Assembly (NCBI RefSeq): GCF_035917335.1
Contig: NZ_CP109067.1
Span: 3,905,001 to 3,969,000 of the forward strand
Length of the DNA stretch: 64,000 nt
DNA from: Micromonospora sp. NBC_01813
Lineage (GTDB): Bacteria; Actinomycetota; Actinomycetes; Mycobacteriales; Micromonosporaceae
Direction: 5' to 3'
The notes under the pieces were generated by a model. It did not search any database. It worked only from the letters and a program-made list of their open reading frames with translations, and was not told the DNA's origin. Of the stretch, positions 1 to 64,000 are shown one piece after another. The position numbers and the translations under genes are program-made. Each line of letters begins with the position of its first letter. Positions within the stretch are counted from its first letter, which is position 1.

Positions 1-3000
1 ATACGCCGTCTGGTGGCCGCCGCCGCCGGCGCCGTCCTGGCCGGCGGACTGCTCGCCGTACCGCTGCCTGTCTCGGCCGCGCCCACCGACGGCGCGGCGC
101 TCGCCCCCGGTGCCGGCACCGCCGCGGTCGCCGGCGAACTATGGTCCACTGTCGCCGAGTCGACCGGCGACCGAATCCAGGCACTGTTGATGCTGCCCAA
201 TCCGCAGCGGTACCCGACGAACCCGGCCACCGCAGTCGACCAGTTGCGCGCCCATGCCGAGGAGATCCAGGCCGAGATCGACACGGCGCTGGAGGAGCGG
301 GCCGAGATCGCCGGCGACGTACAGGTCGTCAACCGCTTCTGGATCACCAACATGGTGCTCGTCGAGTTCACCGCCGACGCATCCCGACTGGCGGCGCTGG
401 CCAGCCTGCCCGGCGTGCAACGGGTGCTGCCGAACTTCACCATGAGCCTGCCGGACACCGAGCTGACCGCGGCCGGCGACCCGGCCGCGACCATCGTCGA
501 CGGCCGGATCACCTGGGGCCTGGACCGGATCGGCACCGAGCGGGTCTGGACCGAACTCGGCCTCGACGGCACCGGCGTCCGGGTGGTCACCCTGGACACC
601 GGGGTCGCCATCACCCACCCCGACCTGGTCGGCAAGATGGCCACCGACGACCCGACCGACCCGACCTATCCCGGTGGCTGGATGGAGTTCAGCTCCACCG
701 GCGCCCTGGTCGCTTCGCAGCCCCGCGACTCGTCCACCCACGGCACCCACGTCTCCGGCACCATCCACGGTGGCGCGGCGTCCGGGGTCGCGATCGGTGG
801 CGCCCCCGGCGCCGAGATGGCCCACGGCCTGGTCATCCCCGGCGGTAGCGGCTCCTTCGCCCAGGTGGCCGCCGGCATGCAGTGGGCGATCGCGCCCACC
901 GACGCCGCCGGCAACCCGGCCGGTCGCCCGGCCGACGTGGTCAGCATGTCGCTCGGGGCACCGAGCTACTCGGCGGAGATGGTCGCCCCGACCCGGGCCA
1001 TCGTCGCCGCCGGCGCCTTCCCGTCCTTCGCCATCGGCAACGAGGACATCACCGGCAGCTGCGGCGTCGGCTCGTCCAGCCCCGGCAACGTCTACGAGGC
1101 GATCGGCGTCGGCGCCACCGACGTCGACGACAACGTCGCCGACTTCTCCTGCGGCAACGTGGTCAACAAGTCGAGCTGGGCCAGCCCGCCAGCCGACTGG
1201 CCGGACAGCTGGGTCACCCCGGACCTGTCCGCCCCCGGCGACGAGGTCTGGTCGGCCAGCCCGGACGGCAGCTACCGCTACGCCAGCGGCACCTCGATGG
1301 CCACCCCGCACACCAGCGCGGTCGCCGCGCTGCTGCTGCAGGGCGCGCCGGAGCTCAGCGTCGACGCCACCCGTACCGCGTTGATCGACACCGCGTTCTG
1401 GGACGACCGGTACGCCGACGTCGCGCCCGACACCCGGTACGGGCACGGCCGGATCGACGCGTACGCCGCCGCCTCCCAGGTCGCGCTCGACAGTGGAGTG
1501 ACCGGCCAGGTCACCACCGCCGGCACCGGTGACCCGGTCGCCGACGCGACGGTCACCGTCACCCCGGGCGGGGCGTCGGTGCGCACCGACGCCGACGGCG
1601 GGTTCACCCTGCGGCTGGCACCGGGCAGCTACACGCTGACCGCGTCCGCGTTCGGCCACGAAACCGCCAGCGTCGCCGACGTCACCGTCGTCGAGGAGAC
1701 CTTCACCTCCGTCGACCTGGCGCTCGTACCGCTGCCGATCGGCGTGGTCACCGGCACCGCGACGTTCGAGGAGAGCGGCCACGGCGTACCCGGGGTGACG
1801 GTGACGGTCGCCGCCGACGGCACCCCGGTGGACCGTTCGGTGGTCACCGGCGCGGACGGCGCGTACCGGATCGAACTGCCGGCCGGCAGCTACCGGATCG
1901 CCGCCGACCATCCACGGTTCGACGTCTCCCCCGCCGTCGAGGTGACCATCCCGGACGGTGGCACCGTGACGACGGACTTCACGCTGCGGCCACCGCCGCA
2001 GACGGTCGCCCTGGTCGGCAGCTACGTCCAGACGTACGCCGACGAGATCTTCACTCCGCGCGGCATCGAGTCGGTGATCTACGACTGGGACGACCTGGTG
2101 ACCGCCGCGCAGCACCCGTTGGTGGTGCTCGGGTACGGCGTTACCAGCGACTACGACGAAGCCACCTTCCAGGCGTTCCTGGACGCGACCGACGCCGCCG
2201 GCACCGGCGTGATCCTCACCGATCACGCCTACAGCACCGGCAACGGCATCCGGCAGTTGTCCCGGCACACCGGGCAGCCCGTGTCGACCGGATCCAACAC
2301 CGGCGGTACCGGGGTCGCCGAGTCGTTCTACGAGATCACCGCGACCCATCCGATCCTCGACGGGTACGCCGTCGGGGACCGGCTCCCGCTGGACACCAGC
2401 ACCCAGGCGAAGTGGATCGCCTGGTTCGGCGACTACGCCGGTGACGGCCGGCAGACCCTCGCCGACCTGGGCCGCAGCGACACCACCGGGATCTACGGTG
2501 GCGGCATCGGGGTGGATCAGCGGGCCACCAACCGGCACGTACTGCTCTCCACCCACGGCGTGTCGGTGACCCGGGGCCCGGTCGACTGGACCGAGGAGGC
2601 CACCGAACTGTTCCTCAACGCCGTCGACTGGGCGGCCCGGCCGGCCGAGGAGGGGCAACCGTACTTCGCCGTACACGGGTTGACGGTCAGCCCGGACGAG
2701 GTGAAGAGCGGCGAACCGGTGACGGCGACGGTGCAGGTCAAGAACGTCGGGGCGTCGTCGGGTCCGTACCAGGCGGTGCTGCGGGTCGACGGTGAGTCGG
2801 CGGCGACCACCACGGTCACCCTCGGCTCCGGTGACAGCCGGACGCTGAGCTGGACGATCAGTGAGGAGGACCTCGGTGACTACGACGTGTCGGTGGAGTA
2901 CCTGACCGACACGTTCCGGGTGCGGCCGCCCCGGGTGGCGCTCACCGCGCGGACCGTGACCGCGCCGAACGCCGAGCCTGGCCCGCTGGCTGGCGCGACC

Positions 3001-4257
3001 GTCGAGCTGATCCACGACGGCGCGGTGATCCCGGTCGGCGCGACCGACGACGCCGGCAACCTCACCTTCGAGGCACCGGCGGCCGTCGACCGCTACACCC
3101 TCGTCGTGCGCAAGGCCGCGACCGACGGCGGTACGGCGTACCTGCTGCATCGGGTGATCACGGTGTTCGACGACGACGAGGTGGTCTTCGCGCCCCGGGT
3201 GTTGGCCGGCGGGCCGACGGCCAGCGACGTGGCGCAGGATCTGTCGGCCCGGGTGGATCTCGCCGCCGACCTGGTCGGGGGCAGCCACGAGGCGACCGTC
3301 TACCTGCGCCCGGCCGGCACCGCGCCGTGGGCGTACCCGTTCGGACCGGGGCCGCTGGTCGCGACGTTGGACAGCTATGAGGCGGTCACCGTCCATCAGG
3401 TACCCCGACTGGAGCGGGACTGGTGGCTGGTCAGCGAGATCCTGCCGAAGCTGGACTGGATCGACCCGTTCGACGCCACGTTCCCGTTCGGCGGGGCACC
3501 GCAGGTGCGGCTGGCGGCGGACGTGCCGGATCCGGGTGCCGTGCAGGTCGACTGGTCGGTGACGGACGCCCACGGGCACCCGTTCGCCACCGTGCGGGCC
3601 ACCGACATCCGGCCGTTCGCCGATCTGCCGGCGGTGGCCCGGTTGGAGGACCTGGCGGCGGCGGTCCGGGCGTTGGCGCCCAACGAGGCCCGCCCGGTGC
3701 TGCGGCTGTCCGACCCGGACGGTGCCGAGGTCCGGGCCGGCTATCTCAACTGGGCCGACCAGCCGTACGGGTTCGGGGTCGACGATCCGCAGCCCGGCCG
3801 CTACCAGCTGCAGCTCGAGTTGGACACCGGTTGGTACGGCGGCCTGGTCGACGCCGAGACGTCGCTGGTGCTGGCCGAGGCGGTGACGCTGACCGCGGCG
3901 TACCCGTCGGTCGGCGAGGTCGACGGCTGGTTCCAGCCGAAGGTGCATGTGGTCAACTCCAGCGGGGTCGACCAGGGCAGCGCCGACCTGACCCTGACGG
4001 TGGCCCACCCGGACGCTGATCTGCTGGCCAAGGACGTCGCCGTGCAGGTCCGGGTCGACGACGCCTGGGTCCGGGTTCCGTTGACGGTGCGCGACGACGG
4101 CACCCTGGTCGGCACGCTGTCGGCGGAGGTGGCGCTGCCGGCCGGCGCCGACCTGACCTGGCAGTTGCGGACCCGGACCCGCCGGGCCGGGGAGTTCACC
4201 TTCACCCATCAGCTCGCCGACGCCAGCGCCGCGATGGTGGTGGCGGTGACCGGATAG
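1..4257 (+). CDS. Secreted subtilisin-like (S8) protease with accessory Ig-like domains, 5' end cut off
   Basis: The reading frame is open from base 1. The first possible start in the window is GTG at 13, but the codons before it read I-R-R-L, the positive end of a signal peptide, so the true start lies left of the window. From the GTG: signal peptide to about residue 23; an inhibitor I9-like propeptide about 45-145; an S8 catalytic domain about 160-490 with Asp195 (TLDTG), His243 (HGTH) and Ser428 (GTSMA); two carboxypeptidase-regulatory-like beta domains about 495-655; a ThuA/glutamine-amidotransferase-like stretch about 660-880; a CARDB-like domain about 890-975; then further beta domains. 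It would be exported and cleave proteins outside the cell. The triad is intact. The roles of the C-terminal domains are inferred. Confidence 0.9.
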   Translation: MRRLVAAAAGAVLAGGLLAVPLPVSAAPTDGAALAPGAGTAAVAGELWSTVAESTGDRIQALLMLPNPQRYPTNPATAVDQLRAHAEEIQAEIDTALEERAEIAGDVQVVNRFWITNMVLVEFTADASRLAALASLPGVQRVLPNFTMSLPDTELTAAGDPAATIVDGRITWGLDRIGTERVWTELGLDGTGVRVVTLDTGVAITHPDLVGKMATDDPTDPTYPGGWMEFSSTGALVASQPRDSSTHGTHVSGTIHGGAASGVAIGGAPGAEMAHGLVIPGGSGSFAQVAAGMQWAIAPTDAAGNPAGRPADVVSMSLGAPSYSAEMVAPTRAIVAAGAFPSFAIGNEDITGSCGVGSSSPGNVYEAIGVGATDVDDNVADFSCGNVVNKSSWASPPADWPDSWVTPDLSAPGDEVWSASPDGSYRYASGTSMATPHTSAVAALLLQGAPELSVDATRTALIDTAFWDDRYADVAPDTRYGHGRIDAYAAASQVALDSGVTGQVTTAGTGDPVADATVTVTPGGASVRTDADGGFTLRLAPGSYTLTASAFGHETASVADVTVVEETFTSVDLALVPLPIGVVTGTATFEESGHGVPGVTVTVAADGTPVDRSVVTGADGAYRIELPAGSYRIAADHPRFDVSPAVEVTIPDGGTVTTDFTLRPPPQTVALVGSYVQTYADEIFTPRGIESVIYDWDDLVTAAQHPLVVLGYGVTSDYDEATFQAFLDATDAAGTGVILTDHAYSTGNGIRQLSRHTGQPVSTGSNTGGTGVAESFYEITATHPILDGYAVGDRLPLDTSTQAKWIAWFGDYAGDGRQTLADLGRSDTTGIYGGGIGVDQRATNRHVLLSTHGVSVTRGPVDWTEEATELFLNAVDWAARPAEEGQPYFAVHGLTVSPDEVKSGEPVTATVQVKNVGASSGPYQAVLRVDGESAATTTVTLGSGDSRTLSWTISEEDLGDYDVSVEYLTDTFRVRPPRVALTARTVTAPNAEPGPLAGATVELIHDGAVIPVGATDDAGNLTFEAPAAVDRYTLVVRKAATDGGTAYLLHRVITVFDDDEVVFAPRVLAGGPTASDVAQDLSARVDLAADLVGGSHEATVYLRPAGTAPWAYPFGPGPLVATLDSYEAVTVHQVPRLERDWWLVSEILPKLDWIDPFDATFPFGGAPQVRLAADVPDPGAVQVDWSVTDAHGHPFATVRATDIRPFADLPAVARLEDLAAAVRALAPNEARPVLRLSDPDGAEVRAGYLNWADQPYGFGVDDPQPGRYQLQLELDTGWYGGLVDAETSLVLAEAVTLTAAYPSVGEVDGWFQPKVHVVNSSGVDQGSADLTLTVAHPDADLLAKDVAVQVRVDDAWVRVPLTVRDDGTLVGTLSAEVALPAGADLTWQLRTRTRRAGEFTFTHQLADASAAMVVAVTG

Positions 4258-4370
4258 CGCGACGGAAAGGTCCCCTGCGCGTCGGTCGTCGCGGCCCGTC
4301 CGGGTCCGCGGCGGCCGGCGCACGGTGGACGCCGTCGGCGGGTCACAGCCGGTGGGGATAGGGTCTGGCC

Positions 4371-5300
4371 GTGCGGACCAAGCAGGAGCTCAGTGACGCC
4401 ATCCGGCAGCGACGGCGGGCGGTGCTGATCGTCAACGCGAAGTCCCGCCGGGGGCGGCAGTTCTACACCGACGCGAAGCAGCGGCTGACCGCCGCCGGGT
4501 TCACCCTGCTCGCGACGTATCCGGTCGACGAGCCGGGTGAGCTGGAACACAGCCTCGACGAGGCGGTGCGGCTGGCGCCGGACCTGCTGGTCGTCGGCGG
4601 CGGGGACGGCACGATCGGTGCCGCCGCCCGGCTACTCGCCCACCGGGACATCGCCCTCGGGCTGCTGCCGCTGGGCACCACCAACAACTTCGCCCGTACG
4701 CTGGGCATCCCGATCGATCTGGACGCCGCCGTCGGCATCATCACCGGCGGCAAGGTGATCGACGTCGACCTCGGCCTCGCCGGGGACCTGCCGTTCGCCA
4801 ACCACGTCGGCATCGGGCTGTCCGCCGAGGTGATGCTGCGCACCCCACCGGGACTCAAACGGGTGGCCGGCAAGCTCGCCTACCCGGCGACGGCGGCGGC
4901 GCTGATGGCCCGGCACCGGCCGATGCGGGTCAGCATCCGCGCCGAGGGCCGGACCCGCGAGCTCACCACCCACCAGTTGTACGTCGCCAACGGCGGCCAC
5001 CAGGCGGGCCGGCCGATCGCCGCAGACGCGAACGCCGACGACCGGCTGCTGGTGGCGTACCCGGTCGGTGGGCCGACCCGGCGGAGCCTGTTGGGCGCGA
5101 CGGCGCGCAACGCGGCAACCGGCCACCGCCGGACCTTGCGGCACGATCCGTTCCTCGCGGTCGGCGAACTGCTGGTGGAAACGGACCGGCCGGCGCCGGT
5201 GGAGATCGACGGCGAGCTGGGTGGGGAGACCCCGATCCGGCTGTCGGTGGACGCCAACGCGCTGCGGGTGATGGCCGGCGCCGACGTGGTCGACCGCTGA
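4371..5300 (+). CDS. Diacylglycerol kinase family lipid kinase (YegS/DagK type)
   Basis: A 309-residue protein of the DAGK catalytic family, which phosphorylates diacylglycerol or a related lipid with ATP at the membrane. The nucleotide-binding motif GGGDGT lies near residues 76-81, preceded by the family's usual opening (VLIVNAKSRRG) and followed by LPLGTTNNFARTLG. The length fits single-domain bacterial YegS/DagK proteins. GTG at 4371 is chosen because a GGGATAGGG purine run lies just upstream and the conserved N-terminus follows at once. The gene stands alone between a protease and a convergent glycosidase. Substrate specificity cannot be read from the sequence. Confidence 0.88.
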   Translation: MRTKQELSDAIRQRRRAVLIVNAKSRRGRQFYTDAKQRLTAAGFTLLATYPVDEPGELEHSLDEAVRLAPDLLVVGGGDGTIGAAARLLAHRDIALGLLPLGTTNNFARTLGIPIDLDAAVGIITGGKVIDVDLGLAGDLPFANHVGIGLSAEVMLRTPPGLKRVAGKLAYPATAAALMARHRPMRVSIRAEGRTRELTTHQLYVANGGHQAGRPIAADANADDRLLVAYPVGGPTRRSLLGATARNAATGHRRTLRHDPFLAVGELLVETDRPAPVEIDGELGGETPIRLSVDANALRVMAGADVVDR

Positions 5301-5319
5301 GCGGGTGACGACCGGCCGG

Positions 5320-5353
5320 CGGGTCGGCCGCCCAGGAAGGGGCGACCGACCCG
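5320..5353. terminator. Bidirectional hairpin terminator between convergent genes
   Basis: Arms 5320-5333 and 5340-5353 pair over 14 bases with one mismatch and a 6-base loop. The hairpin sits between the stop of the lipid kinase (5300) and the stop of the GH43 gene on the other strand (5378), where it could end both transcripts. There is no T tract, as is common in high-GC actinomycetes. Confidence 0.6.
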
Positions 5354-5377
5354 AAGCAGACCCCGTTTCAGTAGGGA

Positions 5378-7471
5378 TCAGGGAGTGGAGAGCTCGAACC
5401 GTCGGACGGTGACGGCTCCGCCGAGCGCCTGCGTCGCATAATTGAAGATCCCGAACCGGTAGCCCATGAAGAACTGCCACTCGTTGTTCAACGTGAACGC
5501 CGGCCCGAAACTCACGAAATTCACCCCGTCAGTGCTGTACGAAAACCGCGCCTGCCGACCCGAACCCGGCCGAATATCAGCATTCGCCCGCAACCAGATC
5601 CGACCACCCGACACGGCAGCACTCGCCACCTCCGTACCCGTACCCGTCGTATTCCAGTTGCTGTCCATCGTCAAACCGTTCGTCATCACCACCCGCGTCG
5701 CCCCATTGTCCCGACGCACCCCGACCCACGCCGACGACTGCCGCAACATCGCCAACCCCGACCGGTCACCATCACGCATCGCCGAATAATCCAACTCCAC
5801 CGTCGCCGTCGACGTCGGCCCCTGAATACGATGCGTCAACGTGTTCCGCGCGCTGTACAGATCATTCGTCACCGTCGCCGCCTGCAACCGCAAACCATTG
5901 TTCACCGACCAACGACCATTGTCCGGATTGTGGTTCCACTCCCACTGCGGACCCAACGTCGTCCCCGCGAACGTCTCCACCCCGGTCAACGGCTTCACCG
6001 CCCGCGGCGGCGTCGGCACCACCGGCCGCGGATAGTTCACCCCCCACCCACCGTTCACCGTCTGCACCTGCGGCCACCCGTCAGCCGTCCAGGTGATCGG
6101 CGCCAACGCCGGCATCCGCCCACCCGGATACGCGTCCACGAACGCCATGTACCACCAGGCACCCGACTGCGTCTGCACCAGACCACCCTGATGCGGCACC
6201 CCACCACCCGAGATCGGCCCCGACATGTTCAACAACACCTGCCGCATCTCGTACGGCCCGAACGGCCCGTTCGTCGACCGCAACACATACTGACCATTCG
6301 CCGGACGCGTCAACCAGATGTAATAGTTACCATTCCGCTTGTAGAACCGCGCACCCTCCAACGTCCCCACACTCGACGGCGTCTGGAACACCTGCTGCGC
6401 CCGCACCTGCGACCGACCATCAGCCGACAACTGCGCCACACTGATCGTCCCGTTCCCGTACGCCACATACGGCGTATCGTCGTCGTCGAACAACAACCCC
6501 GCATCGTAGTAACACGGCAACGTCGCATGCTTCGACCACGGGCCCTCCACCGACCGCGACGTGTACATGTGCGTCTGACTGAAATCGATACAACCAGCCC
6601 AGTAATAGGTGCCGTTGCTCCGCCGGTAGTTCAACGTCGACGCCCAGATCCCCCGCACATAACCACGAGCCCCGGACATGTCGTACTTCGTACCGAACTC
6701 CAACCTCGGCACCGCATGCCCGGCAAACTCCCAGTTCACCAGATCGTACGACCGCAGAATCGGCGCACCCGGCGAATAATGCATCGTCGACGCCGTCATG
6801 TAATACGTGTCGTCGACCCGGATCACCTCCACATCCGCGAAGTCCTGCCACACCACCGGGTTCGTGTAACTCCCGGTTGACGGTGGCGGGTCTCCGCCAC
6901 CGTCGACTCGGACGAGTTGCCACTGCTGGTTGGCACCACCCCAGTCGGCGTACTGGACGATGTTGGCGCCATCGGCGGTGGAGGCGTTCTGCACCTCGAC
7001 GGCCTTGCCGCTGTGCCGGCTGATCAGCCGCACGTAGCCGCCAGCCGAGTCGGCGAGGCTGAACTGCTGATTCGCGGAGTTGTTGTCGGCCCACTGGACG
7101 ATCGCGGCGCCGTCGGCGGATGACCAGTTGTGGACGTCGAGCACTTTGCCGGAGTGCCGGGAGCGCAGTCGGTAGAGACCGCCACCGGAATCGACGAACT
7201 GCCACTGCTGCCAGGCGCCGTCGCCCCGGCTCCACTGGGTGATCCGGGCGCCGTCGTTGGTCGCCAGGTTGTAGACATCGAGTGCCTTGCCGCTGTTGCG
7301 GTTGACCAGCACGTACCAGGCGCTGGTGTCGACGGTGGCCGCCGACGCCGTGGTGGCCGGCAGCACGACGAGCGTGCCACCCAGCATGATCGCAGCGGTC
7401 GCGGCGGCGATGCGGGCGGTCCAGGTCCGCCGGCGTCGAGTCGTCCGAGAGGGTGGGCGAGTTCCTGCCAT
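5378..7471 (-). CDS. Secreted ricin-type lectin + glycoside hydrolase family 43 enzyme
   Basis: About 697 residues. ATG at 7471 is preferred over the upstream start at 7573 because a GGAGGA ribosome site lies 4 bases before it and a Tat/Sec-like signal (RTTRRRR then a hydrophobic stretch to ASA, about residue 45) follows at once. Domains in order: ricin B-type lectin about 46-190 with repeated Q-x-W/F motifs; a Pro/Gly linker; a GH43 five-bladed propeller about 205-500, with the likely base Asp in WQDFADVEV and acid Glu in GTLEGARFY; then a concanavalin-like C-domain as in beta-xylosidases. It probably cuts arabinose or xylose side chains from plant polysaccharide outside the cell. Codon use changes sharply between the lectin and GH43 parts. 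Two LacI-type operators lie upstream. Confidence 0.9.
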   Translation of the reverse strand: MAGTRPPSRTTRRRRTWTARIAAATAAIMLGGTLVVLPATTASAATVDTSAWYVLVNRNSGKALDVYNLATNDGARITQWSRGDGAWQQWQFVDSGGGLYRLRSRHSGKVLDVHNWSSADGAAIVQWADNNSANQQFSLADSAGGYVRLISRHSGKAVEVQNASTADGANIVQYADWGGANQQWQLVRVDGGGDPPPSTGSYTNPVVWQDFADVEVIRVDDTYYMTASTMHYSPGAPILRSYDLVNWEFAGHAVPRLEFGTKYDMSGARGYVRGIWASTLNYRRSNGTYYWAGCIDFSQTHMYTSRSVEGPWSKHATLPCYYDAGLLFDDDDTPYVAYGNGTISVAQLSADGRSQVRAQQVFQTPSSVGTLEGARFYKRNGNYYIWLTRPANGQYVLRSTNGPFGPYEMRQVLLNMSGPISGGGVPHQGGLVQTQSGAWWYMAFVDAYPGGRMPALAPITWTADGWPQVQTVNGGWGVNYPRPVVPTPPRAVKPLTGVETFAGTTLGPQWEWNHNPDNGRWSVNNGLRLQAATVTNDLYSARNTLTHRIQGPTSTATVELDYSAMRDGDRSGLAMLRQSSAWVGVRRDNGATRVVMTNGLTMDSNWNTTGTGTEVASAAVSGGRIWLRANADIRPGSGRQARFSYSTDGVNFVSFGPAFTLNNEWQFFMGYRFGIFNYATQALGGAVTVRRFELSTP

Positions 7472-7558
7472 GTCGTCCTCCGTTACCGGGGCCCGCGCGC
7501 GGTGACCACATGCCCAGGTCGCCACCGCCGGGAGCCCGCTGGCGTGCGTGGGGGTGCC

Positions 7559-7572
7559 AGTGAGCGTTAACA
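7559..7572 (-). promoter_or_regulatory. Putative LacI-family operator, proximal site
   Basis: Plus strand AGTGAGCGTTAACA, 88 bases upstream of the GH43 start. It matches the second site at 7669 in 11 of 14 positions and resembles the TGTTANCGNTNACA-like operators bound by LacI-family sugar repressors in actinobacteria. Confidence 0.55.
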
Positions 7573-7668
7573 CGACGCCCTACCTGCCCGGGTGGCAGAG
7601 CACTAGCAGGTCAGCAGCACGGTGTCCGGCTCGCGATCACACCGATACTTGCCACCTGAGATATTGAC

Positions 7669-7682
7669 TGTGAACGATAACA
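7669..7682 (-). promoter_or_regulatory. Putative LacI-family operator, distal site
   Basis: Plus strand TGTGAACGATAACA, an imperfect palindrome about 200 bases upstream of the GH43 start. Two matching sites about 110 bases apart (roughly ten helical turns) would suit a looping repressor. No LacI-type gene is in the window, so the repressor would act from elsewhere. Confidence 0.6.
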
Positions 7683-7720
7683 CTGCGTTCGTCAAGACGT
7701 GACGACCGCGCAGAAGCGCT

Positions 7721-8305
7721 CTACCAGCGCCAGTTCCAGAGGCGGTACTCGTAGCGCACCGACAGGCTGCCGGCGGCGGTGCTGCCGGTGATCACGAAGT
7801 GTGGTGCGGTCGACCCCGGCTCGGGGGTCGCCGGCACCTTGACCCTGGCCGAGCCGGCGGTCGTGGTCACCCCGTCGATGTTCGCCGTCGCACCCGGCGG
7901 CAGCACGATGGTCGCCGAGCCCGCCTGACAGGCCAGCTCGATCTCCACCACCCGGTGACTGATCACCGCCTCGCGCAGGTCGAGATGCACCGATCCGGCC
8001 TTGGCCCGCACCGACAACCGGCGAGGCACGCTCCACCGGCCCTTACGCCGCAGTTCGCCGGCCTGGCTGCGCAACTCGACCACCTCCGGCACCGCGACCA
8101 CCGGTTCCACGGCCGGCAGGTCCGCGACGAACGGCTCCACCTCGCCGAAGGTCCGGGCCCGCAGCACCCCGTCGACGCGCTCCTCGAACTCTGCCAGGGT
8201 GAGTCGGCCCTCGGCCGCTGCGGTGTTCAGCCGGTCGACGACCGCGTCGCGGTCAGCGTTGGACATCCGCAGGTCCCGCCGGGCGGGGACGAGTTCGCCA
8301 CTCAC
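7721..8305 (-). CDS. DUF1707 (SHOCT-like) domain protein
   Basis: A 194-residue protein. Residues about 12-65 (RMSNADRDAVVDRLNTAAAEG onward) are the DUF1707/SHOCT-like helical domain common in actinobacteria. The C-terminal half (about 85-194) is a beta-rich segment resembling the LiaF-like cell-wall-stress domain. No signal peptide or membrane segment is clear, so a cytoplasmic or membrane-associated place is likely. The start is GTG at 8305; an in-frame ATG at 8266 (MSNADRD) is an alternative. It lies downstream of the MerR/beta-clamp gene but a strong terminator separates them. Its function is unknown; a role in envelope stress sensing is only a guess from the domain. Confidence 0.78.
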   Translation of the reverse strand: MSGELVPARRDLRMSNADRDAVVDRLNTAAAEGRLTLAEFEERVDGVLRARTFGEVEPFVADLPAVEPVVAVPEVVELRSQAGELRRKGRWSVPRRLSVRAKAGSVHLDLREAVISHRVVEIELACQAGSATIVLPPGATANIDGVTTTAGSARVKVPATPEPGSTAPHFVITGSTAAGSLSVRYEYRLWNWRW

Positions 8306-8359
8306 CCGGTCAACTCTACGGCCGGCCGGCCGGGCGGTAGTTGCCCGGCCGGCCGCCCG

Positions 8360-8392
8360 GATCCGCCCCCGGCCTGCGGCCGGGGGCGGATC
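8360..8392 (-). terminator. Strong hairpin terminator of the MerR/beta-clamp gene
   Basis: A perfect 15-base stem (8360-8374 with 8378-8392) and a 3-base loop, starting 5 bases after the stop codon at 8397 on the minus strand. The stem is nearly all G/C. Confidence 0.75.
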
Positions 8393-8396
8393 GGCA

Positions 8397-9473
8397 TCAG
8401 AGCCGGATCGGCATCAACAGGGAGCAGCTGCGGTCGTCGGCCGGCAACCGGATCACGAGCGGACGGATCGGGCCGTCGAGGTCGAGGACCAGTTGGCCAC
8501 CACCGGCAGCATCCAGCGCCTGCAGCAGGAACTCCCGGTTGACCGCGACATGCTGTTGCGGCGCGGTCCGCCAGGCACCCTCGTCGGCGAGTTCGACCGT
8601 CCCGGAGTCGGCGACCGCCAGTACGGCGACCGGATGCGCCACGCCCTCGTGTTCGCGTACCACGGCCGGTGCCTGGCCGGGTGCCAACGCCTGCCGCAGC
8701 GCGGCGGCGTCGACGGTCACCCGTCGCCCGCCCTCCCCCGGCGCGGTCGGCAGCAGCGAGCGGTAGTTGGGGAAGTCGAAGTCGAGCGGCTCGCCGGTGA
8801 TCCGCCAACCGGGCGCGGTGCCTTCGACGCCGTCCGGGCCGAAGACCAGGTCGGCGGCGGGGCCGCGATCCAACTGGCTGCGTACGCCGTCGACGAACGT
8901 GCGTGGTGCCAGCACCGACACGGCCGGGCCGTCGACGGCGGCCGGGGCGAGTTCGGCGAACGCCAGCCGGTAGCGGTCGGTGGCGGCGAACCGCACGAGG
9001 CCGGCGTCGACCTCGACGTACACCCCGCCCAGCGCGGGGAGCTGCGGGTCGTCGCCGACCGCGAAGCGTACGGCGTCCAACGCGGCGGCCAGGTCGGCGG
9101 CGGCGACGGTGACACGGGTGGTGGTCATGGTTGTCTGGTTCTCCTCGGCGTCGAGCAGTCGGTGGACGCGGGAGAGCTCACGACGGGCATCGGCGAGACC
9201 GTGCTCCAACCGGCACAGCTGGACCGCCAGCAGTCGGCGGGTCACCTCGACATCGGGCAACGCCCGGATCGCCTCGGTGATCTCCGCCAACGGCATGCCG
9301 ACCCGACGCAGCCCGGCCAGCAGCCGGGCCGCGCGCAGTTGGGAGTCGGCGTACCAGCGGTAGCCGGTGTGCGGATCCACCGCCGCCGGCACCAGCACCC
9401 CTGCCGCGTCGTAGAACCGCAGCGCACTGGCGGTCAGCCCGCTGGCCCGCGCCGTCTCCCCGATGCTGTGCAT
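8397..9473 (-). CDS. MerR-type HTH fused to a partial DNA polymerase III beta clamp
   Basis: A 358-residue protein. Residues 1-75 are a MerR winged-helix domain (MHSIGETARASGLT, ALRFYDAAGVL, GYRWY), then a coiled region to about 110. Residues about 116-358 match the second and third domains of DnaN: TDRYRL at 165-170, FPNYRSLLP at 234-242 and the terminal LLMPIRL at 352-358, close to the clamp's usual C-terminus. The clamp's first domain is absent and MerR stands in its place. ATG at 9473 is preferred to the start at 9524 because GGAGAG lies just upstream and MHSIGE is the usual MerR opening. It may be a transcription factor that dimerises or senses ligands through the clamp fold, or that binds clamp partners. 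No function can be assigned. Confidence 0.85.
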   Translation of the reverse strand: MHSIGETARASGLTASALRFYDAAGVLVPAAVDPHTGYRWYADSQLRAARLLAGLRRVGMPLAEITEAIRALPDVEVTRRLLAVQLCRLEHGLADARRELSRVHRLLDAEENQTTMTTTRVTVAAADLAAALDAVRFAVGDDPQLPALGGVYVEVDAGLVRFAATDRYRLAFAELAPAAVDGPAVSVLAPRTFVDGVRSQLDRGPAADLVFGPDGVEGTAPGWRITGEPLDFDFPNYRSLLPTAPGEGGRRVTVDAAALRQALAPGQAPAVVREHEGVAHPVAVLAVADSGTVELADEGAWRTAPQQHVAVNREFLLQALDAAGGGQLVLDLDGPIRPLVIRLPADDRSCSLLMPIRL

Positions 9474-9635
9474 GTCGCTCTCCACACCTACCGACTCTGC
9501 GGCCTCGACCAGCTTGAGGGTCAAGACGCCAGCTGCGGCGTCGAGGCAGGTTCAGGTCACGGGCAGCGGTACGCGCCGGACAATGTCAGTATCACAGTCC
9601 CAATCGAGATCGATGCGATCTGCCGGAGGCAGGCT

Positions 9636-10277
9636 ATGACAGACCACGCACCGCCGCAGCCACCCGCGATCGCCGGGCTGCCGGTACTGGGCTGGCAGCA
9701 CCCGCCGGTCACAGCCGGCTACGACGCCCAGTCGCAGGTGCTGTCGATCACGGCGGGCGCGAGCACCGACTGGTTCGTCGACCCCGTTGGCGAGTACCGC
9801 ACCCACAACGCGCCGGCCCTGGTGTTCGACTGCCCGGACGGGGAGTTCGCCCTGTCGGCCCGGGTCACGGTCGACTTCGGTGCCGCGTTCGACGCTGGCG
9901 TGCTCTGCCTACGCATCGACGAGGAGCACTGGGCGAAGCTGTGCTTCGAGTATTCGCCGCAACGCGAGCCGATGGTGGTCAGCGTGGTCACCAACGGCGC
10001 GTCGGACGACGCCAACGGAATGCCGGTCGAGGCGTCCACCGTCCACCTGCGGCTGCTGCGCAAAGGGGCGGCGTACGCGTTCCACTACTCGCTCGACGGC
10101 ACCTACTGGCACTTCGCCCGGTTGTTCCGGCTGCCCGGGGTCGGGGTCACACCGGCCGGCGGGCCGACCAGGGTGGGTTTCCTGGCCCAGTCACCGACCG
10201 GCGACGCGTGCACCGTCACCTTCGATCAGATCAGCCTGGTCGACGGCGTCCCCGACGACCTGCGCGACGGCCGGTAG
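9636..10277 (+). CDS. DUF1349 (concanavalin-like) protein
   Basis: A 213-residue cytoplasmic protein of the DUF1349 family, also called 'regulation of enolase protein 1'-like. It folds as a concanavalin-type beta sandwich. Typical segments: DWFVDPVGEYRTHNAPALVF near the N-terminus, FDAGVLCLRIDEEHWAKLCFE in the middle and SPTGDACTVTFDQI near the end. ATG at 9636 is chosen for the GGAGG site at about 9625. It diverges from the MerR/beta-clamp gene with 162 bases between the starts, so the two may share control. The biochemical role of the family is not established. Confidence 0.82.
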   Translation: MTDHAPPQPPAIAGLPVLGWQHPPVTAGYDAQSQVLSITAGASTDWFVDPVGEYRTHNAPALVFDCPDGEFALSARVTVDFGAAFDAGVLCLRIDEEHWAKLCFEYSPQREPMVVSVVTNGASDDANGMPVEASTVHLRLLRKGAAYAFHYSLDGTYWHFARLFRLPGVGVTPAGGPTRVGFLAQSPTGDACTVTFDQISLVDGVPDDLRDGR

Positions 10278-10341
10278 GGGCGTCGACAGCAGGCGTCGAC
10301 AGCATCGGCAATGTTCACCTACCGTGCGCCATGATGTACCG

Positions 10342-11619
10342 GTGCCGCAGAACGACCACCCAACCGAACAACTCATCGCCGCGCTGATCGACGAGTCCAC
10401 CGGCCACAGCGGACGCGGCGACTGGGCGGCGGCGATCAGCTGCGTACGCCGTGCTGTCGAGCTGGCCGGCGGGCTCGTCGCCGACGCCGTGGACGACGAA
10501 CACCTCCGCCACGGGCTGGGCGGCCTGCTCTACCGGCTCGGTTCGCTGTACCTCGCCGACCGGGATCCGGCGGCGGCGGTGACCGCCCTCGACGCCGCCG
10601 TGCAGGCGTACGCCAGTCTGGGCGGCACCGGGGCGGACGCGGCTCTGCTGCGGGCCGACGCGCTGGCCCGGCGGGGCCTCGCCCAGTCGGTACGGGGCCG
10701 GGCGGCGTCGGCCGCGGTCGACGCCGACGAGGCGGTGGTCGTCTACCTGGCGGCGACCCGTGGCGACCCGACCAGTGACCGGCGCCGCGACCTGGCCCGG
10801 GTATTGGCGACGAACGCCGCGACGCTGGCGTCCGACGGTGACCCGCAGCTGGCGGTCGCCTCGGCCAACGCGGCACTGGGCTACTTCGGCTGCGCCGAGG
10901 GCATCGGCGACGACGGCGAGCCCGTGTCCGAGGTGGACAGCGGCTACGTCTACAGCGCGGCGGTCGTGTCGGCGCTGGTGAACTTCGCCGACGCCCGGGT
11001 GGCCGAAGGGTTCCTGCCGGCGACGTTGATCGCCGCCAACTTGCCGGCGGACCAGGACCAGCAGGCGTTGCAGAACGAGCTGAAAGTCATCAACGGGTTG
11101 CTCTCGGCCGGCGGCCCGGTGTCGTTCCCGCTGGACTTCAGCCGCGACCTGGCCCGGCTGGTCCTGTCGAACGTACGGGGTCGCGGGTTGCTGTGGCTGC
11201 CACCGGACGAGTGGGTGGACCGCCCACTCCGACCGACGCTGACCGCGGCGCTACACCGGCACGCCGCCGCCTGCGGAGACGGCCCGCTCGCCGACGAACT
11301 GACCGGCCTGGACCGGCCAGAGCTGGCGTGGACGACGTCGATGCGCTGGCTGTCGGGGATGTCGCCGGAGGTAGCGACGCGGCTGGCCGCGCTCGCCGTC
11401 GAGGTGCTGCCCACGGCGTACGCCGACGGCCGGCGGCTGGCGTTGGAGGCGCACGCGTCGTTCGCGACTGTGCACCGGCCCCGGCCGGGTCAGCCGGCAG
11501 CGGACCCGTCGACGTACCTGCCGGCGTGGCGGGGGTTGTGCGTCGTCGCCGCCGACGCCGGCCGGTCCGCCGGCGACGACGCGCTCGCCGCCGACCTGAC
11601 CGAGTGGGCAGACCGGTAG
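10342..11619 (+). CDS. Helical TPR-like protein of unknown function
   Basis: 425 residues, almost all alpha-helical, Ala- and Leu-rich. Residues about 25-190 show helix pairs of TPR type (WAAAISCVRRAVELAG, DPAAAVTALDAAVQAYASLG, RGRAASAAVDADEAVVVYLA). The rest shows no motif I recognise. There is no signal peptide or membrane segment. GTG at 10342 is the first plausible start after the upstream gene; no strong ribosome site is seen. It lies 65 bases after the DUF1349 gene on the same strand and may be cotranscribed with it. A scaffold role would fit TPRs but is not shown. Confidence 0.65.
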   Translation: MPQNDHPTEQLIAALIDESTGHSGRGDWAAAISCVRRAVELAGGLVADAVDDEHLRHGLGGLLYRLGSLYLADRDPAAAVTALDAAVQAYASLGGTGADAALLRADALARRGLAQSVRGRAASAAVDADEAVVVYLAATRGDPTSDRRRDLARVLATNAATLASDGDPQLAVASANAALGYFGCAEGIGDDGEPVSEVDSGYVYSAAVVSALVNFADARVAEGFLPATLIAANLPADQDQQALQNELKVINGLLSAGGPVSFPLDFSRDLARLVLSNVRGRGLLWLPPDEWVDRPLRPTLTAALHRHAAACGDGPLADELTGLDRPELAWTTSMRWLSGMSPEVATRLAALAVEVLPTAYADGRRLALEAHASFATVHRPRPGQPAADPSTYLPAWRGLCVVAADAGRSAGDDALAADLTEWADR

Positions 11620-11725
11620 GTCGACGGCAGCTCGCTGCCGGGTTGCCCGCTGGCGGTACCGTCGGCCGTCATGCGCCGGGCAGCGGAGTCCGGGCACTGA
11701 CGTGACACCCAGGGCGGGAGGTCGG

Positions 11726-12748
11726 ATGCGGATCGGCGAGGTCGTCGACGCGGCAGGGACACCGACCGGCAGCCGGGTGGTGACCAGGGTGCGAGACGGG
11801 TCGCTGTACGCGTACGTCGTCACCGGCCGTCGGCCCACGGACCCGCCGGCCGACCCCCGCGTCGTCGGTCCACTCGCACCAGCTCTGATGGTGCCGGCAC
11901 CGCCGGCGGCAACCGGGCAGGCTGACCTGGTGCCGCCACCGGCGGACGCGGCGGCGGCTCCCGGCCTGGACCGGGTGGTCTTCGCCCACGCCGACGGGCT
12001 GATCTGCGCCGATCCGCACGGGCTGGTGTGCTGGCAGACACCGATCCGCCAGGCGGTGGCCTGCGTGTTCGGTGTCGATGGTCGGGTGCTGTGGGTGTAC
12101 CAGCGCGACGGTGCCGGCGGTGGGGCACTGTCGGCGGTGGACCCGTCGACCGGCACGGTGATCGCGACGGCCAGGTCCGCCGCCGCGACGGCTACGACGA
12201 CGGGTGGCCGGGCAACCGCCCGGCTGCTGGTGCATCCCGACGGCGTTCACCTGCTACTCAGCGTCCACTCCGGCCCGCAGCGGTCCACGGTGTCCCGGGC
12301 CAGGTTGACCGACGGTCGCATCGAGGTCGCCGACTACTCCACCCTCCACCGGCGGTGGCTCCTGGACATCGCGCCGGACGGCGGGACCTTCCTCACCGTC
12401 GGTGCCGATCGACGCGACGTCGCCCGACACCGGTTCACCGATGGCGCGGCACTGGTCCGGGTGCCGGCGGCGATGTTCGGCTGGGACACCGACGCCGACC
12501 AGGCAGCCCTGACCTTGGACGGCGGCTACCTGGACGGCGAGACGGCGATCGTGTCGGTCACCGGGGACGTCGGCAACGGCATGGAGTGGGAGTTCCGGCA
12601 CTTCGTGGACCTGCGCACCGGGACGGACGGCGGCCGGCTGCCCGCACCGCCGACCCCACTGCACGACGCGTTCGAGATCCGGCCGTTGGGCGACGGCAGT
12701 TGGCTCAGCGTAGACCACGAGCAGCGCGTATGGCGTAACTTGAAGTGA
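11726..12748 (+). CDS. Uncharacterised beta-rich protein, propeller-like
   Basis: About 340 residues. After an N-terminal 80 residues rich in Pro and Ala, short beta strands recur (GLDRVVFAHADGLICADPHGLVCW, GTFLTVGADRRDVARH), with DG turns about every 40-50 residues, suggesting a beta-propeller. No family is recognised. ATG at 11726 is preferred to GTG at 11702 because GGGAGG lies at 11716-11721. The stop overlaps the next start by one base (TGATG at 12746-12750), so the two genes are probably translationally coupled and may work together. Confidence 0.62.
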   Translation: MRIGEVVDAAGTPTGSRVVTRVRDGSLYAYVVTGRRPTDPPADPRVVGPLAPALMVPAPPAATGQADLVPPPADAAAAPGLDRVVFAHADGLICADPHGLVCWQTPIRQAVACVFGVDGRVLWVYQRDGAGGGALSAVDPSTGTVIATARSAAATATTTGGRATARLLVHPDGVHLLLSVHSGPQRSTVSRARLTDGRIEVADYSTLHRRWLLDIAPDGGTFLTVGADRRDVARHRFTDGAALVRVPAAMFGWDTDADQAALTLDGGYLDGETAIVSVTGDVGNGMEWEFRHFVDLRTGTDGGRLPAPPTPLHDAFEIRPLGDGSWLSVDHEQRVWRNLK

Positions 12749-13242
12749 TGGTCCCCGATGCCCCGCTGCCCGCAGTCGGTGTCCTGGTAGCCGGGGAGGC
12801 CGCGCCGCCCGGCAGCCTGGCCCTTGGCTGCTCGACCAGCTTCGGCCGGCAGCTGCCCGGGTGGACGGTGGTGCCGTACACCCTGCAGATCGGGACCGAC
12901 CCGTTGTGCCGGCTGATCGAACCAGCGTACGAGCGGCTCCTGCCGGACGCGTTGATCGACGCCCAGCACTTCCCGAACGACTGGCCTGAGCTGGTGGCGG
13001 TGACCGACACCGGATGTCCCCCGCTGTCCCGGCTCCCCGCCGAGCTGCCCGACTACCTGGCGGCGGTCCTGCGCGAGCTGCTGGCCACCGAGGTACTGGC
13101 GGCGTTCCTGCCCTCCGACGACGCCACGCCGGCCCGGTACCTGACGAAAACGGTGGACTACGTCCGGGTCGATCCGACCTGGGTCACCCTGTGCGGCCGG
13201 GCCGTGCAGCGTCCGGCACCAACCGACCGGGCGGCCGGGTAG
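12748..13242 (+). CDS. Uncharacterised protein coupled to the preceding gene
   Basis: 164 residues with no family I recognise. It is mostly globular, with a Leu-rich helical middle (LPDYLAAVLRELLATEVLAAFL) and a conserved-looking segment YLTKTVDYVRVDPTWVTLCG near the end. The start is ATG at 12748, or GTG at 12745; either overlaps the upstream stop. Its last 59 bases overlap the convergent DUF4345 gene, so the two C-termini share DNA in antisense. Confidence 0.58.
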   Translation: MVPDAPLPAVGVLVAGEAAPPGSLALGCSTSFGRQLPGWTVVPYTLQIGTDPLCRLIEPAYERLLPDALIDAQHFPNDWPELVAVTDTGCPPLSRLPAELPDYLAAVLRELLATEVLAAFLPSDDATPARYLTKTVDYVRVDPTWVTLCGRAVQRPAPTDRAAG

Positions 13243-13675
13243 CCGGTGGCACCGGCCCACGGACCGTCCGGTGCAGGGCGTACCCACAGGCCACGCCGAG
13301 GATCAGCTCGGCGACGGCGGCGGCGACCAGGCTGTCCGCCGGCAGTCCGTCCACCGCGACGCTGAGCAACCGGGCCAGCCCGTACGCCAGGTAGACCACC
13401 GCGCCGATCAGCGACGCGGTGAAGGTCAGCCGGCGGACGAACGCCCCGAGCGTGACCAGTACGCCGGTGGCCAACAGTGCCCCGCCGGCGGCCCGCGTCT
13501 CACTGAGCAGGCTGCTGTTCCCGGCGTACTCGATGCCGTTGCCGGCGTGGAACGCGCCCGGCGCGGTCAGGATCGCCCCGCCGATCCCGACCACGACCAG
13601 CCCGGCCACGACGAGGATCGCCCTGACCGCAACCGGTACGCGGGTCCGCGCCGACCCGATGTCGGTGGGGTTCAC
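13184..13675 (-). CDS. DUF4345 family membrane protein
   Basis: 163 residues with four predicted membrane helices, about 17-37, 58-80, 86-108 and 115-136, and the DUF4345 pattern FHAGNGIEYAGNSSLLSETRA. A basic, Pro-rich tail follows the last helix, and this tail is the part that overlaps the convergent gene. GTG at 13675 overlaps the TGA of the NmrA-like gene upstream (GTGA), so the two form a translationally coupled pair. The family has no established function. Confidence 0.75.
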   Translation of the reverse strand: MNPTDIGSARTRVPVAVRAILVVAGLVVVGIGGAILTAPGAFHAGNGIEYAGNSSLLSETRAAGGALLATGVLVTLGAFVRRLTFTASLIGAVVYLAYGLARLLSVAVDGLPADSLVAAAVAELILGVACGYALHRTVRGPVPPATRPPGRLVPDAARPGRTG

Positions 13676-14520
13676 CGGTCAGCGGCCGAGGCGGTGACCG
13701 GCGGCGGCCAGGCCCCGGCGGCGACGACCTGACGGCAGAAGTCGGCGAAGTCGCGTGGTTCGCGGCCCAGCGCCCGGCGCACGCCGTCGCCCACCGAGGC
13801 GTTGCGTCCGTCGAAGACCTCGACACACAGGTCGGTCAGCAGCCGGGCGTAGTCGGGGCCGGCTTCGGCGACCAGCGCGAGGTGGAACTGTTCGGCGGTG
13901 ATCGGCAGGTAGCCGACGTCGCGGCCGCTGGCGGTGGCGATCTCCGCCGCCGCCTGCGCGAAGGTCAGCAGCCGAGGACCGGTGACGTCGTACGTCCGAC
14001 CGTTGTGCCGGTCGTCGGTGAGGACGGCGACCGCGACGTCGGCGATGTCGTCCACGTCGACGAACGGCTCGGCCACCGTGCCGGCGGGCAACGCGATCGT
14101 TCCGGCCAGGACCGGGCCCAGCAGGTTTCCTTCGCTGAAGTTCTGCGCGAACCAGCTGGCCCGCACGATGCCGTACGCGAGTCCGGCGTCGGCCACGATC
14201 TGCTCGCAGCGCTGCGCGTTGGTCTCGCCCCGGCCGGAGAGCAGCACCAGCTTGCGGACGCCGGCGTCGCGGGCGGCGGCGGTGAACTTCTCGACGAGGG
14301 CCGGCGCCTCGGGTGCGGCCAGGTCCGGGTAGTAGCAGAGGTAGACGGCATCCACGCCGTGCAGTGCCGGCGACCAGCTGGCCGGCTCCGCCCAGTCGAA
14401 GGACGGCTCGGCGCGCCGCGACGCCGGCACGACCGGGTAGCCGAGGTCGGTGAGCCGGTCGGCGATGCGCCGGCCGGTCTTGCCGGTCGCTGCGGTGACG
14501 AGCACTGACGGTAGAGACAT
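13672..14520 (-). CDS. NmrA-like NAD(P)-binding protein
   Basis: 282 residues of the atypical short-chain dehydrogenase group (NmrA/NAD(P)H azoreductase-like). The dinucleotide-binding loop VTAATGKTGRRIAD lies at residues about 7-20, and later segments (YGIVRASWFAQNFSEGNLL, EPFVDVDDIADVAVAVL) are typical. Such proteins act as redox sensors or as NAD(P)H-dependent reductases; which applies here is unknown. It starts at ATG 14520, diverging from an AraC-type regulator that starts at 14683. The shared 162-base gap holds inverted repeats, so the AraC protein probably controls this gene and the coupled DUF4345 gene. Confidence 0.85.
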   Translation of the reverse strand: MSLPSVLVTAATGKTGRRIADRLTDLGYPVVPASRRAEPSFDWAEPASWSPALHGVDAVYLCYYPDLAAPEAPALVEKFTAAARDAGVRKLVLLSGRGETNAQRCEQIVADAGLAYGIVRASWFAQNFSEGNLLGPVLAGTIALPAGTVAEPFVDVDDIADVAVAVLTDDRHNGRTYDVTGPRLLTFAQAAAEIATASGRDVGYLPITAEQFHLALVAEAGPDYARLLTDLCVEVFDGRNASVGDGVRRALGREPRDFADFCRQVVAAGAWPPPVTASAADR

Positions 14521-14600
14521 GAGGTACGGGCTCCCGTTCTGGTGTCCGGTGTCGCACGGCGTTTTCCGTGCAACACCAGCCTCGCCCGAGCTGCCTGGCG

Positions 14601-14615
14601 GGACAATGATTGTCC
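14601..14615. promoter_or_regulatory. Perfect inverted repeat, likely operator
   Basis: GGACAATGATTGTCC, 7-base arms around one central base, in the gap between the NmrA-like and AraC genes. A second inverted repeat, GTCCA-N6-TGGAC, lies at 14637-14652, and both contain GGAC/GTCC half-sites. They are candidates for binding by the divergently coded AraC-type regulator. Confidence 0.5.
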
Positions 14616-14682
14616 AGCCGACATTCTTTGCCTATCGTCCACGACACTGGACTATCGGCACATCGGCGGGGACGCTGGGCAG

Positions 14683-15651
14683 ATGTGGACCACCCCCAGC
14701 TGCGCGATCCCGGCGGTGACCGGCCCGCTCGGCGAGACCCTGCACATGTTCCGGCTGACCGGCACCCTCTACTGCCGGGCCGAGCTGAGCGCCCCGTGGG
14801 GCATCGACGTGCCGACGCTGCCGGGCTGCATGACGTTGCAGGTGGTCACCGCCGGACGGTGCTGGCTGGAGGTGGACGGCACCGAGCCGCAGCTGATCGG
14901 GCCGGGCAGCCTGACGCTGATCCCGGACGGCATCCCGCACCGCTTCCGCAGTGCGCCCGGCGCACCGACCGAACCGTTGTTCGACATTCCCGTGCAGCGG
15001 CTGAGCGACCGGTACGAGATCATGCGGCACGGCGGCGGCGGGGAGCTGACCCAGATCACCTACGCGGTGCTGCGGCCGGACCACATCGCGGCCCGTCGGC
15101 TGGTCGCGCAGCTGCCGCCCGTGCTGCACCTGGACCGCTTCGACGACGACGACGCGGGCTGGCTGCACAGCACCCTGCGGCTGGTCGCCCGCGAGGCGCA
15201 GGCGTTGCAGCCCGGCGGCGAGACGATGCTGACCCGGCTGGCCGATGTGCTCGTCATCCAGGTGATCCGGGCCTGGTTGGACACCGCGCCGGAGGCCCGA
15301 CAGGGTTGGCTCGCGGCGCTGCGCGACGAACAGATCGGGCGGGCGTTGACCGCGTTGCACCGGGCACCGGAGCACGACTGGAGCGTCGCCGAGCTGGCTC
15401 AACAGGCCGGGATGTCCCGGTCGGCGTTCGCCGCACGCTTCACCGACCTGGTCGGCGAGCCGGTGATCCGCTACCTGGCGACCTGGCGGCTCCAGTTGGC
15501 GCACGATCACCTGCGCCGCTCGGCCGAGCCGCTGCCGGTGGTGGCCCGCCGGTTCGGCTACCAGTCGGAGGCGGCGTTCTGCCGGGCGTTCAAGCGGGCG
15601 TACGGCGTACCGCCGGGTCAGGTCCGTCGCGACGGTGCCGAAGCCGGCTGA
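14683..15651 (+). CDS. AraC family transcriptional regulator with cupin sensor
   Basis: 322 residues. Residues about 10-185 form an N-terminal cupin-like ligand domain (AraC_binding/cupin_6 type). Residues about 215-315 are the double HTH of the AraC family: SVAELAQQAGMSRSAFAARF, then LPVVARRFGYQSEAAFCRAFKRAYGVPPGQVRR, the classic signature. ATG at 14683 gives the normal family length; the longer frame upstream has no coding character. It diverges from the NmrA-like gene and probably regulates that gene and itself. Cupin-6 AraC proteins often control nearby oxidoreductases, which suits this neighbour. Confidence 0.88.
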   Translation: MWTTPSCAIPAVTGPLGETLHMFRLTGTLYCRAELSAPWGIDVPTLPGCMTLQVVTAGRCWLEVDGTEPQLIGPGSLTLIPDGIPHRFRSAPGAPTEPLFDIPVQRLSDRYEIMRHGGGGELTQITYAVLRPDHIAARRLVAQLPPVLHLDRFDDDDAGWLHSTLRLVAREAQALQPGGETMLTRLADVLVIQVIRAWLDTAPEARQGWLAALRDEQIGRALTALHRAPEHDWSVAELAQQAGMSRSAFAARFTDLVGEPVIRYLATWRLQLAHDHLRRSAEPLPVVARRFGYQSEAAFCRAFKRAYGVPPGQVRRDGAEAG

Positions 15652-15712
15652 GCTACCGGCCGAGTCACCGGGTGGGCCGCCGAGCCGTCCGGCGAACCGG
15701 CAGACTGGTCGG

Positions 15713-16483
15713 ATGGCACTCCTACGGGTCGACTTCTTCTCCGACGTCCTGGAGCAGGGCACCTCGATGACCGTCCTGCTGCCACAGCGTTCCCGGACCA
15801 GGATCGGCGCCCCGGCAGCCGGCGGCGACACCGACCCCCCGGTGCTCTACCTGCTGCACGGACTTACCGACGACGCCACCGCGTGGCTGCGGTACAGCTC
15901 GATCGAGCGGTACGCCGAGGAGCGCGGCCTCGCCGTGGTGATGCCGCAGGTCCACCGCAGCATGTACGCGGACGAGGCACACGGTGCCCCGTTCTGGACC
16001 TTCCTGTCCACCGAGCTGCCGGACGTGGTCGATTCGTTCTTCCGGGTGTCCCGGCGGCGCGCGGACACCTTCGTCGCCGGCCTGTCGATGGGCGGGTACG
16101 GCGCGTTGCGGTGGGCGTTGCGGCAACCGGAACGATTCGCGGCGGCAGCCAGCCTCTCCGGCGTACTCGACGTGGCCGCCCGGCAGTACGGTCCGCCGGT
16201 GTCGGCGACCGACCCGCTGATGCGGCGGGTCTTCGGCGACCGCGACGTCGCCGGCAGCGACGACGATCTGCTCGCGCTGCTCGGCCGGGCCGACCCGGCG
16301 GCGTTGCCGCAGCTGTGGCTCTGCTGTGGCACCTCGGACGTGCTGTACCCGGACAGTGTGCGGTTCCGCGACGACTGCGCGACCCGGGGCATCCCGCTGA
16401 CCGTCGACTTCGGGCCGGGTGACCACGAGTGGAGCTACTGGGACGTCAAGATCCGCGAGGTGATCGGCTGGTTGCCGCTGTGA
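15713..16483 (+). CDS. Esterase-D type alpha/beta hydrolase
   Basis: 256 residues of the putative-esterase family (FrmB/S-formylglutathione hydrolase/antigen 85 fold). The nucleophile motif GLSMGG holds Ser125; the oxyanion region LYLLHGLTDDATAW lies near residue 45; His238 sits in the late GDHEWSYWD motif; an Asp in CCGTSDVLYPDS is the likely acid. No signal peptide is visible, so it acts in the cytoplasm on a small ester substrate. ATG at 15713 gives the expected opening (MALLRVDFFSDVL). It overlaps the next gene by GTGA at 16480-16483. The exact substrate is unknown. Confidence 0.85.
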   Translation: MALLRVDFFSDVLEQGTSMTVLLPQRSRTRIGAPAAGGDTDPPVLYLLHGLTDDATAWLRYSSIERYAEERGLAVVMPQVHRSMYADEAHGAPFWTFLSTELPDVVDSFFRVSRRRADTFVAGLSMGGYGALRWALRQPERFAAAASLSGVLDVAARQYGPPVSATDPLMRRVFGDRDVAGSDDDLLALLGRADPAALPQLWLCCGTSDVLYPDSVRFRDDCATRGIPLTVDFGPGDHEWSYWDVKIREVIGWLPL

Positions 16484-17124
16484 CCGGTGACCCGGCCGCT
16501 GGAGACGCGGCCGTTGGAGATACGGCCGTTGGAGATACGGCCGTTCGCGGCGCGGCCGTTCGCGGCGCCGCCGGGCCGCTGGCCGACGCGGCGCGGGTGG
16601 CCGCCGCGTTGGGCGAGCGGCTCACCGCGCTCACCTTCACCGACCTCACCACCGAGCAGGTCACCGCGCTGCTCGTCGACACGATCGCCGGTTGGGGCGC
16701 GGGCCAGGGCTGGCGGGTGTACCGGCGGGCGGCCAGCGTACTGCCGCTGCCGCCGCCGATGTCCGGACAGCATTCGGTCGTCGACGTCGCCTGCGCCCGG
16801 CCGGCGGCACCGCCGGTGGTGATCGAGGTCGACCACACCGACCGGCGTCGGACGGTCGACAAGCTGCTGGCCGAGGCGGCCGCCGGTCGGGTGGCGATCT
16901 GGGTCCGTTGGGGCACCCGTGGCTTCGCCGCCCCGCCGGAGCCGGTCCGGATGGTCACCGTCCCGGTCGCCGCCCGCACCGCCGCCGAGCAGGGGGTACG
17001 GCTGCACTCGCGCCAGCCGGTCCGGGAGCTCCCGCCACCGGCGCACCGGGCCGCCCGGATGACCGCCGCCGGCGAGCCAGCTGATCTTTTCGGCGCCGCT
17101 GACGGCGGGCCGGCACCGGGTTGA
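16480..17124 (+). CDS. Uncharacterised protein with possible nuclease-like core and N-terminal pentapeptide repeats
   Basis: 214 residues. Residues about 4-28 are five near-identical pentads of GDxAV/GRGAAV type, coded by a 15-base tandem repeat. The core (about 75-175) reads VVDVACAR...VVIEVDHTD...KLL...VAIWVRWG, an arrangement of Asp then E-x-D on neighbouring strands that recalls PD-(D/E)xK nuclease folds; this likeness is weak and unproven. GTG at 16480 overlaps the esterase stop, so the pair is coupled. The C-terminus is Pro-rich and looks disordered. Confidence 0.6.
   Translation: MTGDPAAGDAAVGDTAVGDTAVRGAAVRGAAGPLADAARVAAALGERLTALTFTDLTTEQVTALLVDTIAGWGAGQGWRVYRRAASVLPLPPPMSGQHSVVDVACARPAAPPVVIEVDHTDRRRTVDKLLAEAAAGRVAIWVRWGTRGFAAPPEPVRMVTVPVAARTAAEQGVRLHSRQPVRELPPPAHRAARMTAAGEPADLFGAADGGPAPG
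16489..16563 (+). repeat. 15-base tandem repeat, five units
   Basis: Five consecutive 15-base units (16489, 16504, 16519, 16534, 16549) share a GGCCGNT core and differ at a few places. They lie in frame at the start of the coding region and encode five pentads, so unit number could change without breaking the gene. Confidence 0.7.
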
Positions 17125-17147
17125 CCCGTCGTCGCAGCGGTGTCGGT

Positions 17148-17225
17148 GCGCACCGCTGCAGGTGCCGGAGCCGTCCCCGTGTCCACGTTGGGCATTGTGA
17201 ACCGGCCCCGACACCCACAGATCGG
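17148..17225 (-). pseudogene. Remnant of a DUF4166 gene (C-terminal end only)
   Basis: On the minus strand this stretch translates to PICGCRGRFT...VDTGTAPAPAAVR. It matches the end of the intact DUF4166 protein at 20149-20820 (PVFGYRGRFT...VDTGTAPVPAAVR) at 19 of 26 positions. No other part of the gene is visible nearby, and the frame is not preceded by recognisable DUF4166 sequence. It looks like a decayed partial duplicate. The rest of the 17125-17404 gap shows no gene. Confidence 0.6.
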
Positions 17226-17404
17226 GCTACGGAGGCGGTGTGCAGCTTCGCGCCTCCGGCATGGGAGCGGACCGCGTCGGATCTCGCTGTGATCAGTTTC
17301 AACCACACCTGAAGGCCGGCAAAACTCACATCGGGTGACACAATAAGGGGCTGTTGTCACGGAGTGGACAAAGATGACTCTGCCTGGAGGGACGGTGACA
17401 TCCG

Positions 17405-18376
17405 ATGTCCGCTGTGGAAATCAAGTCTGAACTTCGCTCGCTGCGGGCGGGCCGGGGTGTCGCCGCCCCCAACCTCGCCGCACGCCTCGGTGACCACCTG
17501 CTGGCCCTCTGCGGCGGCGGCGCTGGCGACACCGACCGCCTCGACGAGCCGGCCAACCTGCGTGAGCGGGTGATCGCCGAGCTCCGCAGCCAGACCCGAC
17601 AACTACCGGAGGACATGGCGCTCGCGGCGCGAGTCGCCCTGGGTCTACACGCGCAGGCCCAGGACACCCACTTCCGGGGGCGGGTCGCCTGGCTGGCCCG
17701 GCAGTTGGGGCGCGAGGACCGGACCGCGCTACGCCGGATCAACGAGGCGGAGGTGCTGCTGGCCGAGGCGATCGGCCGGGAGTTGGCCAGCCGCAACTCC
17801 CACCCGGTCGGCGACGGCTGGCACGTCGCGGCGCTGCGGGTGCTGGTCCGGCTGGACACCGGGTCGATGGAGGCGTACGAGGAGCGGCGGATCGTCGCCG
17901 ACCGGGACGGCATCCAGGAGGTGAAGCTCGGCATGTCGCTGCCCCGGCAACCGGACAGCACCGGCCTGGACATCCGGGCGGAGGTCCACTGGGGTGGCCG
18001 GCTGATCCGGCACGAACGTCCGCTGCCACAACGGTCCCAGCTGGTCATCGGGCTGCCCCGGCCACTCGCCGCCGGTGAGTCGTGCGACTTCAGCGTGGTG
18101 ACCCGGTTGGGTCCGCGTCAGGTGGCCTCGCCGCACTACGCATTGACCGCGACGAGACGCTGTCGTCGCTTCGAACTACGCGTGCGATTCGACCCTGACC
18201 GACTACCCAAGTGGGTACGACGAGTGACCGGGGAACCAGTTCGGTTGTTGGACACGCCCGCGCCAGGCAGCGAACTACTGCAGCCGGACGCGGTCGGCGA
18301 GGTGTATACAGAGTTCGACGATCCGGAACTCTACCTCGCGTACGGCGCGCAATGGCTGGCCGTTCCTGATCCGTGA
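17405..18376 (+). CDS. Actinobacterial protein of unknown function
   Basis: 323 residues, no signal peptide. The N-terminal part (about 5-125) is helical: IKSELRSLRAGRGVAAPNLAARLGDHLLAL, then LPEDMALAARVALGLHAQAQ and RVAWLARQLGREDRTALRRINEAEVLLAE, a layout seen in actinobacterial proteins of unclear, perhaps regulatory, role. The C-terminal half is beta-rich and ends with FDDPELYLAYGAQWLAV. ATG at 17405 is the first start in frame. The last 250 bases are less GC-biased at third positions than the rest. I cannot name a function. Confidence 0.65.
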   Translation: MSAVEIKSELRSLRAGRGVAAPNLAARLGDHLLALCGGGAGDTDRLDEPANLRERVIAELRSQTRQLPEDMALAARVALGLHAQAQDTHFRGRVAWLARQLGREDRTALRRINEAEVLLAEAIGRELASRNSHPVGDGWHVAALRVLVRLDTGSMEAYEERRIVADRDGIQEVKLGMSLPRQPDSTGLDIRAEVHWGGRLIRHERPLPQRSQLVIGLPRPLAAGESCDFSVVTRLGPRQVASPHYALTATRRCRRFELRVRFDPDRLPKWVRRVTGEPVRLLDTPAPGSELLQPDAVGEVYTEFDDPELYLAYGAQWLAVPDP

Positions 18377-19004
18377 CGCGAGATCACTCAGATGCGTATC
18401 GTTCAGTCGGTCTCCATCACGTATCACCTCCGTGGGGATGGGCAGGCAGAACCGAGCGAATGGCCACCGATGGTCAAGACGATCCGCATGACCAGACCCG
18501 TGACGCATTGCTCGGACAGTAGATTTGGCTGTTCACAGCCACCCCGACCGAAGTCGGCGAGGGCAGCTGGACGCGCCAGAAGTCGGGCGCTGAGGCCGTC
18601 GAATGGTGGGCAGCGACGCCTGCGCGTCGCGCTACTCGGTTGCCTACCAGTCGGTGTGGCCGCCGCGCGGCATGGGCTAGACGATCAGCTGGTCACCACG
18701 CACCGACTGGTCTAGTCATCGAGTAAGGAGTACGCACTTCTCACAGTTCTGCATGACCCGGTCTCCCGTTGAGTTTGTCCCCGTTCAGGCGTTCCACAAC
18801 AACGGTAACACCGCCTGTCGAGTTTGTAATCGTAAATATGGGACGCTGCGGCACCCGCCGATGCCGCACCCGCCGATGCCCGCCGACAGGCCTCTGCTAA
18901 CCTCGGCGCAGCGTCGCGTGCCGGTGGCAGACCGTGTCAGGCATGGAGGCGCCGGATCGAAGGATGCGCAACGACGATGATCGTTGTTCCTTCGCCCTCC
19001 ACCC
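18377..19004. other. Gap with no supported gene; short tandem repeat inside
   Basis: This 628-base gap is lower in GC than its surroundings and no reading frame looks coding. It holds a perfect 15-base tandem duplication (18851-18865 and 18866-18880). The promoter of the hemerythrin gene is presumably near its right end, but I see no clear -10/-35 pair. Confidence 0.5.
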
Positions 19005-19475
19005 GTGGTTGAGGGCGACAAGGCCAGGCTGGTCGCCTGGAGTCGAGAGCTGCGCGGCGTGCACGACAGGCTACGTGCGGCGCTGCGGGTGACCCAGCAG
19101 GCGCTGACCGACGGCGAGCCGGCCGAGCCGGCCACCAGGGACCTGCTGCTGTTCTGTCACGGATTCTGCGCTGCACTCACCGCCCACCACCGGGGCGAGG
19201 ACGGCGAGCTGTTCCCGGCGATCGCCGAGCAGCACCCCGAGCTGCGGCAGACGTTGTCCTACCTGCGGCAGGACCATTCAATGATCGCGTACCTGCTGGC
19301 CGGGCTGCAGGCCGCGGTGGACCGCGCCGCCGCACCAACCGAGCTGGACCGCCATCTGGAAGGCCTGGCCGCCATCATGGAATCGCACTTCCGGTACGAG
19401 GAACGCGCGCTCCTGACGGTGTTGGAGACGCTGACCCTGGACGCCGACCCGGACGCCGTACTGGGGCCGTTTTGA
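19005..19475 (+). CDS. Hemerythrin HHE-domain protein
   Basis: About 156 residues forming one four-helix hemerythrin-like domain. Probable iron ligands: His in RGVHDRLR; His-His with Glu in AHHRGEDGELFPAI; His in LRQDHSMI; and the late ESHFRYEERALL motif. Such proteins bind a di-iron centre and take part in oxygen, nitric oxide or redox sensing. GTG at 19005 is chosen; TTG at 18984 is possible in the same frame, and a stop at 18978 rules out anything longer. Neither has a good ribosome site, so the start is uncertain. It converges on the TetR gene with only 5 bases between the stops. Confidence 0.82.
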   Translation: MVEGDKARLVAWSRELRGVHDRLRAALRVTQQALTDGEPAEPATRDLLLFCHGFCAALTAHHRGEDGELFPAIAEQHPELRQTLSYLRQDHSMIAYLLAGLQAAVDRAAAPTELDRHLEGLAAIMESHFRYEERALLTVLETLTLDADPDAVLGPF

Positions 19476-19480
19476 GCTGG

Positions 19481-20152
19481 TCAGCCGTCGCGCCGGCGGC
19501 GCCGCTCGGCCGATCCGGCGAGCCGGCCACGCAGCGCGCGACGGGCGATCGGCCCCAGGTCGTCGACCACGTCGACCAGCACCGCCAGCTGCTCCAAGGC
19601 GGCCAGCGCCTCGTCGGCACCGGCCCGGTCGACCCCCTCGTACAGCTCCAGCCCGACGAACCCGGCGGCCACCGCGCGGGCCAGTCCGCGCGGATCGGCC
19701 AACTCGGCGACCGGTGACCCGGCAAGCACCCGGCGCAGCACCTGCTCGATCTCGTCGATCCACAGGCGCAGAGCGGCGGCGGTCGACGCGGCCAGCCGCT
19801 CATCGGTCTGCGCGCCGGCCAGCAACTGGGCCAACACCCCCAGATTGCCTTCGCTTCGTTCCTGCTCATGCAGCTCACGGCCGAGGTCCAGCAGCTCGCG
19901 CAACGACCGTACGGCTGCGAACCGGTCACGGTAGGCCGCCACCCGGTCGGCGGTGGCCGCCTGGCAGGCGACGGCGAGCAGGTCGTCGAGGGTGCCGAAG
20001 TGGTAGAAGATCAGCGCCTGGTTGACCCCGGCGCAGCCGGCGACGGTACGGGCCGAAACCCCGGCGATGCCGTGCTGACGGATCGCCTGCACCGCCCCGT
20101 CCATCAACCGACGTCTGGTGCCGGTGCGTTCGACGGGATGCCCAGTGTTCAT
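19481..20152 (-). CDS. TetR family transcriptional regulator
   Basis: 223 residues. The N-terminal HTH, about residues 10-60, reads RRRLMDGAVQAIRQHGIAGVSARTVAGCAGVNQALIFYHFGTLDDLL, a clear TetR signature. The rest is the helical ligand-binding and dimer domain. ATG at 20152 overlaps the stop of the DUF4166 gene (ATGA), making this the last gene of a three-gene coupled operon (SRPBCC, DUF4166, TetR). Two TetR-style palindromes sit just upstream of the operon start, so it probably represses its own operon and is relieved by a small hydrophobic ligand. Confidence 0.9.
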   Translation of the reverse strand: MNTGHPVERTGTRRRLMDGAVQAIRQHGIAGVSARTVAGCAGVNQALIFYHFGTLDDLLAVACQAATADRVAAYRDRFAAVRSLRELLDLGRELHEQERSEGNLGVLAQLLAGAQTDERLAASTAAALRLWIDEIEQVLRRVLAGSPVAELADPRGLARAVAAGFVGLELYEGVDRAGADEALAALEQLAVLVDVVDDLGPIARRALRGRLAGSAERRRRRDG

Positions 20153-20820
20153 ACCGCCGCATTCTCCCGCAGCGGACGCACCGCGGCGGGTACCGGGGCC
20201 GTCCCCGTGTCCACGAACTGTGCCGTGAACCGGCCCCGGTACCCGAAGACCGGGCCGAGGAAGCGGTTGGTCACCCGCACCTCGATCCGGAAGCATCCGT
20301 CGGCGTCGTCCCACCACTCGTGCACCTCGGCGCTGCCGGACAGGCCGGTCGGGAAGCGATGCCCGGTGTAGCGCTGCTCGCCGGTGCGGATCAGCAGCCC
20401 ACCGTGCCGGTCGACGGTGAGGTCGAGCAGCACCGCATAGTGCTGGTGGGTGCCGAGATAGTCCACGATGGCCGCCCGGTGCGGGCTGTAGACCATCGTG
20501 GCGTCGAAGCGGCGGCGGCGGTGCGCGGAGATCTCGAAGGTACGGACGAAGGTCACCGTCTCCCGGCCGTAGCTGTCCCGGTAGGCGTAGTTCTCGATGC
20601 TGAACGGCACGTCGGCGCCCTGCTCGGGGAAGAGGATGTGACGGGTCGCGCCGAGCCGCAGCAACGGCAGGGTCACCGCCGAGCCGTGCCAGATCCGGTC
20701 CATCGTCCCGGTGCCGACGCAGGCGGTGTGGTCGGCGCTGCTGATCCCGAAACGTTGCCGCAGCCGGGGGTGCAGGCGGTCGAAGTCGGTGCCGAGCGCC
20801 TGGCGGAAGATCGAGGTCAC
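20149..20820 (-). CDS. DUF4166 protein
   Basis: 223 residues of the DUF4166 family: IFRQALGTDFDRLHPRLRQRF at the start, GTGTMDRIWHGS, then FPEQGADVPFSIENYAYRDSYGRETVTFVRTF. The C-terminal half continues as a beta-rich lipocalin-like region ending in FGYRGRFTAQFVDTGTAPVP. GTG at 20820 overlaps the TGA of the SRPBCC gene, and its own stop overlaps the TetR start. The family has no proven function; its pairing here with an SRPBCC protein suggests handling of a lipid-like small molecule. A broken copy of its end lies at 17148-17225. Confidence 0.85.
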   Translation of the reverse strand: MTSIFRQALGTDFDRLHPRLRQRFGISSADHTACVGTGTMDRIWHGSAVTLPLLRLGATRHILFPEQGADVPFSIENYAYRDSYGRETVTFVRTFEISAHRRRRFDATMVYSPHRAAIVDYLGTHQHYAVLLDLTVDRHGGLLIRTGEQRYTGHRFPTGLSGSAEVHEWWDDADGCFRIEVRVTNRFLGPVFGYRGRFTAQFVDTGTAPVPAAVRPLRENAAV

Positions 20821-21485
20821 CGGGGGTCCCTTCGTTGGTGGTAACGGGGCCGGTGGTCACGGGGCCGGCAGCGACGGGCCGCCGGGGTGGTGGGCAACGG
20901 CGGAATCAGCAGCACCGCCGCCCCGATCAGCGCCGCGGCCGGCAGGCCGGCGGCGAGGCCGGCAGCGGCCAGCATCAGCCGTACGGACACCTCGGCGACC
21001 GCCTGATTGCGGCTGCGTTCCGGCGGTACGCCGCGCTCCAGCCACAGCCGCAGCCGGTCGAACGACCAGGCGGTCGCCCAGCCGAGGAGCGGGCGGAAGA
21101 CCCGGTCGGCGTACCGGCCGAACCGTCCCCAGCCGGGTGTGTAGTCGTACCCGGTCCAGAACCGCACGCCGTCGGGGGTCGGCTGGTAGCGCCAGAATCC
21201 GCTGCCGGCGCGGATCAGCGACAGCGGGTGATCGCAGGCGAAGCGCAGCGCGGAGGTGGCGGAGCCGTCGGGGCGGTGTCGCTCTCCTGCCGTCTGCCCG
21301 GTGCCGGCGATCGTCAGGCCGGGCAGCAGCCGGGTGGCGTACCGGAAGTTGACGTCCGGCCCGTACGGCTCGATCCGGGTGAACCGCAGGTCCCACCGGC
21401 TGTGCCGGGCCGGGTCGCGGGTGTGCCGCCACACCCGGTCGATCGGTGCCCGGATCACGGTCTCGATGTGGAGCCCCACGACCAT
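20817..21485 (-). CDS. SRPBCC-fold protein with C-terminal membrane segment
   Basis: About 222 residues. The first 150 (HIETVIRAPIDRVWRHTRDPARHSRWDLRF onward, with SGFWRYQPTPDGVRFWTGYDYTP) are of the SRPBCC/polyketide-cyclase-like fold, which holds a hydrophobic ligand in a deep cavity. Residues about 175-205 are a hydrophobic stretch likely to cross the membrane, followed by a basic tail. ATG at 21485 is chosen for the GGGAGGGG run just upstream. The tightest operator palindrome ends 10 bases before this ATG, so the gene leads a TetR-controlled operon. Confidence 0.78.
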   Translation of the reverse strand: MVVGLHIETVIRAPIDRVWRHTRDPARHSRWDLRFTRIEPYGPDVNFRYATRLLPGLTIAGTGQTAGERHRPDGSATSALRFACDHPLSLIRAGSGFWRYQPTPDGVRFWTGYDYTPGWGRFGRYADRVFRPLLGWATAWSFDRLRLWLERGVPPERSRNQAVAEVSVRLMLAAAGLAAGLPAAALIGAAVLLIPPLPTTPAARRCRPRDHRPRYHQRRDPR

Positions 21486-21495
21486 CCCCTCCCGG

Positions 21496-21511
21496 TTGAG
21501 CGATCGCTCAA
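21496..21511 (-). promoter_or_regulatory. TetR operator 1 (perfect 16-base palindrome)
   Basis: TTGAGCGATCGCTCAA, a perfect palindrome 10 bases upstream of the first ATG of the SRPBCC-DUF4166-TetR operon. Bound protein would block the ribosome-site region or the promoter. Confidence 0.75.
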
Positions 21512-21528
21512 TCGGGAGGCTAGCACTC

Positions 21529-21546
21529 GTTGAGCATCTGCTCAAC
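21529..21546 (-). promoter_or_regulatory. TetR operator 2
   Basis: GTTGAGCATCTGCTCAAC: 8-base perfect arms around two central bases. It shares the half-site TTGAGC-N4-GCTCAA with operator 1, with centres 34 bases apart. Two equal sites before an operon that codes a TetR protein are good evidence of autoregulation. Confidence 0.7.
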
Positions 21547-21783
21547 CGGCCGTTCTGGCAGCGACCGTGCCACCGGCCGGCACCCACCCGACAGGCACCG
21601 CCAGCGGACCATCGACCTGCGGAAACTGTCGCCCAGACGACCGTCGACGAATTGTCAGTATCGTTATCGCCGCACCCTCCTGGGCGGTGATATTGTTATT
21701 GCAGGACATCCCACGGGGGGAGAAATCCTGTGTATGACTGCACCATTGGGGCGCCCTTGCTGCCCGGCGAAAGCCAGCAGAGA

Positions 21784-21897
21784 TCACGCCAGCCAGCTGT
21801 CCCCCACAACCCGCAGAACGAGCTCGGGATCCACTTCCTCCGGCATGCCTAGTGCCGGATCTGTGCATTGCCCGAAAAAGCTGGGAAAATCGACCAT
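21784..21897 (-). CDS. Possible 37-residue peptide with a strong ribosome site
   Basis: ATG at 21897 follows a GGAGGA site by 5 bases. The 37 residues begin MVDFPSFFGQCTDPALG, contain MPEEVDPELVLRVVGDSW and end LA. I do not recognise the peptide. The good spacing and the acidic, non-repetitive composition are in its favour. Against it are its short length and the lack of any neighbour of known type. It could also be the intact N-terminus of a gene whose remainder has decayed. Confidence 0.3.
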   Translation of the reverse strand: MVDFPSFFGQCTDPALGMPEEVDPELVLRVVGDSWLA

Positions 21898-22250
21898 CAG
21901 CGTCCTCCGAAGACGTCGCACCCGAACACCGGAGGTGTTGCGCCATGGAAACCGACTGACCGCGATGCTCACCCGGAGCAGATCAAGTCTGCCAGCTCAA
22001 CAGCCATCTGAAGTTCCCCGCCGCATCCGTCGATCGGGCCGGTGACACAGCCACGTTGGCGAATCATCCCCACACTCGGGCCGCAAACCAGAATGCGATG
22101 CCGGACCCGGATCGTGACGCAGACAGGCGTACGAGCAACGCCGATCTGCTCCGACTTCGCCAGCTGCCGACAACTGGGGCCGACCGGCCTCCTCTGCGAC
22201 CGTTTCCCGACGAAGATCGCTTGTGCCGGATATTCCATTATCCGCAACAG

Positions 22251-22511
22251 CTACCTGCACCGAAATCCAGCATGGCACCGGTCGGTGGTGCCATGCTGGA
22301 TTCGTTTGGCGACCCTGGCGCAGGGTCGACGCCTGGCGCCGGGAGATTCGACCCTGAACGCTGACAGCAGATTGCCGATCGACGATGAGGCCCGCTGCCG
22401 CGCCACCGCCGCGAACTGACCCAGCGGCGAAGGGGCGCCCCCGCCCGACCGCGACCGCCGGCCCAACCGGCTGGCCTGGCCGACCAGCGGGCGACAGAAC
22501 GGACACGTCAT
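22251..22511 (-). CDS. Doubtful small ORF with CxxC start
   Basis: 86 residues starting MTCPFCRPLVGQ, with GGAGAGG about 10 bases before the ATG. The CPFC pair could be half a zinc ribbon, but no second pair follows in good context and the rest is Arg/Ser-rich, as in out-of-frame translation of GC-rich DNA. The hairpin at 22264-22302 falls at its 3' end. Confidence 0.18.
   Translation of the reverse strand: MTCPFCRPLVGQASRLGRRSRSGGGAPSPLGQFAAVARQRASSSIGNLLSAFRVESPGARRRPCARVAKRIQHGTTDRCHAGFRCR
22264..22302. repeat. Perfect 16-base inverted repeat with 7-base loop
   Basis: Arms 22264-22279 and 22287-22302 pair without mismatch. The stem is unusually mixed in base composition for this genome. 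It lies 400 bases before the streptogrisin-like gene and is not next to any confident stop codon, so a simple terminator role is not obvious. Confidence 0.7.
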
Positions 22512-22703
22512 AACACGGGGTACCTCTCCCCAATGTTAGTTCTTGTGGCCATCCGAGCCGGATGACAGTCTTTGCGGACCAGCACATCGAGGGCATTGGA
22601 TAGTCAAGGTTGTCCATCGTTCTCACCCGGATCCCGGCCACACCCACGGGAATCCGGCCCTCCGGACACGCCGACCGGCGTGCCGTACCCCCAGGAGGCG
22701 CAC

Positions 22704-23771
22704 GTGAAAGCCCCCAGCTCCTACGTCAAGCGGACAGTGGCCACCCTCGCCGCGCCACTGCTGCTCACCGGGATGGTCCTCTGGCCGTCCGCAGCCCAGG
22801 CTGCCCCCGTACCCCTGTTCGCCGCAGGCGCCGACGCCGCCGCTGAGGTCAGCGAAGAGCTCGGAGCCCGGTCGGCCGGCGTCTACCTCGACGAGGCCTC
22901 CGGTCGCATGGTCGTCACCGTCACCGACGAGACCGCCGCCCGCGCCGCCCGCGCCGCCGGCGCGGTCGCCAGAACCGTCAAGTACAGCGCCGCCGACCTC
23001 GACGCGGTCACCGCCCGGATCGAGCGGGCCGCCGCGTTCGTCGGCACCGCCCGCGCCGTCGACCTGGAAACCAACCAGGTCGTGGTCACAGTGGACAGCA
23101 CGGTCACCGGAAACCGGCTGGCGCTGGTCGAGGCGGCCGTCGCCGCCGCCGGCGACGCCGCCCGGTTGGAACGAACCGACGGCGAGTTCAGCCTGATGAT
23201 CGCCGGTGGCGAGGCCATCTACGGCAGCAACGGCGGGCGCTGCTCGCTCGGCTTCAACGTCCGCAGCAACACCGCCAACTACTTCGTCACCGCCGGGCAC
23301 TGCACCGCCGGTGCCGCCACCTGGTACGCCAACTCCAGCCGCAGCACCGTGCTCGGCACCCGGGTCGTCTCCAGCTTCCCCGGCAACGACTACGGCATCG
23401 TGCAGTACACCAACACCAGCATCGCCCGCCCAGGCGCGGTCTACCTCTACGCCGGCAGCCAGTCGATCACCTCGGTCGGCAACGCCTTCGTCGGCCAGTC
23501 CGTCCGCCGCAGCGGCAGCACCACCGGTGTCCGCAGCGGATCGGTCACCGGCCTGAACGCCTCGGTGACCTACTCGCAGGGCACCGTTCGGGGCCTGATC
23601 CGGACCAACGTCTGCGCCGAGCCGGGCGACAGCGGTGGTTCGCTGTTCGCCGGCACCGCCGCGCTCGGTATGACCTCCGGTGGCAGCGGCAACTGCCGGA
23701 CCGGTGGCACGACCTACTTCGCGCCGCTCAACGCGGTCTTCTCCGCGTACCCGACGCTGAGCCTGGTCTGA
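22704..23771 (+). CDS. Secreted streptogrisin-like serine protease (S1 family) with propeptide
   Basis: 355 residues. A signal peptide (about 1-33, [19 protein letters not shown] then AAQA), an alpha-lytic-type propeptide about 35-165, and a mature chymotrypsin-fold domain about 170-355. Triad: His199 (TAGHC), Asp229 (NDYGIV), Ser310 (GDSGGS). Paired cysteines around CSLG/GHC and NVC/GNC suit the disulfides of streptogrisins A and B. GTG at 22704 is chosen for the AGGAGG site at 22693-22698. The enzyme would fold with its propeptide, cut itself free outside the cell and digest protein. A strong terminator follows, so it is transcribed alone. Confidence 0.93.
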
Positions 23772-23802
23772 CCAGTCTGATCCGACCAGCGGCACCGCCC
23801 AG

Positions 23803-23837
23803 CCGGGCCGCCGGGGCTGACCGCCCCGGCGGCCCGG
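23803..23837 (+). terminator. GC-rich hairpin terminator
   Basis: A perfect 15-base stem (23803-23817 with 23823-23837) and a 5-base loop, 32 bases after the protease stop codon. Confidence 0.78.
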
Positions 23838-23880
23838 TCGTGGGCGGTCGTGGCGACCTCCGCCGGCATACCATCGGTTG

Positions 23881-24453
23881 ATGCCCCGTCACCTGCTGGT
23901 CCCCGGCCGAGGGCTGCCCCGCCCCGAACACTGGCTCAACCGCTGGGCGGCGGCCAACCCCGACTACCGGTGGGCACCCGAACCACCCGGCCCGCCGTAC
24001 GTGCTGGCCGACCGGCTGGCCGCGCTGCACGACGCCGTCGACGCCAGCGACGAACCGGCGGTGCTGATCGCGCACAGCGCCGGCTGCCTGACCGTGGCCC
24101 ACTGGGCCGAGCGGCACACCGGCCCGGTCACCGCCGCCCTCCTGGTCACCCCGCCGTACCTCGACCCGGGCTGGCGGCCCGGCCCGGACGACCCGACCGA
24201 CCTGTACGTCGGCGCGGTCCCCCGGCGACGGCTGCCGTTTCGCACCATCCTGGTCGCCAGCCGCACCGACCCGTACACCTCCTTCGAGGAGTTCGAGCGG
24301 TACGCCACCGACTGGGGTGCGCAGCTGTACGACGCCGGCGACGCCGGGCACATCGAGACGGCCAGCGGCTACGGTCCCTGGCCGGCCGGTGAACGACTGG
24401 TCGCCGCGCTGACCGGCGGTTGGGACGTCACCGGGCCGCAGCCCACGGGCTGA
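23881..24453 (+). CDS. RBBP9/YdeN-type serine hydrolase
   Basis: 190 residues of the small alpha/beta hydrolase group typified by RBBP9 and YdeN. Ser in AHSAGCLTV is the nucleophile, Asp in SRTDPY the acid, and His in GDAGHIE the base. The length is normal for the family. ATG at 23881 is used. Its substrate is unknown. Its last 26 bases overlap the end of a convergent lipoprotein gene. Confidence 0.82.
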   Translation: MPRHLLVPGRGLPRPEHWLNRWAAANPDYRWAPEPPGPPYVLADRLAALHDAVDASDEPAVLIAHSAGCLTVAHWAERHTGPVTAALLVTPPYLDPGWRPGPDDPTDLYVGAVPRRRLPFRTILVASRTDPYTSFEEFERYATDWGAQLYDAGDAGHIETASGYGPWPAGERLVAALTGGWDVTGPQPTG

Positions 24454-25024
24454 CCGCGACCCGGCCGGTGGTGCCGACGTCGACCCCGCCGTCAGGCAGC
24501 AGTACCTGGGCGGCCGTGCCCGGCACCGGCACCACCCTCAGGTACGTGCCCAGGACCGGCGGCGTCACGTCGGCCACCGTGTTGCGCCAGACCAGCACCG
24601 CGGCGGCACGAGCGCCCGGGGCCAGGGTGACCGGCTGCGGGTCGTCGGCCAGCTGCTCGATCAGGGCGACCGCCGAGACTCCCGCCAGGACCTCGACCTC
24701 CAGCGCTTCCTGCTCCTCGCCGAGCAGCGACAACTCGGGATAGCCGAACACCGGGTACGGCCGGTCGGCGCAGTTGACCATGAAGATCGGCATCGCCCGC
24801 AGCCCCATGGCGGCGTCGGCCGCACCCAGGCTCAACGCCAGACCCGACGCCGGGCAGTCCGGTGCTGCCTCGTCCGTCGCCGACGACGGCAGTGGTTCGA
24901 TGGTCCGCACCAGTGGAGCGGCGCTCGGCGGTTGCGGGCCCGGCTGCGGCACCTGCCCGGCGCAGCCGGCAAGCAGTGCAGTGACCAGTGCCGTCGCCAC
25001 CAGCGCCATCAGGCGGGGCTTCAC
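24428..25024 (-). CDS. DUF4232-like lipoprotein
   Basis: 198 residues. A lipoprotein signal (residues 1-21, ending LLAGC with the Cys to be lipidated), a Pro/Ser-rich spacer, then a beta-rich domain resembling DUF4232 (DCPASGLALSLGAADAAMGLRAMPIFMVNC, with two Cys likely bonded). It should sit on the outer face of the membrane. GTG at 25024 overlaps the stop of the gene upstream (GTGA at 25021-25024), so the two are coupled. Its function is unknown. Confidence 0.75.
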   Translation of the reverse strand: MKPRLMALVATALVTALLAGCAGQVPQPGPQPPSAAPLVRTIEPLPSSATDEAAPDCPASGLALSLGAADAAMGLRAMPIFMVNCADRPYPVFGYPELSLLGEEQEALEVEVLAGVSAVALIEQLADDPQPVTLAPGARAAAVLVWRNTVADVTPPVLGTYLRVVPVPGTAAQVLLPDGGVDVGTTGRVAVSPWAAAR

Positions 25025-25401
25025 GCTCCGGCCGGGTCGGCCACCGGCGGTACGTCCTCATCGTCGTCGAACGGCTCGTCGAGCCATCGCCACCACGCCT
25101 CGTCGCCGTCGACGTGCAGCAGGAACTCGGACGCTGGCTTCCCATCCGGATCGATCAGCACCACGGCGGCGCGCACCTCCAGATACGCCCGCTCCCAGGC
25201 GGCCACCTCGCCGTCGGTGTCACCGTCCTCGCTGGCCCGCAGCGCCCGTAGCTCCGCCTCGAAGATCGGCCGCACCGGTTCGAACGCCTCGGTCGGCCGA
25301 AGGGTGGCATACAACCACGGGAAGTCGCCGTCGGTGACGTTCAACTCGGCCAGTGGCACCCCGTCGTGGTCCTGCAACGACCAACACCCGCCGAAACCCA
25401 T
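25021..25401 (-). CDS. Small acidic protein of unknown function
   Basis: 126 residues, acidic at the C-terminus, rich in aromatic residues (FPWLYATLRPTEAFEPVRPIF, DGDEAWWRWLDEPFDDDEDV). I do not recognise a family. No signal peptide is visible. ATG at 25401 has a GGAGGGAG run upstream, a little distant. It is coupled by overlap to the lipoprotein gene and lies 54 bases after the peptidase E gene, so these three may form one transcript. Confidence 0.6.
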   Translation of the reverse strand: MGFGGCWSLQDHDGVPLAELNVTDGDFPWLYATLRPTEAFEPVRPIFEAELRALRASEDGDTDGEVAAWERAYLEVRAAVVLIDPDGKPASEFLLHVDGDEAWWRWLDEPFDDDEDVPPVADPAGA

Positions 25402-25455
25402 CTGAGGAATCTCCCTCCGCGCCGAACAGTCGCCGGCACAGTAGTACGTCGGTAC

Positions 25456-26235
25456 CTACCGGGGCGCCCCCCTGTCGGCGACCGGGGATTCGGCCTGCGT
25501 GGTGACGATCGAGCGGGTCGGCAGCGGCCGTTCCACCGCTGTTCCCGGCCGATCGCCGGGTTCGATCCGATACGCGCCGGCGCCCGGCACGGTGCTGACC
25601 GCCTCGACAAGTTCGGTGCCGACGTAGTGCAGGCCGACGCCGTCGTCGGTGGCGTACCCGGCTGGCAGCTGGCCGGACGCGACGCAGTCCAGGTAGCGGG
25701 ACCGACGCGGCTGCTCCGACAGGTCGTGGTGCACGCCGTTGCTGTACGGCAGCAACCGCAACCCATCGTTGACCGGGTCGAGCCGGTCGGAGAAGGAATC
25801 GGTCAGCCCGCCGACGTGCCAGCAGAGGCTGCCGGCGCTGCCACCGCCCAGCACCACCCCGGCTTCCCAACACTCCCGCAGCATCTCGTCGAGTCGGTGG
25901 GCCCGCCAGACCGCGAGCAGATTGACCACGCTGCCACCGGGCACCCAGATCAGATGTTGAGCACGCAGGAAGGCGAAGACATCGTCGACGTTCGGCTGGT
26001 TGAACAACTGTAGATGCGATGGAACGGCGAAATCGGCCCCTTCGAACGCCGCGTAGAAGGAGTCGATCACCGTTCTGCTGTCGCCGGTCGCGGTCGGCAC
26101 CAGGCAGACCTTGGCGACCGGCTCCCCGGTCAGCGAGATCGCGTGCTCGATGAGCGCACTGCGGCGTGGAGTGGGACGGCCGGGCGACGGATGCAGGATG
26201 CCGGAAACGGCGAAGATCTGGCGTACGGGGGCCAT
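25456..26235 (-). CDS. Peptidase E-like (S51) family protein
   Basis: 259 residues of the S51 group, related to dipeptidase E, which splits Asp-X dipeptides, and to cyanophycinase. The core motif GGGSAGSLCW carries the nucleophile Ser near residue 133. IWVPGGSVVNLLAVWR and the later DGVGLHYVG are typical. It acts in the cytoplasm. ATG at 26235 is chosen; an in-frame GTG 15 bases further up is possible. The C-terminal 30 residues are a low-complexity extension. The family is clear; the exact substrate is inferred. Confidence 0.83.
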   Translation of the reverse strand: MAPVRQIFAVSGILHPSPGRPTPRRSALIEHAISLTGEPVAKVCLVPTATGDSRTVIDSFYAAFEGADFAVPSHLQLFNQPNVDDVFAFLRAQHLIWVPGGSVVNLLAVWRAHRLDEMLRECWEAGVVLGGGSAGSLCWHVGGLTDSFSDRLDPVNDGLRLLPYSNGVHHDLSEQPRRSRYLDCVASGQLPAGYATDDGVGLHYVGTELVEAVSTVPGAGAYRIEPGDRPGTAVERPLPTRSIVTTQAESPVADRGAPR

Positions 26236-26495
26236 CTGTCCATCATGCACGACCGGTCGGGCTGAGCCGAACAGCGCGCCGCGACCAGCGCCAGACACAT
26301 CGGTCGCGCCTACTCCGGGCACGCTCGCTCGAGCAATGGCAGTTGCTGGGCCGGGCGGCCGGCAAGAGCGTCGCGGGTGACTCGTCCACGACAAGAGACA
26401 CGGGGCCGCGGGCACGCTTGGTGACCTTCGAGCGTGTTCTCTTGGGTACCACCCCCGTCTTGCGACGGCGACGTGACCCTGAACGGCGCGATCTA

Positions 26496-26508
26496 CTACC
26501 GGCGGTAG
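26496..26508 (+). promoter_or_regulatory. Likely BlaI operator
   Basis: CTACCGGCGGTAG, a 13-base palindrome with one central base, ends 9 bases before the BlaI start codon. The CTAC/GTAG ends are like those of operators bound by BlaI/MecI-type repressors, so autoregulation is likely. The rest of the gap 26236-26517 shows nothing I can name. Confidence 0.55.
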
Positions 26509-26517
26509 GCTTGACCG

Positions 26518-26898
26518 GTGACACGACTCGGCGAGTTGGAACGCGCGGTGATGGACGTGCTGTGGGACCGGGATCCGGCAGCCGGCCCGGTCACCGTGCG
26601 CGACGTCGCCGAAGCCCTGCAGGAACGTGACCTCGCCTACACCACGGTGATGACCGTGCTCGACCGGCTCGCCGGCAAGGGCATGGTCAGCCGGGAACGC
26701 GCCGGGCGCGCCTGGCAGTACCAGCCGGCCGCCAGCCGGGAGGCGTACATCGCCCAGTTGATGCTCGACGCGCTCGACCTGGCCGGCAGCCGCGACGCGG
26801 CGCTGGTCCGCTTCGCCAGATCGGTGACCGGCACCGAAGCCGAGGTGCTCCGGGCCGCGCTCACCGACCAGGCGCAGACGGCGGAGCGGCAGGGCTGA
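26518..26898 (+). CDS. BlaI/MecI/CopY family repressor
   Basis: 126 residues. The winged helix about 1-80 (GELERAVMDVLWDRD, VRDVAEALQERDLAYTTVMTVLDRLAGKGMVSRERAGRAWQY) is the standard BlaI pattern. A short dimerisation tail follows. It is the first gene of a run with an M56 protease, cydD and cydC, spaced by 7 bases and then by overlaps. In known BlaI/BlaR systems, the M56 partner relays an envelope signal that destroys the repressor. Here the controlled genes would include cydDC. Confidence 0.88.
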   Translation: MTRLGELERAVMDVLWDRDPAAGPVTVRDVAEALQERDLAYTTVMTVLDRLAGKGMVSRERAGRAWQYQPAASREAYIAQLMLDALDLAGSRDAALVRFARSVTGTEAEVLRAALTDQAQTAERQG

Positions 26899-26905
26899 GG
26901 CGACC

Positions 26906-27895
26906 ATGGCACACGCCGTGCACTTCGCCGCGGTGATCATCGCCTGCTGGCTGGCCGCCCAGGTGCTCACCCGGTCGGGGTGGCTCGGCCAGGGCTGGAC
27001 CTGGCGCAGCCCACGGGTGGCGATCCTCTGCTGGCAGGCGCTCGGCCTGGCCGTGGGGCTGGCCGCGATCGGGCTGCCGCTGGCGATCGGCCTCGCCCCG
27101 TACGACACCGGACCCGGCCGCGCCGCCGGGATGTTTCTCGGCGACCTGGCCACCGCCGGCACCGCCTGGCTCACCGGGCACGGCTGGCCGGCCCACGCCT
27201 TCCCGGCCGGTCTGGGGCCGTCGCGGCTGACGCTGGTCGGCGTCGCCGGCGCGATCGCCGCCGTCCTGCTCGGGTCGACCGTACGCAGCCTGCTCGCCGC
27301 CGTACGTGCGCAGCGCCGTCACCGCGACCTGCTCGTCCTCGTCGCCCGCGCCGACCCGGCCGCACCCGGTGCGCTGGTGCTCGACCACCCGAGTGCCGCC
27401 GCCTACTGCCTGCCCGGCGTCCGGCCCACGGTCGTCGTCAGCGCCGGCGCGCTGCGCCTGCTCGGCCCCGGCGAGCTCGCCGCCGTACTCAGTCACGAGC
27501 GGGCCCACGCCGACGAACGCCACGACCTCGTGTTGCTGCCGTTCACCGCGTTGTGTCGGGCGCTGCCCCGGCTGCGTTGGCTACGGTCGGCGCACGAGGC
27601 GGTCGCGCTACTCGTCGAGATGCGGGCCGACGACAAGGCCCGCGGCCAGCATGCCGACGAGCCGCTGGCCACCGCGCTACGCCGATTCGCCGCCGCCGGC
27701 CACCGGATCACCCCGGCCGGTGCCCTCGGGGTCGCCGGCGGTCCGCCCGACGCTCCGGTGGTCGGTGACCGGGAACTCGACGCCCGGGTCCAGCGGCTCT
27801 CGGGCAGCGGTCCGGCACCGCGACTGCGGCCGGCCGCCGCCAGCGCCGCCGCGCTGCTGCTGCTGGCCCTACCGGTGACGTCGTACCTCAGCTGA
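26906..27895 (+). CDS. M56 (BlaR1-like) membrane metalloprotease
   Basis: 329 residues. Membrane helices lie about 5-22, 38-58, 62-85 and 105-130, and one near the C-terminus about 308-325. The zinc motif HERAH is at 197-201 (LSHERAHADERHD), with the third ligand Glu238 in VEMRADD. The large penicillin-binding sensor domain of classic BlaR1 is missing, as in most actinobacterial M56 proteins, so the signal it senses is unknown. It would cleave the upstream BlaI repressor. The stop overlaps the cydD start by one base (TGATG). Confidence 0.86.
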   Translation: MAHAVHFAAVIIACWLAAQVLTRSGWLGQGWTWRSPRVAILCWQALGLAVGLAAIGLPLAIGLAPYDTGPGRAAGMFLGDLATAGTAWLTGHGWPAHAFPAGLGPSRLTLVGVAGAIAAVLLGSTVRSLLAAVRAQRRHRDLLVLVARADPAAPGALVLDHPSAAAYCLPGVRPTVVVSAGALRLLGPGELAAVLSHERAHADERHDLVLLPFTALCRALPRLRWLRSAHEAVALLVEMRADDKARGQHADEPLATALRRFAAAGHRITPAGALGVAGGPPDAPVVGDRELDARVQRLSGSGPAPRLRPAAASAAALLLLALPVTSYLS

Positions 27896-29700
27896 TGCCC
27901 GAGACCGCGACCTCCACCGGCCCGGCCGATCGACCGGAGCGTCGCCGGCCCTTCGACCCGCGACTGCCGCGTCAGGTCCCGGCGGTACGCCGCCAACTCG
28001 CCCTGCTCGCAGCGATCGGCGTGCTGGCCGCCGTGCTGATCATCGCGCAGGCCACCACCCTCGCGACGGTGCTCGCCGCGGCTGCGAGCGGCGAACTCGA
28101 CCGGTCGGCCCTCACCGGCTTCGTCCTCGCCGTCGCCGGCCGCGCCGTGCTGATCTGGGCGCAGGGTTTCGTCGCCGCCAGCGCCGCCGCCGTCGTCAAG
28201 GCGCAGCTGCACACCGACCTGCTGGCGGCGATCCACCGGCGCGGCCCCGGCTGGCTCGCCGGGCAGCGCACGGGCCAGCTCGCCACGCTGACCGGCCGGG
28301 GCCTGGACGCCCTCGACGGCTACTTCACCGGCTATCTGCCGCAGTTGGTGCTGAGCGTGACCGTGCCGGTGGCCGTGCTCGCCCGGTTGGTCTTCGCCGA
28401 CTGGAGTTCGGCACTGATCGTCGCGGTCACCCTGCCGCTGATCCCGATCTTCGGTGCGTTGCTCGGCTGGCAGGCCCAGGCGGCCACCGAGCGCCAGTGG
28501 CGGCGGCTGACCCAGCTCGGTGGTCATTTCCTGGACATGGTGGCCGGGCTGGCGACCCTGCGGGCGTTCGGTCGCCAGCTGCAGCAGGCCGAGGTGGTAC
28601 GCCAGATGGCCGACCGGCACCGGATCGCCACCATGGGCACGCTGCGGATCGCCTTCCTCTCGGCCCTGGTGCTGGAGCTGGTCGCCACCCTCGCCGTCGC
28701 GCTGGTCGCCGTCCCGATCGGGCTGCGGCTGCTGTCGGGCGGCATCGCGCTGTCCACGGCGCTGCTGGTGCTGCTGCTCACCCCGGAGGCGTACCTGCCG
28801 CTGCGGGCCGCCGGCAGCCGCTTCCACGCCAGCATGGAGGGCCTGACCGTGCTGGACGAGGCGCTCACCCTGATCGGCGACGACAGTGCCGGCAACACCG
28901 CCGAGCGGGCCGGGGGCGGGCCGGTCCACGGGCCGGGCGGCGGGCCGGGGGACGTCGATGCCGGAGCGGACCGGGCCGCGACGGCGGGGACCCGGTCGGC
29001 CCGCGCGATCGTCCGGTCCGCGCCGGCCGAGATCAGGTTCGAGTCGGTGACCGTGGCATATCCGCGCACCACCGCGCTGTGCGAGGTCGATCTGACCATC
29101 CGGGCCGGCGAACGGATCGCGGTGATCGGGCCGAGCGGTGCCGGCAAGAGCACCCTGCTGCAGTTGCTTCTCGGCTTCGTCGCGCCGACCACCGGCCGGA
29201 TCACCATCGACGGAGTCGACCTGACCTCGCTCGACATCGACCAGTGGCGGCGGCAACTCGCCTGGGTTCCGCAGCACGCGCATCTGTTCACCGCCTCGCT
29301 CGCCGACAACATCCGGCTCGGGTCACCCGACGCACCGGCCGCGCGGGTCGACGCGGCGATCAGCGCCGCCGCGCTCGGCGACGTACTCGCCGGGCTGCCC
29401 GACGGTCTGGACACCCGGCTCGGGGAACGCGGCCACGGGCTGTCCAGCGGCCAACGACAGCGGGTCGCGCTGGCTCGCGCGTTCCTGCGCGACGCGCCGG
29501 TCGTCCTGCTCGACGAGCCGACCGCCCGGCTCGACGGGGCCTCCGAGGCCGCGGTGCTGGCCGGGTCACGGCAACTCGTCGCCGGCCGGACCGCGCTGAT
29601 CGTGGCGCACCGCCCGGCACTGCTCGATGGCGTGGACCGGATCGTCCGACTCGACGCTGGGCGAATCGACGCGCGCACCCTCGTCAGGACGGTGTCGTGA
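27895..29700 (+). CDS. cydD: Thiol reductant ABC exporter subunit CydD
   Basis: 601 residues: a six-helix ABC membrane domain about 35-320 and an ATPase domain about 375-600, with Walker A GPSGAGKST near 411, signature LSSGQRQRVALARAF near 515 and Walker B VVLLDEP. CydDC exports cysteine and glutathione-type thiols and is needed to assemble cytochrome bd oxidase. The subunits are half-transporters and pair as CydD with CydC. A Gly/Ala-rich insert of about 40 residues (around 335-375) links the two domains. Translation is coupled to the M56 gene before and the cydC gene after. The cydAB genes themselves are not in this operon. Confidence 0.9.
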   Translation: MPETATSTGPADRPERRRPFDPRLPRQVPAVRRQLALLAAIGVLAAVLIIAQATTLATVLAAAASGELDRSALTGFVLAVAGRAVLIWAQGFVAASAAAVVKAQLHTDLLAAIHRRGPGWLAGQRTGQLATLTGRGLDALDGYFTGYLPQLVLSVTVPVAVLARLVFADWSSALIVAVTLPLIPIFGALLGWQAQAATERQWRRLTQLGGHFLDMVAGLATLRAFGRQLQQAEVVRQMADRHRIATMGTLRIAFLSALVLELVATLAVALVAVPIGLRLLSGGIALSTALLVLLLTPEAYLPLRAAGSRFHASMEGLTVLDEALTLIGDDSAGNTAERAGGGPVHGPGGGPGDVDAGADRAATAGTRSARAIVRSAPAEIRFESVTVAYPRTTALCEVDLTIRAGERIAVIGPSGAGKSTLLQLLLGFVAPTTGRITIDGVDLTSLDIDQWRRQLAWVPQHAHLFTASLADNIRLGSPDAPAARVDAAISAAALGDVLAGLPDGLDTRLGERGHGLSSGQRQRVALARAFLRDAPVVLLDEPTARLDGASEAAVLAGSRQLVAGRTALIVAHRPALLDGVDRIVRLDAGRIDARTLVRTVS

Positions 29701-31466
29701 TCGCCGGGCCGGAGCGGACCGTGCTGGCGGTGGCCCGACCGTACCTGGGTCGGATCGTCGGCGCAGGGCTGCTCGCCGCGGCCACCGAGCTCGCGGCGCT
29801 GGCGTTGATGGCGACCGCGGTGTGGCTGCTGATCACCGCCGCCGGCCGGCCCCCGCTGGACGCGATCACCGTGGCGATCGTCGGGGTACGCGCGCTGGCG
29901 ATCAGCCGGGGCGTGCTGCGCTACACCGAACGACTCGCCGGACACGACGCGACGCTGCGCGTCGTCACCGACGTACGGTCCCGGATCTTCACCGCGCTGG
30001 CCGCCCGACGGACCAGCGCCGAGGACCGCTCCGGGGACGCGCTCAGCCGGCTCGTCTCTGATGTGGAAGCCGTACAGGACCTGCTGTTGAGGGTCCTGGT
30101 GCCCGGTGCCGCCGCGGCCACGGTGGCGGTGCTCGCCGTGACCTCGGCCGCGACGGTCGATCCGGCGGCTGCGCTCGCACTCGCCTGCGGCCTGGCGGTC
30201 GCCGGTTGCGGGCTGCCGGTGGCCGCGACGCTGCTCACCCGACGTACGGCGGACCGGGTGGCGCCGCTGCGGGGCGCGCTGGCCGCGGAGAGCACCGATC
30301 TGATCTACGGTGCCGCCGACCTGGCTGCCTTCGGTGCCACCTCGTCCGCCCTGGAGCGCACCACCCGACGGGCGCGGGAGCTGGCGAGGCTGGAGCGACG
30401 CCTGGCCGCGACCGGTTGGGCCGTCGACGGTGCCGGCGTACTCGTCGCCGGCCTCACCGTGGCCGCCGTCACGGTGGCGGCGTCGCGCGGTGCGGTGGAC
30501 GGGGTACTGGTCGGCGTCCTGGCTGTCGGAAGTCTGGCCGCCGTCGAGATGAGCCTGGCGCTGGTCGCCTCGGCCCGCCAGTGGGCGCTGTCGCGCGGTG
30601 CCCTGCGGCGGGTCGCCGATCTGCTCACCGAGGCGGCGTCCGATCCGGCCGCCGCCCTGCCTGAACCTGTCGCCGGTGGATCCGATCCTGTTGCCGAGCG
30701 GCCTGAGCCGGTGCTGGCCGAGCTCGAGGGTGTCACCGTGCGATACCGCCCGGGCGCTCCACCGGCACTCGACCGGCTCGGCTGGCTGCTGCCGCCCGGC
30801 CGGCGCGTCGCGGTCGTCGGACCCAGCGGCGCCGGCAAGAGCACCCTGCTCGCCGTGCTCACCGGCGCGCTCGCCCCGGATCTCGGCCGGGTCACGGTCG
30901 ACGGCGCCGACCTCGCCGACCTGCCGGCCGAGCGACGGCACCGGTTGGTCGGTGGGCTGTTCGCCGAGGCGTACGTGTTCAACGCCACAGTTCGCGACAA
31001 CCTGCTGCTGGCCCGGCCCACCGCGACCGACGACGACCTGGCCGTCGCCGCTGCCACCGCCGGACTGCTCGACTGGGTACGCGAACAGCCCGACGGTTGG
31101 CAGACGTCGGTCGGCGCCACCGGCAGCCAGTTGTCCGGCGGGCAGCGGCAACGACTCGCCCTGGCCAGGGCATTGCTGGCCGACCCGGCGGTGCTGGTCC
31201 TCGACGAGCCGACCGAAGGGCTCGACCCGGCCAGTGCGGACGCGGTCCTGGCGACCGTGCTGGCGGCGACCGGGGGCCGGACCGTGGTGGTGGTCACCCA
31301 CCGGCTGACCGGGTTGGAATCGATGGATGAGATCCTGGTACTGGACGCGGGCCGGATCGTGCAGCGGGGCGACCATGCCGAACTGATCGAACGGCCTGGT
31401 TGGTATCAGGAACAGTGGATCATGCAGCGGGCCGCCGAACAGGGCTACCTGACGGCGATCAGCTGA
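29697..31466 (+). CDS. cydC: Thiol reductant ABC exporter subunit CydC
   Basis: 589 residues. The membrane domain is about 10-310, with the region AISRGVLRYTERLAGHDATLRVV typical of CydC. The ATPase domain is about 340-580, with Walker A GPSGAGKST near 375, signature LSGGQRQRLALARALL near 480 and Walker B VLVLDEP. It starts at GTG 29697 inside the last codons of cydD (GTGA overlap), a strong sign of stoichiometric translation. It forms the CydDC heterodimer. After its stop at 31466 I see no clear terminator. Confidence 0.9.
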   Translation: MIAGPERTVLAVARPYLGRIVGAGLLAAATELAALALMATAVWLLITAAGRPPLDAITVAIVGVRALAISRGVLRYTERLAGHDATLRVVTDVRSRIFTALAARRTSAEDRSGDALSRLVSDVEAVQDLLLRVLVPGAAAATVAVLAVTSAATVDPAAALALACGLAVAGCGLPVAATLLTRRTADRVAPLRGALAAESTDLIYGAADLAAFGATSSALERTTRRARELARLERRLAATGWAVDGAGVLVAGLTVAAVTVAASRGAVDGVLVGVLAVGSLAAVEMSLALVASARQWALSRGALRRVADLLTEAASDPAAALPEPVAGGSDPVAERPEPVLAELEGVTVRYRPGAPPALDRLGWLLPPGRRVAVVGPSGAGKSTLLAVLTGALAPDLGRVTVDGADLADLPAERRHRLVGGLFAEAYVFNATVRDNLLLARPTATDDDLAVAAATAGLLDWVREQPDGWQTSVGATGSQLSGGQRQRLALARALLADPAVLVLDEPTEGLDPASADAVLATVLAATGGRTVVVVTHRLTGLESMDEILVLDAGRIVQRGDHAELIERPGWYQEQWIMQRAAEQGYLTAIS

Positions 31467-31582
31467 CGCGTAGCGGGGTGCGGGCAACCCATCCGGCGGG
31501 CGGCCCATTAGGGTGTGCGCAGAGTCACCCACCCGACAGTCCGGGTTCGGGCGCCGTCACCGGAAGACAAACGGAGGTCAGC

Positions 31583-32554
31583 GTGGCCAAGTCGCCGAAC
31601 CAGCCCGATGCCGACCGGCTCGCAGCCGAGTCCGTCGATACCGAGGCCGACAGTGACTTCGAGTCAGCGGCGGACGACGCGCTCGATCCAGTCGAGGACG
31701 GCACCGATTCCGGTACGGCGGCCGCCGCCGACCGGTCGCTGTGGCAGGACGTACGGATCGATCCGGTGGAGATCGCGTTGCCGGCCGGCGCCGGGTACAC
31801 CCTGCGGGCCTACCGCCCGGCCGCCACGCTGACCCCGACCGACATCTCCGAACGTGAGGAGGAGGACCCGTTCGCGGCACGGCGACGGGTCGCCGAAGCC
31901 GAAGCCGAGGAGGACGACGAGACGGTTGTCATCCTCGACGAGGAGTTCACCTCGGCGTTGGCGGAAGAAGAGGCAGCCGAGCAGGAACGCGCCGATCAGG
32001 ACAAAACCGGCAAGGGGTCGGCCGACGAGGACGACGCTGACGACCAGGCCGAGGAGGCCGACGCTGGCGAGGAGGTGCCGATCTTCCTCACCCAGCAGGG
32101 CAGGCTGCTGCTGTTCAAGAACCCGGAGGCACTGGTCAGCTTCGTCCGGTCCGGCGCGCCGAACGACTTCACCCAGCTCGACACCTGGCCGGAGTTGGTC
32201 GACCGGGTCCAGCCGGCGGACGTCGATGCCCTGCCGGAGGACACCTACGAGCTCGACCTGGTGGTCGAGAACCTGCGTGGCGGGCACGACGTGTGGGACG
32301 CCCCGCTGTTGATCCAGTCCGGCGAGGTGGCCCGGGACCTGGCGTACGCTCTGCGGATGCCGTCGGTCCTCGACATGCTCTCGTCCGGATCCAGGCTGGA
32401 CGATCTCGACGAGGCGCTAAGGTCGACGGTTGACGGCGGCATCGGCGGGTTCATGGCCCGCCGACGGCTGAAGAAAATCGGGGCACAAACCGCAAGTCTC
32501 GGGTGGCGCACGATTATCGGCAAGATCTCTGCCGCTGCGGACTGGCGCGATTGA
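31583..32554 (+). CDS. Acidic actinobacterial protein of unknown function
   Basis: 323 residues. Residues 1-170 are highly acidic and low in complexity, broken by one ordered patch (LWQDVRIDPVEIALPAGAGYTLRAYRP). The C-terminal 150 residues are folded: PIFLTQQGRLLLFKNPEALVSFVRSGAPNDFTQL, then YELDLVVENLRGGHDVWDAPLLIQSGEVARDLAYAL, and a basic end (RRRLKKIGAQ). GTG at 31583 follows an ACGGAGG site. Homologues are sometimes labelled 'primosomal protein' in actinobacteria, without proof. It precedes the conservon-linked gene by 61 bases. Confidence 0.68.
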   Translation: MAKSPNQPDADRLAAESVDTEADSDFESAADDALDPVEDGTDSGTAAAADRSLWQDVRIDPVEIALPAGAGYTLRAYRPAATLTPTDISEREEEDPFAARRRVAEAEAEEDDETVVILDEEFTSALAEEEAAEQERADQDKTGKGSADEDDADDQAEEADAGEEVPIFLTQQGRLLLFKNPEALVSFVRSGAPNDFTQLDTWPELVDRVQPADVDALPEDTYELDLVVENLRGGHDVWDAPLLIQSGEVARDLAYALRMPSVLDMLSSGSRLDDLDEALRSTVDGGIGGFMARRRLKKIGAQTASLGWRTIIGKISAAADWRD

Positions 32555-32615
32555 CCCCTAACCAGGGAGCATCAGTCCTTGGCACATGGCAGGTGTCCGG
32601 GAGGAGGACGACGCG

Positions 32616-35189
32616 GTGGCGCTCGTGCGGGTGTACTGCGGTCTGGCATCGGCGGACCGGTCAGTCCGGTCGGCTACGGCTGGTCCGGCCCTGGCCGCCG
32701 CGATAGTCGACGACGCCGGCCGGCTTCTCGACGTCTGTGAGGTCGGCGACGACCCGGCGGGCTACGCCCGGCTGAGCGCGACGCTCGTCCAACGGGCGAG
32801 CGGCCCGAGCGGTGCGGCGATTGCCGCCGACAGTGACGACTACCTGGTCACTTCACTACTCACCGCCGCCGGACGCCCGCTGGCCGTCGCCGACGACGAC
32901 GCCGCGGACGACTACTCCGAACGCTTCGCCGACGACGAGTCGATGGAGGAGATGTCCGCCCCGCAGGCCCAACGGCGGGCGGTGGGTCTGGCCCGGGCAC
33001 TGCAGGCCGGGGCGATCTCAGCCGCGTCCCTGCCGGTGTCCCGCGATCTGCTCGCGTTCCAGCCGGTGCTGGCCGCGCACGCCGCGCTCGCCAACGGCCG
33101 TCAGGCGGCGGCGGTCGCTCTGCGGGAAGTGCTGCGTGAGCTGTATCCGGCCGCGCTGCGCGCCTACCCCGACCCAGCCGAGCCGGTGGCGCTGGCCGTG
33201 CTCGACGCATTGCCCGAGCCGGGCATGCTCAGCGGTACCAGTTCCCGCAACCGCGAGCTCTCCGTCGCTGCCGACGCCGTCGCCGCGCACCTCGCCTCCG
33301 ACGGTGTCGCCGATGCCGAGACCATCGACGCGGCCGTCACCGCGTTGCGGGTCGCGATTGTCGAATCACCCCGCCGTACCGCCGTCAACCAGGCCCTCAC
33401 CTCGGCGACCGCCGAGACCGTCCGACATGCCGTCGCCGCGGTACGGGCCTGCGACGCCGCCGCTGACGCCCTGATCGCCACATTGGCGGCCCGGGTCACC
33501 GACCCCATCCCGATCGGCGCCCGCCGCACCGTACGCCGGGCCGCCGAGCCGGTGTCGGGTGGTCCGTTGTCCAGCCTGCACGCCGTGCCGCCGCCCGGTG
33601 AGAACGCGCCCGGTCGGACCCCTTCCGGTGGCCGCCGGGCCCGGCCGCAGCCAGTCGGCGGGGTCGCCTCGCTGCCCCTGCCGATGACGGCACCTCCGGT
33701 CGCTCCGGCACCGGTCGGGCCGCCACCAAGCGCGCCGGCTCCGCTGACGCCGCTGGCTCCGGTCGCCCGCCGAGCGGCCGACCCGGGAAGCAACCGACCG
33801 GTCTCCGCTCCGCCGCCGCCGCCGGGGATGACACCGATGTCAGGGCAACGTCCCGCTCTCGCGCCGGCCGACGCCGGTGAGCCCTTCCGGGCCACACTCA
33901 CCACCGCCGCGATCAACGACGCACGCGCGCAGCGGCGACCGACCCCGATCACGCCGCGGCCGAACACCCGTGGGGCTGGCGCACCACCGCCCTCCGGTGC
34001 TCCGATGTCCGCGCCGCCCGCCGGGCTCACCCCGGTCTCCGGCACGCCGGTGTCGGCGAATCCGATCTCCAGCGCGCCCATCTCCAGCTCCCCGATGTCG
34101 GGAGCTCCGCTGTCCGGTATCCCGGCTTCCGGTCCGCCGCAGCCCGGATCGCCGTTGGCCGAGCCGCCGACCGGTGGTTTCGCCGCCACCGACTACAGCC
34201 TGCCGGTTCCCACGCCGCGCCCTGGGCCGCTGCCGCCGGCGCGGGCCGGTTCCCGCTCCAACTGGCCGCTGGTCGGCCAGTCCGACGATGCTGGCAGGAG
34301 CGGTGGGTCCGACCCGTCCTACCCGCAGGTCGACGAATCCCGTGGCGGCATGACCGGCGGCTTCACGGCCGGCAACGGCTCGCCCGGTGGCTTCGCACCC
34401 AACGGCAACGGCTCGCCCGGTGGCTTCGCGCCCAACGGGATCGGGCCTGGCGGCGGCCTGCCCAGCCGGTTCCCAGACGAGAGCTCTGCCAGCAGCACCC
34501 ACTCTGGTCGGGTGAAGCCGCCATGGCTCGCGGACGACCTTCCGCCGGAGCCGCCGATGCTGCGACTGGTGGAGCAAACGCCGGCCGAGCGGGCCCAGGA
34601 AGAGTTCAACCGGTCGGCAACCACGCCGTTGGACGGTCTGCCGCTGCGTCTGGTGGACGAGTCGGCACCGGGCTACGGCCGGGAGCCAAGCCGGGAGCCG
34701 AGCCGTGGCCGGCGCGCCGCTGTCGAGCCGTTGAGCGCACCGCCGGTGTCCGACGAGGGCGACGGCGACCTGTTGATCTTCGCAGCGGCCCGTTCGGCTT
34801 GGTTCGTCCGGCACCCCGACGAAGGGGACGGCGTGGACTTCTCCACGCCGATGGACACCGGCTGGCGTGCCGCCGAGCAGGCGGCAAGGCCGGCGATCGG
34901 GTCCGAGACTCGGGCAGGTCTACCCAAACGGGTTCCGCAGGCGAATCTGGTGCCTGGGGCCCCGCTACGGGACGAACGTCCGCTGCGAATTGTGCGGGAC
35001 GCGGCGAGCATCGCGGAGCACACCAACGGCTACTTCCGTGGCTGGCGACGTGGCCAGGAGATCGGTGGGTACGCGGTCGGTGGCCGGCCCGGGCGGGAGG
35101 CAGCCGGTGGCTGGGACTTCAGCCGGGACCAGAGCGGCCAGGGCGAGGGACAGGAATTCGAGTACCGGCCTGCCGGCCACCGTTCCTGA
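32616..35189 (+). CDS. Conservon-linked protein: IS110-like N-domain, Pro-rich middle, CvnA-like tail
   Basis: 857 residues. Residues about 1-110 (VRVYCGLASADRSV, AAIVDDAGRLL, AAIAADSDDYLVTSLLTAAGRPLAVADDDAADDYSERF as separate segments) follow the order of the RuvC-like N-domain of IS110 transposases, including the Y-x-E-R-F end, but the expected acidic catalytic residues are mostly replaced. Residues about 110-310 are helical. About 320-700 is Pro/Ser/Gly-rich and disordered. The tail (about 745-830) shares GWRAA...[15 protein letters not shown] with CvnA next door. GTG at 32616 is preferred to ATG at 32586 because GGGAGGAGG lies 8 bases before it. It is probably not an active transposase; a role beside the conservon is inferred. 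Confidence 0.72.
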   Translation: MALVRVYCGLASADRSVRSATAGPALAAAIVDDAGRLLDVCEVGDDPAGYARLSATLVQRASGPSGAAIAADSDDYLVTSLLTAAGRPLAVADDDAADDYSERFADDESMEEMSAPQAQRRAVGLARALQAGAISAASLPVSRDLLAFQPVLAAHAALANGRQAAAVALREVLRELYPAALRAYPDPAEPVALAVLDALPEPGMLSGTSSRNRELSVAADAVAAHLASDGVADAETIDAAVTALRVAIVESPRRTAVNQALTSATAETVRHAVAAVRACDAAADALIATLAARVTDPIPIGARRTVRRAAEPVSGGPLSSLHAVPPPGENAPGRTPSGGRRARPQPVGGVASLPLPMTAPPVAPAPVGPPPSAPAPLTPLAPVARRAADPGSNRPVSAPPPPPGMTPMSGQRPALAPADAGEPFRATLTTAAINDARAQRRPTPITPRPNTRGAGAPPPSGAPMSAPPAGLTPVSGTPVSANPISSAPISSSPMSGAPLSGIPASGPPQPGSPLAEPPTGGFAATDYSLPVPTPRPGPLPPARAGSRSNWPLVGQSDDAGRSGGSDPSYPQVDESRGGMTGGFTAGNGSPGGFAPNGNGSPGGFAPNGIGPGGGLPSRFPDESSASSTHSGRVKPPWLADDLPPEPPMLRLVEQTPAERAQEEFNRSATTPLDGLPLRLVDESAPGYGREPSREPSRGRRAAVEPLSAPPVSDEGDGDLLIFAAARSAWFVRHPDEGDGVDFSTPMDTGWRAAEQAARPAIGSETRAGLPKRVPQANLVPGAPLRDERPLRIVRDAASIAEHTNGYFRGWRRGQEIGGYAVGGRPGREAAGGWDFSRDQSGQGEGQEFEYRPAGHRS
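34371..34436 (+). repeat. 33-base in-frame tandem duplication
   Basis: Two copies (34371-34403 and 34404-34436) differing by one base encode a repeated Gly/Ser/Asn-rich 11-residue unit inside the disordered part of the conservon-linked protein. Confidence 0.7.
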
Positions 35190-35200
35190 CCGGACGCTCA

Positions 35201-35228
35201 GGCATCCGATAGTTGGCATCCGATAGTT
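35201..35228 (+). repeat. 14-base perfect tandem repeat
   Basis: GGCATCCGATAGTT occurs twice in a row, just after the stop at 35189. The second copy runs into the hairpin beginning at 35222. Confidence 0.75.
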
Positions 35229-35268
35229 GCCGCCCGGCCTTTGATGATCTTGCCGGGTGGCAACTATC
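35222..35268. terminator. First hairpin between convergent transcripts
   Basis: Arms 35222-35238 and 35252-35268 pair over 17 bases with one C-to-T change that still allows G-U pairing in one RNA strand. The loop has 13 bases. It lies 33 bases after the conservon-linked gene's stop. Confidence 0.65.
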
Positions 35269-35325
35269 CGGATCCGGTCGGCATCATCCGAATCGGCGGG
35301 CCGAACACCACAGCTCGTCGACGTG

Positions 35326-35385
35326 AGTCGGGCAGCACTGTTGGCGGCACCTGCATGCAGGTGCCGCCAACAGTGCTGCCCGACT
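35326..35385. terminator. 60-base perfect palindrome, likely bidirectional terminator
   Basis: Two 30-base arms (35326-35355 and 35356-35385) are exact reverse complements with no spacer. The element ends 13 bases before the stop of cvnD on the minus strand, so it could end that transcript and the convergent one. Its length and perfection far exceed what termination needs. Confidence 0.7.
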
Positions 35386-35397
35386 ACCTGTGGTCGG

Positions 35398-36006
35398 TCA
35401 GGCAGGTGCTACAGCACGCTGACGACGCATGGTGAGTACGTACTCGACCAGCGAAATCAGCACATGCTTCGTCGACTCGCGGTTACGCGCGTCGCACGGC
35501 ACCACAGGGACGTCACTGGAGATCGCCAAGGCGTCTCGGACGTCCTGCGGGTCGTGGTGTTGCATACCGTCGAAGCAGTTGATCGCCACCAGGTACGGCA
35601 GCCGACGATGTTCGAAGAAGTCGATCGCCGCGAAGCAGTCGGCAAGTCGACGAGTGTCGACGAGCACGACAGCGCCGATCGCTCCCCGTACCAGTTCGTC
35701 CCACATGAACCAGAATCGAGTCTGGCCCGGCGTGCCGAACAGATAAAGGATGAGGTCTCGGTCGATCGAGATCCGTCCGAAGTCCATGGCGACCGTCGTG
35801 GTCGTCTTGCCCGGCACCTGTCGCGTGTCATCCACGCCCACACCAGCCGAGGTCATGATCGCCTCGGTGGTGAGCGGCGTGATCTCCGAGACCGAGCCGA
35901 CCAGCGTCGTCTTGCCGACGCCGAACCCACCGGCGATGACAATCTTCGCCGATGTCACTCGCCCGGCCATGGGGCGGTGCGCCATGTCAGAGCCTGCGAA
36001 GTCCAC
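35398..36006 (-). CDS. cvnD: Conservon GTPase CvnD
   Basis: 202 residues, a small Ras/MglA-like GTPase. The P-loop GGFGVGKTT lies near residues 26-34; TTVAMDFGRI gives the switch I region, LFGTPGQTRFWFMWDEL the G3/switch II, and VAINCFDG the G4-like position. GTG at 36006 keeps the MDF start usual for this family and overlaps the DUF742 gene by 20 bases; ATG at 35985 is possible. With CvnA, B and C it forms a membrane-linked, G-protein-like signalling set known from Streptomyces, which affects development and antibiotic production. Confidence 0.9.
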   Translation of the reverse strand: MDFAGSDMAHRPMAGRVTSAKIVIAGGFGVGKTTLVGSVSEITPLTTEAIMTSAGVGVDDTRQVPGKTTTTVAMDFGRISIDRDLILYLFGTPGQTRFWFMWDELVRGAIGAVVLVDTRRLADCFAAIDFFEHRRLPYLVAINCFDGMQHHDPQDVRDALAISSDVPVVPCDARNRESTKHVLISLVEYVLTMRRQRAVAPA

Positions 36007-36364
36007 TCAGCACCCTCTCCAGCAGTTCCGTGCCCACCGCGTCGTTCGTGTCGTCCAGGGATGTCGGCTCGTACACCGCGACCAGGCCGTCTGAGGCCAT
36101 GTCCGCGATGAGGACCCGGGCTACTCCGAGTGGGAGCTGCATCCGCGCCGCGATCTCCGCGAGCGACTGCAGCCGGCCGTCACACAGCGCGGCAATGTAT
36201 TGGTGCTCCCGGCCCGTGCCGCCCTTCGCAGAGCCTGCGGACCGGCCACGTACCGTCGTTTCCACGAGCGCTTCGAGGGCGATTTCCAGCTTTGGCCGGG
36301 TACGACCGCGGGTAACGGCGTACGGCCTGACCAACGCGCCGGTTGGCTCATCGCGCTCGGTCAT
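35987..36364 (-). CDS. cvnC: DUF742 protein CvnC
   Basis: 125 residues. A winged-helix-like DUF742 domain: LVRPYAVTRGRTRP at the start, then AALCDGRLQSLAEIAARMQLPLGVARVLIADMASDGLVAVYEP. This is the third gene of the conservon order A-B-C-D. It starts at ATG 36364 and lies 117 bases after the roadblock gene, a wider gap than the overlaps elsewhere in the set, with no clear terminator in it. In studied conservons CvnC contacts the other partners rather than DNA. Confidence 0.9.
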   Translation of the reverse strand: MTERDEPTGALVRPYAVTRGRTRPKLEIALEALVETTVRGRSAGSAKGGTGREHQYIAALCDGRLQSLAEIAARMQLPLGVARVLIADMASDGLVAVYEPTSLDDTNDAVGTELLERVLSGLRRL

Positions 36365-36481
36365 TTGCCGTCACCCCCTCTCGTCCTGCCGCAGCCCCAC
36401 CCTGTGGAGCTCGTTGTAATTCAGTTCCTCTTGCAGATCGGCACCTAGCCTTGCGGTTGGGCACCGATCTCGTCAGCGTGG

Positions 36482-36886
36482 TCAGCCCAACATTCCAGCG
36501 GCGGTACGGGGTGCTGGCGTCAGCGCCTCACCGACGCGGTCGACCAGCAACGCCATTTCGTACCCGACCTGGCCGACGTCACAGCTGCGGGCGGCCAGCA
36601 CCGCGAACGACGAACCGTCCGAGATCGACATGAGGAAGAGGAATCCGTTGTCCATCTCGACCACCGTCTGCAGCACGGCCCCGCCCTCGAAGCAGCGGGC
36701 TGCTCCCTGGGTGAGGCTGACCAGGCCGGAGGCGATGGCCGCGAGCTGGTCGGCCCGGTCCCGGGGAAGATCCCGGGACGAAGCCAGGAGCAGACCGTCC
36801 GCCGAGACCGCGATCGCGTGGGCGACCCCCGGGACGCGGTCGGCGAAGTTGGCCAGCAACCAACCGAGATCCTGCGTAGTTGTCAT
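36482..36886 (-). CDS. cvnB: Roadblock/LC7 protein CvnB
   Basis: 134 residues of the roadblock/LC7 fold, which serves as partner or activator for small GTPases such as MglA. Typical segments: [31 protein letters not shown], then [34 protein letters not shown] at 36886 overlaps the cvnA stop (ATGA), so it is translated with the kinase. It likely links the sensor kinase to the GTPase CvnD. Confidence 0.92.
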
Positions 36887-39800
36887 CCCTCATGCTCCTT
36901 GCCAGCCTGCGAGGATTGCTGCCCTCCCGGGGTCGCCCCCGGGTTGGTCGAGTGGTCGTCCTTGGGCTGTGTACGGCCGCGTTTCACACCACGGTGGTAC
37001 GCGGACAATAGCCCACGGACCGCTTCCGGTGAACGACGCTGCACCGAAGTTGTGGCCTTCTCTACGCCACCAGGTACGAGCTGTGCCATCGGAACCCGCT
37101 TCGGGAGACCCGCTTGGGTCTTCTCCTCCGCCGTCACCTCAGCCGCCGCGCTCGCCGCGCGCCAGCCGTCGTCTGCGGCCGTCTGCCAACTGCCAGACCG
37201 GCCAGCGCCCTCGGCACCGCCGCCAGTGGGTCGCGAGGTCGCCGCCGCCGGCTCGGGCCGCCGAGGCAGCGACGTTCCGGCACCGCCACCGCTGGCGGCG
37301 GCTGGAGTCCTCGGCGTCGACACCGGGGTGGGCGCGGGCGCCGGCACCGGCGTCGCCGGTCGCGCAGTCTCCACCTTGGCGATGGGTTGGGTGGTCGCGG
37401 TCGACGTCGCGCCGCTGGTCGGCTTGATCATCGCTGCGGCTGCCGCCCGCGCCTCTTCAGCAGTGGGGCGACGGGTCCGGAACCACGCCGACTCCAACTC
37501 GCGGAAGATCGGGAGTTCCATTGTCTCGTCGGCGAACTGCTTCGGACCGGCGTTGCTTGGCTTCACCACCGGATGCGGCGCGGTGACCGAGTTGTCAGCC
37601 GCCGACCGGGTGACCCTGGGCAGCTCCGCCGTCATGTCCAACGCAGCCGCGAGCTTCTCCGGCACCGGCGGGGTGACCGCGTCCCGGTCGGAGGCGACCG
37701 GGGGCCACGCTGGCGGAGCGGACCGCGGCGGGGCTGCCGGCGGTTGGTGCGCCGGAGCCGGCTGCTGCGGTTGCTGCGGTGGTGGAGTTTGCTGCGGCTG
37801 CTGCTGCGGCCGGGGGAAGGCCGCCGACGACTGGAAGGCCGTGGGCTGCTGTTGCTGGTATCCAGCCTGCTGGCGGCTGGGTGCCGGTGGCACCGGCGGA
37901 GCCGAGAACGGCCGTACCGGTGGCGCGGAGACCGGCGGAATGTACGGCTGCCCGCTCACCGGCTGCTGATGCAGCGGCGCGTGGGTCTCCGGCGACGCCG
38001 GCATCTGGCGCGGGACACCACTGGTCGGAGCGGTTCCGGTGACCTCGCCGTCGACCGTCCAATGGTCGTTCGAGCGACGCTGCGGCAGTGGATCGGTGCG
38101 CTGCCCGTTGGTTGGCAGCTGGTTGAACACGTCCGAACCGTTGCTGCCGTTCGCCACGCCGTTGGTGCCGTTCGCCGCACCGGTCAGGTCGGACCAGGCC
38201 GGCATCTGGCGGGCCGGCGGTGCCTGCGACGCTGGGCCGCCACCGTTGATCGGCGCCGGTTCGAAGGGGCGCGGTGGCGGGCCGACCGGTGCCGGTGGCT
38301 CAGCCGGCGGGCCGCCGAACGGGCCGCCTGCGTTGCCGCCGCCTTCGAGGGCGAGTGGAGTGGGGAACGGCTGGCGGCCGGCCCCACCGGGAGCGTCCGT
38401 ACCGCCGGAGCCGTAGGCCGCCGGGCCGGTGTTGCGGCCGGCGAGGGCCCGGGGGATCAGCACCGGGGTCGGCAGTGTCACGTCGGCGATGGTGCCGCGA
38501 TCGGCGGCCGGACGCAGCTCGACCTTGACCCCGTGCCGGGTCGCCAACCGGGCGACCACGACGAGGCCCATCATCCGGGACACCGCGACGTCGACCATCG
38601 GCGGGTTGGCGAGCCGTTCGTTGAGATCGCGCAACTGATCGGCGCTGACGCCGATGCCGCGGTCCTCCACATAGAGCACGGCACGGTCGCCGACCCGGCG
38701 GGCCTCGACCATCACCTGCGAGTCTGGCGGGGAGAAGGCCGTCGCGTTGTCGAACAGCTCGGCGACGAGGTGCACGAGGTCGTTGACCGCGTGCGCGGAG
38801 ACCTCGATGTCCCGGTCGACGATGCCGAACTCGATCCGGGTGTAGTGCTCGACCTCGGACTGCGCGGCACGCAGCACGTCGATCAACGCGGCGGGCTCGC
38901 GCTGGACCCGGGTGGAGTCCGCACCGGCGAGAACCAGCAGGTTCTCGTCGTTGCGCCGCATTCGGGTCGCGAGGTGGTCCAGCTGGAAGAGCTCGCTGAG
39001 CCGGTCCGGGTCCTCCTCGCCGCGTTCCAGCCGGTCCAGGTGACCGATCAACCGGTCGACCAGGATCTGCGACCGACGGGCGAGGTTGACGAACATCGTC
39101 GACACGGAGGAACGCAGTGCGGCCTGCTCGGCGGCGGTCTTGACCGCCTCCAGGTGAACGGCGTTGAACGCCTCGGTCACCTGGCCGAACTCGTCCTTGC
39201 TCCGCACCGGCAGCGGTTCGGCGATCTGGTTGGCCAGCTGCATCGGCGAGGTGTGTGCGGTGACCTGTGGGTCCCGCAGCCGGGCGACGGCCTGCGGCAG
39301 TCCGAACTGGGCGACCGCCAGCGCACCCTGGCGCAGCTCCCGCAGCGAGCGGGCCATCGACCGGGCGACCAGAGCGGCGAAGAGAATCGCCAGCAGCAGC
39401 ACGATCAGCAGCAGGATCGTCTCGACCAGGAGTTGCTGCTGCACCTCGTCGCGCAGGATCGTGGCCTCGTTGACCACGTCACTGTCGATCTTCTGCTCGA
39501 CGGTGCGGATCAGGTCGGCGTGACCGATCAGCGCAGCGTCCCAGGCGTCGGAGCCGAACGGCGTGTTGGCCATCGACTCTTCGCTCTGGCCACGGATGAA
39601 GCCGCCGTAGGTGTCGGCCTCACGCAGCGCCGGGCCGGCCACCGTCTGGTTGTAGAACTCCAGGTCGTCCTGGGTCGCGGCGGCCTCGAAGCTCTGCCGC
39701 GACTGGGACTGACCGGCCCGGGTGCTGATGTAGTCGGTGCGCAGCGAGGGAGTCAGCGCGTTCTGGCTGAACGCACGCAGCACCACGATTCGTTCCCGGG

Positions 39801-40443
39801 AGAGGAACTCCTTGTTGCGGGCCAGCGACGCGCCGGCGCGCATGTGGTCGCTCAGCTGGGTGTCGCTGGCCAGCTGGGCGGCCGAGTCACGGATGTCGAG
39901 CAGGTCACTGAGCAGGACCTCGTACGCGCGGGCGGCCTCGGTGAGCCGGAAGTTGCCGTCGGCGGTGGCGCTGTTGACCACCTGGCTGCGTACGCCGGGC
40001 AGGTCGGCGAGGTTCTGATCGATCCGGGAAAGCAGGTTGCGGAAGTTGACCGGCAGGTCGGTCAGCTCGGCGCGGCGCTGTGAGTACGGCGCACGCGAAC
40101 TCTCGACCGTGCCGTGCAGCGTGTTGTAGGCATCCAGATAGCGCTGCTTGGCCTCGGCGTTCTCGGTGCCCAGCAGCAGCACCGCCGCGGCCCGTTCGTT
40201 CTGCAGGTCGTGCACCAGGTCGCCGGAGGCCGCGGTCAAAGTCGACAGCGTGCGGGCCTGGGCCGCGTTGTCAGCGGTCTCCAAGTGCCCGATGAGACCA
40301 TTGGTGCCGACCACGATCGTCGCCAGAGTCGGAACGATCATAATCAGACCGAGCTTGGACCAGATCGGCAGATCGTTGAGCCGGCCAACCGGCCGGCGGA
40401 GACGCGACAGGAAGGAGTCTGCCGTCTTCGGCCGCTTGCTCAC
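36883..40443 (-). CDS. cvnA: Conservon sensor histidine kinase CvnA with nitrate/nitrite-sensing domain
   Basis: 1186 residues. A first membrane helix about 31-50; an outer NIT-type helical domain about 55-330; a second helix about 337-360; a HAMP-like linker; a histidine-containing helix ([16 protein letters not shown], His near 490); an HATPase domain about 555-660 with [12 protein letters not shown] (N box) and EDRGIG (G1). Residues about 690-1190 are Pro/Gln/Gly-rich and disordered, ending with a tail holding [16 protein letters not shown] near 1110. GTG at 40443 follows GGAGGG. Whether the NIT domain binds nitrate is not shown. The tail motif recurs in the neighbouring convergent protein. 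Confidence 0.9.
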
Positions 40444-40960
40444 GTCACCGCCCTCCTCGTCGGTGCCGGCTGGACGCACCGGGCACCGCCCATCGGCCGA
40501 CCCGGGGCGGATCGGACCCCCGAGATTCCATCACGATGCCACCCAAAGAGAAAGCCCAGGTGGTCTGTCACAGCGAGTGTGACGCGATGGTTATCGGGAC
40601 TTGCACCGAATTGCACTGATGCGACCACGCTCAGTAATCATTCCTGTCCGTCTTGCCCGCTTCGAGAGCAACGGCGCTCTCAGAGTGCGACGTGTCATCT
40701 TACGCTCATGGGCCCGCGCCGCCGCCACTGACGGGACGTGCCAGATTTGCGGCGTCCGTAACAATCCTGCGGCCGACCGACCCCCGTGCGATCGCCCAAA
40801 AGGGCCATGGCGGATCGCCCGAAGGGGAACCCTCGCACCCGGGCGCCGGGCCCGGGACAACGGAACCCGCCCCGGGAGCCGGGCCGGGGACAACGAGACC
40901 CGGTCCCCGGACCCCGTTCCACGACTCAGGCGCGGGCACCCGCCCGGCCGCCGCGCGCCG
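40444..40960. other. Gap upstream of cvnA holding a 34-base repeat
   Basis: 517 bases with no supported gene. The part nearest cvnA is AT-richer and should carry its promoter. The right half is a GC-rich stretch with the repeat at 40844-40911, next to the end of the adenosine deaminase gene. Confidence 0.5.
40844..40911. repeat. Imperfect 34-base tandem duplication
   Basis: Units 40844-40877 and 40878-40911 share GCCGGGCC(C/G)GGGACAACG and differ at several later positions. They lie between cvnA and the adenosine deaminase gene. Confidence 0.6.
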
Positions 40961-42040
40961 TCAGACGATCAGCTTCGCGTACGCCGGTTTGATCACATCG
41001 TCGATGATCGCCAACCGTTCGTCGAACGGGATGAACGCGCTCTTCATCGCGTTGACCGTCAACCACCGCAACTCAGCCCACCCCCACCCGAACGCCTCCA
41101 CCAACAACCACATCTCCCGAGACATCGACGTACCACTCATCAACCGGTTGTCCGTGTTCACCGTCACCCGGAACCGCAGATCACGCAACAACCCGATCGG
41201 ATGCTCACCCACCGACCCCACCGCACCCGTCTGCACATTCGACGACGGACACAACTCCAACGGAATCCGCTTGTCCCGCACATACGACGCCAACCGCCCC
41301 AACCGCACCCCACCACCACCCACCTCGAGATCATCCACGATCCGCACCCCATGCCCCAACCGATCCGCCCCACACCACTGAATCGCCTGCCAGATCGACG
41401 GCAACCCAAAAGCCTCACCCGCATGAATCGTGAAATGAAAATTCTCCCGCTGCAGATACTCGAAAGCATCCAGATGACGAGTCGGCGGAAAACCAGCCTC
41501 CGCACCCGCGATATCGAACCCCACCACCCCCGCATCCCGATACCGCACCGCCAACTCCGCGATCTCCTGCGACCGCGCCGCATGCCGCATCGCCGTCAAC
41601 AACGTCCCCACCCGGATCACCCGACCCGCCCGCGCCGCCTCAGCCGCCCCGGCAGCGAACCCGGCCACCACCGCCTCCACCACCTGACCCAACCCCAACC
41701 CCCGCGACAGATGCTGCTCCGGCGCGAACCGCACCTCCGCGTACACCACCCCGTCCGCCGCCAGATCCACCGCACACTCCGCCGCCACCCGGAACAACCC
41801 CGCCTCCGTCTGCATCACCGCCACCGTGTGCGCAAACGTCTCCAGATAACGCTCCAACGACCCCGAATCCGCCGCCGACACGAACCACCGACCCAACTCG
41901 TCCGGATCCGTCACCGGCAGAACATGCCCCACCTCCGCCGCCAACTCCACCACCGTCGCCGGACGCAACCCACCATCCAGATGGTCATGCAACAACGCCT
42001 TCGGCGCCCGAACGATCTCCGCCAACGAAATAGCCACCAT
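40961..42040 (-). CDS. add: Adenosine deaminase
   Basis: 359 residues of the amidohydrolase (beta/alpha)8 fold. Zinc ligands His18 and His20 in [16 protein letters not shown] with the catalytic Glu region; [20 protein letters not shown] and VNTDNR for the late Asp. It turns adenosine into inosine and ammonia in purine salvage. ATG at 42040 is chosen over the start at 42064; no ribosome site precedes it and a TACTAC box lies 9 bases upstream, so the mRNA may be leaderless. Codon use is odd: TTG for Leu, GTG, GGG and CGG or T-ending codons dominate, unlike neighbouring genes. It stands apart from the nucleoside operon but serves the same pathway. Confidence 0.92.
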
Positions 42041-42135
42041 AGGTGGAGGGTAGTAGGGCCACACCGGCCGATCCGGACGGGCTCGGCGGTCGGGCGGGGC
42101 GGCCGGTGCCCCGACCGACGGGCCGGGGCGGCAGG

Positions 42136-42993
42136 ATGTCGGTGATGCATGCCGACGTTCTGCCGTACCTGCGCTGCCCGGTCTGTCGTGCTCCGTTCGC
42201 GGCCGACGGCGATGGTGCCGCGCGGACGCTGCGCTGCCCGACCGGGCACAGCTTCGACGTCGCCCGGCAGGGCCACGTCGACCTGGTCACCGGCCGGACC
42301 GGGTACGCCGGGGACAGCCCCGAGATGGTCGCGGCCCGCGACGACTTCCTGCGCCGGGGGCATTTCGCCGTGGTCGGCGCCGGGCTCGCGCAGGCCGCCA
42401 GCGAGCACCTGCCGCCGGCCCGGCCCTTCGTGGTCGACGCCGGCGCCGGCACCGGCGCCTACCTGGCGGCGGTGCTGGACGCCCTGCCGGGCGCGGTCGG
42501 CCTGGCCCTGGACATCTCGAAAGCGGCGGTACGCCGGGCCGCCCGCGCCCATCCGGCGGCGGCGGCGGTCCGGTGCGACACCTGGCGACCGCTGCCCGTC
42601 GCCGACGACTCCGCCGGCCTGATCCTGAACGTGTTCGCCCCCCGCAACGGTGCGGAGTTCGCCCGGATCCTGCACCCCCGGGGGGTTCTGCTGGTGGTCA
42701 CGCCGCTGCCGGAGCATCTCGGCGAGCTCGTCGGGGCGCTGCGGCTGCTCACGGTCGACCCGGCCAAGCAGGACCGGATCGGCGCGACGCTCGGCGGGCA
42801 CTTCGCCGAGGTGTCCCGGCGTACGCTGCGCCAGCGGCTGCGGCTGGATCATGCCGACGTCGCCGCGTCGGTACGGATGGGGCCGAGCGCATGGCACGCC
42901 GACCCGCAGGCGCTGGCCACCTCGATCGCCGCGCTGTCGGAGCCGGTGACGGTCACGGTCGCTGTCCGGCTCACGGTCTACCGGCCACGCTGA
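42136..42993 (+). CDS. rlmA: RlmA-type 23S rRNA (guanine-N1)-methyltransferase
   Basis: 285 residues. The N-terminal zinc site LRCPVC...[10 protein letters not shown] (residues about 12-42) is the hallmark of RlmA, followed by [12 protein letters not shown]. The SAM-binding Rossmann fold starts at about 95 ([17 protein letters not shown]). RlmA-II enzymes of Gram-positive bacteria methylate G748 of 23S rRNA, and TlrB does so for tylosin resistance; this protein probably does the same, so it may lower sensitivity to some macrolides. ATG at 42136 is used; ATG at 42145 is an alternative. It diverges from the adenosine deaminase gene. Confidence 0.87.
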
Positions 42994-42999
42994 CCCGCT

Positions 43000-43022
43000 C
43001 TGACTGGCTGCCAGCCGGTCAG
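43000..43022. terminator. Short hairpin between convergent genes
   Basis: Ten-base arms 43000-43009 and 43013-43022 with one mismatch and a 3-base loop. It begins 7 bases after the rlmA stop and overlaps the stop of the DUF4272 gene. Confidence 0.5.
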
Positions 43023-43699
43023 GTGGAGAGGTCGATCTCCTCCCAGCCTGCTGGCGGATCGTGGTACGGCCCCCGGAAGATGACCGCCCACTCCAGTGCC
43101 CAGCGCCGCTGGCCGATGGCGTTGGCGTCGACCACCCCGGGCAGTGGCTCGCCGCGCCGTTCCGCCTCCAGGTACCCCCAGTCGAGGCAGTAGTAGAAGT
43201 CCAACAGCACCGCCGCCTCCGCCGCGTCGCGTGGTGCGACGAGGGTCCGGGACCGCCACTGGGCGAACGTCTCACCGGCGGGCAGGTTCGGCAGCAGGGC
43301 CATCAGCCGGTCGTCCGAGACCGCGACCGGGTCGAGGTGCCGGGTCAGGCCCAGCACCCAGGCCAGCGCGAAGATCGCGTCGTGGTGCAGCACGAACGAC
43401 CGGTGGTCGCCCCGGCCGCCGATGACGAACTGCCACTCCGGCGGGGTGACCAGCTCGACCAGGTGCGAGTTGAGCAGCCAGCTCATCGCGGCCTGGGGTG
43501 GCATGCCGAAACAGCGCGCCAGCACCAGGTGCAGGATGGCGGTCCGGGCCTCGATCTCGGGGGTGGGCCGCAACTCGACCCCGTCGCCCGGCTCCCAGAC
43601 CAGCGGAAAGCCGGCCGGCGGCAGCGGTAGGCGGAGCCGACGCAGCTCGTCGAGACTCTCCGCGCGGATGGCGTGAGGGTCAGGAGCGAGTACGGTCAC
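43019..43699 (-). CDS. DUF4272 protein
   Basis: 226 residues from GTG 43699, which begins the folded part (TVLAPDPHAIRAESLDELRRLRLPLP). A longer form from 43792 is possible but its extra 31 residues look non-coding. The DUF4272 pattern is seen in RAILHLVLARCFGMPPQAAMSWL, HDAIFALAWVLGL, and DFYYCLDWGYLEA near the end. It is cytoplasmic. Function unknown. It lies after the nucleoside operon on the same strand. Confidence 0.75.
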   Translation of the reverse strand: MTVLAPDPHAIRAESLDELRRLRLPLPPAGFPLVWEPGDGVELRPTPEIEARTAILHLVLARCFGMPPQAAMSWLLNSHLVELVTPPEWQFVIGGRGDHRSFVLHHDAIFALAWVLGLTRHLDPVAVSDDRLMALLPNLPAGETFAQWRSRTLVAPRDAAEAAVLLDFYYCLDWGYLEAERRGEPLPGVVDANAIGQRRWALEWAVIFRGPYHDPPAGWEEIDLST

Positions 43700-43832
43700 A
43701 GGCTTCGCTTTCCCGCTAGTCGACGACGGCTTCTCCCCTGAACGAACCTCCCCCGGCGTGGCAGGATATCCGCTCTGTGTCACGGTTACCACGACACGGG
43801 GTGTTCGGTGTGGCTGGTACGGGTCGCCCGGC

Positions 43833-45146
43833 TCAGCTGATCCGCTCGATCACCAGGCTCCGCGGCTGCGGTGCGGCGTCGACGAGACCGATGGCGCCGG
43901 CCGGGCCGATCGCGCCGGCCAGGTCCGGCAGTACGTCGGCGATCCGGCCCGGGTCGTCGGCGCGCAGCTCGATGATCGGATCACCGGCCCGGACCCACTC
44001 GCCGGGTTTGCGGTGCAGGATCACGCCGGCGCCGGCGCTGACCGGGTCTTCCTTGCGGGCGCGGCCGGCACCGAGCCGCCAGGCCGCGACGCCGATCAGC
44101 CGGGCGTCCATCGCCGCCAGGTAGCCGTCCCGGTCGGCGCGGATCAGTTCCGCCTCGGCGGCGACCGGGAGCGCGGCGTACGGGTCGCCGCCCTGCGCGG
44201 TGATCATGGCGCGCCAGGTGTCCATCGCCCGCCCGTCGCGCAGGGCTGCGGCCGGATCGGCGTCGGGCAGGCCGGCGGCGTCCAGCATCTCCCGGGCCAG
44301 CGCGAGGGTGAGTTCCACGACGTCGGCCGGCCCACCGCCGGCGAGGACCTCGACCGATTCGGTGACCTCGACGGCGTTGCCGACCGCCCGGCCCAGCGGG
44401 GTGGACATCTCGGTGAGCAGGGCGACGGTGCGTACGCCGTGCGCGGTGCCCAGGTCGACCATGGTGCGGGCGAGTTCGCGGGCGTCGGTGACCGAGGACA
44501 TGAAGGCACCGGTGCCGACCTTGACGTCCAGGACCAGCGCCCCGGTGCCTTCGGCGATCTTTTTGCTCATGATCGAGCTGGCGATCAGCGGAATCGCTTC
44601 GACGGTGCCGGTGACGTCGCGCAACGCGTACAGCTTGCGGTCTGCCGGGGCGAGTCCGTCGCCGGCGGCGCAGATCACCGCGCCGACGTCGCGTAGTTGG
44701 CTGACGAAGCGGGCGTTGGTGAGGTCCGCCCGCCAGCCGGGGATCGACTCCAGTTTGTCCAGGGTGCCGCCGGTGTGGCCGAGACCCCGGCCGGACAGCT
44801 GCGGTACGGCGGCACCGCAGGCGGCGACCAGCGGGGTCAACGGCAAGGTGATCTTGTCGCCGACACCGCCGGTGGAGTGCTTGTCGACGGTGGGGCGGGG
44901 CACGGTCGACAGGTCGAGCCGTTCGCCACTGGCGATCATGGCGGCGGTCCAGCGGGCGATCTCGGCGGTGTCCATGCCACGGATCAGGATCGCCATCGCC
45001 AGGGCGGACATCTGCTCATCGGCGACCTCACCCCGGGTGTACGCGGCGATCGTCCAGTCGATCTGCGCGTCGCTGAGCCGGCCACCGTCCCGCTTGGTGC
45101 GGATCACGTCCACGACCCCGGCGATCTTAGGCTTATCGATAGACAT
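43833..45146 (-). CDS. deoA: Thymidine/pyrimidine-nucleoside phosphorylase
   Basis: 437 residues, normal for the family. KHSTGGVGDK (near residue 90) binds phosphate; GRGLGHTGGTLDKLESIPG and SSIMSKKIAEG are conserved family signatures. The C-terminal PYNP domain is about 345-430. It splits thymidine or uridine with phosphate into base and sugar-1-phosphate. ATG at 45146 lies 65 bases after cdd, so the two catabolic enzymes are likely on one mRNA behind the nucleoside transporter. Confidence 0.93.
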   Translation of the reverse strand: MSIDKPKIAGVVDVIRTKRDGGRLSDAQIDWTIAAYTRGEVADEQMSALAMAILIRGMDTAEIARWTAAMIASGERLDLSTVPRPTVDKHSTGGVGDKITLPLTPLVAACGAAVPQLSGRGLGHTGGTLDKLESIPGWRADLTNARFVSQLRDVGAVICAAGDGLAPADRKLYALRDVTGTVEAIPLIASSIMSKKIAEGTGALVLDVKVGTGAFMSSVTDARELARTMVDLGTAHGVRTVALLTEMSTPLGRAVGNAVEVTESVEVLAGGGPADVVELTLALAREMLDAAGLPDADPAAALRDGRAMDTWRAMITAQGGDPYAALPVAAEAELIRADRDGYLAAMDARLIGVAAWRLGAGRARKEDPVSAGAGVILHRKPGEWVRAGDPIIELRADDPGRIADVLPDLAGAIGPAGAIGLVDAAPQPRSLVIERIS

Positions 45147-45211
45147 AATCGGTCATACCTTCGCGATAACTCCATGACCGCTCGGGTCCTGGAGACAGGG
45201 ACGGGACGCGG

Positions 45212-46015
45212 TCAGCCTTGCCAGCGGTCGCTGACCTCGGTGGGTGGCTCGCCTTCCCCCGCCCAGGAGACCGCCCCTTCGGCGTCGACCACCACCACCC
45301 GGTGGGTGCGGGCCCGCCCCCAGGCGACCACCGACTCCGCCGCCGGCCAGCTCGGTGCCTCCTCCAGGATGCCCGAACCGGCGGCCTCGCCGGTCGACTC
45401 GGACCGCTCCCAGTAGCCGGTCCAGACCATCTCGCCACCGGCCGAGTCGGGATGCACGAAGACCGTCCCCCGCCCCCGCCACTTGGCCAACCGGGCCGGC
45501 ACCGCGGTGTCCGGGGCCACCACCGGCCGACCGGCGCCGTCGGCCCGCCCGATGTGCTCGGTGCCGACCCGGGTCCGATCCGCCGAGCCACGACCGCGAC
45601 CCGAGCTACCGCCGGGTGCCAGGGCCGCCGCCGCGAGATCTGCCGGGCCGAACGCGTTCGGCAGCAACTCGGCCACGGTCAGCGGCTCCGGCAGCGCCTC
45701 GACCAGACAGTCCGGCCCGCCGTGCTCCCACAGCAGCTGTCGGCACCGCCCGCAGGGCATCAGCGGCTGGCCGTCGCCGCCGACGCAGGACAGCGCCACC
45801 AGCCGGCCACCGCCGGTGCTGTGCAGCGACGACACCACCCCGCACTCGGCGCAGAGCACCACGCCGTACGCGGCGTTCTCCACGTTGCAGCCGACCACCA
45901 CCCGGCCGTCGTCGACCAGGGCGGCCGCGCCGACCGGGAAGTTCGAGTACGGCGCGTACGCGTGCCGCATGGCCTCTGTCGCGGCACGCCGCAGCTCCAC
46001 CCAGTCGATATCCAC
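45212..46015 (-). CDS. cdd: Cytidine deaminase with an extra C-terminal domain
   Basis: 267 residues, about twice the usual 130. Residues 1-130 are a complete cytidine deaminase: YAPYSNFPVGAA, zinc ligand Cys55 and proton shuttle Glu57 in LCAEC, and zinc ligands Cys88 and Cys91 in PCGRCRQ. Residues about 140-175 are a low-complexity linker. Residues about 175-267 form a separate domain (GTVFVHPDSAGGEMVWTGYWER, then THRVVVVDAEGAVSWAGEG) that I do not recognise. It turns cytidine into uridine for deoA to cleave. GTG at 46015 follows a GAGGAGG site by 6 bases. A long hairpin lies just upstream. Confidence 0.9.
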   Translation of the reverse strand: MDIDWVELRRAATEAMRHAYAPYSNFPVGAAALVDDGRVVVGCNVENAAYGVVLCAECGVVSSLHSTGGGRLVALSCVGGDGQPLMPCGRCRQLLWEHGGPDCLVEALPEPLTVAELLPNAFGPADLAAAALAPGGSSGRGRGSADRTRVGTEHIGRADGAGRPVVAPDTAVPARLAKWRGRGTVFVHPDSAGGEMVWTGYWERSESTGEAAGSGILEEAPSWPAAESVVAWGRARTHRVVVVDAEGAVSWAGEGEPPTEVSDRWQG

Positions 46016-46039
46016 GACTGCCCTCCTCAACCCGGACCG

Positions 46040-46121
46040 GCTACCGCTACTGGCCGGTCGATCCCGCTGTCGGTGCGACCCGACTGCCACGGAACCTGAC
46101 CGGCCAGTAGTAAACGGTAGC
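46040..46121 (-). ncRNA. Long structured element between permease and cdd
   Basis: Outer arms 46040-46046 and 46115-46121 and inner arms 46047-46059 and 46098-46110 pair perfectly, giving a 20-base stem with one 4-base bulge. The enclosed 38 bases hold a further GTCGG/CCGAC pair. It ends shortly before the cdd ribosome site, so it may be an RNA switch, an attenuator or a processing site. Confidence 0.45.
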
Positions 46122-46130
46122 TGGCCCTGA

Positions 46131-47399
46131 TCAGGCCTTGATGTAGGGCTTGCCGTCAGCGGCCGGTGCCCGTACCCGGCCGACCAGTCCGGCCACCGCG
46201 AGGATCGTCGCCAGGTAGGGCAGCATCGCCAGGAACTGGCTCGGGATCGCGCTGCTGATCGCCCCCAGGTAGGCGCCGAGCTGGTCGGCGAAGCCGAAGA
46301 ACAGCGACGCGAGCAGCGCCCCGGTCGGGCTCCACCGGCCGAAGATCAGCGCGGCCAGCGCGATGAAGCCCTTGCCGCCGATCATGTTCTTGGTGAACGA
46401 GTAGAGCAGCAGGGTGTACGACCCGCCGCCGATCCCGGCGACCATGCCGGCCAGCAGCACGTTGCGGTACCGCAACCCCAGCACCCGTACGCCGAGGGTG
46501 TCGGCGGCGATCGGATGCTCACCGACCGACCGGGTCCGCAGCCCCCAGCGGGTCCGGAACAGCGCCACGTTGATCACCACGACCAGGATCAGCGCCAGGT
46601 AGAGGAAGATGTTGCCGCGGAACAGCGCCGGCCCGATCACCGGAATCTGCGACAGCAGCGGGATCTCCCAGGTGCCGAAGTGCGGCGGCTGGTTGTAGCC
46701 CGCCTGATCGGTCTGCATCAGCCGCTCGTAGAGGAACCCGGTCAGCCCGACCGCGAACAGGTTCAGCACGATCCCGATGACCACCTGGTCGACCAGGTAG
46801 CGGATGGCGAACAGGGCCAGCAGCAGCGAGATGAACGCACCGCCCATCGCGGCGGCGACCAGCCCGGCCCAGACACTGCCGGTCATCGTGCCGATCAGCG
46901 CCCCGGCGAAGGCGCCCATCAGCAGTTGGCCCTCGATGGCCACGTTCACCACGCCGGACCGTTCGCAGAGCACCCCGGCCAGCGAGCCGAAGATCAACGG
47001 CAGGGCCAGCAGGAAGGTGCCGCGCACCATGTTGACCATCGGCATGAAGTTCTGCCCGGTCGGGGCGGTGGAGATCTGCCAGCAGAGGAAGCTGACGACG
47101 AAGCCGACGACGCCGACGCCGACCAGCCAGCTGAACCAGCGGGCACCGTACGGGCTGAGCAGCGCCGCACCGGCGACCACCGCGATCAGGCCGAACAGCA
47201 CCGCGCCGACGTTGCCGGGGATCCGCAGCGCGGCCCCACCGGCGGTCTCGCTGAGCGTGAACCGGGCCTGCTGCGAGTCGGCCAACGCGCCGAAGACGAC
47301 CGCGGCGACGACACCGGCCGCGACCAGGCCGGCCCCGGTGATCCGGGTACGGTTCCAGAAGCGCTCGGCGACAGCCACCGGAGCATCAGTAACGACCAT
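46131..47399 (-). CDS. Nucleoside ABC transporter permease (second subunit)
   Basis: 422 residues with about ten membrane helices, of the BPD_transp_2 group (NupQ-like). Recognisable parts: CERSGVVNVAIEGQLLMGAFAGAL, the usual cytoplasmic loop opening, and VGEHPIAADTLGVRVLGLRYRNVLLAG, the coupling segment. ATG at 47399 follows GGAG and is preferred to the TTG at 47408. It lies 15 bases after the first permease. With that permease it forms the channel of the importer energised by the ATPase at 48812-50389. The N-terminal 80 residues carry two extra helices. Confidence 0.9.
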   Translation of the reverse strand: MVVTDAPVAVAERFWNRTRITGAGLVAAGVVAAVVFGALADSQQARFTLSETAGGAALRIPGNVGAVLFGLIAVVAGAALLSPYGARWFSWLVGVGVVGFVVSFLCWQISTAPTGQNFMPMVNMVRGTFLLALPLIFGSLAGVLCERSGVVNVAIEGQLLMGAFAGALIGTMTGSVWAGLVAAAMGGAFISLLLALFAIRYLVDQVVIGIVLNLFAVGLTGFLYERLMQTDQAGYNQPPHFGTWEIPLLSQIPVIGPALFRGNIFLYLALILVVVINVALFRTRWGLRTRSVGEHPIAADTLGVRVLGLRYRNVLLAGMVAGIGGGSYTLLLYSFTKNMIGGKGFIALAALIFGRWSPTGALLASLFFGFADQLGAYLGAISSAIPSQFLAMLPYLATILAVAGLVGRVRAPAADGKPYIKA

Positions 47400-47414
47400 G
47401 GTGGACAACTCCGG

Positions 47415-48811
47415 TCACCAGCCCTTCGCCATGCTGGTCTGCAACCGGGCGGCCCGGGCCGCTCGGAGCTGGAAGATCGCCTTCACCAGAGCGGGGGCGG
47501 CGATGAAGATGACGATCAGCGCCTGCAGCACGGTGACCAGTTCCAGGGAGATACCGGAGCCGGACTGCATGGCGTTTCCGCCGGCCCGCAGCGCCCCGAA
47601 CAGCAGCGCCGCCAGCGCGACCCCCCACGGTTTGACCCGGCCGAGCAGAGCGACCAGGATGCCGTCGAAGCCGACCTGGGCCGCGACCAGTGGGGTCAAC
47701 GCGTTCGCCGTACTGCCGAGCACCATGTTGGCGCCGCCGAGTCCGGCCAGTCCACCGGCGACGACCATCAGCAGGACGTACGTGCCGGTGACGCTGATCC
47801 CGGCGGTCCGGGCGGCGTCGGGGTTGGCGCCGACGGCGCGCAACTCGAAGCCGAACGTGGAGCGGTTGAGCAGCCACGCGACGGCGGCGGTGGCGGCGAT
47901 CGCCACCAGGATGCCGGCGTGCACCCGCAGCCCGTCGTCGAGCAGTCGGGGCAGTTGGGCGGTGGTGTCCACCGGCCGGCTGATCGCGTCCGGCCGGTCC
48001 GGGTTCTGCACCCCGCGCTGCACGATGATCCAGGTGAGGAAGTACAGCGCGATGTAGTTGAGCATGATCGTGGTGATCACCTCGTGGGCGCCGGTGCGGG
48101 CCTTGAGGAAGCCGGGGAAGAATCCCCACAGGGCGCCGCCGAGCGCCCCGGCGAGCACCGCGACGATCACGTGCAGCACCAGCGGCAACGGCAGCAGGAA
48201 GCCGGCGAGGGCGGCCATGATGACGCCGACGATCGCCTGCCCCTGGGCGCCGATGTTGAACAGGCCACCCCGGAAGGCCAGCGCCACCGACAGTCCGGTG
48301 AAGACCAGCGGCGTCGTGTAGGTCAGCGTCTCGGAGATCGGCCGGAGCACCGCGGTCCACTCGGCCTCACCAGCGAACCAGGCCCGCACGGTCTCCGGGT
48401 TGACCACCGAACCCTTGAACAGGTTCGCGTACGCCTCGCTGACCAGGGTCCAGCTGGCGCCGAACGCGTCACCGGGCCGGGCGAACAGGTAGGTGTAGGT
48501 CGCCAACACGTCCGGGTCGGACACGACCATCAGTACGCCGCCGATGACGACCGCGAGGGCCAGGGCGAGCACGGTGACGGTGACCGTGTTGGCCGCCCAG
48601 AGGTGGTGCAGGAACCGCTGGCCGAGGGATTCGCTGTCGGCGGCGGGTGCCGCCGGTCCAGCGACGGGCACCGTGGCGGGCTGGCCGTCGACCGATTCCG
48701 GGGCGTCCGGGCTGGCCGCGTCGCTGGCGGCGGCGTCGTGCGCGGCGGTGGCCGGTTCGACGCCGGCGGGCGGCTTGTCCGGCGAACCCGCCGGCGAGCC
48801 GTTGGCGCTGC

Positions 48812-48815
<4 letters not shown>
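47415..48815 (-). CDS. Nucleoside ABC transporter permease (first subunit)
   Basis: 466 residues of the BPD_transp_2 group (NupP-like). A disordered Ala/Pro/Asp-rich N-terminus of about 65 residues precedes the first helix ([22 protein letters not shown]). The motif [24 protein letters not shown] and the coupling segment [19 protein letters not shown] are typical. ATG at 48815 overlaps the ATPase stop (ATGA), so the two are coupled. The long acidic leader is unusual among homologues. Confidence 0.9.
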
Positions 48816-50389
<1,574 letters not shown>

Positions 50390-50450
50390 CGGAGCCTCCT
50401 GGGAGACCTCCGGGCCACCGGCGTGTGCCCGGACGGGTCGATGGCTGACA

Positions 50451-50493
50451 CCGCCCCTGTCACCGGGCCTTGGGTGCCCGGTGACAGGGGCGG
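50451..50493 (-). terminator. Strong hairpin between binding-protein and ATPase genes
   Basis: A perfect 18-base stem (50451-50468 with 50476-50493) and 7-base loop, 38 bases after the lipoprotein stop. In transport operons such hairpins often let most transcripts end after the binding protein, or shield its mRNA, so that it is made in excess. Confidence 0.72.
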
Positions 50494-50531
50494 GTTTCGC
50501 GTGCTGCGCCGGTGACCGGCGCGGGTGGTCG

Positions 50532-51617
50532 TTACTCCGGCTGCGCGGCGGAGGTGACCTCGATGGTGCCGGCGATGATGTCCGCCTTGAGCTGCTCGAT
50601 CTCCGCCTTCAGCTCGGCGTCGACCTTGTCCTCGAACTCGTTGTACGGGGCCAGCGAGACGCCCTCGTTCTCCAGGTTGCCCAGGTAGCCCGGGTCGGAG
50701 CTGAGCGTGTCACCGTTGGCGCCGGTCAGCACGGCCTGCTTGACGGCGTCCCCGATGTTCTTGACCACAGTGGTCAGGAAGACGTCGCAGTACTGCTCGG
50801 CGCTCTGGCAGCCGTCCACGTCGACCCAGATCACGCTGTACGCGCCACCGGCGGCCTGGGCGGCGGCGGCGGTGCCGAGACCGGCGCCACCGGCGACCGG
50901 CATGATCACGTCGGCACCCTGGGCGACCAGGCTGTCACCGACCTTCTTGCCCTCGTCCTGCTTGACGAAGTCGTTGGTGAAGGAGCCGTTCTGGGCCTCC
51001 TTGTCCCAGCCCAGGACCTGCACGTCGGCGCTCTTGACCTCGTTGTAGTGGGCCACGCCGTCGACGAAACCGTCCATGAAGATGGTCACCGGCGGGATCG
51101 GCAGGCCGCCGTAGGTGCCGACGATGCCGCTCTCCGAGTAGCCGGCCGCCAGGTAGCCGGCGAGGAACGCGGCCTGGGCGGTGTCGAACTGCATCGGGTA
51201 GACGTTCGTCGACGGCACCTTGGCGTCGACGATGCCGAACTGCTGGTCGGTGTTGGCCGACGCGATAGCCTCGGTGGCGTCGAACATCAGGCCGCCGACG
51301 GCCAGGATGAAGTTGCAGTCCTGGTCGACGTAGCCGGTCAGGTTCGGCTCGTAGTCGGCTTCGGCGCTGGAGGCGACGTAGTCGCCCTCGACCGCGTCGT
51401 TCTCGCTCTCCGCCGCCTCGATGCCCGCCCAGGCCGAGGCGTTGAAGGACCGGTCGTCGATGCCGCCGACGTCGGTCACCATGCATGCCTTGTACGCCTC
51501 GGTGGCCCCGCCACCGTTTTCTTCGCTATCGGGCGCCTCGCCACACGCGGCAGCGGTGAGGACGAGCCCACCAGCCGCGATCACCGAGACGATCCGCATC
51601 CCACGCGTAGAGCGCAA
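50532..51617 (-). CDS. BMP family nucleoside-binding lipoprotein
   Basis: 361 residues. A lipoprotein signal, residues about 1-25 ([24 protein letters not shown]), with the Cys to be lipidated, then a BMP/PnrA-type periplasmic-binding fold: [24 protein letters not shown], then [16 protein letters not shown], and [22 protein letters not shown]. These proteins bind purine and pyrimidine nucleosides. TTG at 51617 is chosen because AAGGAG lies 6 bases upstream and it gives a better basic N-end; ATG at 51599 is possible. It heads the run lipoprotein, ATPase, permeases, cdd, deoA. Confidence 0.9.
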
Positions 51618-51758
51618 GACGGTCTCCTTCCATTGCACACCGCCACTGTCGCGGTATCGCGTTCCCCACCCGGCCGGTCCGACCGGACGTACTTTGGACG
51701 GGAGCGTACGCCCGGTCCCGTCCACCGGCAGACAATCGTGCATGACTGTTTAGCCGCC

Positions 51759-51774
51759 GTTACCCTCGCGTAAC
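51759..51774 (-). promoter_or_regulatory. Inverted repeat upstream of the nucleoside operon
   Basis: GTTAC-N6-GTAAC, about 140 bases before the lipoprotein start. It may be an operator for the transport operon. Support is limited to the repeat and its place. Confidence 0.3.
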
Positions 51775-51859
51775 TCTCCCGTGTGGGAGGTCACCAGCGG
51801 ATCCGCAGGGTCGCTCCCAGGGCAGACCCTATCCGGGCTGCTCCGGGGTGGTCGGCGGT

Positions 51860-51886
51860 TCACCCGGTCGTGCCCGGACCGGGTGA
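51860..51886 (-). terminator. Hairpin terminator of the small membrane protein gene
   Basis: Perfect 10-base arms (51860-51869 with 51877-51886) and a 7-base loop, 33 bases past the stop at 51920 on the minus strand. Confidence 0.6.
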
Positions 51887-51919
51887 CCCGACGGCTAGTC
51901 GCCGGGCAGTGACGTGCGG

Positions 51920-52261
51920 TCAGCGCCAGAAGACCGCGACGGCGGCGTTGACCAGGGTCAGCCCGATGATTGCCAGGAAATGACCCTTGTTGACCGATTC
52001 ACGCTTCCGGGAGAAATAGACCATCGCCAGGATGGCCAGGGCCAGCACCAGTTTGGTAACGAGTTTCGCCGGGGCCGGCTCGGCGCCGTCGCGCAGCGGC
52101 GCGGACAGCCCGATCCCGGTCACGAGCTGGATGACCGCCCCCCAGAGCATGGCCGAGTTGATCCGGAACCTTCCGCTCTGCCACTGGACGAAGGCACCAC
52201 CGAGCAGCAGCGCGAACCCGATCAGATGTGCGTAGAGCAGTACGAGTCTGAGAGCTTCCAC
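51920..52261 (-). CDS. Small four-helix membrane protein
   Basis: 113 residues with four membrane helices, about 6-24, 35-53, 66-84 and 95-112 (LVLLYAHLIGFALLLGGAFV, SAMLWGAVIQLVTGIGL and so on). Function unknown; no redox or metal motif is certain, though a His in the first helix (YAHLIG) is where heme-binding or copper-type membrane proteins often have one. GTG at 52261 follows GGGAGG by 8 bases, making it preferable to longer forms. Confidence 0.7.
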   Translation of the reverse strand: MEALRLVLLYAHLIGFALLLGGAFVQWQSGRFRINSAMLWGAVIQLVTGIGLSAPLRDGAEPAPAKLVTKLVLALAILAMVYFSRKRESVNKGHFLAIIGLTLVNAAVAVFWR

Positions 52262-52341
52262 CTGGCCATCCTCCCGTACCCGGACCGCCTGAGCGGCGCA
52301 GGGTTGCCCGGAAACGGTCAACCGACGTTGCCCGGAAGCGG

Positions 52342-53541
52342 TCAGCCAGTGCCAGCCAGCGCCGCCACGGTAGCCAGGCAGCCGACCACGGCCAGCCCGG
52401 CCCCGGTGACGACGAACGTCGTCACCGGCACCCGTACCCCGTACGCGTGGCATCGCTCGAACCACAACAGGGTCGCCAGCGACGCCCACGGGGTGACGAT
52501 CGCCCCCACGTTCGTGCCGATCAGCAGGGCCAACAGCCGGTCGGTGTCGCCGTAGGCGATCACCGACTCACCCGCGAGGTACGCCGGCAGGTTGTTGACC
52601 AGGTTCGACGACAGCAGCCCGGCGCCCGTTGCCCGCGCCAGGCCGACCAACCCAGGATCGGTGCCGATCAGCGCCTGCATCAACGCGGACAGCCCGAGCC
52701 GGCTGACCCCCTCCATCACCAGGAACAGCCCGGTCACCGACACCAGCAACCGCCAGGGCAGCAGCCGGGGCCGCAGCGCGTCGGGTCGGCGTACCGCGAA
52801 GGCCACGACCAGCACCACCGCGCACAGTGCGGAGGCGACCCAGAGCTCGACCTCGGCCAGCAGGATCGCGACGACGAACGTCAAACTGGCTGCGGCGGCG
52901 GCCAGGAACAGCGGCCGGTCGACCGGTACGTGCCGCAACGGCGGCACGTACCGGTCGACGCCGCGTCGACCCCGGCGCCAGAAGAAGGCCCACAGCAACG
53001 CCATGGTCACCGCCACCGAGGCCAACTGCGGCGCCCACATCCGCCCGGCGAAGCTCACCGTGGACATCCCCAGCCGGTCCATCGCCAGCAGGTTCGTCAG
53101 GTTCGACACCGGCAGCAACAGGCTGGCGGTGTTCGCCAGCCACACCGTGGTCATCGCCAGCGGGACGGCCGCGATGCCGACCCTCCGGGCCAGTGTCAGC
53201 ATCACCGGGGTGAGCAGGACCGCGGTGGTGTCCAGGTTGAGGGTGACCGTGGTGATCGTGGCGAACCCGCCGCAGAGCACGAACAGCGCCGGATAGCTGC
53301 CCGCACCCAGCCGGGCGACGCCGACCGCGAGCACGTCGAAGACCTCGGCCTGCGCGGTCAACTCGGCCAGCACGATCACCGTGGCGAGGAACGCCAGCAG
53401 CGGCGCGATCCGGCCCACGACATCGATGGCCACGCCGCCCGGCACCAGGCCCACCGCGACGCTGACCAGGCCCGCGACCAGCAGTCCGACGGCGACCAGG
53501 TCCAGCGGATGCGCCCGGTGCGGCAGGTTCACGCCCGGCAT
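52342..53541 (-). CDS. ArsB/CitM-like (SLC13 superfamily) membrane transporter
   Basis: 399 residues and about eleven membrane helices. Two half-repeats carry the superfamily's re-entrant motifs: TTVTLNLDTTAVLLTPVML in the first half and SSNLVNNLPAYLAGESV in the second, as in ArsB and related ion transporters. No arsenic-resistance partner gene (arsR, arsC) is beside it, so the substrate (arsenite, citrate or another anion) is open. ATG at 53541 is 19 bases after the CU044_5270-type gene. Confidence 0.8.
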   Translation of the reverse strand: MPGVNLPHRAHPLDLVAVGLLVAGLVSVAVGLVPGGVAIDVVGRIAPLLAFLATVIVLAELTAQAEVFDVLAVGVARLGAGSYPALFVLCGGFATITTVTLNLDTTAVLLTPVMLTLARRVGIAAVPLAMTTVWLANTASLLLPVSNLTNLLAMDRLGMSTVSFAGRMWAPQLASVAVTMALLWAFFWRRGRRGVDRYVPPLRHVPVDRPLFLAAAAASLTFVVAILLAEVELWVASALCAVVLVVAFAVRRPDALRPRLLPWRLLVSVTGLFLVMEGVSRLGLSALMQALIGTDPGLVGLARATGAGLLSSNLVNNLPAYLAGESVIAYGDTDRLLALLIGTNVGAIVTPWASLATLLWFERCHAYGVRVPVTTFVVTGAGLAVVGCLATVAALAGTG

Positions 53542-53560
53542 GGTCGCATGCGCGGCAGGA

Positions 53561-54646
53561 CTACGGCAGCTGCTTCATCTCGTCGACGACGGCCCGGGTG
53601 ACCACCGCCTTGCTGTGGCCGACCGTGCCGGCCGGGATGATGCTGTCGGACACCGCCGTGGTGTACACCGTCCGCGACCCGAGGAAGGTGTGGTCGTTCC
53701 GGTCGAAGATCCACTCGTGGCGGACGCCGGTGCCTTCCTCGACCCGGGCCACCGCGACACCGCTGCGGCCGATCGCGTCGGTCGCGTCGTCGACCAGCAG
53801 TACGCCCGGGATGGTCGCCGCCGCCCGGTAGAGCGCGGCACTCAGGTCGGCCGGCAGGTACTGCTCACCGATCAGGTCCCCGATGGTGGTGAACGCCTGG
53901 TGATCCGGGTGGTTGCCCTGGCCCCGGGTCTCGGCGTAGATCCACTCAAGCAGCGCGTCCGGATCGGTCGGCAGCGTGGTCAGCAGGTCGTACGTGACGG
54001 ACCGCACATCGCTGTCGAGGGTGATGCCGGCCGGCTCGTTCAGGCTGTCGATCAGCCAGCCGCGGTGGCCGTCCGGCGACAGCCACACCTGACGCCGGTG
54101 CAGCCCTTGGCGGACCAGGGTGGTCTCACCGGTGTCGGCGTTGTGTGATTCGTACGTGCTGGCGACCTGACTCTCGACGTAGATGAACTGGTCGGCGCGG
54201 ATCGGGCCGGTGTGTCCGGTGGCGGCGACGAGCGCGATCTCACCGAGTAGTTCGGGCGCACCGTCGGGGCTGCCGGCGTCGGGGTCGGCGACGTACGCCG
54301 GGCCTGCGGCCAGCCCGTTACCAGAGCCGCCGACCGGACCGGTCTGACTGGCCGGATCACCGCCGGGGTTCAGCGCCACACCGACGACGATCAAGCCGGC
54401 CAGCGCGGTGGCGACGGTCGGCACCGCGATGGCCAGCCGGGGCAGCCGCCACCGAGTGCGGGCCGGCGCGGCCGGCGCTGGGCCCGTTGCCGCCGACGCG
54501 GTACGGGTCTCTTGGTCGATCATGGTCATCAGCTGCTCCCGGTGAAAGTGGTGACGTCCGGCCGGCAGGTCCCGGGCGGGCGGCGGCCCGAGCGGGGCGT
54601 CGAGCTGCCGACCGGCTTCCTCGGGGCGGGTTCCGTTGATCCTCAT
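53561..54646 (-). CDS. CU044_5270-type membrane protein, probable partner of the ECF sigma factor
   Basis: 361 residues. A cytoplasmic N-terminus of about 70 residues, one membrane helix about 73-97 (LAIAVPTVATALAGLIVVGVAL), and an outer domain of about 260 residues with VESQVASTYESHNADTGETTLVRQGLHRRQVWLSPDGHRGWL. It belongs to the CU044_5270 family often coded next to ECF sigma genes. ATG at 54646 overlaps the sigma stop (ATGA). By place and layout it probably acts like an anti-sigma factor, though no zinc HxxxCxxC motif is present. Confidence 0.78.
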   Translation of the reverse strand: MRINGTRPEEAGRQLDAPLGPPPARDLPAGRHHFHREQLMTMIDQETRTASAATGPAPAAPARTRWRLPRLAIAVPTVATALAGLIVVGVALNPGGDPASQTGPVGGSGNGLAAGPAYVADPDAGSPDGAPELLGEIALVAATGHTGPIRADQFIYVESQVASTYESHNADTGETTLVRQGLHRRQVWLSPDGHRGWLIDSLNEPAGITLDSDVRSVTYDLLTTLPTDPDALLEWIYAETRGQGNHPDHQAFTTIGDLIGEQYLPADLSAALYRAAATIPGVLLVDDATDAIGRSGVAVARVEEGTGVRHEWIFDRNDHTFLGSRTVYTTAVSDSIIPAGTVGHSKAVVTRAVVDEMKQLP

Positions 54647-55296
54647 CGGATTCCCTCCGTGACGGTCCGTGCCGCAGGATTGCGGTTGCCTATTACCTGT
54701 CCGGGCAGCGGTGCGGGTTCCATCCTCTCGGCGAGGTGCTGTTGCGGCGCGTCGAGCAGGTCGCGCAGTTTGCGTCGGGCGCGGGACAGCCGCGACCGTA
54801 CGGTGCCGATCGGTACGCCGAGCGCCGCAGCCGCCGTGGCGTAGTCCAACTCCTCCCACAGGCAGAGGGTGACCACCTCGCGTTCCGGCCGGCGCAGGGT
54901 CGCCAGCGCGCCCAGCACCTGGCCGAGCCGTCGGTCGTCGTCGAGCCGGCGGCCGACGTCGTCGGCGTGGTCGGCGACGCTGCCACCGCCGGCCGCTTCG
55001 GCGGTGGCGTACGCGCAGACCGCCGCCCGGTAGCGCCGGTTGCTCCGCTGGGCGTTACGGGCCACGTTGGTGGCGATGCCGAGCAGCCAGGCCCGCAGCG
55101 AGCCACCGTCGGCGTCGATGCGTGCCCGCAGCCGCCAGGCCTGCAGGAACGTCGTCGACATCACGTCCTCGGCGCTCGCCCAGTCGGCCGTCAACCGGAA
55201 CGCGTGGTTGTACACCGTCTTCGCGTACCGGTCGAAAAGCTCGCCGAAGGCGGCGGGTTCACCGGCCCGTGCCCGGGCACGTAGGTCCGTCGTCAT
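54643..55296 (-). CDS. ECF-type RNA polymerase sigma factor
   Basis: 217 residues. Region 2 about 15-85 (FDRYAKTVYNHAFRLTADWASAEDVMSTTFLQAW) and region 4 about 125-180 (LATLRRPEREVVTLCLWEELDYATAAAALGVPIGTVRSRLSRARRKL) are clear. It would direct RNA polymerase to a small regulon, probably including itself. ATG at 55296 is preferred to TTG at 55302. GGGAAC upstream (about 55327-55332 on the minus strand) is a possible ECF -35 box, but I cannot see a firm -10. The coupled downstream gene is the likely anti-sigma partner. Confidence 0.87.
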   Translation of the reverse strand: MTTDLRARARAGEPAAFGELFDRYAKTVYNHAFRLTADWASAEDVMSTTFLQAWRLRARIDADGGSLRAWLLGIATNVARNAQRSNRRYRAAVCAYATAEAAGGGSVADHADDVGRRLDDDRRLGQVLGALATLRRPEREVVTLCLWEELDYATAAAALGVPIGTVRSRLSRARRKLRDLLDAPQQHLAERMEPAPLPGQVIGNRNPAARTVTEGIR

Positions 55297-55388
55297 GCCC
55301 AATGTCTGTCCGCTCCCGCCACCCGAGTTCCCACCCAGCCGATAGATGATCGCCGGCGGGTCCGCGGCCCGTGTGTCAGGATCGCGTC

Positions 55389-55898
55389 GTGGCAGTCATC
55401 GAGGTCGTCGTAGGCGACATCACCCGCGAGGACGTGGACGCCATCGTCACCGCCGCGAACGAGTCACTGCTCGGTGGCGGCGGTGTCGACGGAGCCGTCC
55501 ACCGTGCGGCCGGCCCTCGCCTGGCGCAGGCCGGCGGCGCGATCGGCCCCTGCGCGCCCGGTGACGCGATGGCGACCGCGGCGTTCGACCTCGACCCGCC
55601 GGTGCGGCACGTCATCCACACGGTCGGGCCAATCTGGGAGGACGGCGACCAGGGCGAGGCCGACGTACTGGCGTCCTGCTACCGGCGCAGCCTACGGGTC
55701 GCCGACGAACTCGGCGCCCGGACGGTGGCCTTCCCCGCCATCGCCACCGGCGTGTACGGCTTCCCGGCCGACCTGGCCGCCCGGATCGCCGTCTCGACGA
55801 TCGCGGCCACCCCGACCGACGTCGAGCGGATCCGACTGGTCGCCTTCGACGAAGCCACCGCGACGCATCTGCGGTCAGCGCTGGCCACCATCGGCTGA
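55389..55898 (+). CDS. Macro-domain O-acetyl-ADP-ribose deacetylase
   Basis: 169 residues, one macro domain. [37 protein letters not shown] gives the ADP-ribose pocket with the catalytic Asn/Asp, [11 protein letters not shown] the second loop, and [12 protein letters not shown] the third. These enzymes remove ADP-ribose from proteins or deacetylate O-acetyl-ADP-ribose. GTG at 55389 begins the fold; GTG at 55371 is possible. It converges on the HEAT-repeat gene with a single base between the stops. Confidence 0.9.
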
Positions 55899-55899
55899 C

Positions 55900-57942
55900 T
55901 CAGCGACCACGCAGGCCAGCGATCACGTTTCTGATGTGGTCCTGGAACAGTTCGTCGGCCCACACGACATCGTCGGCGGTGCCAGCGACGGCGGACCGTT
56001 CGTCGCGATCGAGAAGTGCTTCCAGAGCGGGGATCGTCTCGACCGCCCGCAGCTCCAGGATCGCCGCCGGACCGAACCGGCCGCCGTGGTCGGCGATCCC
56101 GCAGCTGAGCGGTTCAGCCAACTCCGCGACCGGTACGCCGAGTCGCACGAGGGCACGAGCGGCGGAGAGTCTGCTCCAGCGGTCACCGAGCCGGTCCCGT
56201 AGCGGCCCTTCCAGGTAGGCAACCGCGGCCGGGGATGTCTGCGCCAGGTCCGCGACAAGGTCTGCGGCGTGGCTCGCGGGGGTGCGGCCGGCAACGAGTA
56301 CGGCTTGCACTGTCGGCAGCACGCCGGCCGGCCCGGACACCGCCGCGACCACCCGGGCGGCCAGGACCTGCCGGTCCCGCTGCGGATGGACCGGGTCGGC
56401 CTGCCCGGTCAGATAGGGCGTGGCCACAGGCAGCAGCGGCGCTAGCGTCTCGCCGAGCTCGCTGAGCTCCGGTACGGGCAGCCCGGGGGCCCGCGCAGCG
56501 CCCGCGAAGATGACGTGCAGCGCGGCGAGCACCGCGTCGGGGTCAGCGGTGAACCGGTGGACGGCCAGGGCTGCTCGAAGATCACCGTCGTCAACCGCTC
56601 GGGTCCGCCAGTGCGCAACGGCAGCCGCGTCGTCGTACCCGAGCGTCAGCAGCGCCTGTGCGATCCGCGGGCCCGCCAGCGGCAGGGCGGCGACCAGGTG
56701 CGGAACAAGTTCGGCGGCGTCCGTCCCCCAGTGCGCGACCATCGGGGCAAGCACCTCGGCGGCTGCCGGCCGGGTGGCCAGCCCTTGCCGCACCCCCGCC
56801 AGCACGTCGGGGGTGAACCGGATCGCACCGGGCTTGATCGTGCCGGGCATGGACCGGAACTCGCGGCCCTGGGCGGCCGCCTCGCACACCGGTTCGACCC
56901 AGCGGGGGTCACCGAGCCGCTGCAGTGTCTCGACCGCCTGGAACTCGACGGTGAATCCGCGACTCTCGGTGGTCTGGGCAAGCCGTGCGGCGATATCGGC
57001 CAGCGCGTCGGCGAACTGTCCCGCCGCGTTACCTGCCTGCCGCAGCACGCGCACGACACCCTGACGCACCTCAGGCTCCGGATCGTCGAGCAGCGGTGCC
57101 ACCAGCGGCACGAACACCGCCGGCGCCGACCGCTGGGCGTCGCACCGGACGCACACCGCCCACAGTCCGGCGCTACGAGTCTCGGGGTTGCTGGATCGCA
57201 GCATCTGCTCGACGACGGAGACCGCCACCGGGACGGGAGGCACCACCACGACCTCCTCCGACCACATGCCGCCGCGAGCCCAGGCGTAGGCGACGGCAGC
57301 TTCGTCGTCGATCGCCGCCACCAGAGCAGGGATGGTCCCCAGCGGCCAGTCGAGGCCGGCGCGGAGCAACGCCAACGCGGCGGCCGCCCGGACCGCTGGA
57401 TCGCCGTGCAGGGCGGCAGCGCGCAGCACCGGTTCGGCGACACCGGCATCCCGCTCGCCCAGAGCGAGGGCCAACGACGCACGCGCTGCCGGATCGTCCT
57501 CGACCGTCCACCGCCGCCACAACGGTTCGGCGGACACACCTGCCCTCGCGGCGGCGTACGCTGCGGCTTCGCGGACCTGCGGGTCGTCATCGTCGATCAA
57601 GGCCGTCAGCTGGTCCAGTTGGGCGGTGACTGCTGCCCGTACCTGCGCGAAGTCGTCGTCGTAGGCATGTCGGTCATCGGCCAGCATGCCCAGCATCCAG
57701 GTCAAGTCGGCCCGCTGATGCGTGGCTGATGTGGCAAGTTCCGCGAGAAACGGCACCGCCGTCACCGTGGCCGGGTAGACCGAACCTTGGTGGAAGATAC
57801 TGCCGTGCAGGTTGGAGAGTGCCTGCGACGCGAGGTCGCTGTCTGGCGAACCCGCCTGTCGTAGCAGCTCAGGGGTGTCGTGTGCAGCGCCGTACGCATG
57901 CGAGAGTTCACCCCAGGCAACCGCGTCAAGGCCATCGAGCAC
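55900..57942 (-). CDS. Large HEAT-repeat protein
   Basis: 680 residues, an almost unbroken array of helix pairs. PBS-lyase-type HEAT units are clear at about 95-230 (DDDPQVREAAAYAAARAG, DDPAARASLALALGE, GDPAVRAAAALALLRAG), about 285-315 (DDPEPEVRQGVVRVLRQAG) and near the C-terminus (RWSRLSAARALVRLGV). There is no signal peptide or catalytic motif. Such solenoids usually bind protein partners. GTG at 57942 is used. It is not overlapped by neighbours and I see no hint of its partner. Confidence 0.78.
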   Translation of the reverse strand: MLDGLDAVAWGELSHAYGAAHDTPELLRQAGSPDSDLASQALSNLHGSIFHQGSVYPATVTAVPFLAELATSATHQRADLTWMLGMLADDRHAYDDDFAQVRAAVTAQLDQLTALIDDDDPQVREAAAYAAARAGVSAEPLWRRWTVEDDPAARASLALALGERDAGVAEPVLRAAALHGDPAVRAAAALALLRAGLDWPLGTIPALVAAIDDEAAVAYAWARGGMWSEEVVVVPPVPVAVSVVEQMLRSSNPETRSAGLWAVCVRCDAQRSAPAVFVPLVAPLLDDPEPEVRQGVVRVLRQAGNAAGQFADALADIAARLAQTTESRGFTVEFQAVETLQRLGDPRWVEPVCEAAAQGREFRSMPGTIKPGAIRFTPDVLAGVRQGLATRPAAAEVLAPMVAHWGTDAAELVPHLVAALPLAGPRIAQALLTLGYDDAAAVAHWRTRAVDDGDLRAALAVHRFTADPDAVLAALHVIFAGAARAPGLPVPELSELGETLAPLLPVATPYLTGQADPVHPQRDRQVLAARVVAAVSGPAGVLPTVQAVLVAGRTPASHAADLVADLAQTSPAAVAYLEGPLRDRLGDRWSRLSAARALVRLGVPVAELAEPLSCGIADHGGRFGPAAILELRAVETIPALEALLDRDERSAVAGTADDVVWADELFQDHIRNVIAGLRGR

Positions 57943-58054
57943 CGGCGTAGCCTACGTGTCCGCCCGTCGCGCCGAGCATACGGTGACCCCGGCACGGCGG
58001 CCTGCCCGCCGGGTCCCGAGCGACGGGATCACCAGTCACCTCGGGCGGATTCGC

Positions 58055-58714
58055 TCAGCGCAGCAGATAGCCCACGCCGCGTACGGTGTGCACGACCGGT
58101 GGCTGGCCGAGTTTGCGGCGCAGTTGCGCGACGACGACCTCGAGCACGTTGGAGACCGGTGGAACGAGTTCGTCCCAGGCGACGGCGGTCAGTTCGTCGC
58201 GGCGCACCGGCCGACCCGCCTCGGTCATCAACCGGTGGAGCACTGCGAACTCCTTCGCCGTCAGGTGCAGCGCCGTGCCGGCCCGCTGGGCTTCGTGGCG
58301 GCCCGGGTCCAGCTCGATGTCGGCGTGCCGGAGCACCGGAGCACTGCCAGTGCCGCCGAGCCGGCACAGGCTGCGTACCCGGACGACCAACTCAGCCACC
58401 GCGAACGGCTTGATCAGGTAGTCGTCGCCCCAGGCAAGGCCGTCGACCCGGTCGCTCACCGCGTCGCGGGCGGTGAGGAACAGCACGGGTACGGGCCAAC
58501 CGTCCCGGCGGCGGCCCGCCACGTAGCGCAGGGAGTCACCCGCAGGCAGGATCCGGTCGAACACGGCGCAGTCGTAGGAGTTGACGCTCAACGCCTCGTC
58601 CGCCTGTGGGAGGTCGACGACGGTGTCCACCGCGAATCCCGCGCCGCGCAGCGACGCGTCGACCGCCAACCGCAGCGAGTCGTCGTCCTCAGTGATCAGT
58701 ACCCGCACATCCAC
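58055..58714 (-). CDS. OmpR-type response regulator without an adjacent kinase on its strand
   Basis: 219 residues. The receiver domain, about 1-120, has acidic residues EDDD at 9-12, phospho-acceptor Asp53 (CAVFDRILP) and the Lys in YLIKPF. The winged-helix effector is about 125-217 (LTAKEFAVLHRLMTEAGRPVRRDEL, VVVAQLRRKLG, VHTVRGVGYLLR). It closely resembles the regulator at 61314-62048 but lacks one residue before GDDYL. It lies 35 bases after the LuxR-type gene and is probably the third gene of an AfsR-LuxR-OmpR run. The kinase at 62045-63295 may serve both. Confidence 0.88.
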   Translation of the reverse strand: MDVRVLITEDDDSLRLAVDASLRGAGFAVDTVVDLPQADEALSVNSYDCAVFDRILPAGDSLRYVAGRRRDGWPVPVLFLTARDAVSDRVDGLAWGDDYLIKPFAVAELVVRVRSLCRLGGTGSAPVLRHADIELDPGRHEAQRAGTALHLTAKEFAVLHRLMTEAGRPVRRDELTAVAWDELVPPVSNVLEVVVAQLRRKLGQPPVVHTVRGVGYLLR

Positions 58715-58749
58715 CGATGGTAGTCGCCCGGGCCGGGCCGGTTTGCGCC

Positions 58750-59478
58750 TCAGCCGGCCAGCCGCGCCAGCCAGCCCCGGTCGGCGGCCTTCACTCCTGC
58801 CTGGAACCGGCTCCGTGCGCCCAGTCGATTCATTATCGCGGACATCAGGCGGCGGACGGTGCGGACCGAGACACCCAGGCGCGCCGCGGCCGCCTCGTCG
58901 GTCCAGCCCGAGGAGAGCAGTGCGAGCAGTTCTCGCTCGCGGTCGGTCAGCTCGGGGCAGTCCGGCAGGCCGGAAGCGACGAGGGGCACCGCTGCCGGCC
59001 AGACGAGCTCGAAGAGCTCGATGATCGTGCCGACCACGCTGGGCAGCCGGAAAACCGCGACCCCGCCCAGCCGACCGTCGTGCCGCTCGTTGGGAAGTAC
59101 GGCCAGCGCATCGTCCACCACGATCGCGGTCATCGGCACCTCGGGCAGGGTGCGCACCTCGGCGCCGGCGAGGGCGAGGCTGCCCAGGCGGGTGGCCAGC
59201 CCAGGAATGCTGCGGGCCCGGTCCGGGATGAGCGTCCGGTACCGGACGCCCCGCCGCAGGTTGTGGTAGTCGACCCGGCGCAGGGTGCCGATGAGGTCTC
59301 CCGGTGTGCCGTACGACGAACTGGTGATGACGACGGTGCGGGTGGCTGCCGACAGCGCCGCCTCGATCCCGGCGTGGGTCGGTGCTTGGGTCGGTGCCAC
59401 CGGCCGCGTCCGGGTGGTGAGTACCGACAGGGCGGCGGGCTGCGGGTCACGGGTGCTCGACGGAAACTGGGTGGTCAC
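58750..59478 (-). CDS. LuxR-type HTH regulator
   Basis: 242 residues. The C-terminal HTH, about 175-240, reads CPELTDRERELLALLSSGWTDEAAAARLGVSVRTVRRLMSAIMNRLG, a LuxR/NarL signature. The N-terminal part (about 30-170) contains VVITSSSYGTPGDLIGTLRRVDYHNLRRGVRYRTLIPD and VPMTAIVVDDALAVLP, like the PLD-type TrmB-like effector region in regulators of this sort. GTG at 59478 follows a GGAGAAAC site. It starts 11 bases after the AfsR-like stop, so the two are cotranscribed. Its signal is unknown. Confidence 0.83.
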   Translation of the reverse strand: MTTQFPSSTRDPQPAALSVLTTRTRPVAPTQAPTHAGIEAALSAATRTVVITSSSYGTPGDLIGTLRRVDYHNLRRGVRYRTLIPDRARSIPGLATRLGSLALAGAEVRTLPEVPMTAIVVDDALAVLPNERHDGRLGGVAVFRLPSVVGTIIELFELVWPAAVPLVASGLPDCPELTDRERELLALLSSGWTDEAAAARLGVSVRTVRRLMSAIMNRLGARSRFQAGVKAADRGWLARLAG

Positions 59479-59489
59479 GAAGTTTCTCC

Positions 59490-61229
59490 TCACGCGACGC
59501 GGCGGTGGCCGCGTGGTCCTGGCCCCGACCGGGTGGCCACCGGTCCGGCGCACCGGGCCAGGTGCCGGACCAGTGGGTGACTGCGGTATCGCTCGGGTGT
59601 GGCTGCCTCCAGCAAGCCAAGATCCACCAGCGTCTCCAGTGCCGACCTGGCTGCGGTGACGGTGACGCCGGTGGCTGGCGCGACGTCGGTGGCGCCGAAC
59701 TCCTCGGGCAGTTCGCCCAGTGCCCGCCAGACGGTCGAGTCCGGTTCGGCCAGGCTGGCGCAGGTGTCGGTGATCGAGCGCCGGGTGACGTCGGTCAACG
59801 CCCCGCACGGGTCCACGTCCAATTCCTCGGCGAGTCGCTGGACGGTCCACCCGGGCCGGGACCGCAGCCGGGCGGCGGCGTCGCGCAGTGCGGCCGGCAG
59901 GCCTCCGCACCGGCGTGCCACGGCGCGCAGCAGCGGTTGCGCCGCGATGCCGCGCGGGCCGGCCGCCGCCAGGAAGAGCGCGACGGCGTCGGGCTCGGGC
60001 AGCGGGCGCAGCCCGATCCGAAACGCGCCGTCGACGTCCCAGGCCCGGCTCCTGGTGGTCACAAGGGTGAGGCAGCCGGGCGTGCCGGGCAGCAGCGGTG
60101 CCAACTCGCCGCTGCCGGCAACGCCGTCGAGCACCAGCAGCACCCGGCGACCGGCCAGCTCGGAGCGCCACAGTGCGGCCCGTTCGGCCAGGTCCGACGG
60201 AATCGCCGCCGCCGGCAGACCGATGCCGCGGAGCAGCCGGTCCAGCCCGGCGGCCACGACCGGGCAGCCCTGCCGGCCGGAGATGTCCAGATAGAACTGC
60301 CCGTCCGGGTAGGCCGGTGCCAGCCGGTGGGCGGCGGACACCGCGAAGGCCGTCTTTCCGACGCCGGCCATGCCCTCGACCAACGCCACGGACGCCGGGC
60401 CGGTCACGGCGCGCAGCACCGCTGCGAGCTCGCGATCCCGGCCGATCAGCGACAGCACCTGCCTGGGTAGTTCCCGGCGCACCCGCTCGGCCGGGGCCGG
60501 GCCGCGCAACCGCTGGTACGCACCGGTCAGCGCGGCACCCGGGCCGACCCCGAGCTCGTCGTGCAGGATCTCGCAGGCCTGCCGATAGGCGCCGAGGGCC
60601 TCGTCCCGTCGACCGGCGACGTGCAGCACCCGCACCAGGCGTACCCATGCTTCTTCCCGCAGCGGGGCCTGCGCGGTGACGGCCCGCAGGATCGCGGCCG
60701 CCTCCTCGGCGTGTCCGAGCGCGACCCGGGTCTCGGCGAGGTGTTCGCGCAGCTCGAGGTGCAGCTGTTCGAGCTGGGTCGCCACGGCCCCGGCGGTGCC
60801 GGTGTCGAGTCCGCCGAACGGGCGTCCGCGCCACAGCCCCAGGGCCTGCTCCAGCAGCGCCGCGACCGCGCCCGGTGCCCCGTCCGTGGTGGCCCGCCGC
60901 ACCTGCGCGGCGAGTTCGACGAGCCGGTCGGTGTCCGTCTCACCCGCCGCCACGCTGAGCCGGTACATGCCGGGTCGGCTCGCCAACCGGGAGGCTCCGC
61001 TGTCGGATAGCAGCTGGCGAAGCCGCCAGGCGTACGTCTTCAGGTTGGCGCGCGCCGACGTGGGCGCGGCCTGTTGCGGCCAGACGGCATCGATCAACTC
61101 GTCTGTGGTCACCCAGGCGTTAGGCTGCAGGAGCAAGGTTGCCAGCAGGAGCGCGGGCTTGCCCGTGACCGGCCGGGGAGCCGTCGCACCGCTGTGGACC
61201 TCAAGGGGCCCCAAGACATGAAACAGCAC
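59490..61229 (-). CDS. AfsR/SARP-type transcriptional activator with ATPase domain
   Basis: 579 residues. An OmpR-like DNA-binding domain about 1-90 (LLATLLLQPNAWVTTDELIDAVWPQQAAPTSARANLKTYAWRLRQLL), a BTAD domain about 95-245, and an NB-ARC ATPase about 255-500 with Walker A GMAGVGKTA near 287 and Walker B VLLVLDG. A helical end follows, but the C-terminal TPR array of full AfsR is absent. SARP-type proteins usually switch on secondary-metabolite genes; no biosynthetic cluster is visible in this window. GTG at 61229 lies 84 bases from the divergent response-regulator gene. Confidence 0.88.
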   Translation of the reverse strand: MLFHVLGPLEVHSGATAPRPVTGKPALLLATLLLQPNAWVTTDELIDAVWPQQAAPTSARANLKTYAWRLRQLLSDSGASRLASRPGMYRLSVAAGETDTDRLVELAAQVRRATTDGAPGAVAALLEQALGLWRGRPFGGLDTGTAGAVATQLEQLHLELREHLAETRVALGHAEEAAAILRAVTAQAPLREEAWVRLVRVLHVAGRRDEALGAYRQACEILHDELGVGPGAALTGAYQRLRGPAPAERVRRELPRQVLSLIGRDRELAAVLRAVTGPASVALVEGMAGVGKTAFAVSAAHRLAPAYPDGQFYLDISGRQGCPVVAAGLDRLLRGIGLPAAAIPSDLAERAALWRSELAGRRVLLVLDGVAGSGELAPLLPGTPGCLTLVTTRSRAWDVDGAFRIGLRPLPEPDAVALFLAAAGPRGIAAQPLLRAVARRCGGLPAALRDAAARLRSRPGWTVQRLAEELDVDPCGALTDVTRRSITDTCASLAEPDSTVWRALGELPEEFGATDVAPATGVTVTAARSALETLVDLGLLEAATPERYRSHPLVRHLARCAGPVATRSGPGPRGHRRVA

Positions 61230-61313
61230 CGTCCCCGCATCCTCCCGCTCGCGTTCGCGGCGGCCGATGGCCCCGCGTCATCACCACGATCGACCCTCGG
61301 ACCTGAGGTTGCG

Positions 61314-62048
61314 ATGACACGCGTCGGCGGCCGTCGCCCGGACCCCGGCGGACCGGGCGACGCGGGCGACCCGCCGCAGGTGATCGTGGTCGAGGACGAC
61401 GCCGACCTGCGGCTGGCGGTGACGGCGGATCTGGCCGGCGCGGGCCTGGGTGTCGACGAGGCGGCGGACATCGCCACCGCCGATGTGGCCCTGTCCGCCG
61501 GTGGCTACGACTGCGTCGTCTTCGACCGGATGCTGCCCGACGGCGATTCTGTCCACTACGTGCAGCGGCGGCGGCAGGACGGCTGGTCGGTGCCGGTGCT
61601 GTTCCTCACCGCCCGCGACAGCCTCGCCGACCGGGTCGTCGGCTTCGAGCACGGCGGCGACGACTACCTGGTCAAGCCGTTCGCGTTGGCGGAGCTGACC
61701 TCTCGGGTGCTCGCCCTCTGCCGGCGGTCCGGGCTCGGCCGACCATCGATACTGCGCCATGCCGATCTGGTGGTCGACTGCGCCCGCCGGCAGGTACGCC
61801 GGGCCGGTGTGCTGCTCAGCCTGACCGCCAAGGAGTTCGCCGTGCTGGAGTACCTGATGACCCGGCCCGAGCAGGCGGTGGGGCGGGACGAGTTGATCGA
61901 GCACTGCTGGGACTCCAGCACCGACCCGATGTCCAACGTCGTGGACGTGGTGGTGCGTCGGCTGCGCGGCAAGCTCCGCGAGCCGGAACTGGTCCACACC
62001 CTGCGAGGCCGCGGCTACCGGCTTTCCGGTCCGCATCCGCCGGCATGA
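61314..62048 (+). CDS. OmpR-type response regulator paired with a histidine kinase
   Basis: 244 residues. Receiver about 18-140 with VEDDADLRLAV, phospho-acceptor Asp71 (CVVFDRMLPDGDS), and GGDDYLVKPFALAEL. The winged-helix effector is about 148-240 (SLTAKEFAVLEYLMTRPEQAVGRDEL, VVVRRLRGKLREPELVHTLRGRGYRL). ATG at 61314 follows a GAGG site; upstream frame is not coding. The kinase start overlaps its stop (ATGA at 62045), so the two form a genuine two-component pair. It resembles the orphan regulator at 58055. Confidence 0.9.
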   Translation: MTRVGGRRPDPGGPGDAGDPPQVIVVEDDADLRLAVTADLAGAGLGVDEAADIATADVALSAGGYDCVVFDRMLPDGDSVHYVQRRRQDGWSVPVLFLTARDSLADRVVGFEHGGDDYLVKPFALAELTSRVLALCRRSGLGRPSILRHADLVVDCARRQVRRAGVLLSLTAKEFAVLEYLMTRPEQAVGRDELIEHCWDSSTDPMSNVVDVVVRRLRGKLREPELVHTLRGRGYRLSGPHPPA

Positions 62049-63295
62049 GCCGATCGGCGGCGGACCGCTCACGCCGGCTCCGGTGGTGGCCCACCGCGCT
62101 GTTCACCGTGATCAACATGGTCGGTCCGACCATCTTCGGGTCACTGCTGATCGATCGGGACGCCCAGCAGCGGCAGGAACGGATGGACGCGGAGCTGCAC
62201 CGGGTGACGTCAAGCGCGGTGCGGCTGATTCAGTACGGCCAGGTGCTGGACACCCGCTTCCTCGCCCAGGACCCGATCAACAATCAGTGCCCGCAGTTCG
62301 CGGTCCTGTCTGGTGAGTCCGAGCGCTTCTCCGACTACTTCAGCGCGAGCCCCTGTGTGGAGGTGGACCCCGCCAGGCTCACCGGGCTGGTCACCGAGGG
62401 GATCCGTCGCGGCAGTCTGCTCTACACCTACGTCCGCGGCACCGGCGGGGAGTTGCTCCGGGTCGGGGTGGAACCGTTCCGCAACGACAACGGCCAGTAC
62501 ATCGGCGCGATCGTCGCGGTCTCCGACGCGACCGGGGAGCAGACGGCGCACGACCGGTTGGTCCTGCTCGTCCTCGGGGGCGGGGTGCTGCTGGTCGTGG
62601 CCGGCGCGGTCGTCGGTCACCTGCTCGTCGGCCTGGTCACCCGACCGGTGGTCACCGCGCTCGAACAGCAGGAGGTGCTGCTCGCCGACACCGCGCACGA
62701 CCTCCGTACCCCGGTCGCGGCGCTGCGGGCGCTCGCGGAGGCGGCGCGGGACAACCCGGCCCGCCGCGACGAGCTGATGTCCCGCGCGGTCGCCCTGGCC
62801 GGCCGGATGGGCACGATCATCGACGACCTGCTGGCCCGCGCCCGGCTGGCGGCCGGTGTCGAGCAGCTCGCGATCGAACCGGTGTGGCTGGACCAGCTGG
62901 TCACGACCGTGGTCAGGGAAGCGTCCGTCGGCGAGGCACGGGTGACGGTGACCGCGGCCGCGACCAAGGTCAACGCGGATCCGGGGCTGGTCCAACGGGC
63001 CGTCGCCAACCTGCTGGACAACGCGCTGCGACACGGACGCCGGCCGGGCGCCGCAGCCATCGTGCACGTGACCGTCGCGGGTGGGCGCGTCATGGTCGCC
63101 GACCAGGGACCGGGCATCGACCCGTCACTGGCGAGAGAGAACTTCGAAAGGTTCAGCAGCAACGGCGGGTCCAGCGGACTCGGCCTGTCCATCGTGCGCT
63201 GGGTCGCCCAGGCGCACGGCGGCACGCTGCGCGTGTACAACGCCGAGGAGGGCGGTGCCATCTTCGAACTCGTGCTACCGGCGGCCGACAGCTGA
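62045..63295 (+). CDS. Membrane sensor histidine kinase
   Basis: 416 residues. Membrane helices about 16-36 and 176-200 bracket an outer sensor domain of about 135 residues with two Cys (NNQCPQF and SPCVEV) that may bond. A HAMP-like linker follows, then the phospho-acceptor His218 in DTAHDLRTPVAALRAL, and the HATPase with LLDNALRHG (N box), DQGPGI (G1) and SSGLGLSIV (G2). It phosphorylates the coupled regulator at 61314-62048 and possibly the paralogue at 58055. The signal sensed is unknown. Confidence 0.9.
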   Translation: MSRSAADRSRRLRWWPTALFTVINMVGPTIFGSLLIDRDAQQRQERMDAELHRVTSSAVRLIQYGQVLDTRFLAQDPINNQCPQFAVLSGESERFSDYFSASPCVEVDPARLTGLVTEGIRRGSLLYTYVRGTGGELLRVGVEPFRNDNGQYIGAIVAVSDATGEQTAHDRLVLLVLGGGVLLVVAGAVVGHLLVGLVTRPVVTALEQQEVLLADTAHDLRTPVAALRALAEAARDNPARRDELMSRAVALAGRMGTIIDDLLARARLAAGVEQLAIEPVWLDQLVTTVVREASVGEARVTVTAAATKVNADPGLVQRAVANLLDNALRHGRRPGAAAIVHVTVAGGRVMVADQGPGIDPSLARENFERFSSNGGSSGLGLSIVRWVAQAHGGTLRVYNAEEGGAIFELVLPAADS

Positions 63296-63349
63296 GCGCC
63301 ACACCGCACGATGGACCGATCTTGTACACCTCCTTCTATGCTTCGATGC

Positions 63350-64000
63350 GTGACCGGAGTGAGCGTGGCACGGACCCTTGCGGATCGTCTCCGCCAGCTG
63401 CGCGGCCGGACGCCGCTGATCCTGCTGACCGGCGTCTGCCTCGTCGTGGTGACCGCGGCGGTCTCCTCAGCGTCCGGGCCGGAGCAGGGGCTGAGGTTCG
63501 CTCCGGGCGGTCACTGGATGGCGAACCCGGCACTCGACCTCGTGTTCCACATCAACGGCGGCGGGCAGACGGTCGATGCCCAGACCCGGATCGAGGGCAT
63601 CGAGCCGAACAGTCAGGTGGTGCAGGGCGACACCAGCGGATACGTGGTCGGCCAGACCCGGATCATCGAGTTCGGAAAGTCGGACCTGGCGGTCGAACAG
63701 ACCCTCACCGCGCCGACCGGGGAACGGCCGGTCGCCATCGAGGCCACCGGCGGCCCCTACCTCGTCTACCGCGAGGCCGGCAGCGTGGTGCGGCTGGGCG
63801 ATGCCGCCGCGGCGATCCCGGCCGGTGGCGCGCTCGGTGAGCCCGTCGCCACGGCGGACGGCACGCTGTGGCTGCACCGCCTCGATTCCGGCATCATCTG
63901 CAAGCTGGCTCGCGACGCCGAGCGGATCTCCTGTCCGGCCGCCGCGCCGACCGGCAACCTCGGCGTCCTGACGGTCGTACGGGATCGCCCGGTCTTCGTC
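63350..64000 (+). CDS. Membrane-anchored beta-propeller-like protein, 3' end cut off
   Basis: 217 codons are visible, open to the window edge. One membrane helix about 20-42 (RTPLILLTGVCLVVVTAAVSSA) is followed by an outer region of propeller-like strands (NPALDLVFHINGGGQTVDAQTRI, SQVVQGDTSGYVVGQTRIIEFGKSDL, GPYLVYREAGSVVRLGDAA). The layout recalls large actinobacterial proteins that end in fibronectin type III domains, but the end is missing so this is a guess. GTG at 63350 is chosen; GTGs at 63359 and 63365 are in frame too. It is 54 bases past the kinase gene. Confidence 0.7.
   Translation, partial: MTGVSVARTLADRLRQLRGRTPLILLTGVCLVVVTAAVSSASGPEQGLRFAPGGHWMANPALDLVFHINGGGQTVDAQTRIEGIEPNSQVVQGDTSGYVVGQTRIIEFGKSDLAVEQTLTAPTGERPVAIEATGGPYLVYREAGSVVRLGDAAAAIPAGGALGEPVATADGTLWLHRLDSGIICKLARDAERISCPAAAPTGNLGVLTVVRDRPVFV

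Follow-up and report, generated by a model that had tools for sequence, protein, structure and literature searches.

A degenerate IS110 recombinase half joined to a CvnA-type tail in a conservon-linked protein of the Micromonosporaceae

What does a protein do that begins like a transposase, ends like the sensor kinase CvnA and is encoded opposite a conservon? The question is raised by a gene, here called X, of Micromonospora sp. NBC_01813. It lies in the window analysed here, a stretch of 64,000 nucleotides (NZ_CP109067.1, positions 3,905,001 to 3,969,000). A first-pass annotation had described the product as an IS110-like transposase fold taken up for a cellular role and extended by a long Pro-rich stretch and a CvnA-like tail.

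The features of the locus are given in Table 1. The start of X is the GTG at 32616, spaced 8 nt from the ribosome-binding site GGAGGAGG, and the matches of relatives mostly start at the same residue. The Pro-rich stretch was found as described, with 417 residues (22% Pro) instead of the ~380 estimated earlier, and its length varied among X orthologs. No hydrophobic membrane segment was detected in X by hydropathy, in contrast to CvnA. By Pfam, neither NIT, HAMP or HATPase modules (all detected in CvnA controls) nor a P450 or GAF domain were found in X. The 24-base half of the palindrome downstream of X occurred only once in the genome.

Table 1. Features of the X locus (positions within the window)
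Feature	Position	Strand	Basis
up1, SatS-like acidic protein directly 5' of X; start position putative	31400..32554	+	95/96 loci
Ribosome-binding site of X	32600..32607	+	sequence
X, 857 aa: degenerate IS110 N-terminal half, Pro-rich linker, CvnA tail	32616..35189	+	ORF, profile comparisons
X, RuvC-like (RNase H-fold) domain, residues 1-135; D1/D3/D4 of DEDD lost, Glu position = D72	32616..33020	+	profiles, Pfam, alignment, model
X, helical region, residues 136-295; homologous to the stretch of IS110 that precedes the Tnp domain; presumed dimeriser	33021..33500	+	profile, models, dN/dS
X, linker rich in Pro/Gly/Ala/Ser, residues 296-712	33501..34751	+	composition
X, CvnA-type C-terminal tail: LLIF..SAWF / DTGWRAA / GLPKRVPQANLVPG / RD..YFRGWRRG	34755..35186	+	alignments, profile searches
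Perfect 60-bp palindrome between convergent genes, presumed two-way terminator	35326..35385		sequence
cvnD, Ras-like GTPase of the facing conservon	35398..36006	-	Pfam
cvnC, DUF742	35987..36364	-	Pfam
cvnB, roadblock; presumed partner of the X tail in the window	36482..36886	-	Pfam
cvnA, NIT-HAMP-HATPase sensor kinase; tail of the type seen in X	36883..40479	-	Pfam, tail profile

IS110 homology of the N-terminal half

Matches to the N-terminal half of X were collected from 181 loci (genuine IS110 loci included), of which 169 passed the filters and 50 rows remained at <90% identity. When these rows were compared with five IS110 ORFs (~420 aa) by hhalign, the match was 99.4% (E 1.7e-21, 262 columns), pairing X residues 3-295 with residues 11-275 of the IS110 ORF of locus L180. 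Chance similarity of Ala-rich profiles was rejected by 30 column shuffles, which gave at most 0.8%, and by one reversed profile (0.1%). The match covered the LR.L.E.YPAAL.A..D region, which lies past the RuvC fold, and ended where the catalytic-serine (Tnp) domain would start. The Y-x-E-R-F landmark reported before did line up between X and IS110 (DDYSERF / ARYRERF). The IS110 layout around it was also found, and the 110 residues originally assigned to it were too few, as it reaches residue 295.

In Pfam, the window X gave E 0.11 with PF01548 for the N-terminal half and no match with the full protein. Scanned singly (E ≤0.1), 22 of the 50 orthologs matched PF01548 (best 3e-7), and other families matched at most two orthologs each. 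An X gene can therefore be mistaken for a transposase. The Tnp domain PF02371 was found in both tested IS110 controls, which carried both IS110 Pfam domains, and was absent from the three full-length X proteins scanned (window, L164 and L176). The five IS110 ORFs as a profile matched IS621 (PDB 8wt6; E 1.7e-21). The X profile found nothing useful among the PDB sequences (best E 0.8). Taken as homology, the profile comparisons show that residues 1-295 of X derive from the N-terminal half of an IS110 transposase, with its RuvC and helical parts.

AlphaFold2 models of X (residues 1-310) and of an IS110 control had a pLDDT of 85.3 and 86.7, respectively. The 16 main strands and helices followed in the same order in both models when the short X helices 16-19 and 110-113, of four residues each, were omitted from the comparison, and the X model ended after the long helix that precedes the Tnp domain in IS110. 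With Foldseek, the IS110 control found IS621 at about 1e-11, together with several of the Nop5 entries also found with X. The X model itself had no match at E ≤1e-3 in the PDB. Its weak matches were RNase H-like or Nop5-like (Spt6, Nop5, integrase, RNase H). Either X has diverged past the reach of Foldseek or its model is imperfect. As the control search worked and the X search was not significant, the kinship with IS110 rests on the profiles and on the order of the secondary structure. The fold match to IS110 RuvC-like domains that had been proposed is hence only partly borne out: the direct structural search was not significant, and the sequence profile was significant with 16 collinear elements.

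These weak matches raise the question whether the domain is an RNase H-like fold of other origin (Spt6/YqgF, Nop5 or RuvC proper) that came to resemble IS110 by convergence. Spt6 provided the best Foldseek matches, and no IS110 structure was among the 50 listed. We nevertheless consider convergence very unlikely, as the IS110 match is collinear over 262 columns and continues beyond the RuvC fold, and as no rival family came near PF01548 in the number of rows matched.

Three of the four DEDD positions have lost their acidic residue in nearly all of the 50 orthologs. At D1, none of the 50 X rows had Asp, the residue being A, T, V or S throughout. Asp stood here in four of the five IS110 rows, and the fifth (L188) was gapped. 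Asp or Glu was found in one and two X rows, respectively, at D3, and Asp in two rows at D4. The column of the catalytic Glu was mostly Asp (45/50; Glu in 1/50; D72 in the window), which is a conservative change and not a loss. The claim that the acidic catalytic residues are replaced is thus right for three of the four, D1, D3 and D4. In IS621, mutants of D11, E60, D102, D105 or S241 were reported to have lost recombination (PMC11208158).

The charge of the N-terminal half has changed as well. The median net charge was -15 (-23 to +2), and the median number of Lys was one. The median pI was 4.6 (4.5-8.5), compared with 6.0-11.1 for 25 IS110 ORFs (two of them identical).

This bears on another explanation, in which X is a DNA- or RNA-binding regulator whose IS110 half has kept its binding activity (e.g. 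for a bridge-like RNA) and whose tail couples binding to the conservon. IS110 proteins and their Nop/Tas relatives bind RNA, and a RuvC domain of IS621 is described as touching a stem-loop of the bridge RNA (PMC11208158, PMC12045711). The weak similarity of the X model to Nop5-type proteins, the acidic residue kept at the Glu position and the less acidic N-terminal halves at the upper end of the pI range are consistent with it. However, the Tnp domain, which reads conserved bases of the bridge RNA (PMC11208158), is absent from X, the typical N-terminal half is acidic with a median of one Lys, and the gap between up1 and X is 61 bp. An Rfam search for a remnant of a bridge RNA near X (E ≤1) gave ten matches, eight on the palindrome and one within X, and none reached the gathering score of its family. 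Overall, nucleic acid binding appears rather unlikely as the main role of X.

The CvnA-type tail

The CvnA-like tail named in the first-pass annotation was confirmed by a profile-profile match and by a profile search of the genome. An alignment of 28 X tails with 19 CvnA tails (row L045 out of frame) gave 98.6% in hhalign (E 1.2e-15, 80 columns). A further motif lies upstream of this in the same order and reads LLIF....SAWF in X tails, LPIFRE.ESAWF in those of CvnA. The CvnA-tail profile found three places in the own genome at E ≤0.01, namely the facing cvnA, a second kinase and X (E 9.2e-9). The second kinase is a NIT-HAMP-HATPase protein of 1100 aa and is followed by a roadblock match. By homology, these alignments show the last ~145 residues of X to be related to the C-terminal tail of CvnA.

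The X-tail profile found four places in the own genome at E ≤1e-5 and was positive in 226 of 397 genomes of the order. Among the matches listed, all X-tail rows with E <1e-40 belonged to Micromonosporaceae. Next among those listed were proteins of the family with frames of ~830 aa (E about 1e-23), and the best listed match outside the family had E 2.4e-23, with frames there of about 990-1270 aa. Two of the ~830-aa proteins were checked and are NIT-HAMP-HATPase kinases, whose tails likewise start with LLIF. Hence, X may have acquired its tail from such a CvnA. We also looked for tail proteins other than kinases: the three checked besides the facing CvnA (the two of ~830 aa and the one of the own genome) are all NIT-HAMP-HATPase proteins, which makes X the odd one out among those examined.

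The GLP[RK]R motif was present in 124 of 132 complete X ORFs (some genomes counted from two collections). Of the eight ORFs without it, six Salinispora rows retained the rest of the tail, and in L045 and L081 the frame was broken.

Occurrence, selection and gene neighbourhood

X was present in 347 of 354 Micromonosporaceae genomes and in 43 of 44 genera. Most of the genomes listed had one match, as did the own genome, and some had two to six. The seven genomes without a match were drafts of about 360 or more contigs; five of them were searched again at E ≤0.01, still without X. At the level of the order, 37 of 200 genomes matched, with 26-36% identity outside the family. Twelve weaker places were fetched, nine outside the family and three second matches in family genomes. 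Eleven of the twelve were IS110-like ORFs or pieces (the query L180 counted), including the second matches in the family genomes G175, G077 and G112; L189 gave no match.

The dN/dS values of nine pairs were 0.025-0.147 for the tail, 0.064-0.168 for the helical region, 0.138-0.274 for the RuvC part and 0.208-0.506 for the linker. The pairs were within or near the genus and not independent, some loci ended inside the tail and dS reached about 1. The helical region was below the RuvC part in all nine pairs. The tail and the helical region were the most constrained, and these are the two parts that a dimeric docking protein would need.

X is accordingly a core gene and not an insertion sequence: it is near-universal, syntenic and under purifying selection. 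That it is instead a decaying IS110 insertion or a functionless product of fusion is extremely unlikely. The degenerate active site, the variable linker and the broken frames of L045 and L081 would suit decay; patchy presence and a dN/dS near 1 would then be expected, and the opposite was observed. Nor did an IS110 RuvC domain exceed the Pfam cut-off anywhere in the own genome. The earlier proposal of a transposase fold recruited to a cellular role is supported by the homology, the loss of catalytic residues, the near-universal presence, the synteny and a dN/dS well under 1.

Synteny was analysed in 97 loci (80 named contigs and 17 fetched stretches), of which 68 cover 7 kb or more beyond the X start. 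In the window, all four genes of a complete cvnABCD operon convergent with X were identified by Pfam, as had been stated. The cvnDCBA genes faced X in 62 of the 68 long loci, and the other six carried a roadblock gene directly after X. The placement of X homologues relative to conservons is therefore not random, which agrees with the first reading of the locus.

The 17 fetched loci had been chosen mostly for divergence. In 15 of them, X had a roadblock gene of its own, on the same strand and 3' of X. These paired roadblocks were 37-44% identical to cvnB, and three were confirmed as PF03259. In eight of the 15, the roadblock start overlapped the X stop by 4 bases (two of these with a later possible start too). 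Six of the remaining started at most 31 bases after X and one about 120 bases on. The six loci without a facing cvnABCD (L165-L168, L172 and L177) all had the paired roadblock; DUF742 genes were present at other places of their genomes, at a distance of about 14 kb in G327. No paired roadblock was found in the window or in any of the 51 long loci among L002-L081.

In an IS110-rooted tree, X formed one clade (100/100). All 14 deep rows had the paired roadblock (labels assigned by the author). In the crown clade of 36 rows that includes the window (100/99), it was absent from all 19 rows scored, 17 being unscored. The branches are long and the outgroup is far, and the order of the deep rows and the root are therefore unsure. 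The simplest history would be one fusion and one loss.

The paired roadblock had been missed by the first-pass annotation, and it offers the strongest hint at what X does. A roadblock gene follows X in the deep branches just as cvnB follows cvnA, and in the crown clade X faces cvnDCBA. X thus occupies the place of CvnA without membrane segment, sensor or kinase.

Could X merely be a decoy, a negative regulator that titrates CvnB from CvnA and receives no sensory input itself? The tail common to X and CvnA, the lack of a kinase in X, its position opposite cvnDCBA in most long loci and the lack of an own roadblock in the crown clade would all suit this. The X-roadblock pair of the deep branches, however, occurs in six loci without any facing cvnABCD, and at least there it is a dedicated pair. 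We consider a pure decoy unlikely.

Proposed role and relation to known systems

As we infer it, X most likely forms a soluble dimer and offers its CvnA tails to a roadblock protein, by which the Ras-like GTPase would be tuned. X would probably be a domesticated IS110 recombinase half, in which everything points to lost catalysis, and would act as a soluble, kinase-free stand-in for CvnA in the conservon. The helical region would dimerise X, on the model of IS621, whose dimerisation is reported to be mediated by a coiled coil (PMC11208158), and the linker would let both tails reach out. Each tail would dock on a roadblock dimer, which would be the own one in the deep branches; in the crown clade, it would be CvnB from the conservon opposite. 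X would then pass a cytosolic input to the roadblock/CvnC/CvnD switch or compete with CvnA for the roadblock GAP. As for the RuvC domain, it would be dead as a nuclease and serve as a platform for a protein or ligand.

Work on conservons is compatible with such docking: CvnA9 was reported to interact with CvnB9 and CvnC9 (PMC8510531), and a CvnB homolog is described as a GAP and a CvnC homolog as probably a GEF for the GTPase (PMC13343842). The choice of CvnB as partner in the lineage of the window, which lacks the paired roadblock, is a guess; the own genome had 11 roadblock matches, and CvnC could be the partner of the tail instead of a roadblock.

A more specific mechanism appears doubtful. 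Here, a single ancestral fusion would have put the IS110 half in the place of the entire sensor-kinase part of a CvnA and made it the input subunit of the G-protein system, with the dead RuvC pocket and its conserved Asp sensing a nucleotide or RNA and gating the roadblock GAP via the tail.

With CvnA, X shares a homologous tail with the same order of motifs and, in the deep branches, a roadblock gene that mostly overlaps it or follows within 31 bases. Where CvnA has its NIT, HAMP and HATPase modules and a membrane segment, X has the IS110 half. With IS110 and the bridge recombinases, it shares the RuvC-like domain and the helical region, homologous and collinear; in contrast to them, it has no Tnp domain, has lost D1, D3 and D4, is mostly acidic, is non-mobile and is fused to a signalling tail. 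As an intact active site and the Tnp domain are missing, X falls outside IS110, and as the kinase modules are missing, it falls outside CvnA. It looks like a protein set to work as a kinase-less CvnA. Piv and MooV are IS110-related proteins that serve their host; they are catalytically active DNA invertases, whereas X has lost the catalytic residues.

Two further systems are comparable. CvnE (a P450) and CvnF (with GAF) are likewise extra proteins beside a conservon and are thought to modulate its input (PMC13343842). According to the same source, they occur overwhelmingly with CvnA proteins without sensory domains, whereas the CvnA facing X has NIT, and X resembles neither by Pfam. In Nop5, to which X had weak fold matches, an inactive RuvC-like domain is described as kept to recruit a protein, fibrillarin (PMC12045711). 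Nop5 and the TIGR-Tas proteins (RuvC or inactive RuvC, coiled coil, Nop domain) have kept the RNA-binding Nop domain, whereas X stops before that region and continues into the CvnA tail. A search of the open-access literature returned no paper containing both IS110 and conservon, and none of the titles listed described an X-like protein.

How CvnA and its partners work as the input of a conservon is described as largely unexplored (PMC13343842). X reduces this question to its core, as the tail and, in the deep branches, the link to a roadblock are kept, and kinase, sensor and membrane segment are dropped. If the tail binds a roadblock, the coupling element of the conservon would be found and would be accessible with a short construct. 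If the proposed role is true, a relic of an RNA-guided recombinase would have become a signalling subunit that is fixed throughout an actinomycete family.

The upstream neighbour of X

Gene up1 lies upstream of X (the gene joining a degenerate IS110 half to a CvnA-type tail) in 95 of 96 loci. Its matches to NCBIfam NF050072 (E 3e-8, below the family's cut-off) and PDB 6dnm (E 6.5e-6) indicate that it is related to SatS, a mycobacterial export chaperone. The product of the next gene after cvnA presumably resembles adenosine deaminase. In the genome of Mycobacterium tuberculosis, add is likewise found near satS. The X gene was out of frame in two loci (L045 and L081), reflecting either a sequencing error or a real loss.

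Features in the window and in related loci
Feature	Position	Strand	Remark
up1	31400-32554	+	SatS-related
GGYAVGGRPGREAAGGWDFSRD extension	about 35060-35130		X tail
Perfect palindrome, 60 bp	35326-35385		between X and cvnD
Adenosine deaminase-like gene	40961-42064		after cvnA; tentative name
Peripla_BP_6 lipoprotein-like gene	L028 10587-11810	X strand	
Peripla_BP_6 lipoprotein-like gene	L058 10950-12155	X strand	

The tail of X

A conserved C-terminal extension (GGYAVGGRPGREAAGGWDFSRD) was found on X tails of the crown clade, which includes the window, and was absent from the early-branching rows. It co-occurred with the absence of a paired roadblock gene. In the window's own genome, tails of the X/CvnA kind were found at only three or four places, compared with 11 roadblock and 6 DUF742 matches. 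Family genomes (loci L267 and L269) also encode a CvnA type of ~830 aa (NIT-HAMP-HATPase). Its tail (LLIFEQ...) looks nearer to the X tail than that of the facing CvnA does, and this type could have donated the tail to X.

The interval between X and cvnD

The palindrome is presumed to be a two-way terminator; its half had a single site in the window's genome (up to three mismatches allowed). In some relatives, this interval holds an extra gene on the X strand, and the gap was 1.39–1.50 kb in 19 of 62 loci. Both loci scanned (L028 and L058) carried a Peripla_BP_6 lipoprotein-like gene, and a similar gene was judged by eye in L070; the gap in the window lacks it. The encoded protein could be a ligand-binding input for the facing conservon.
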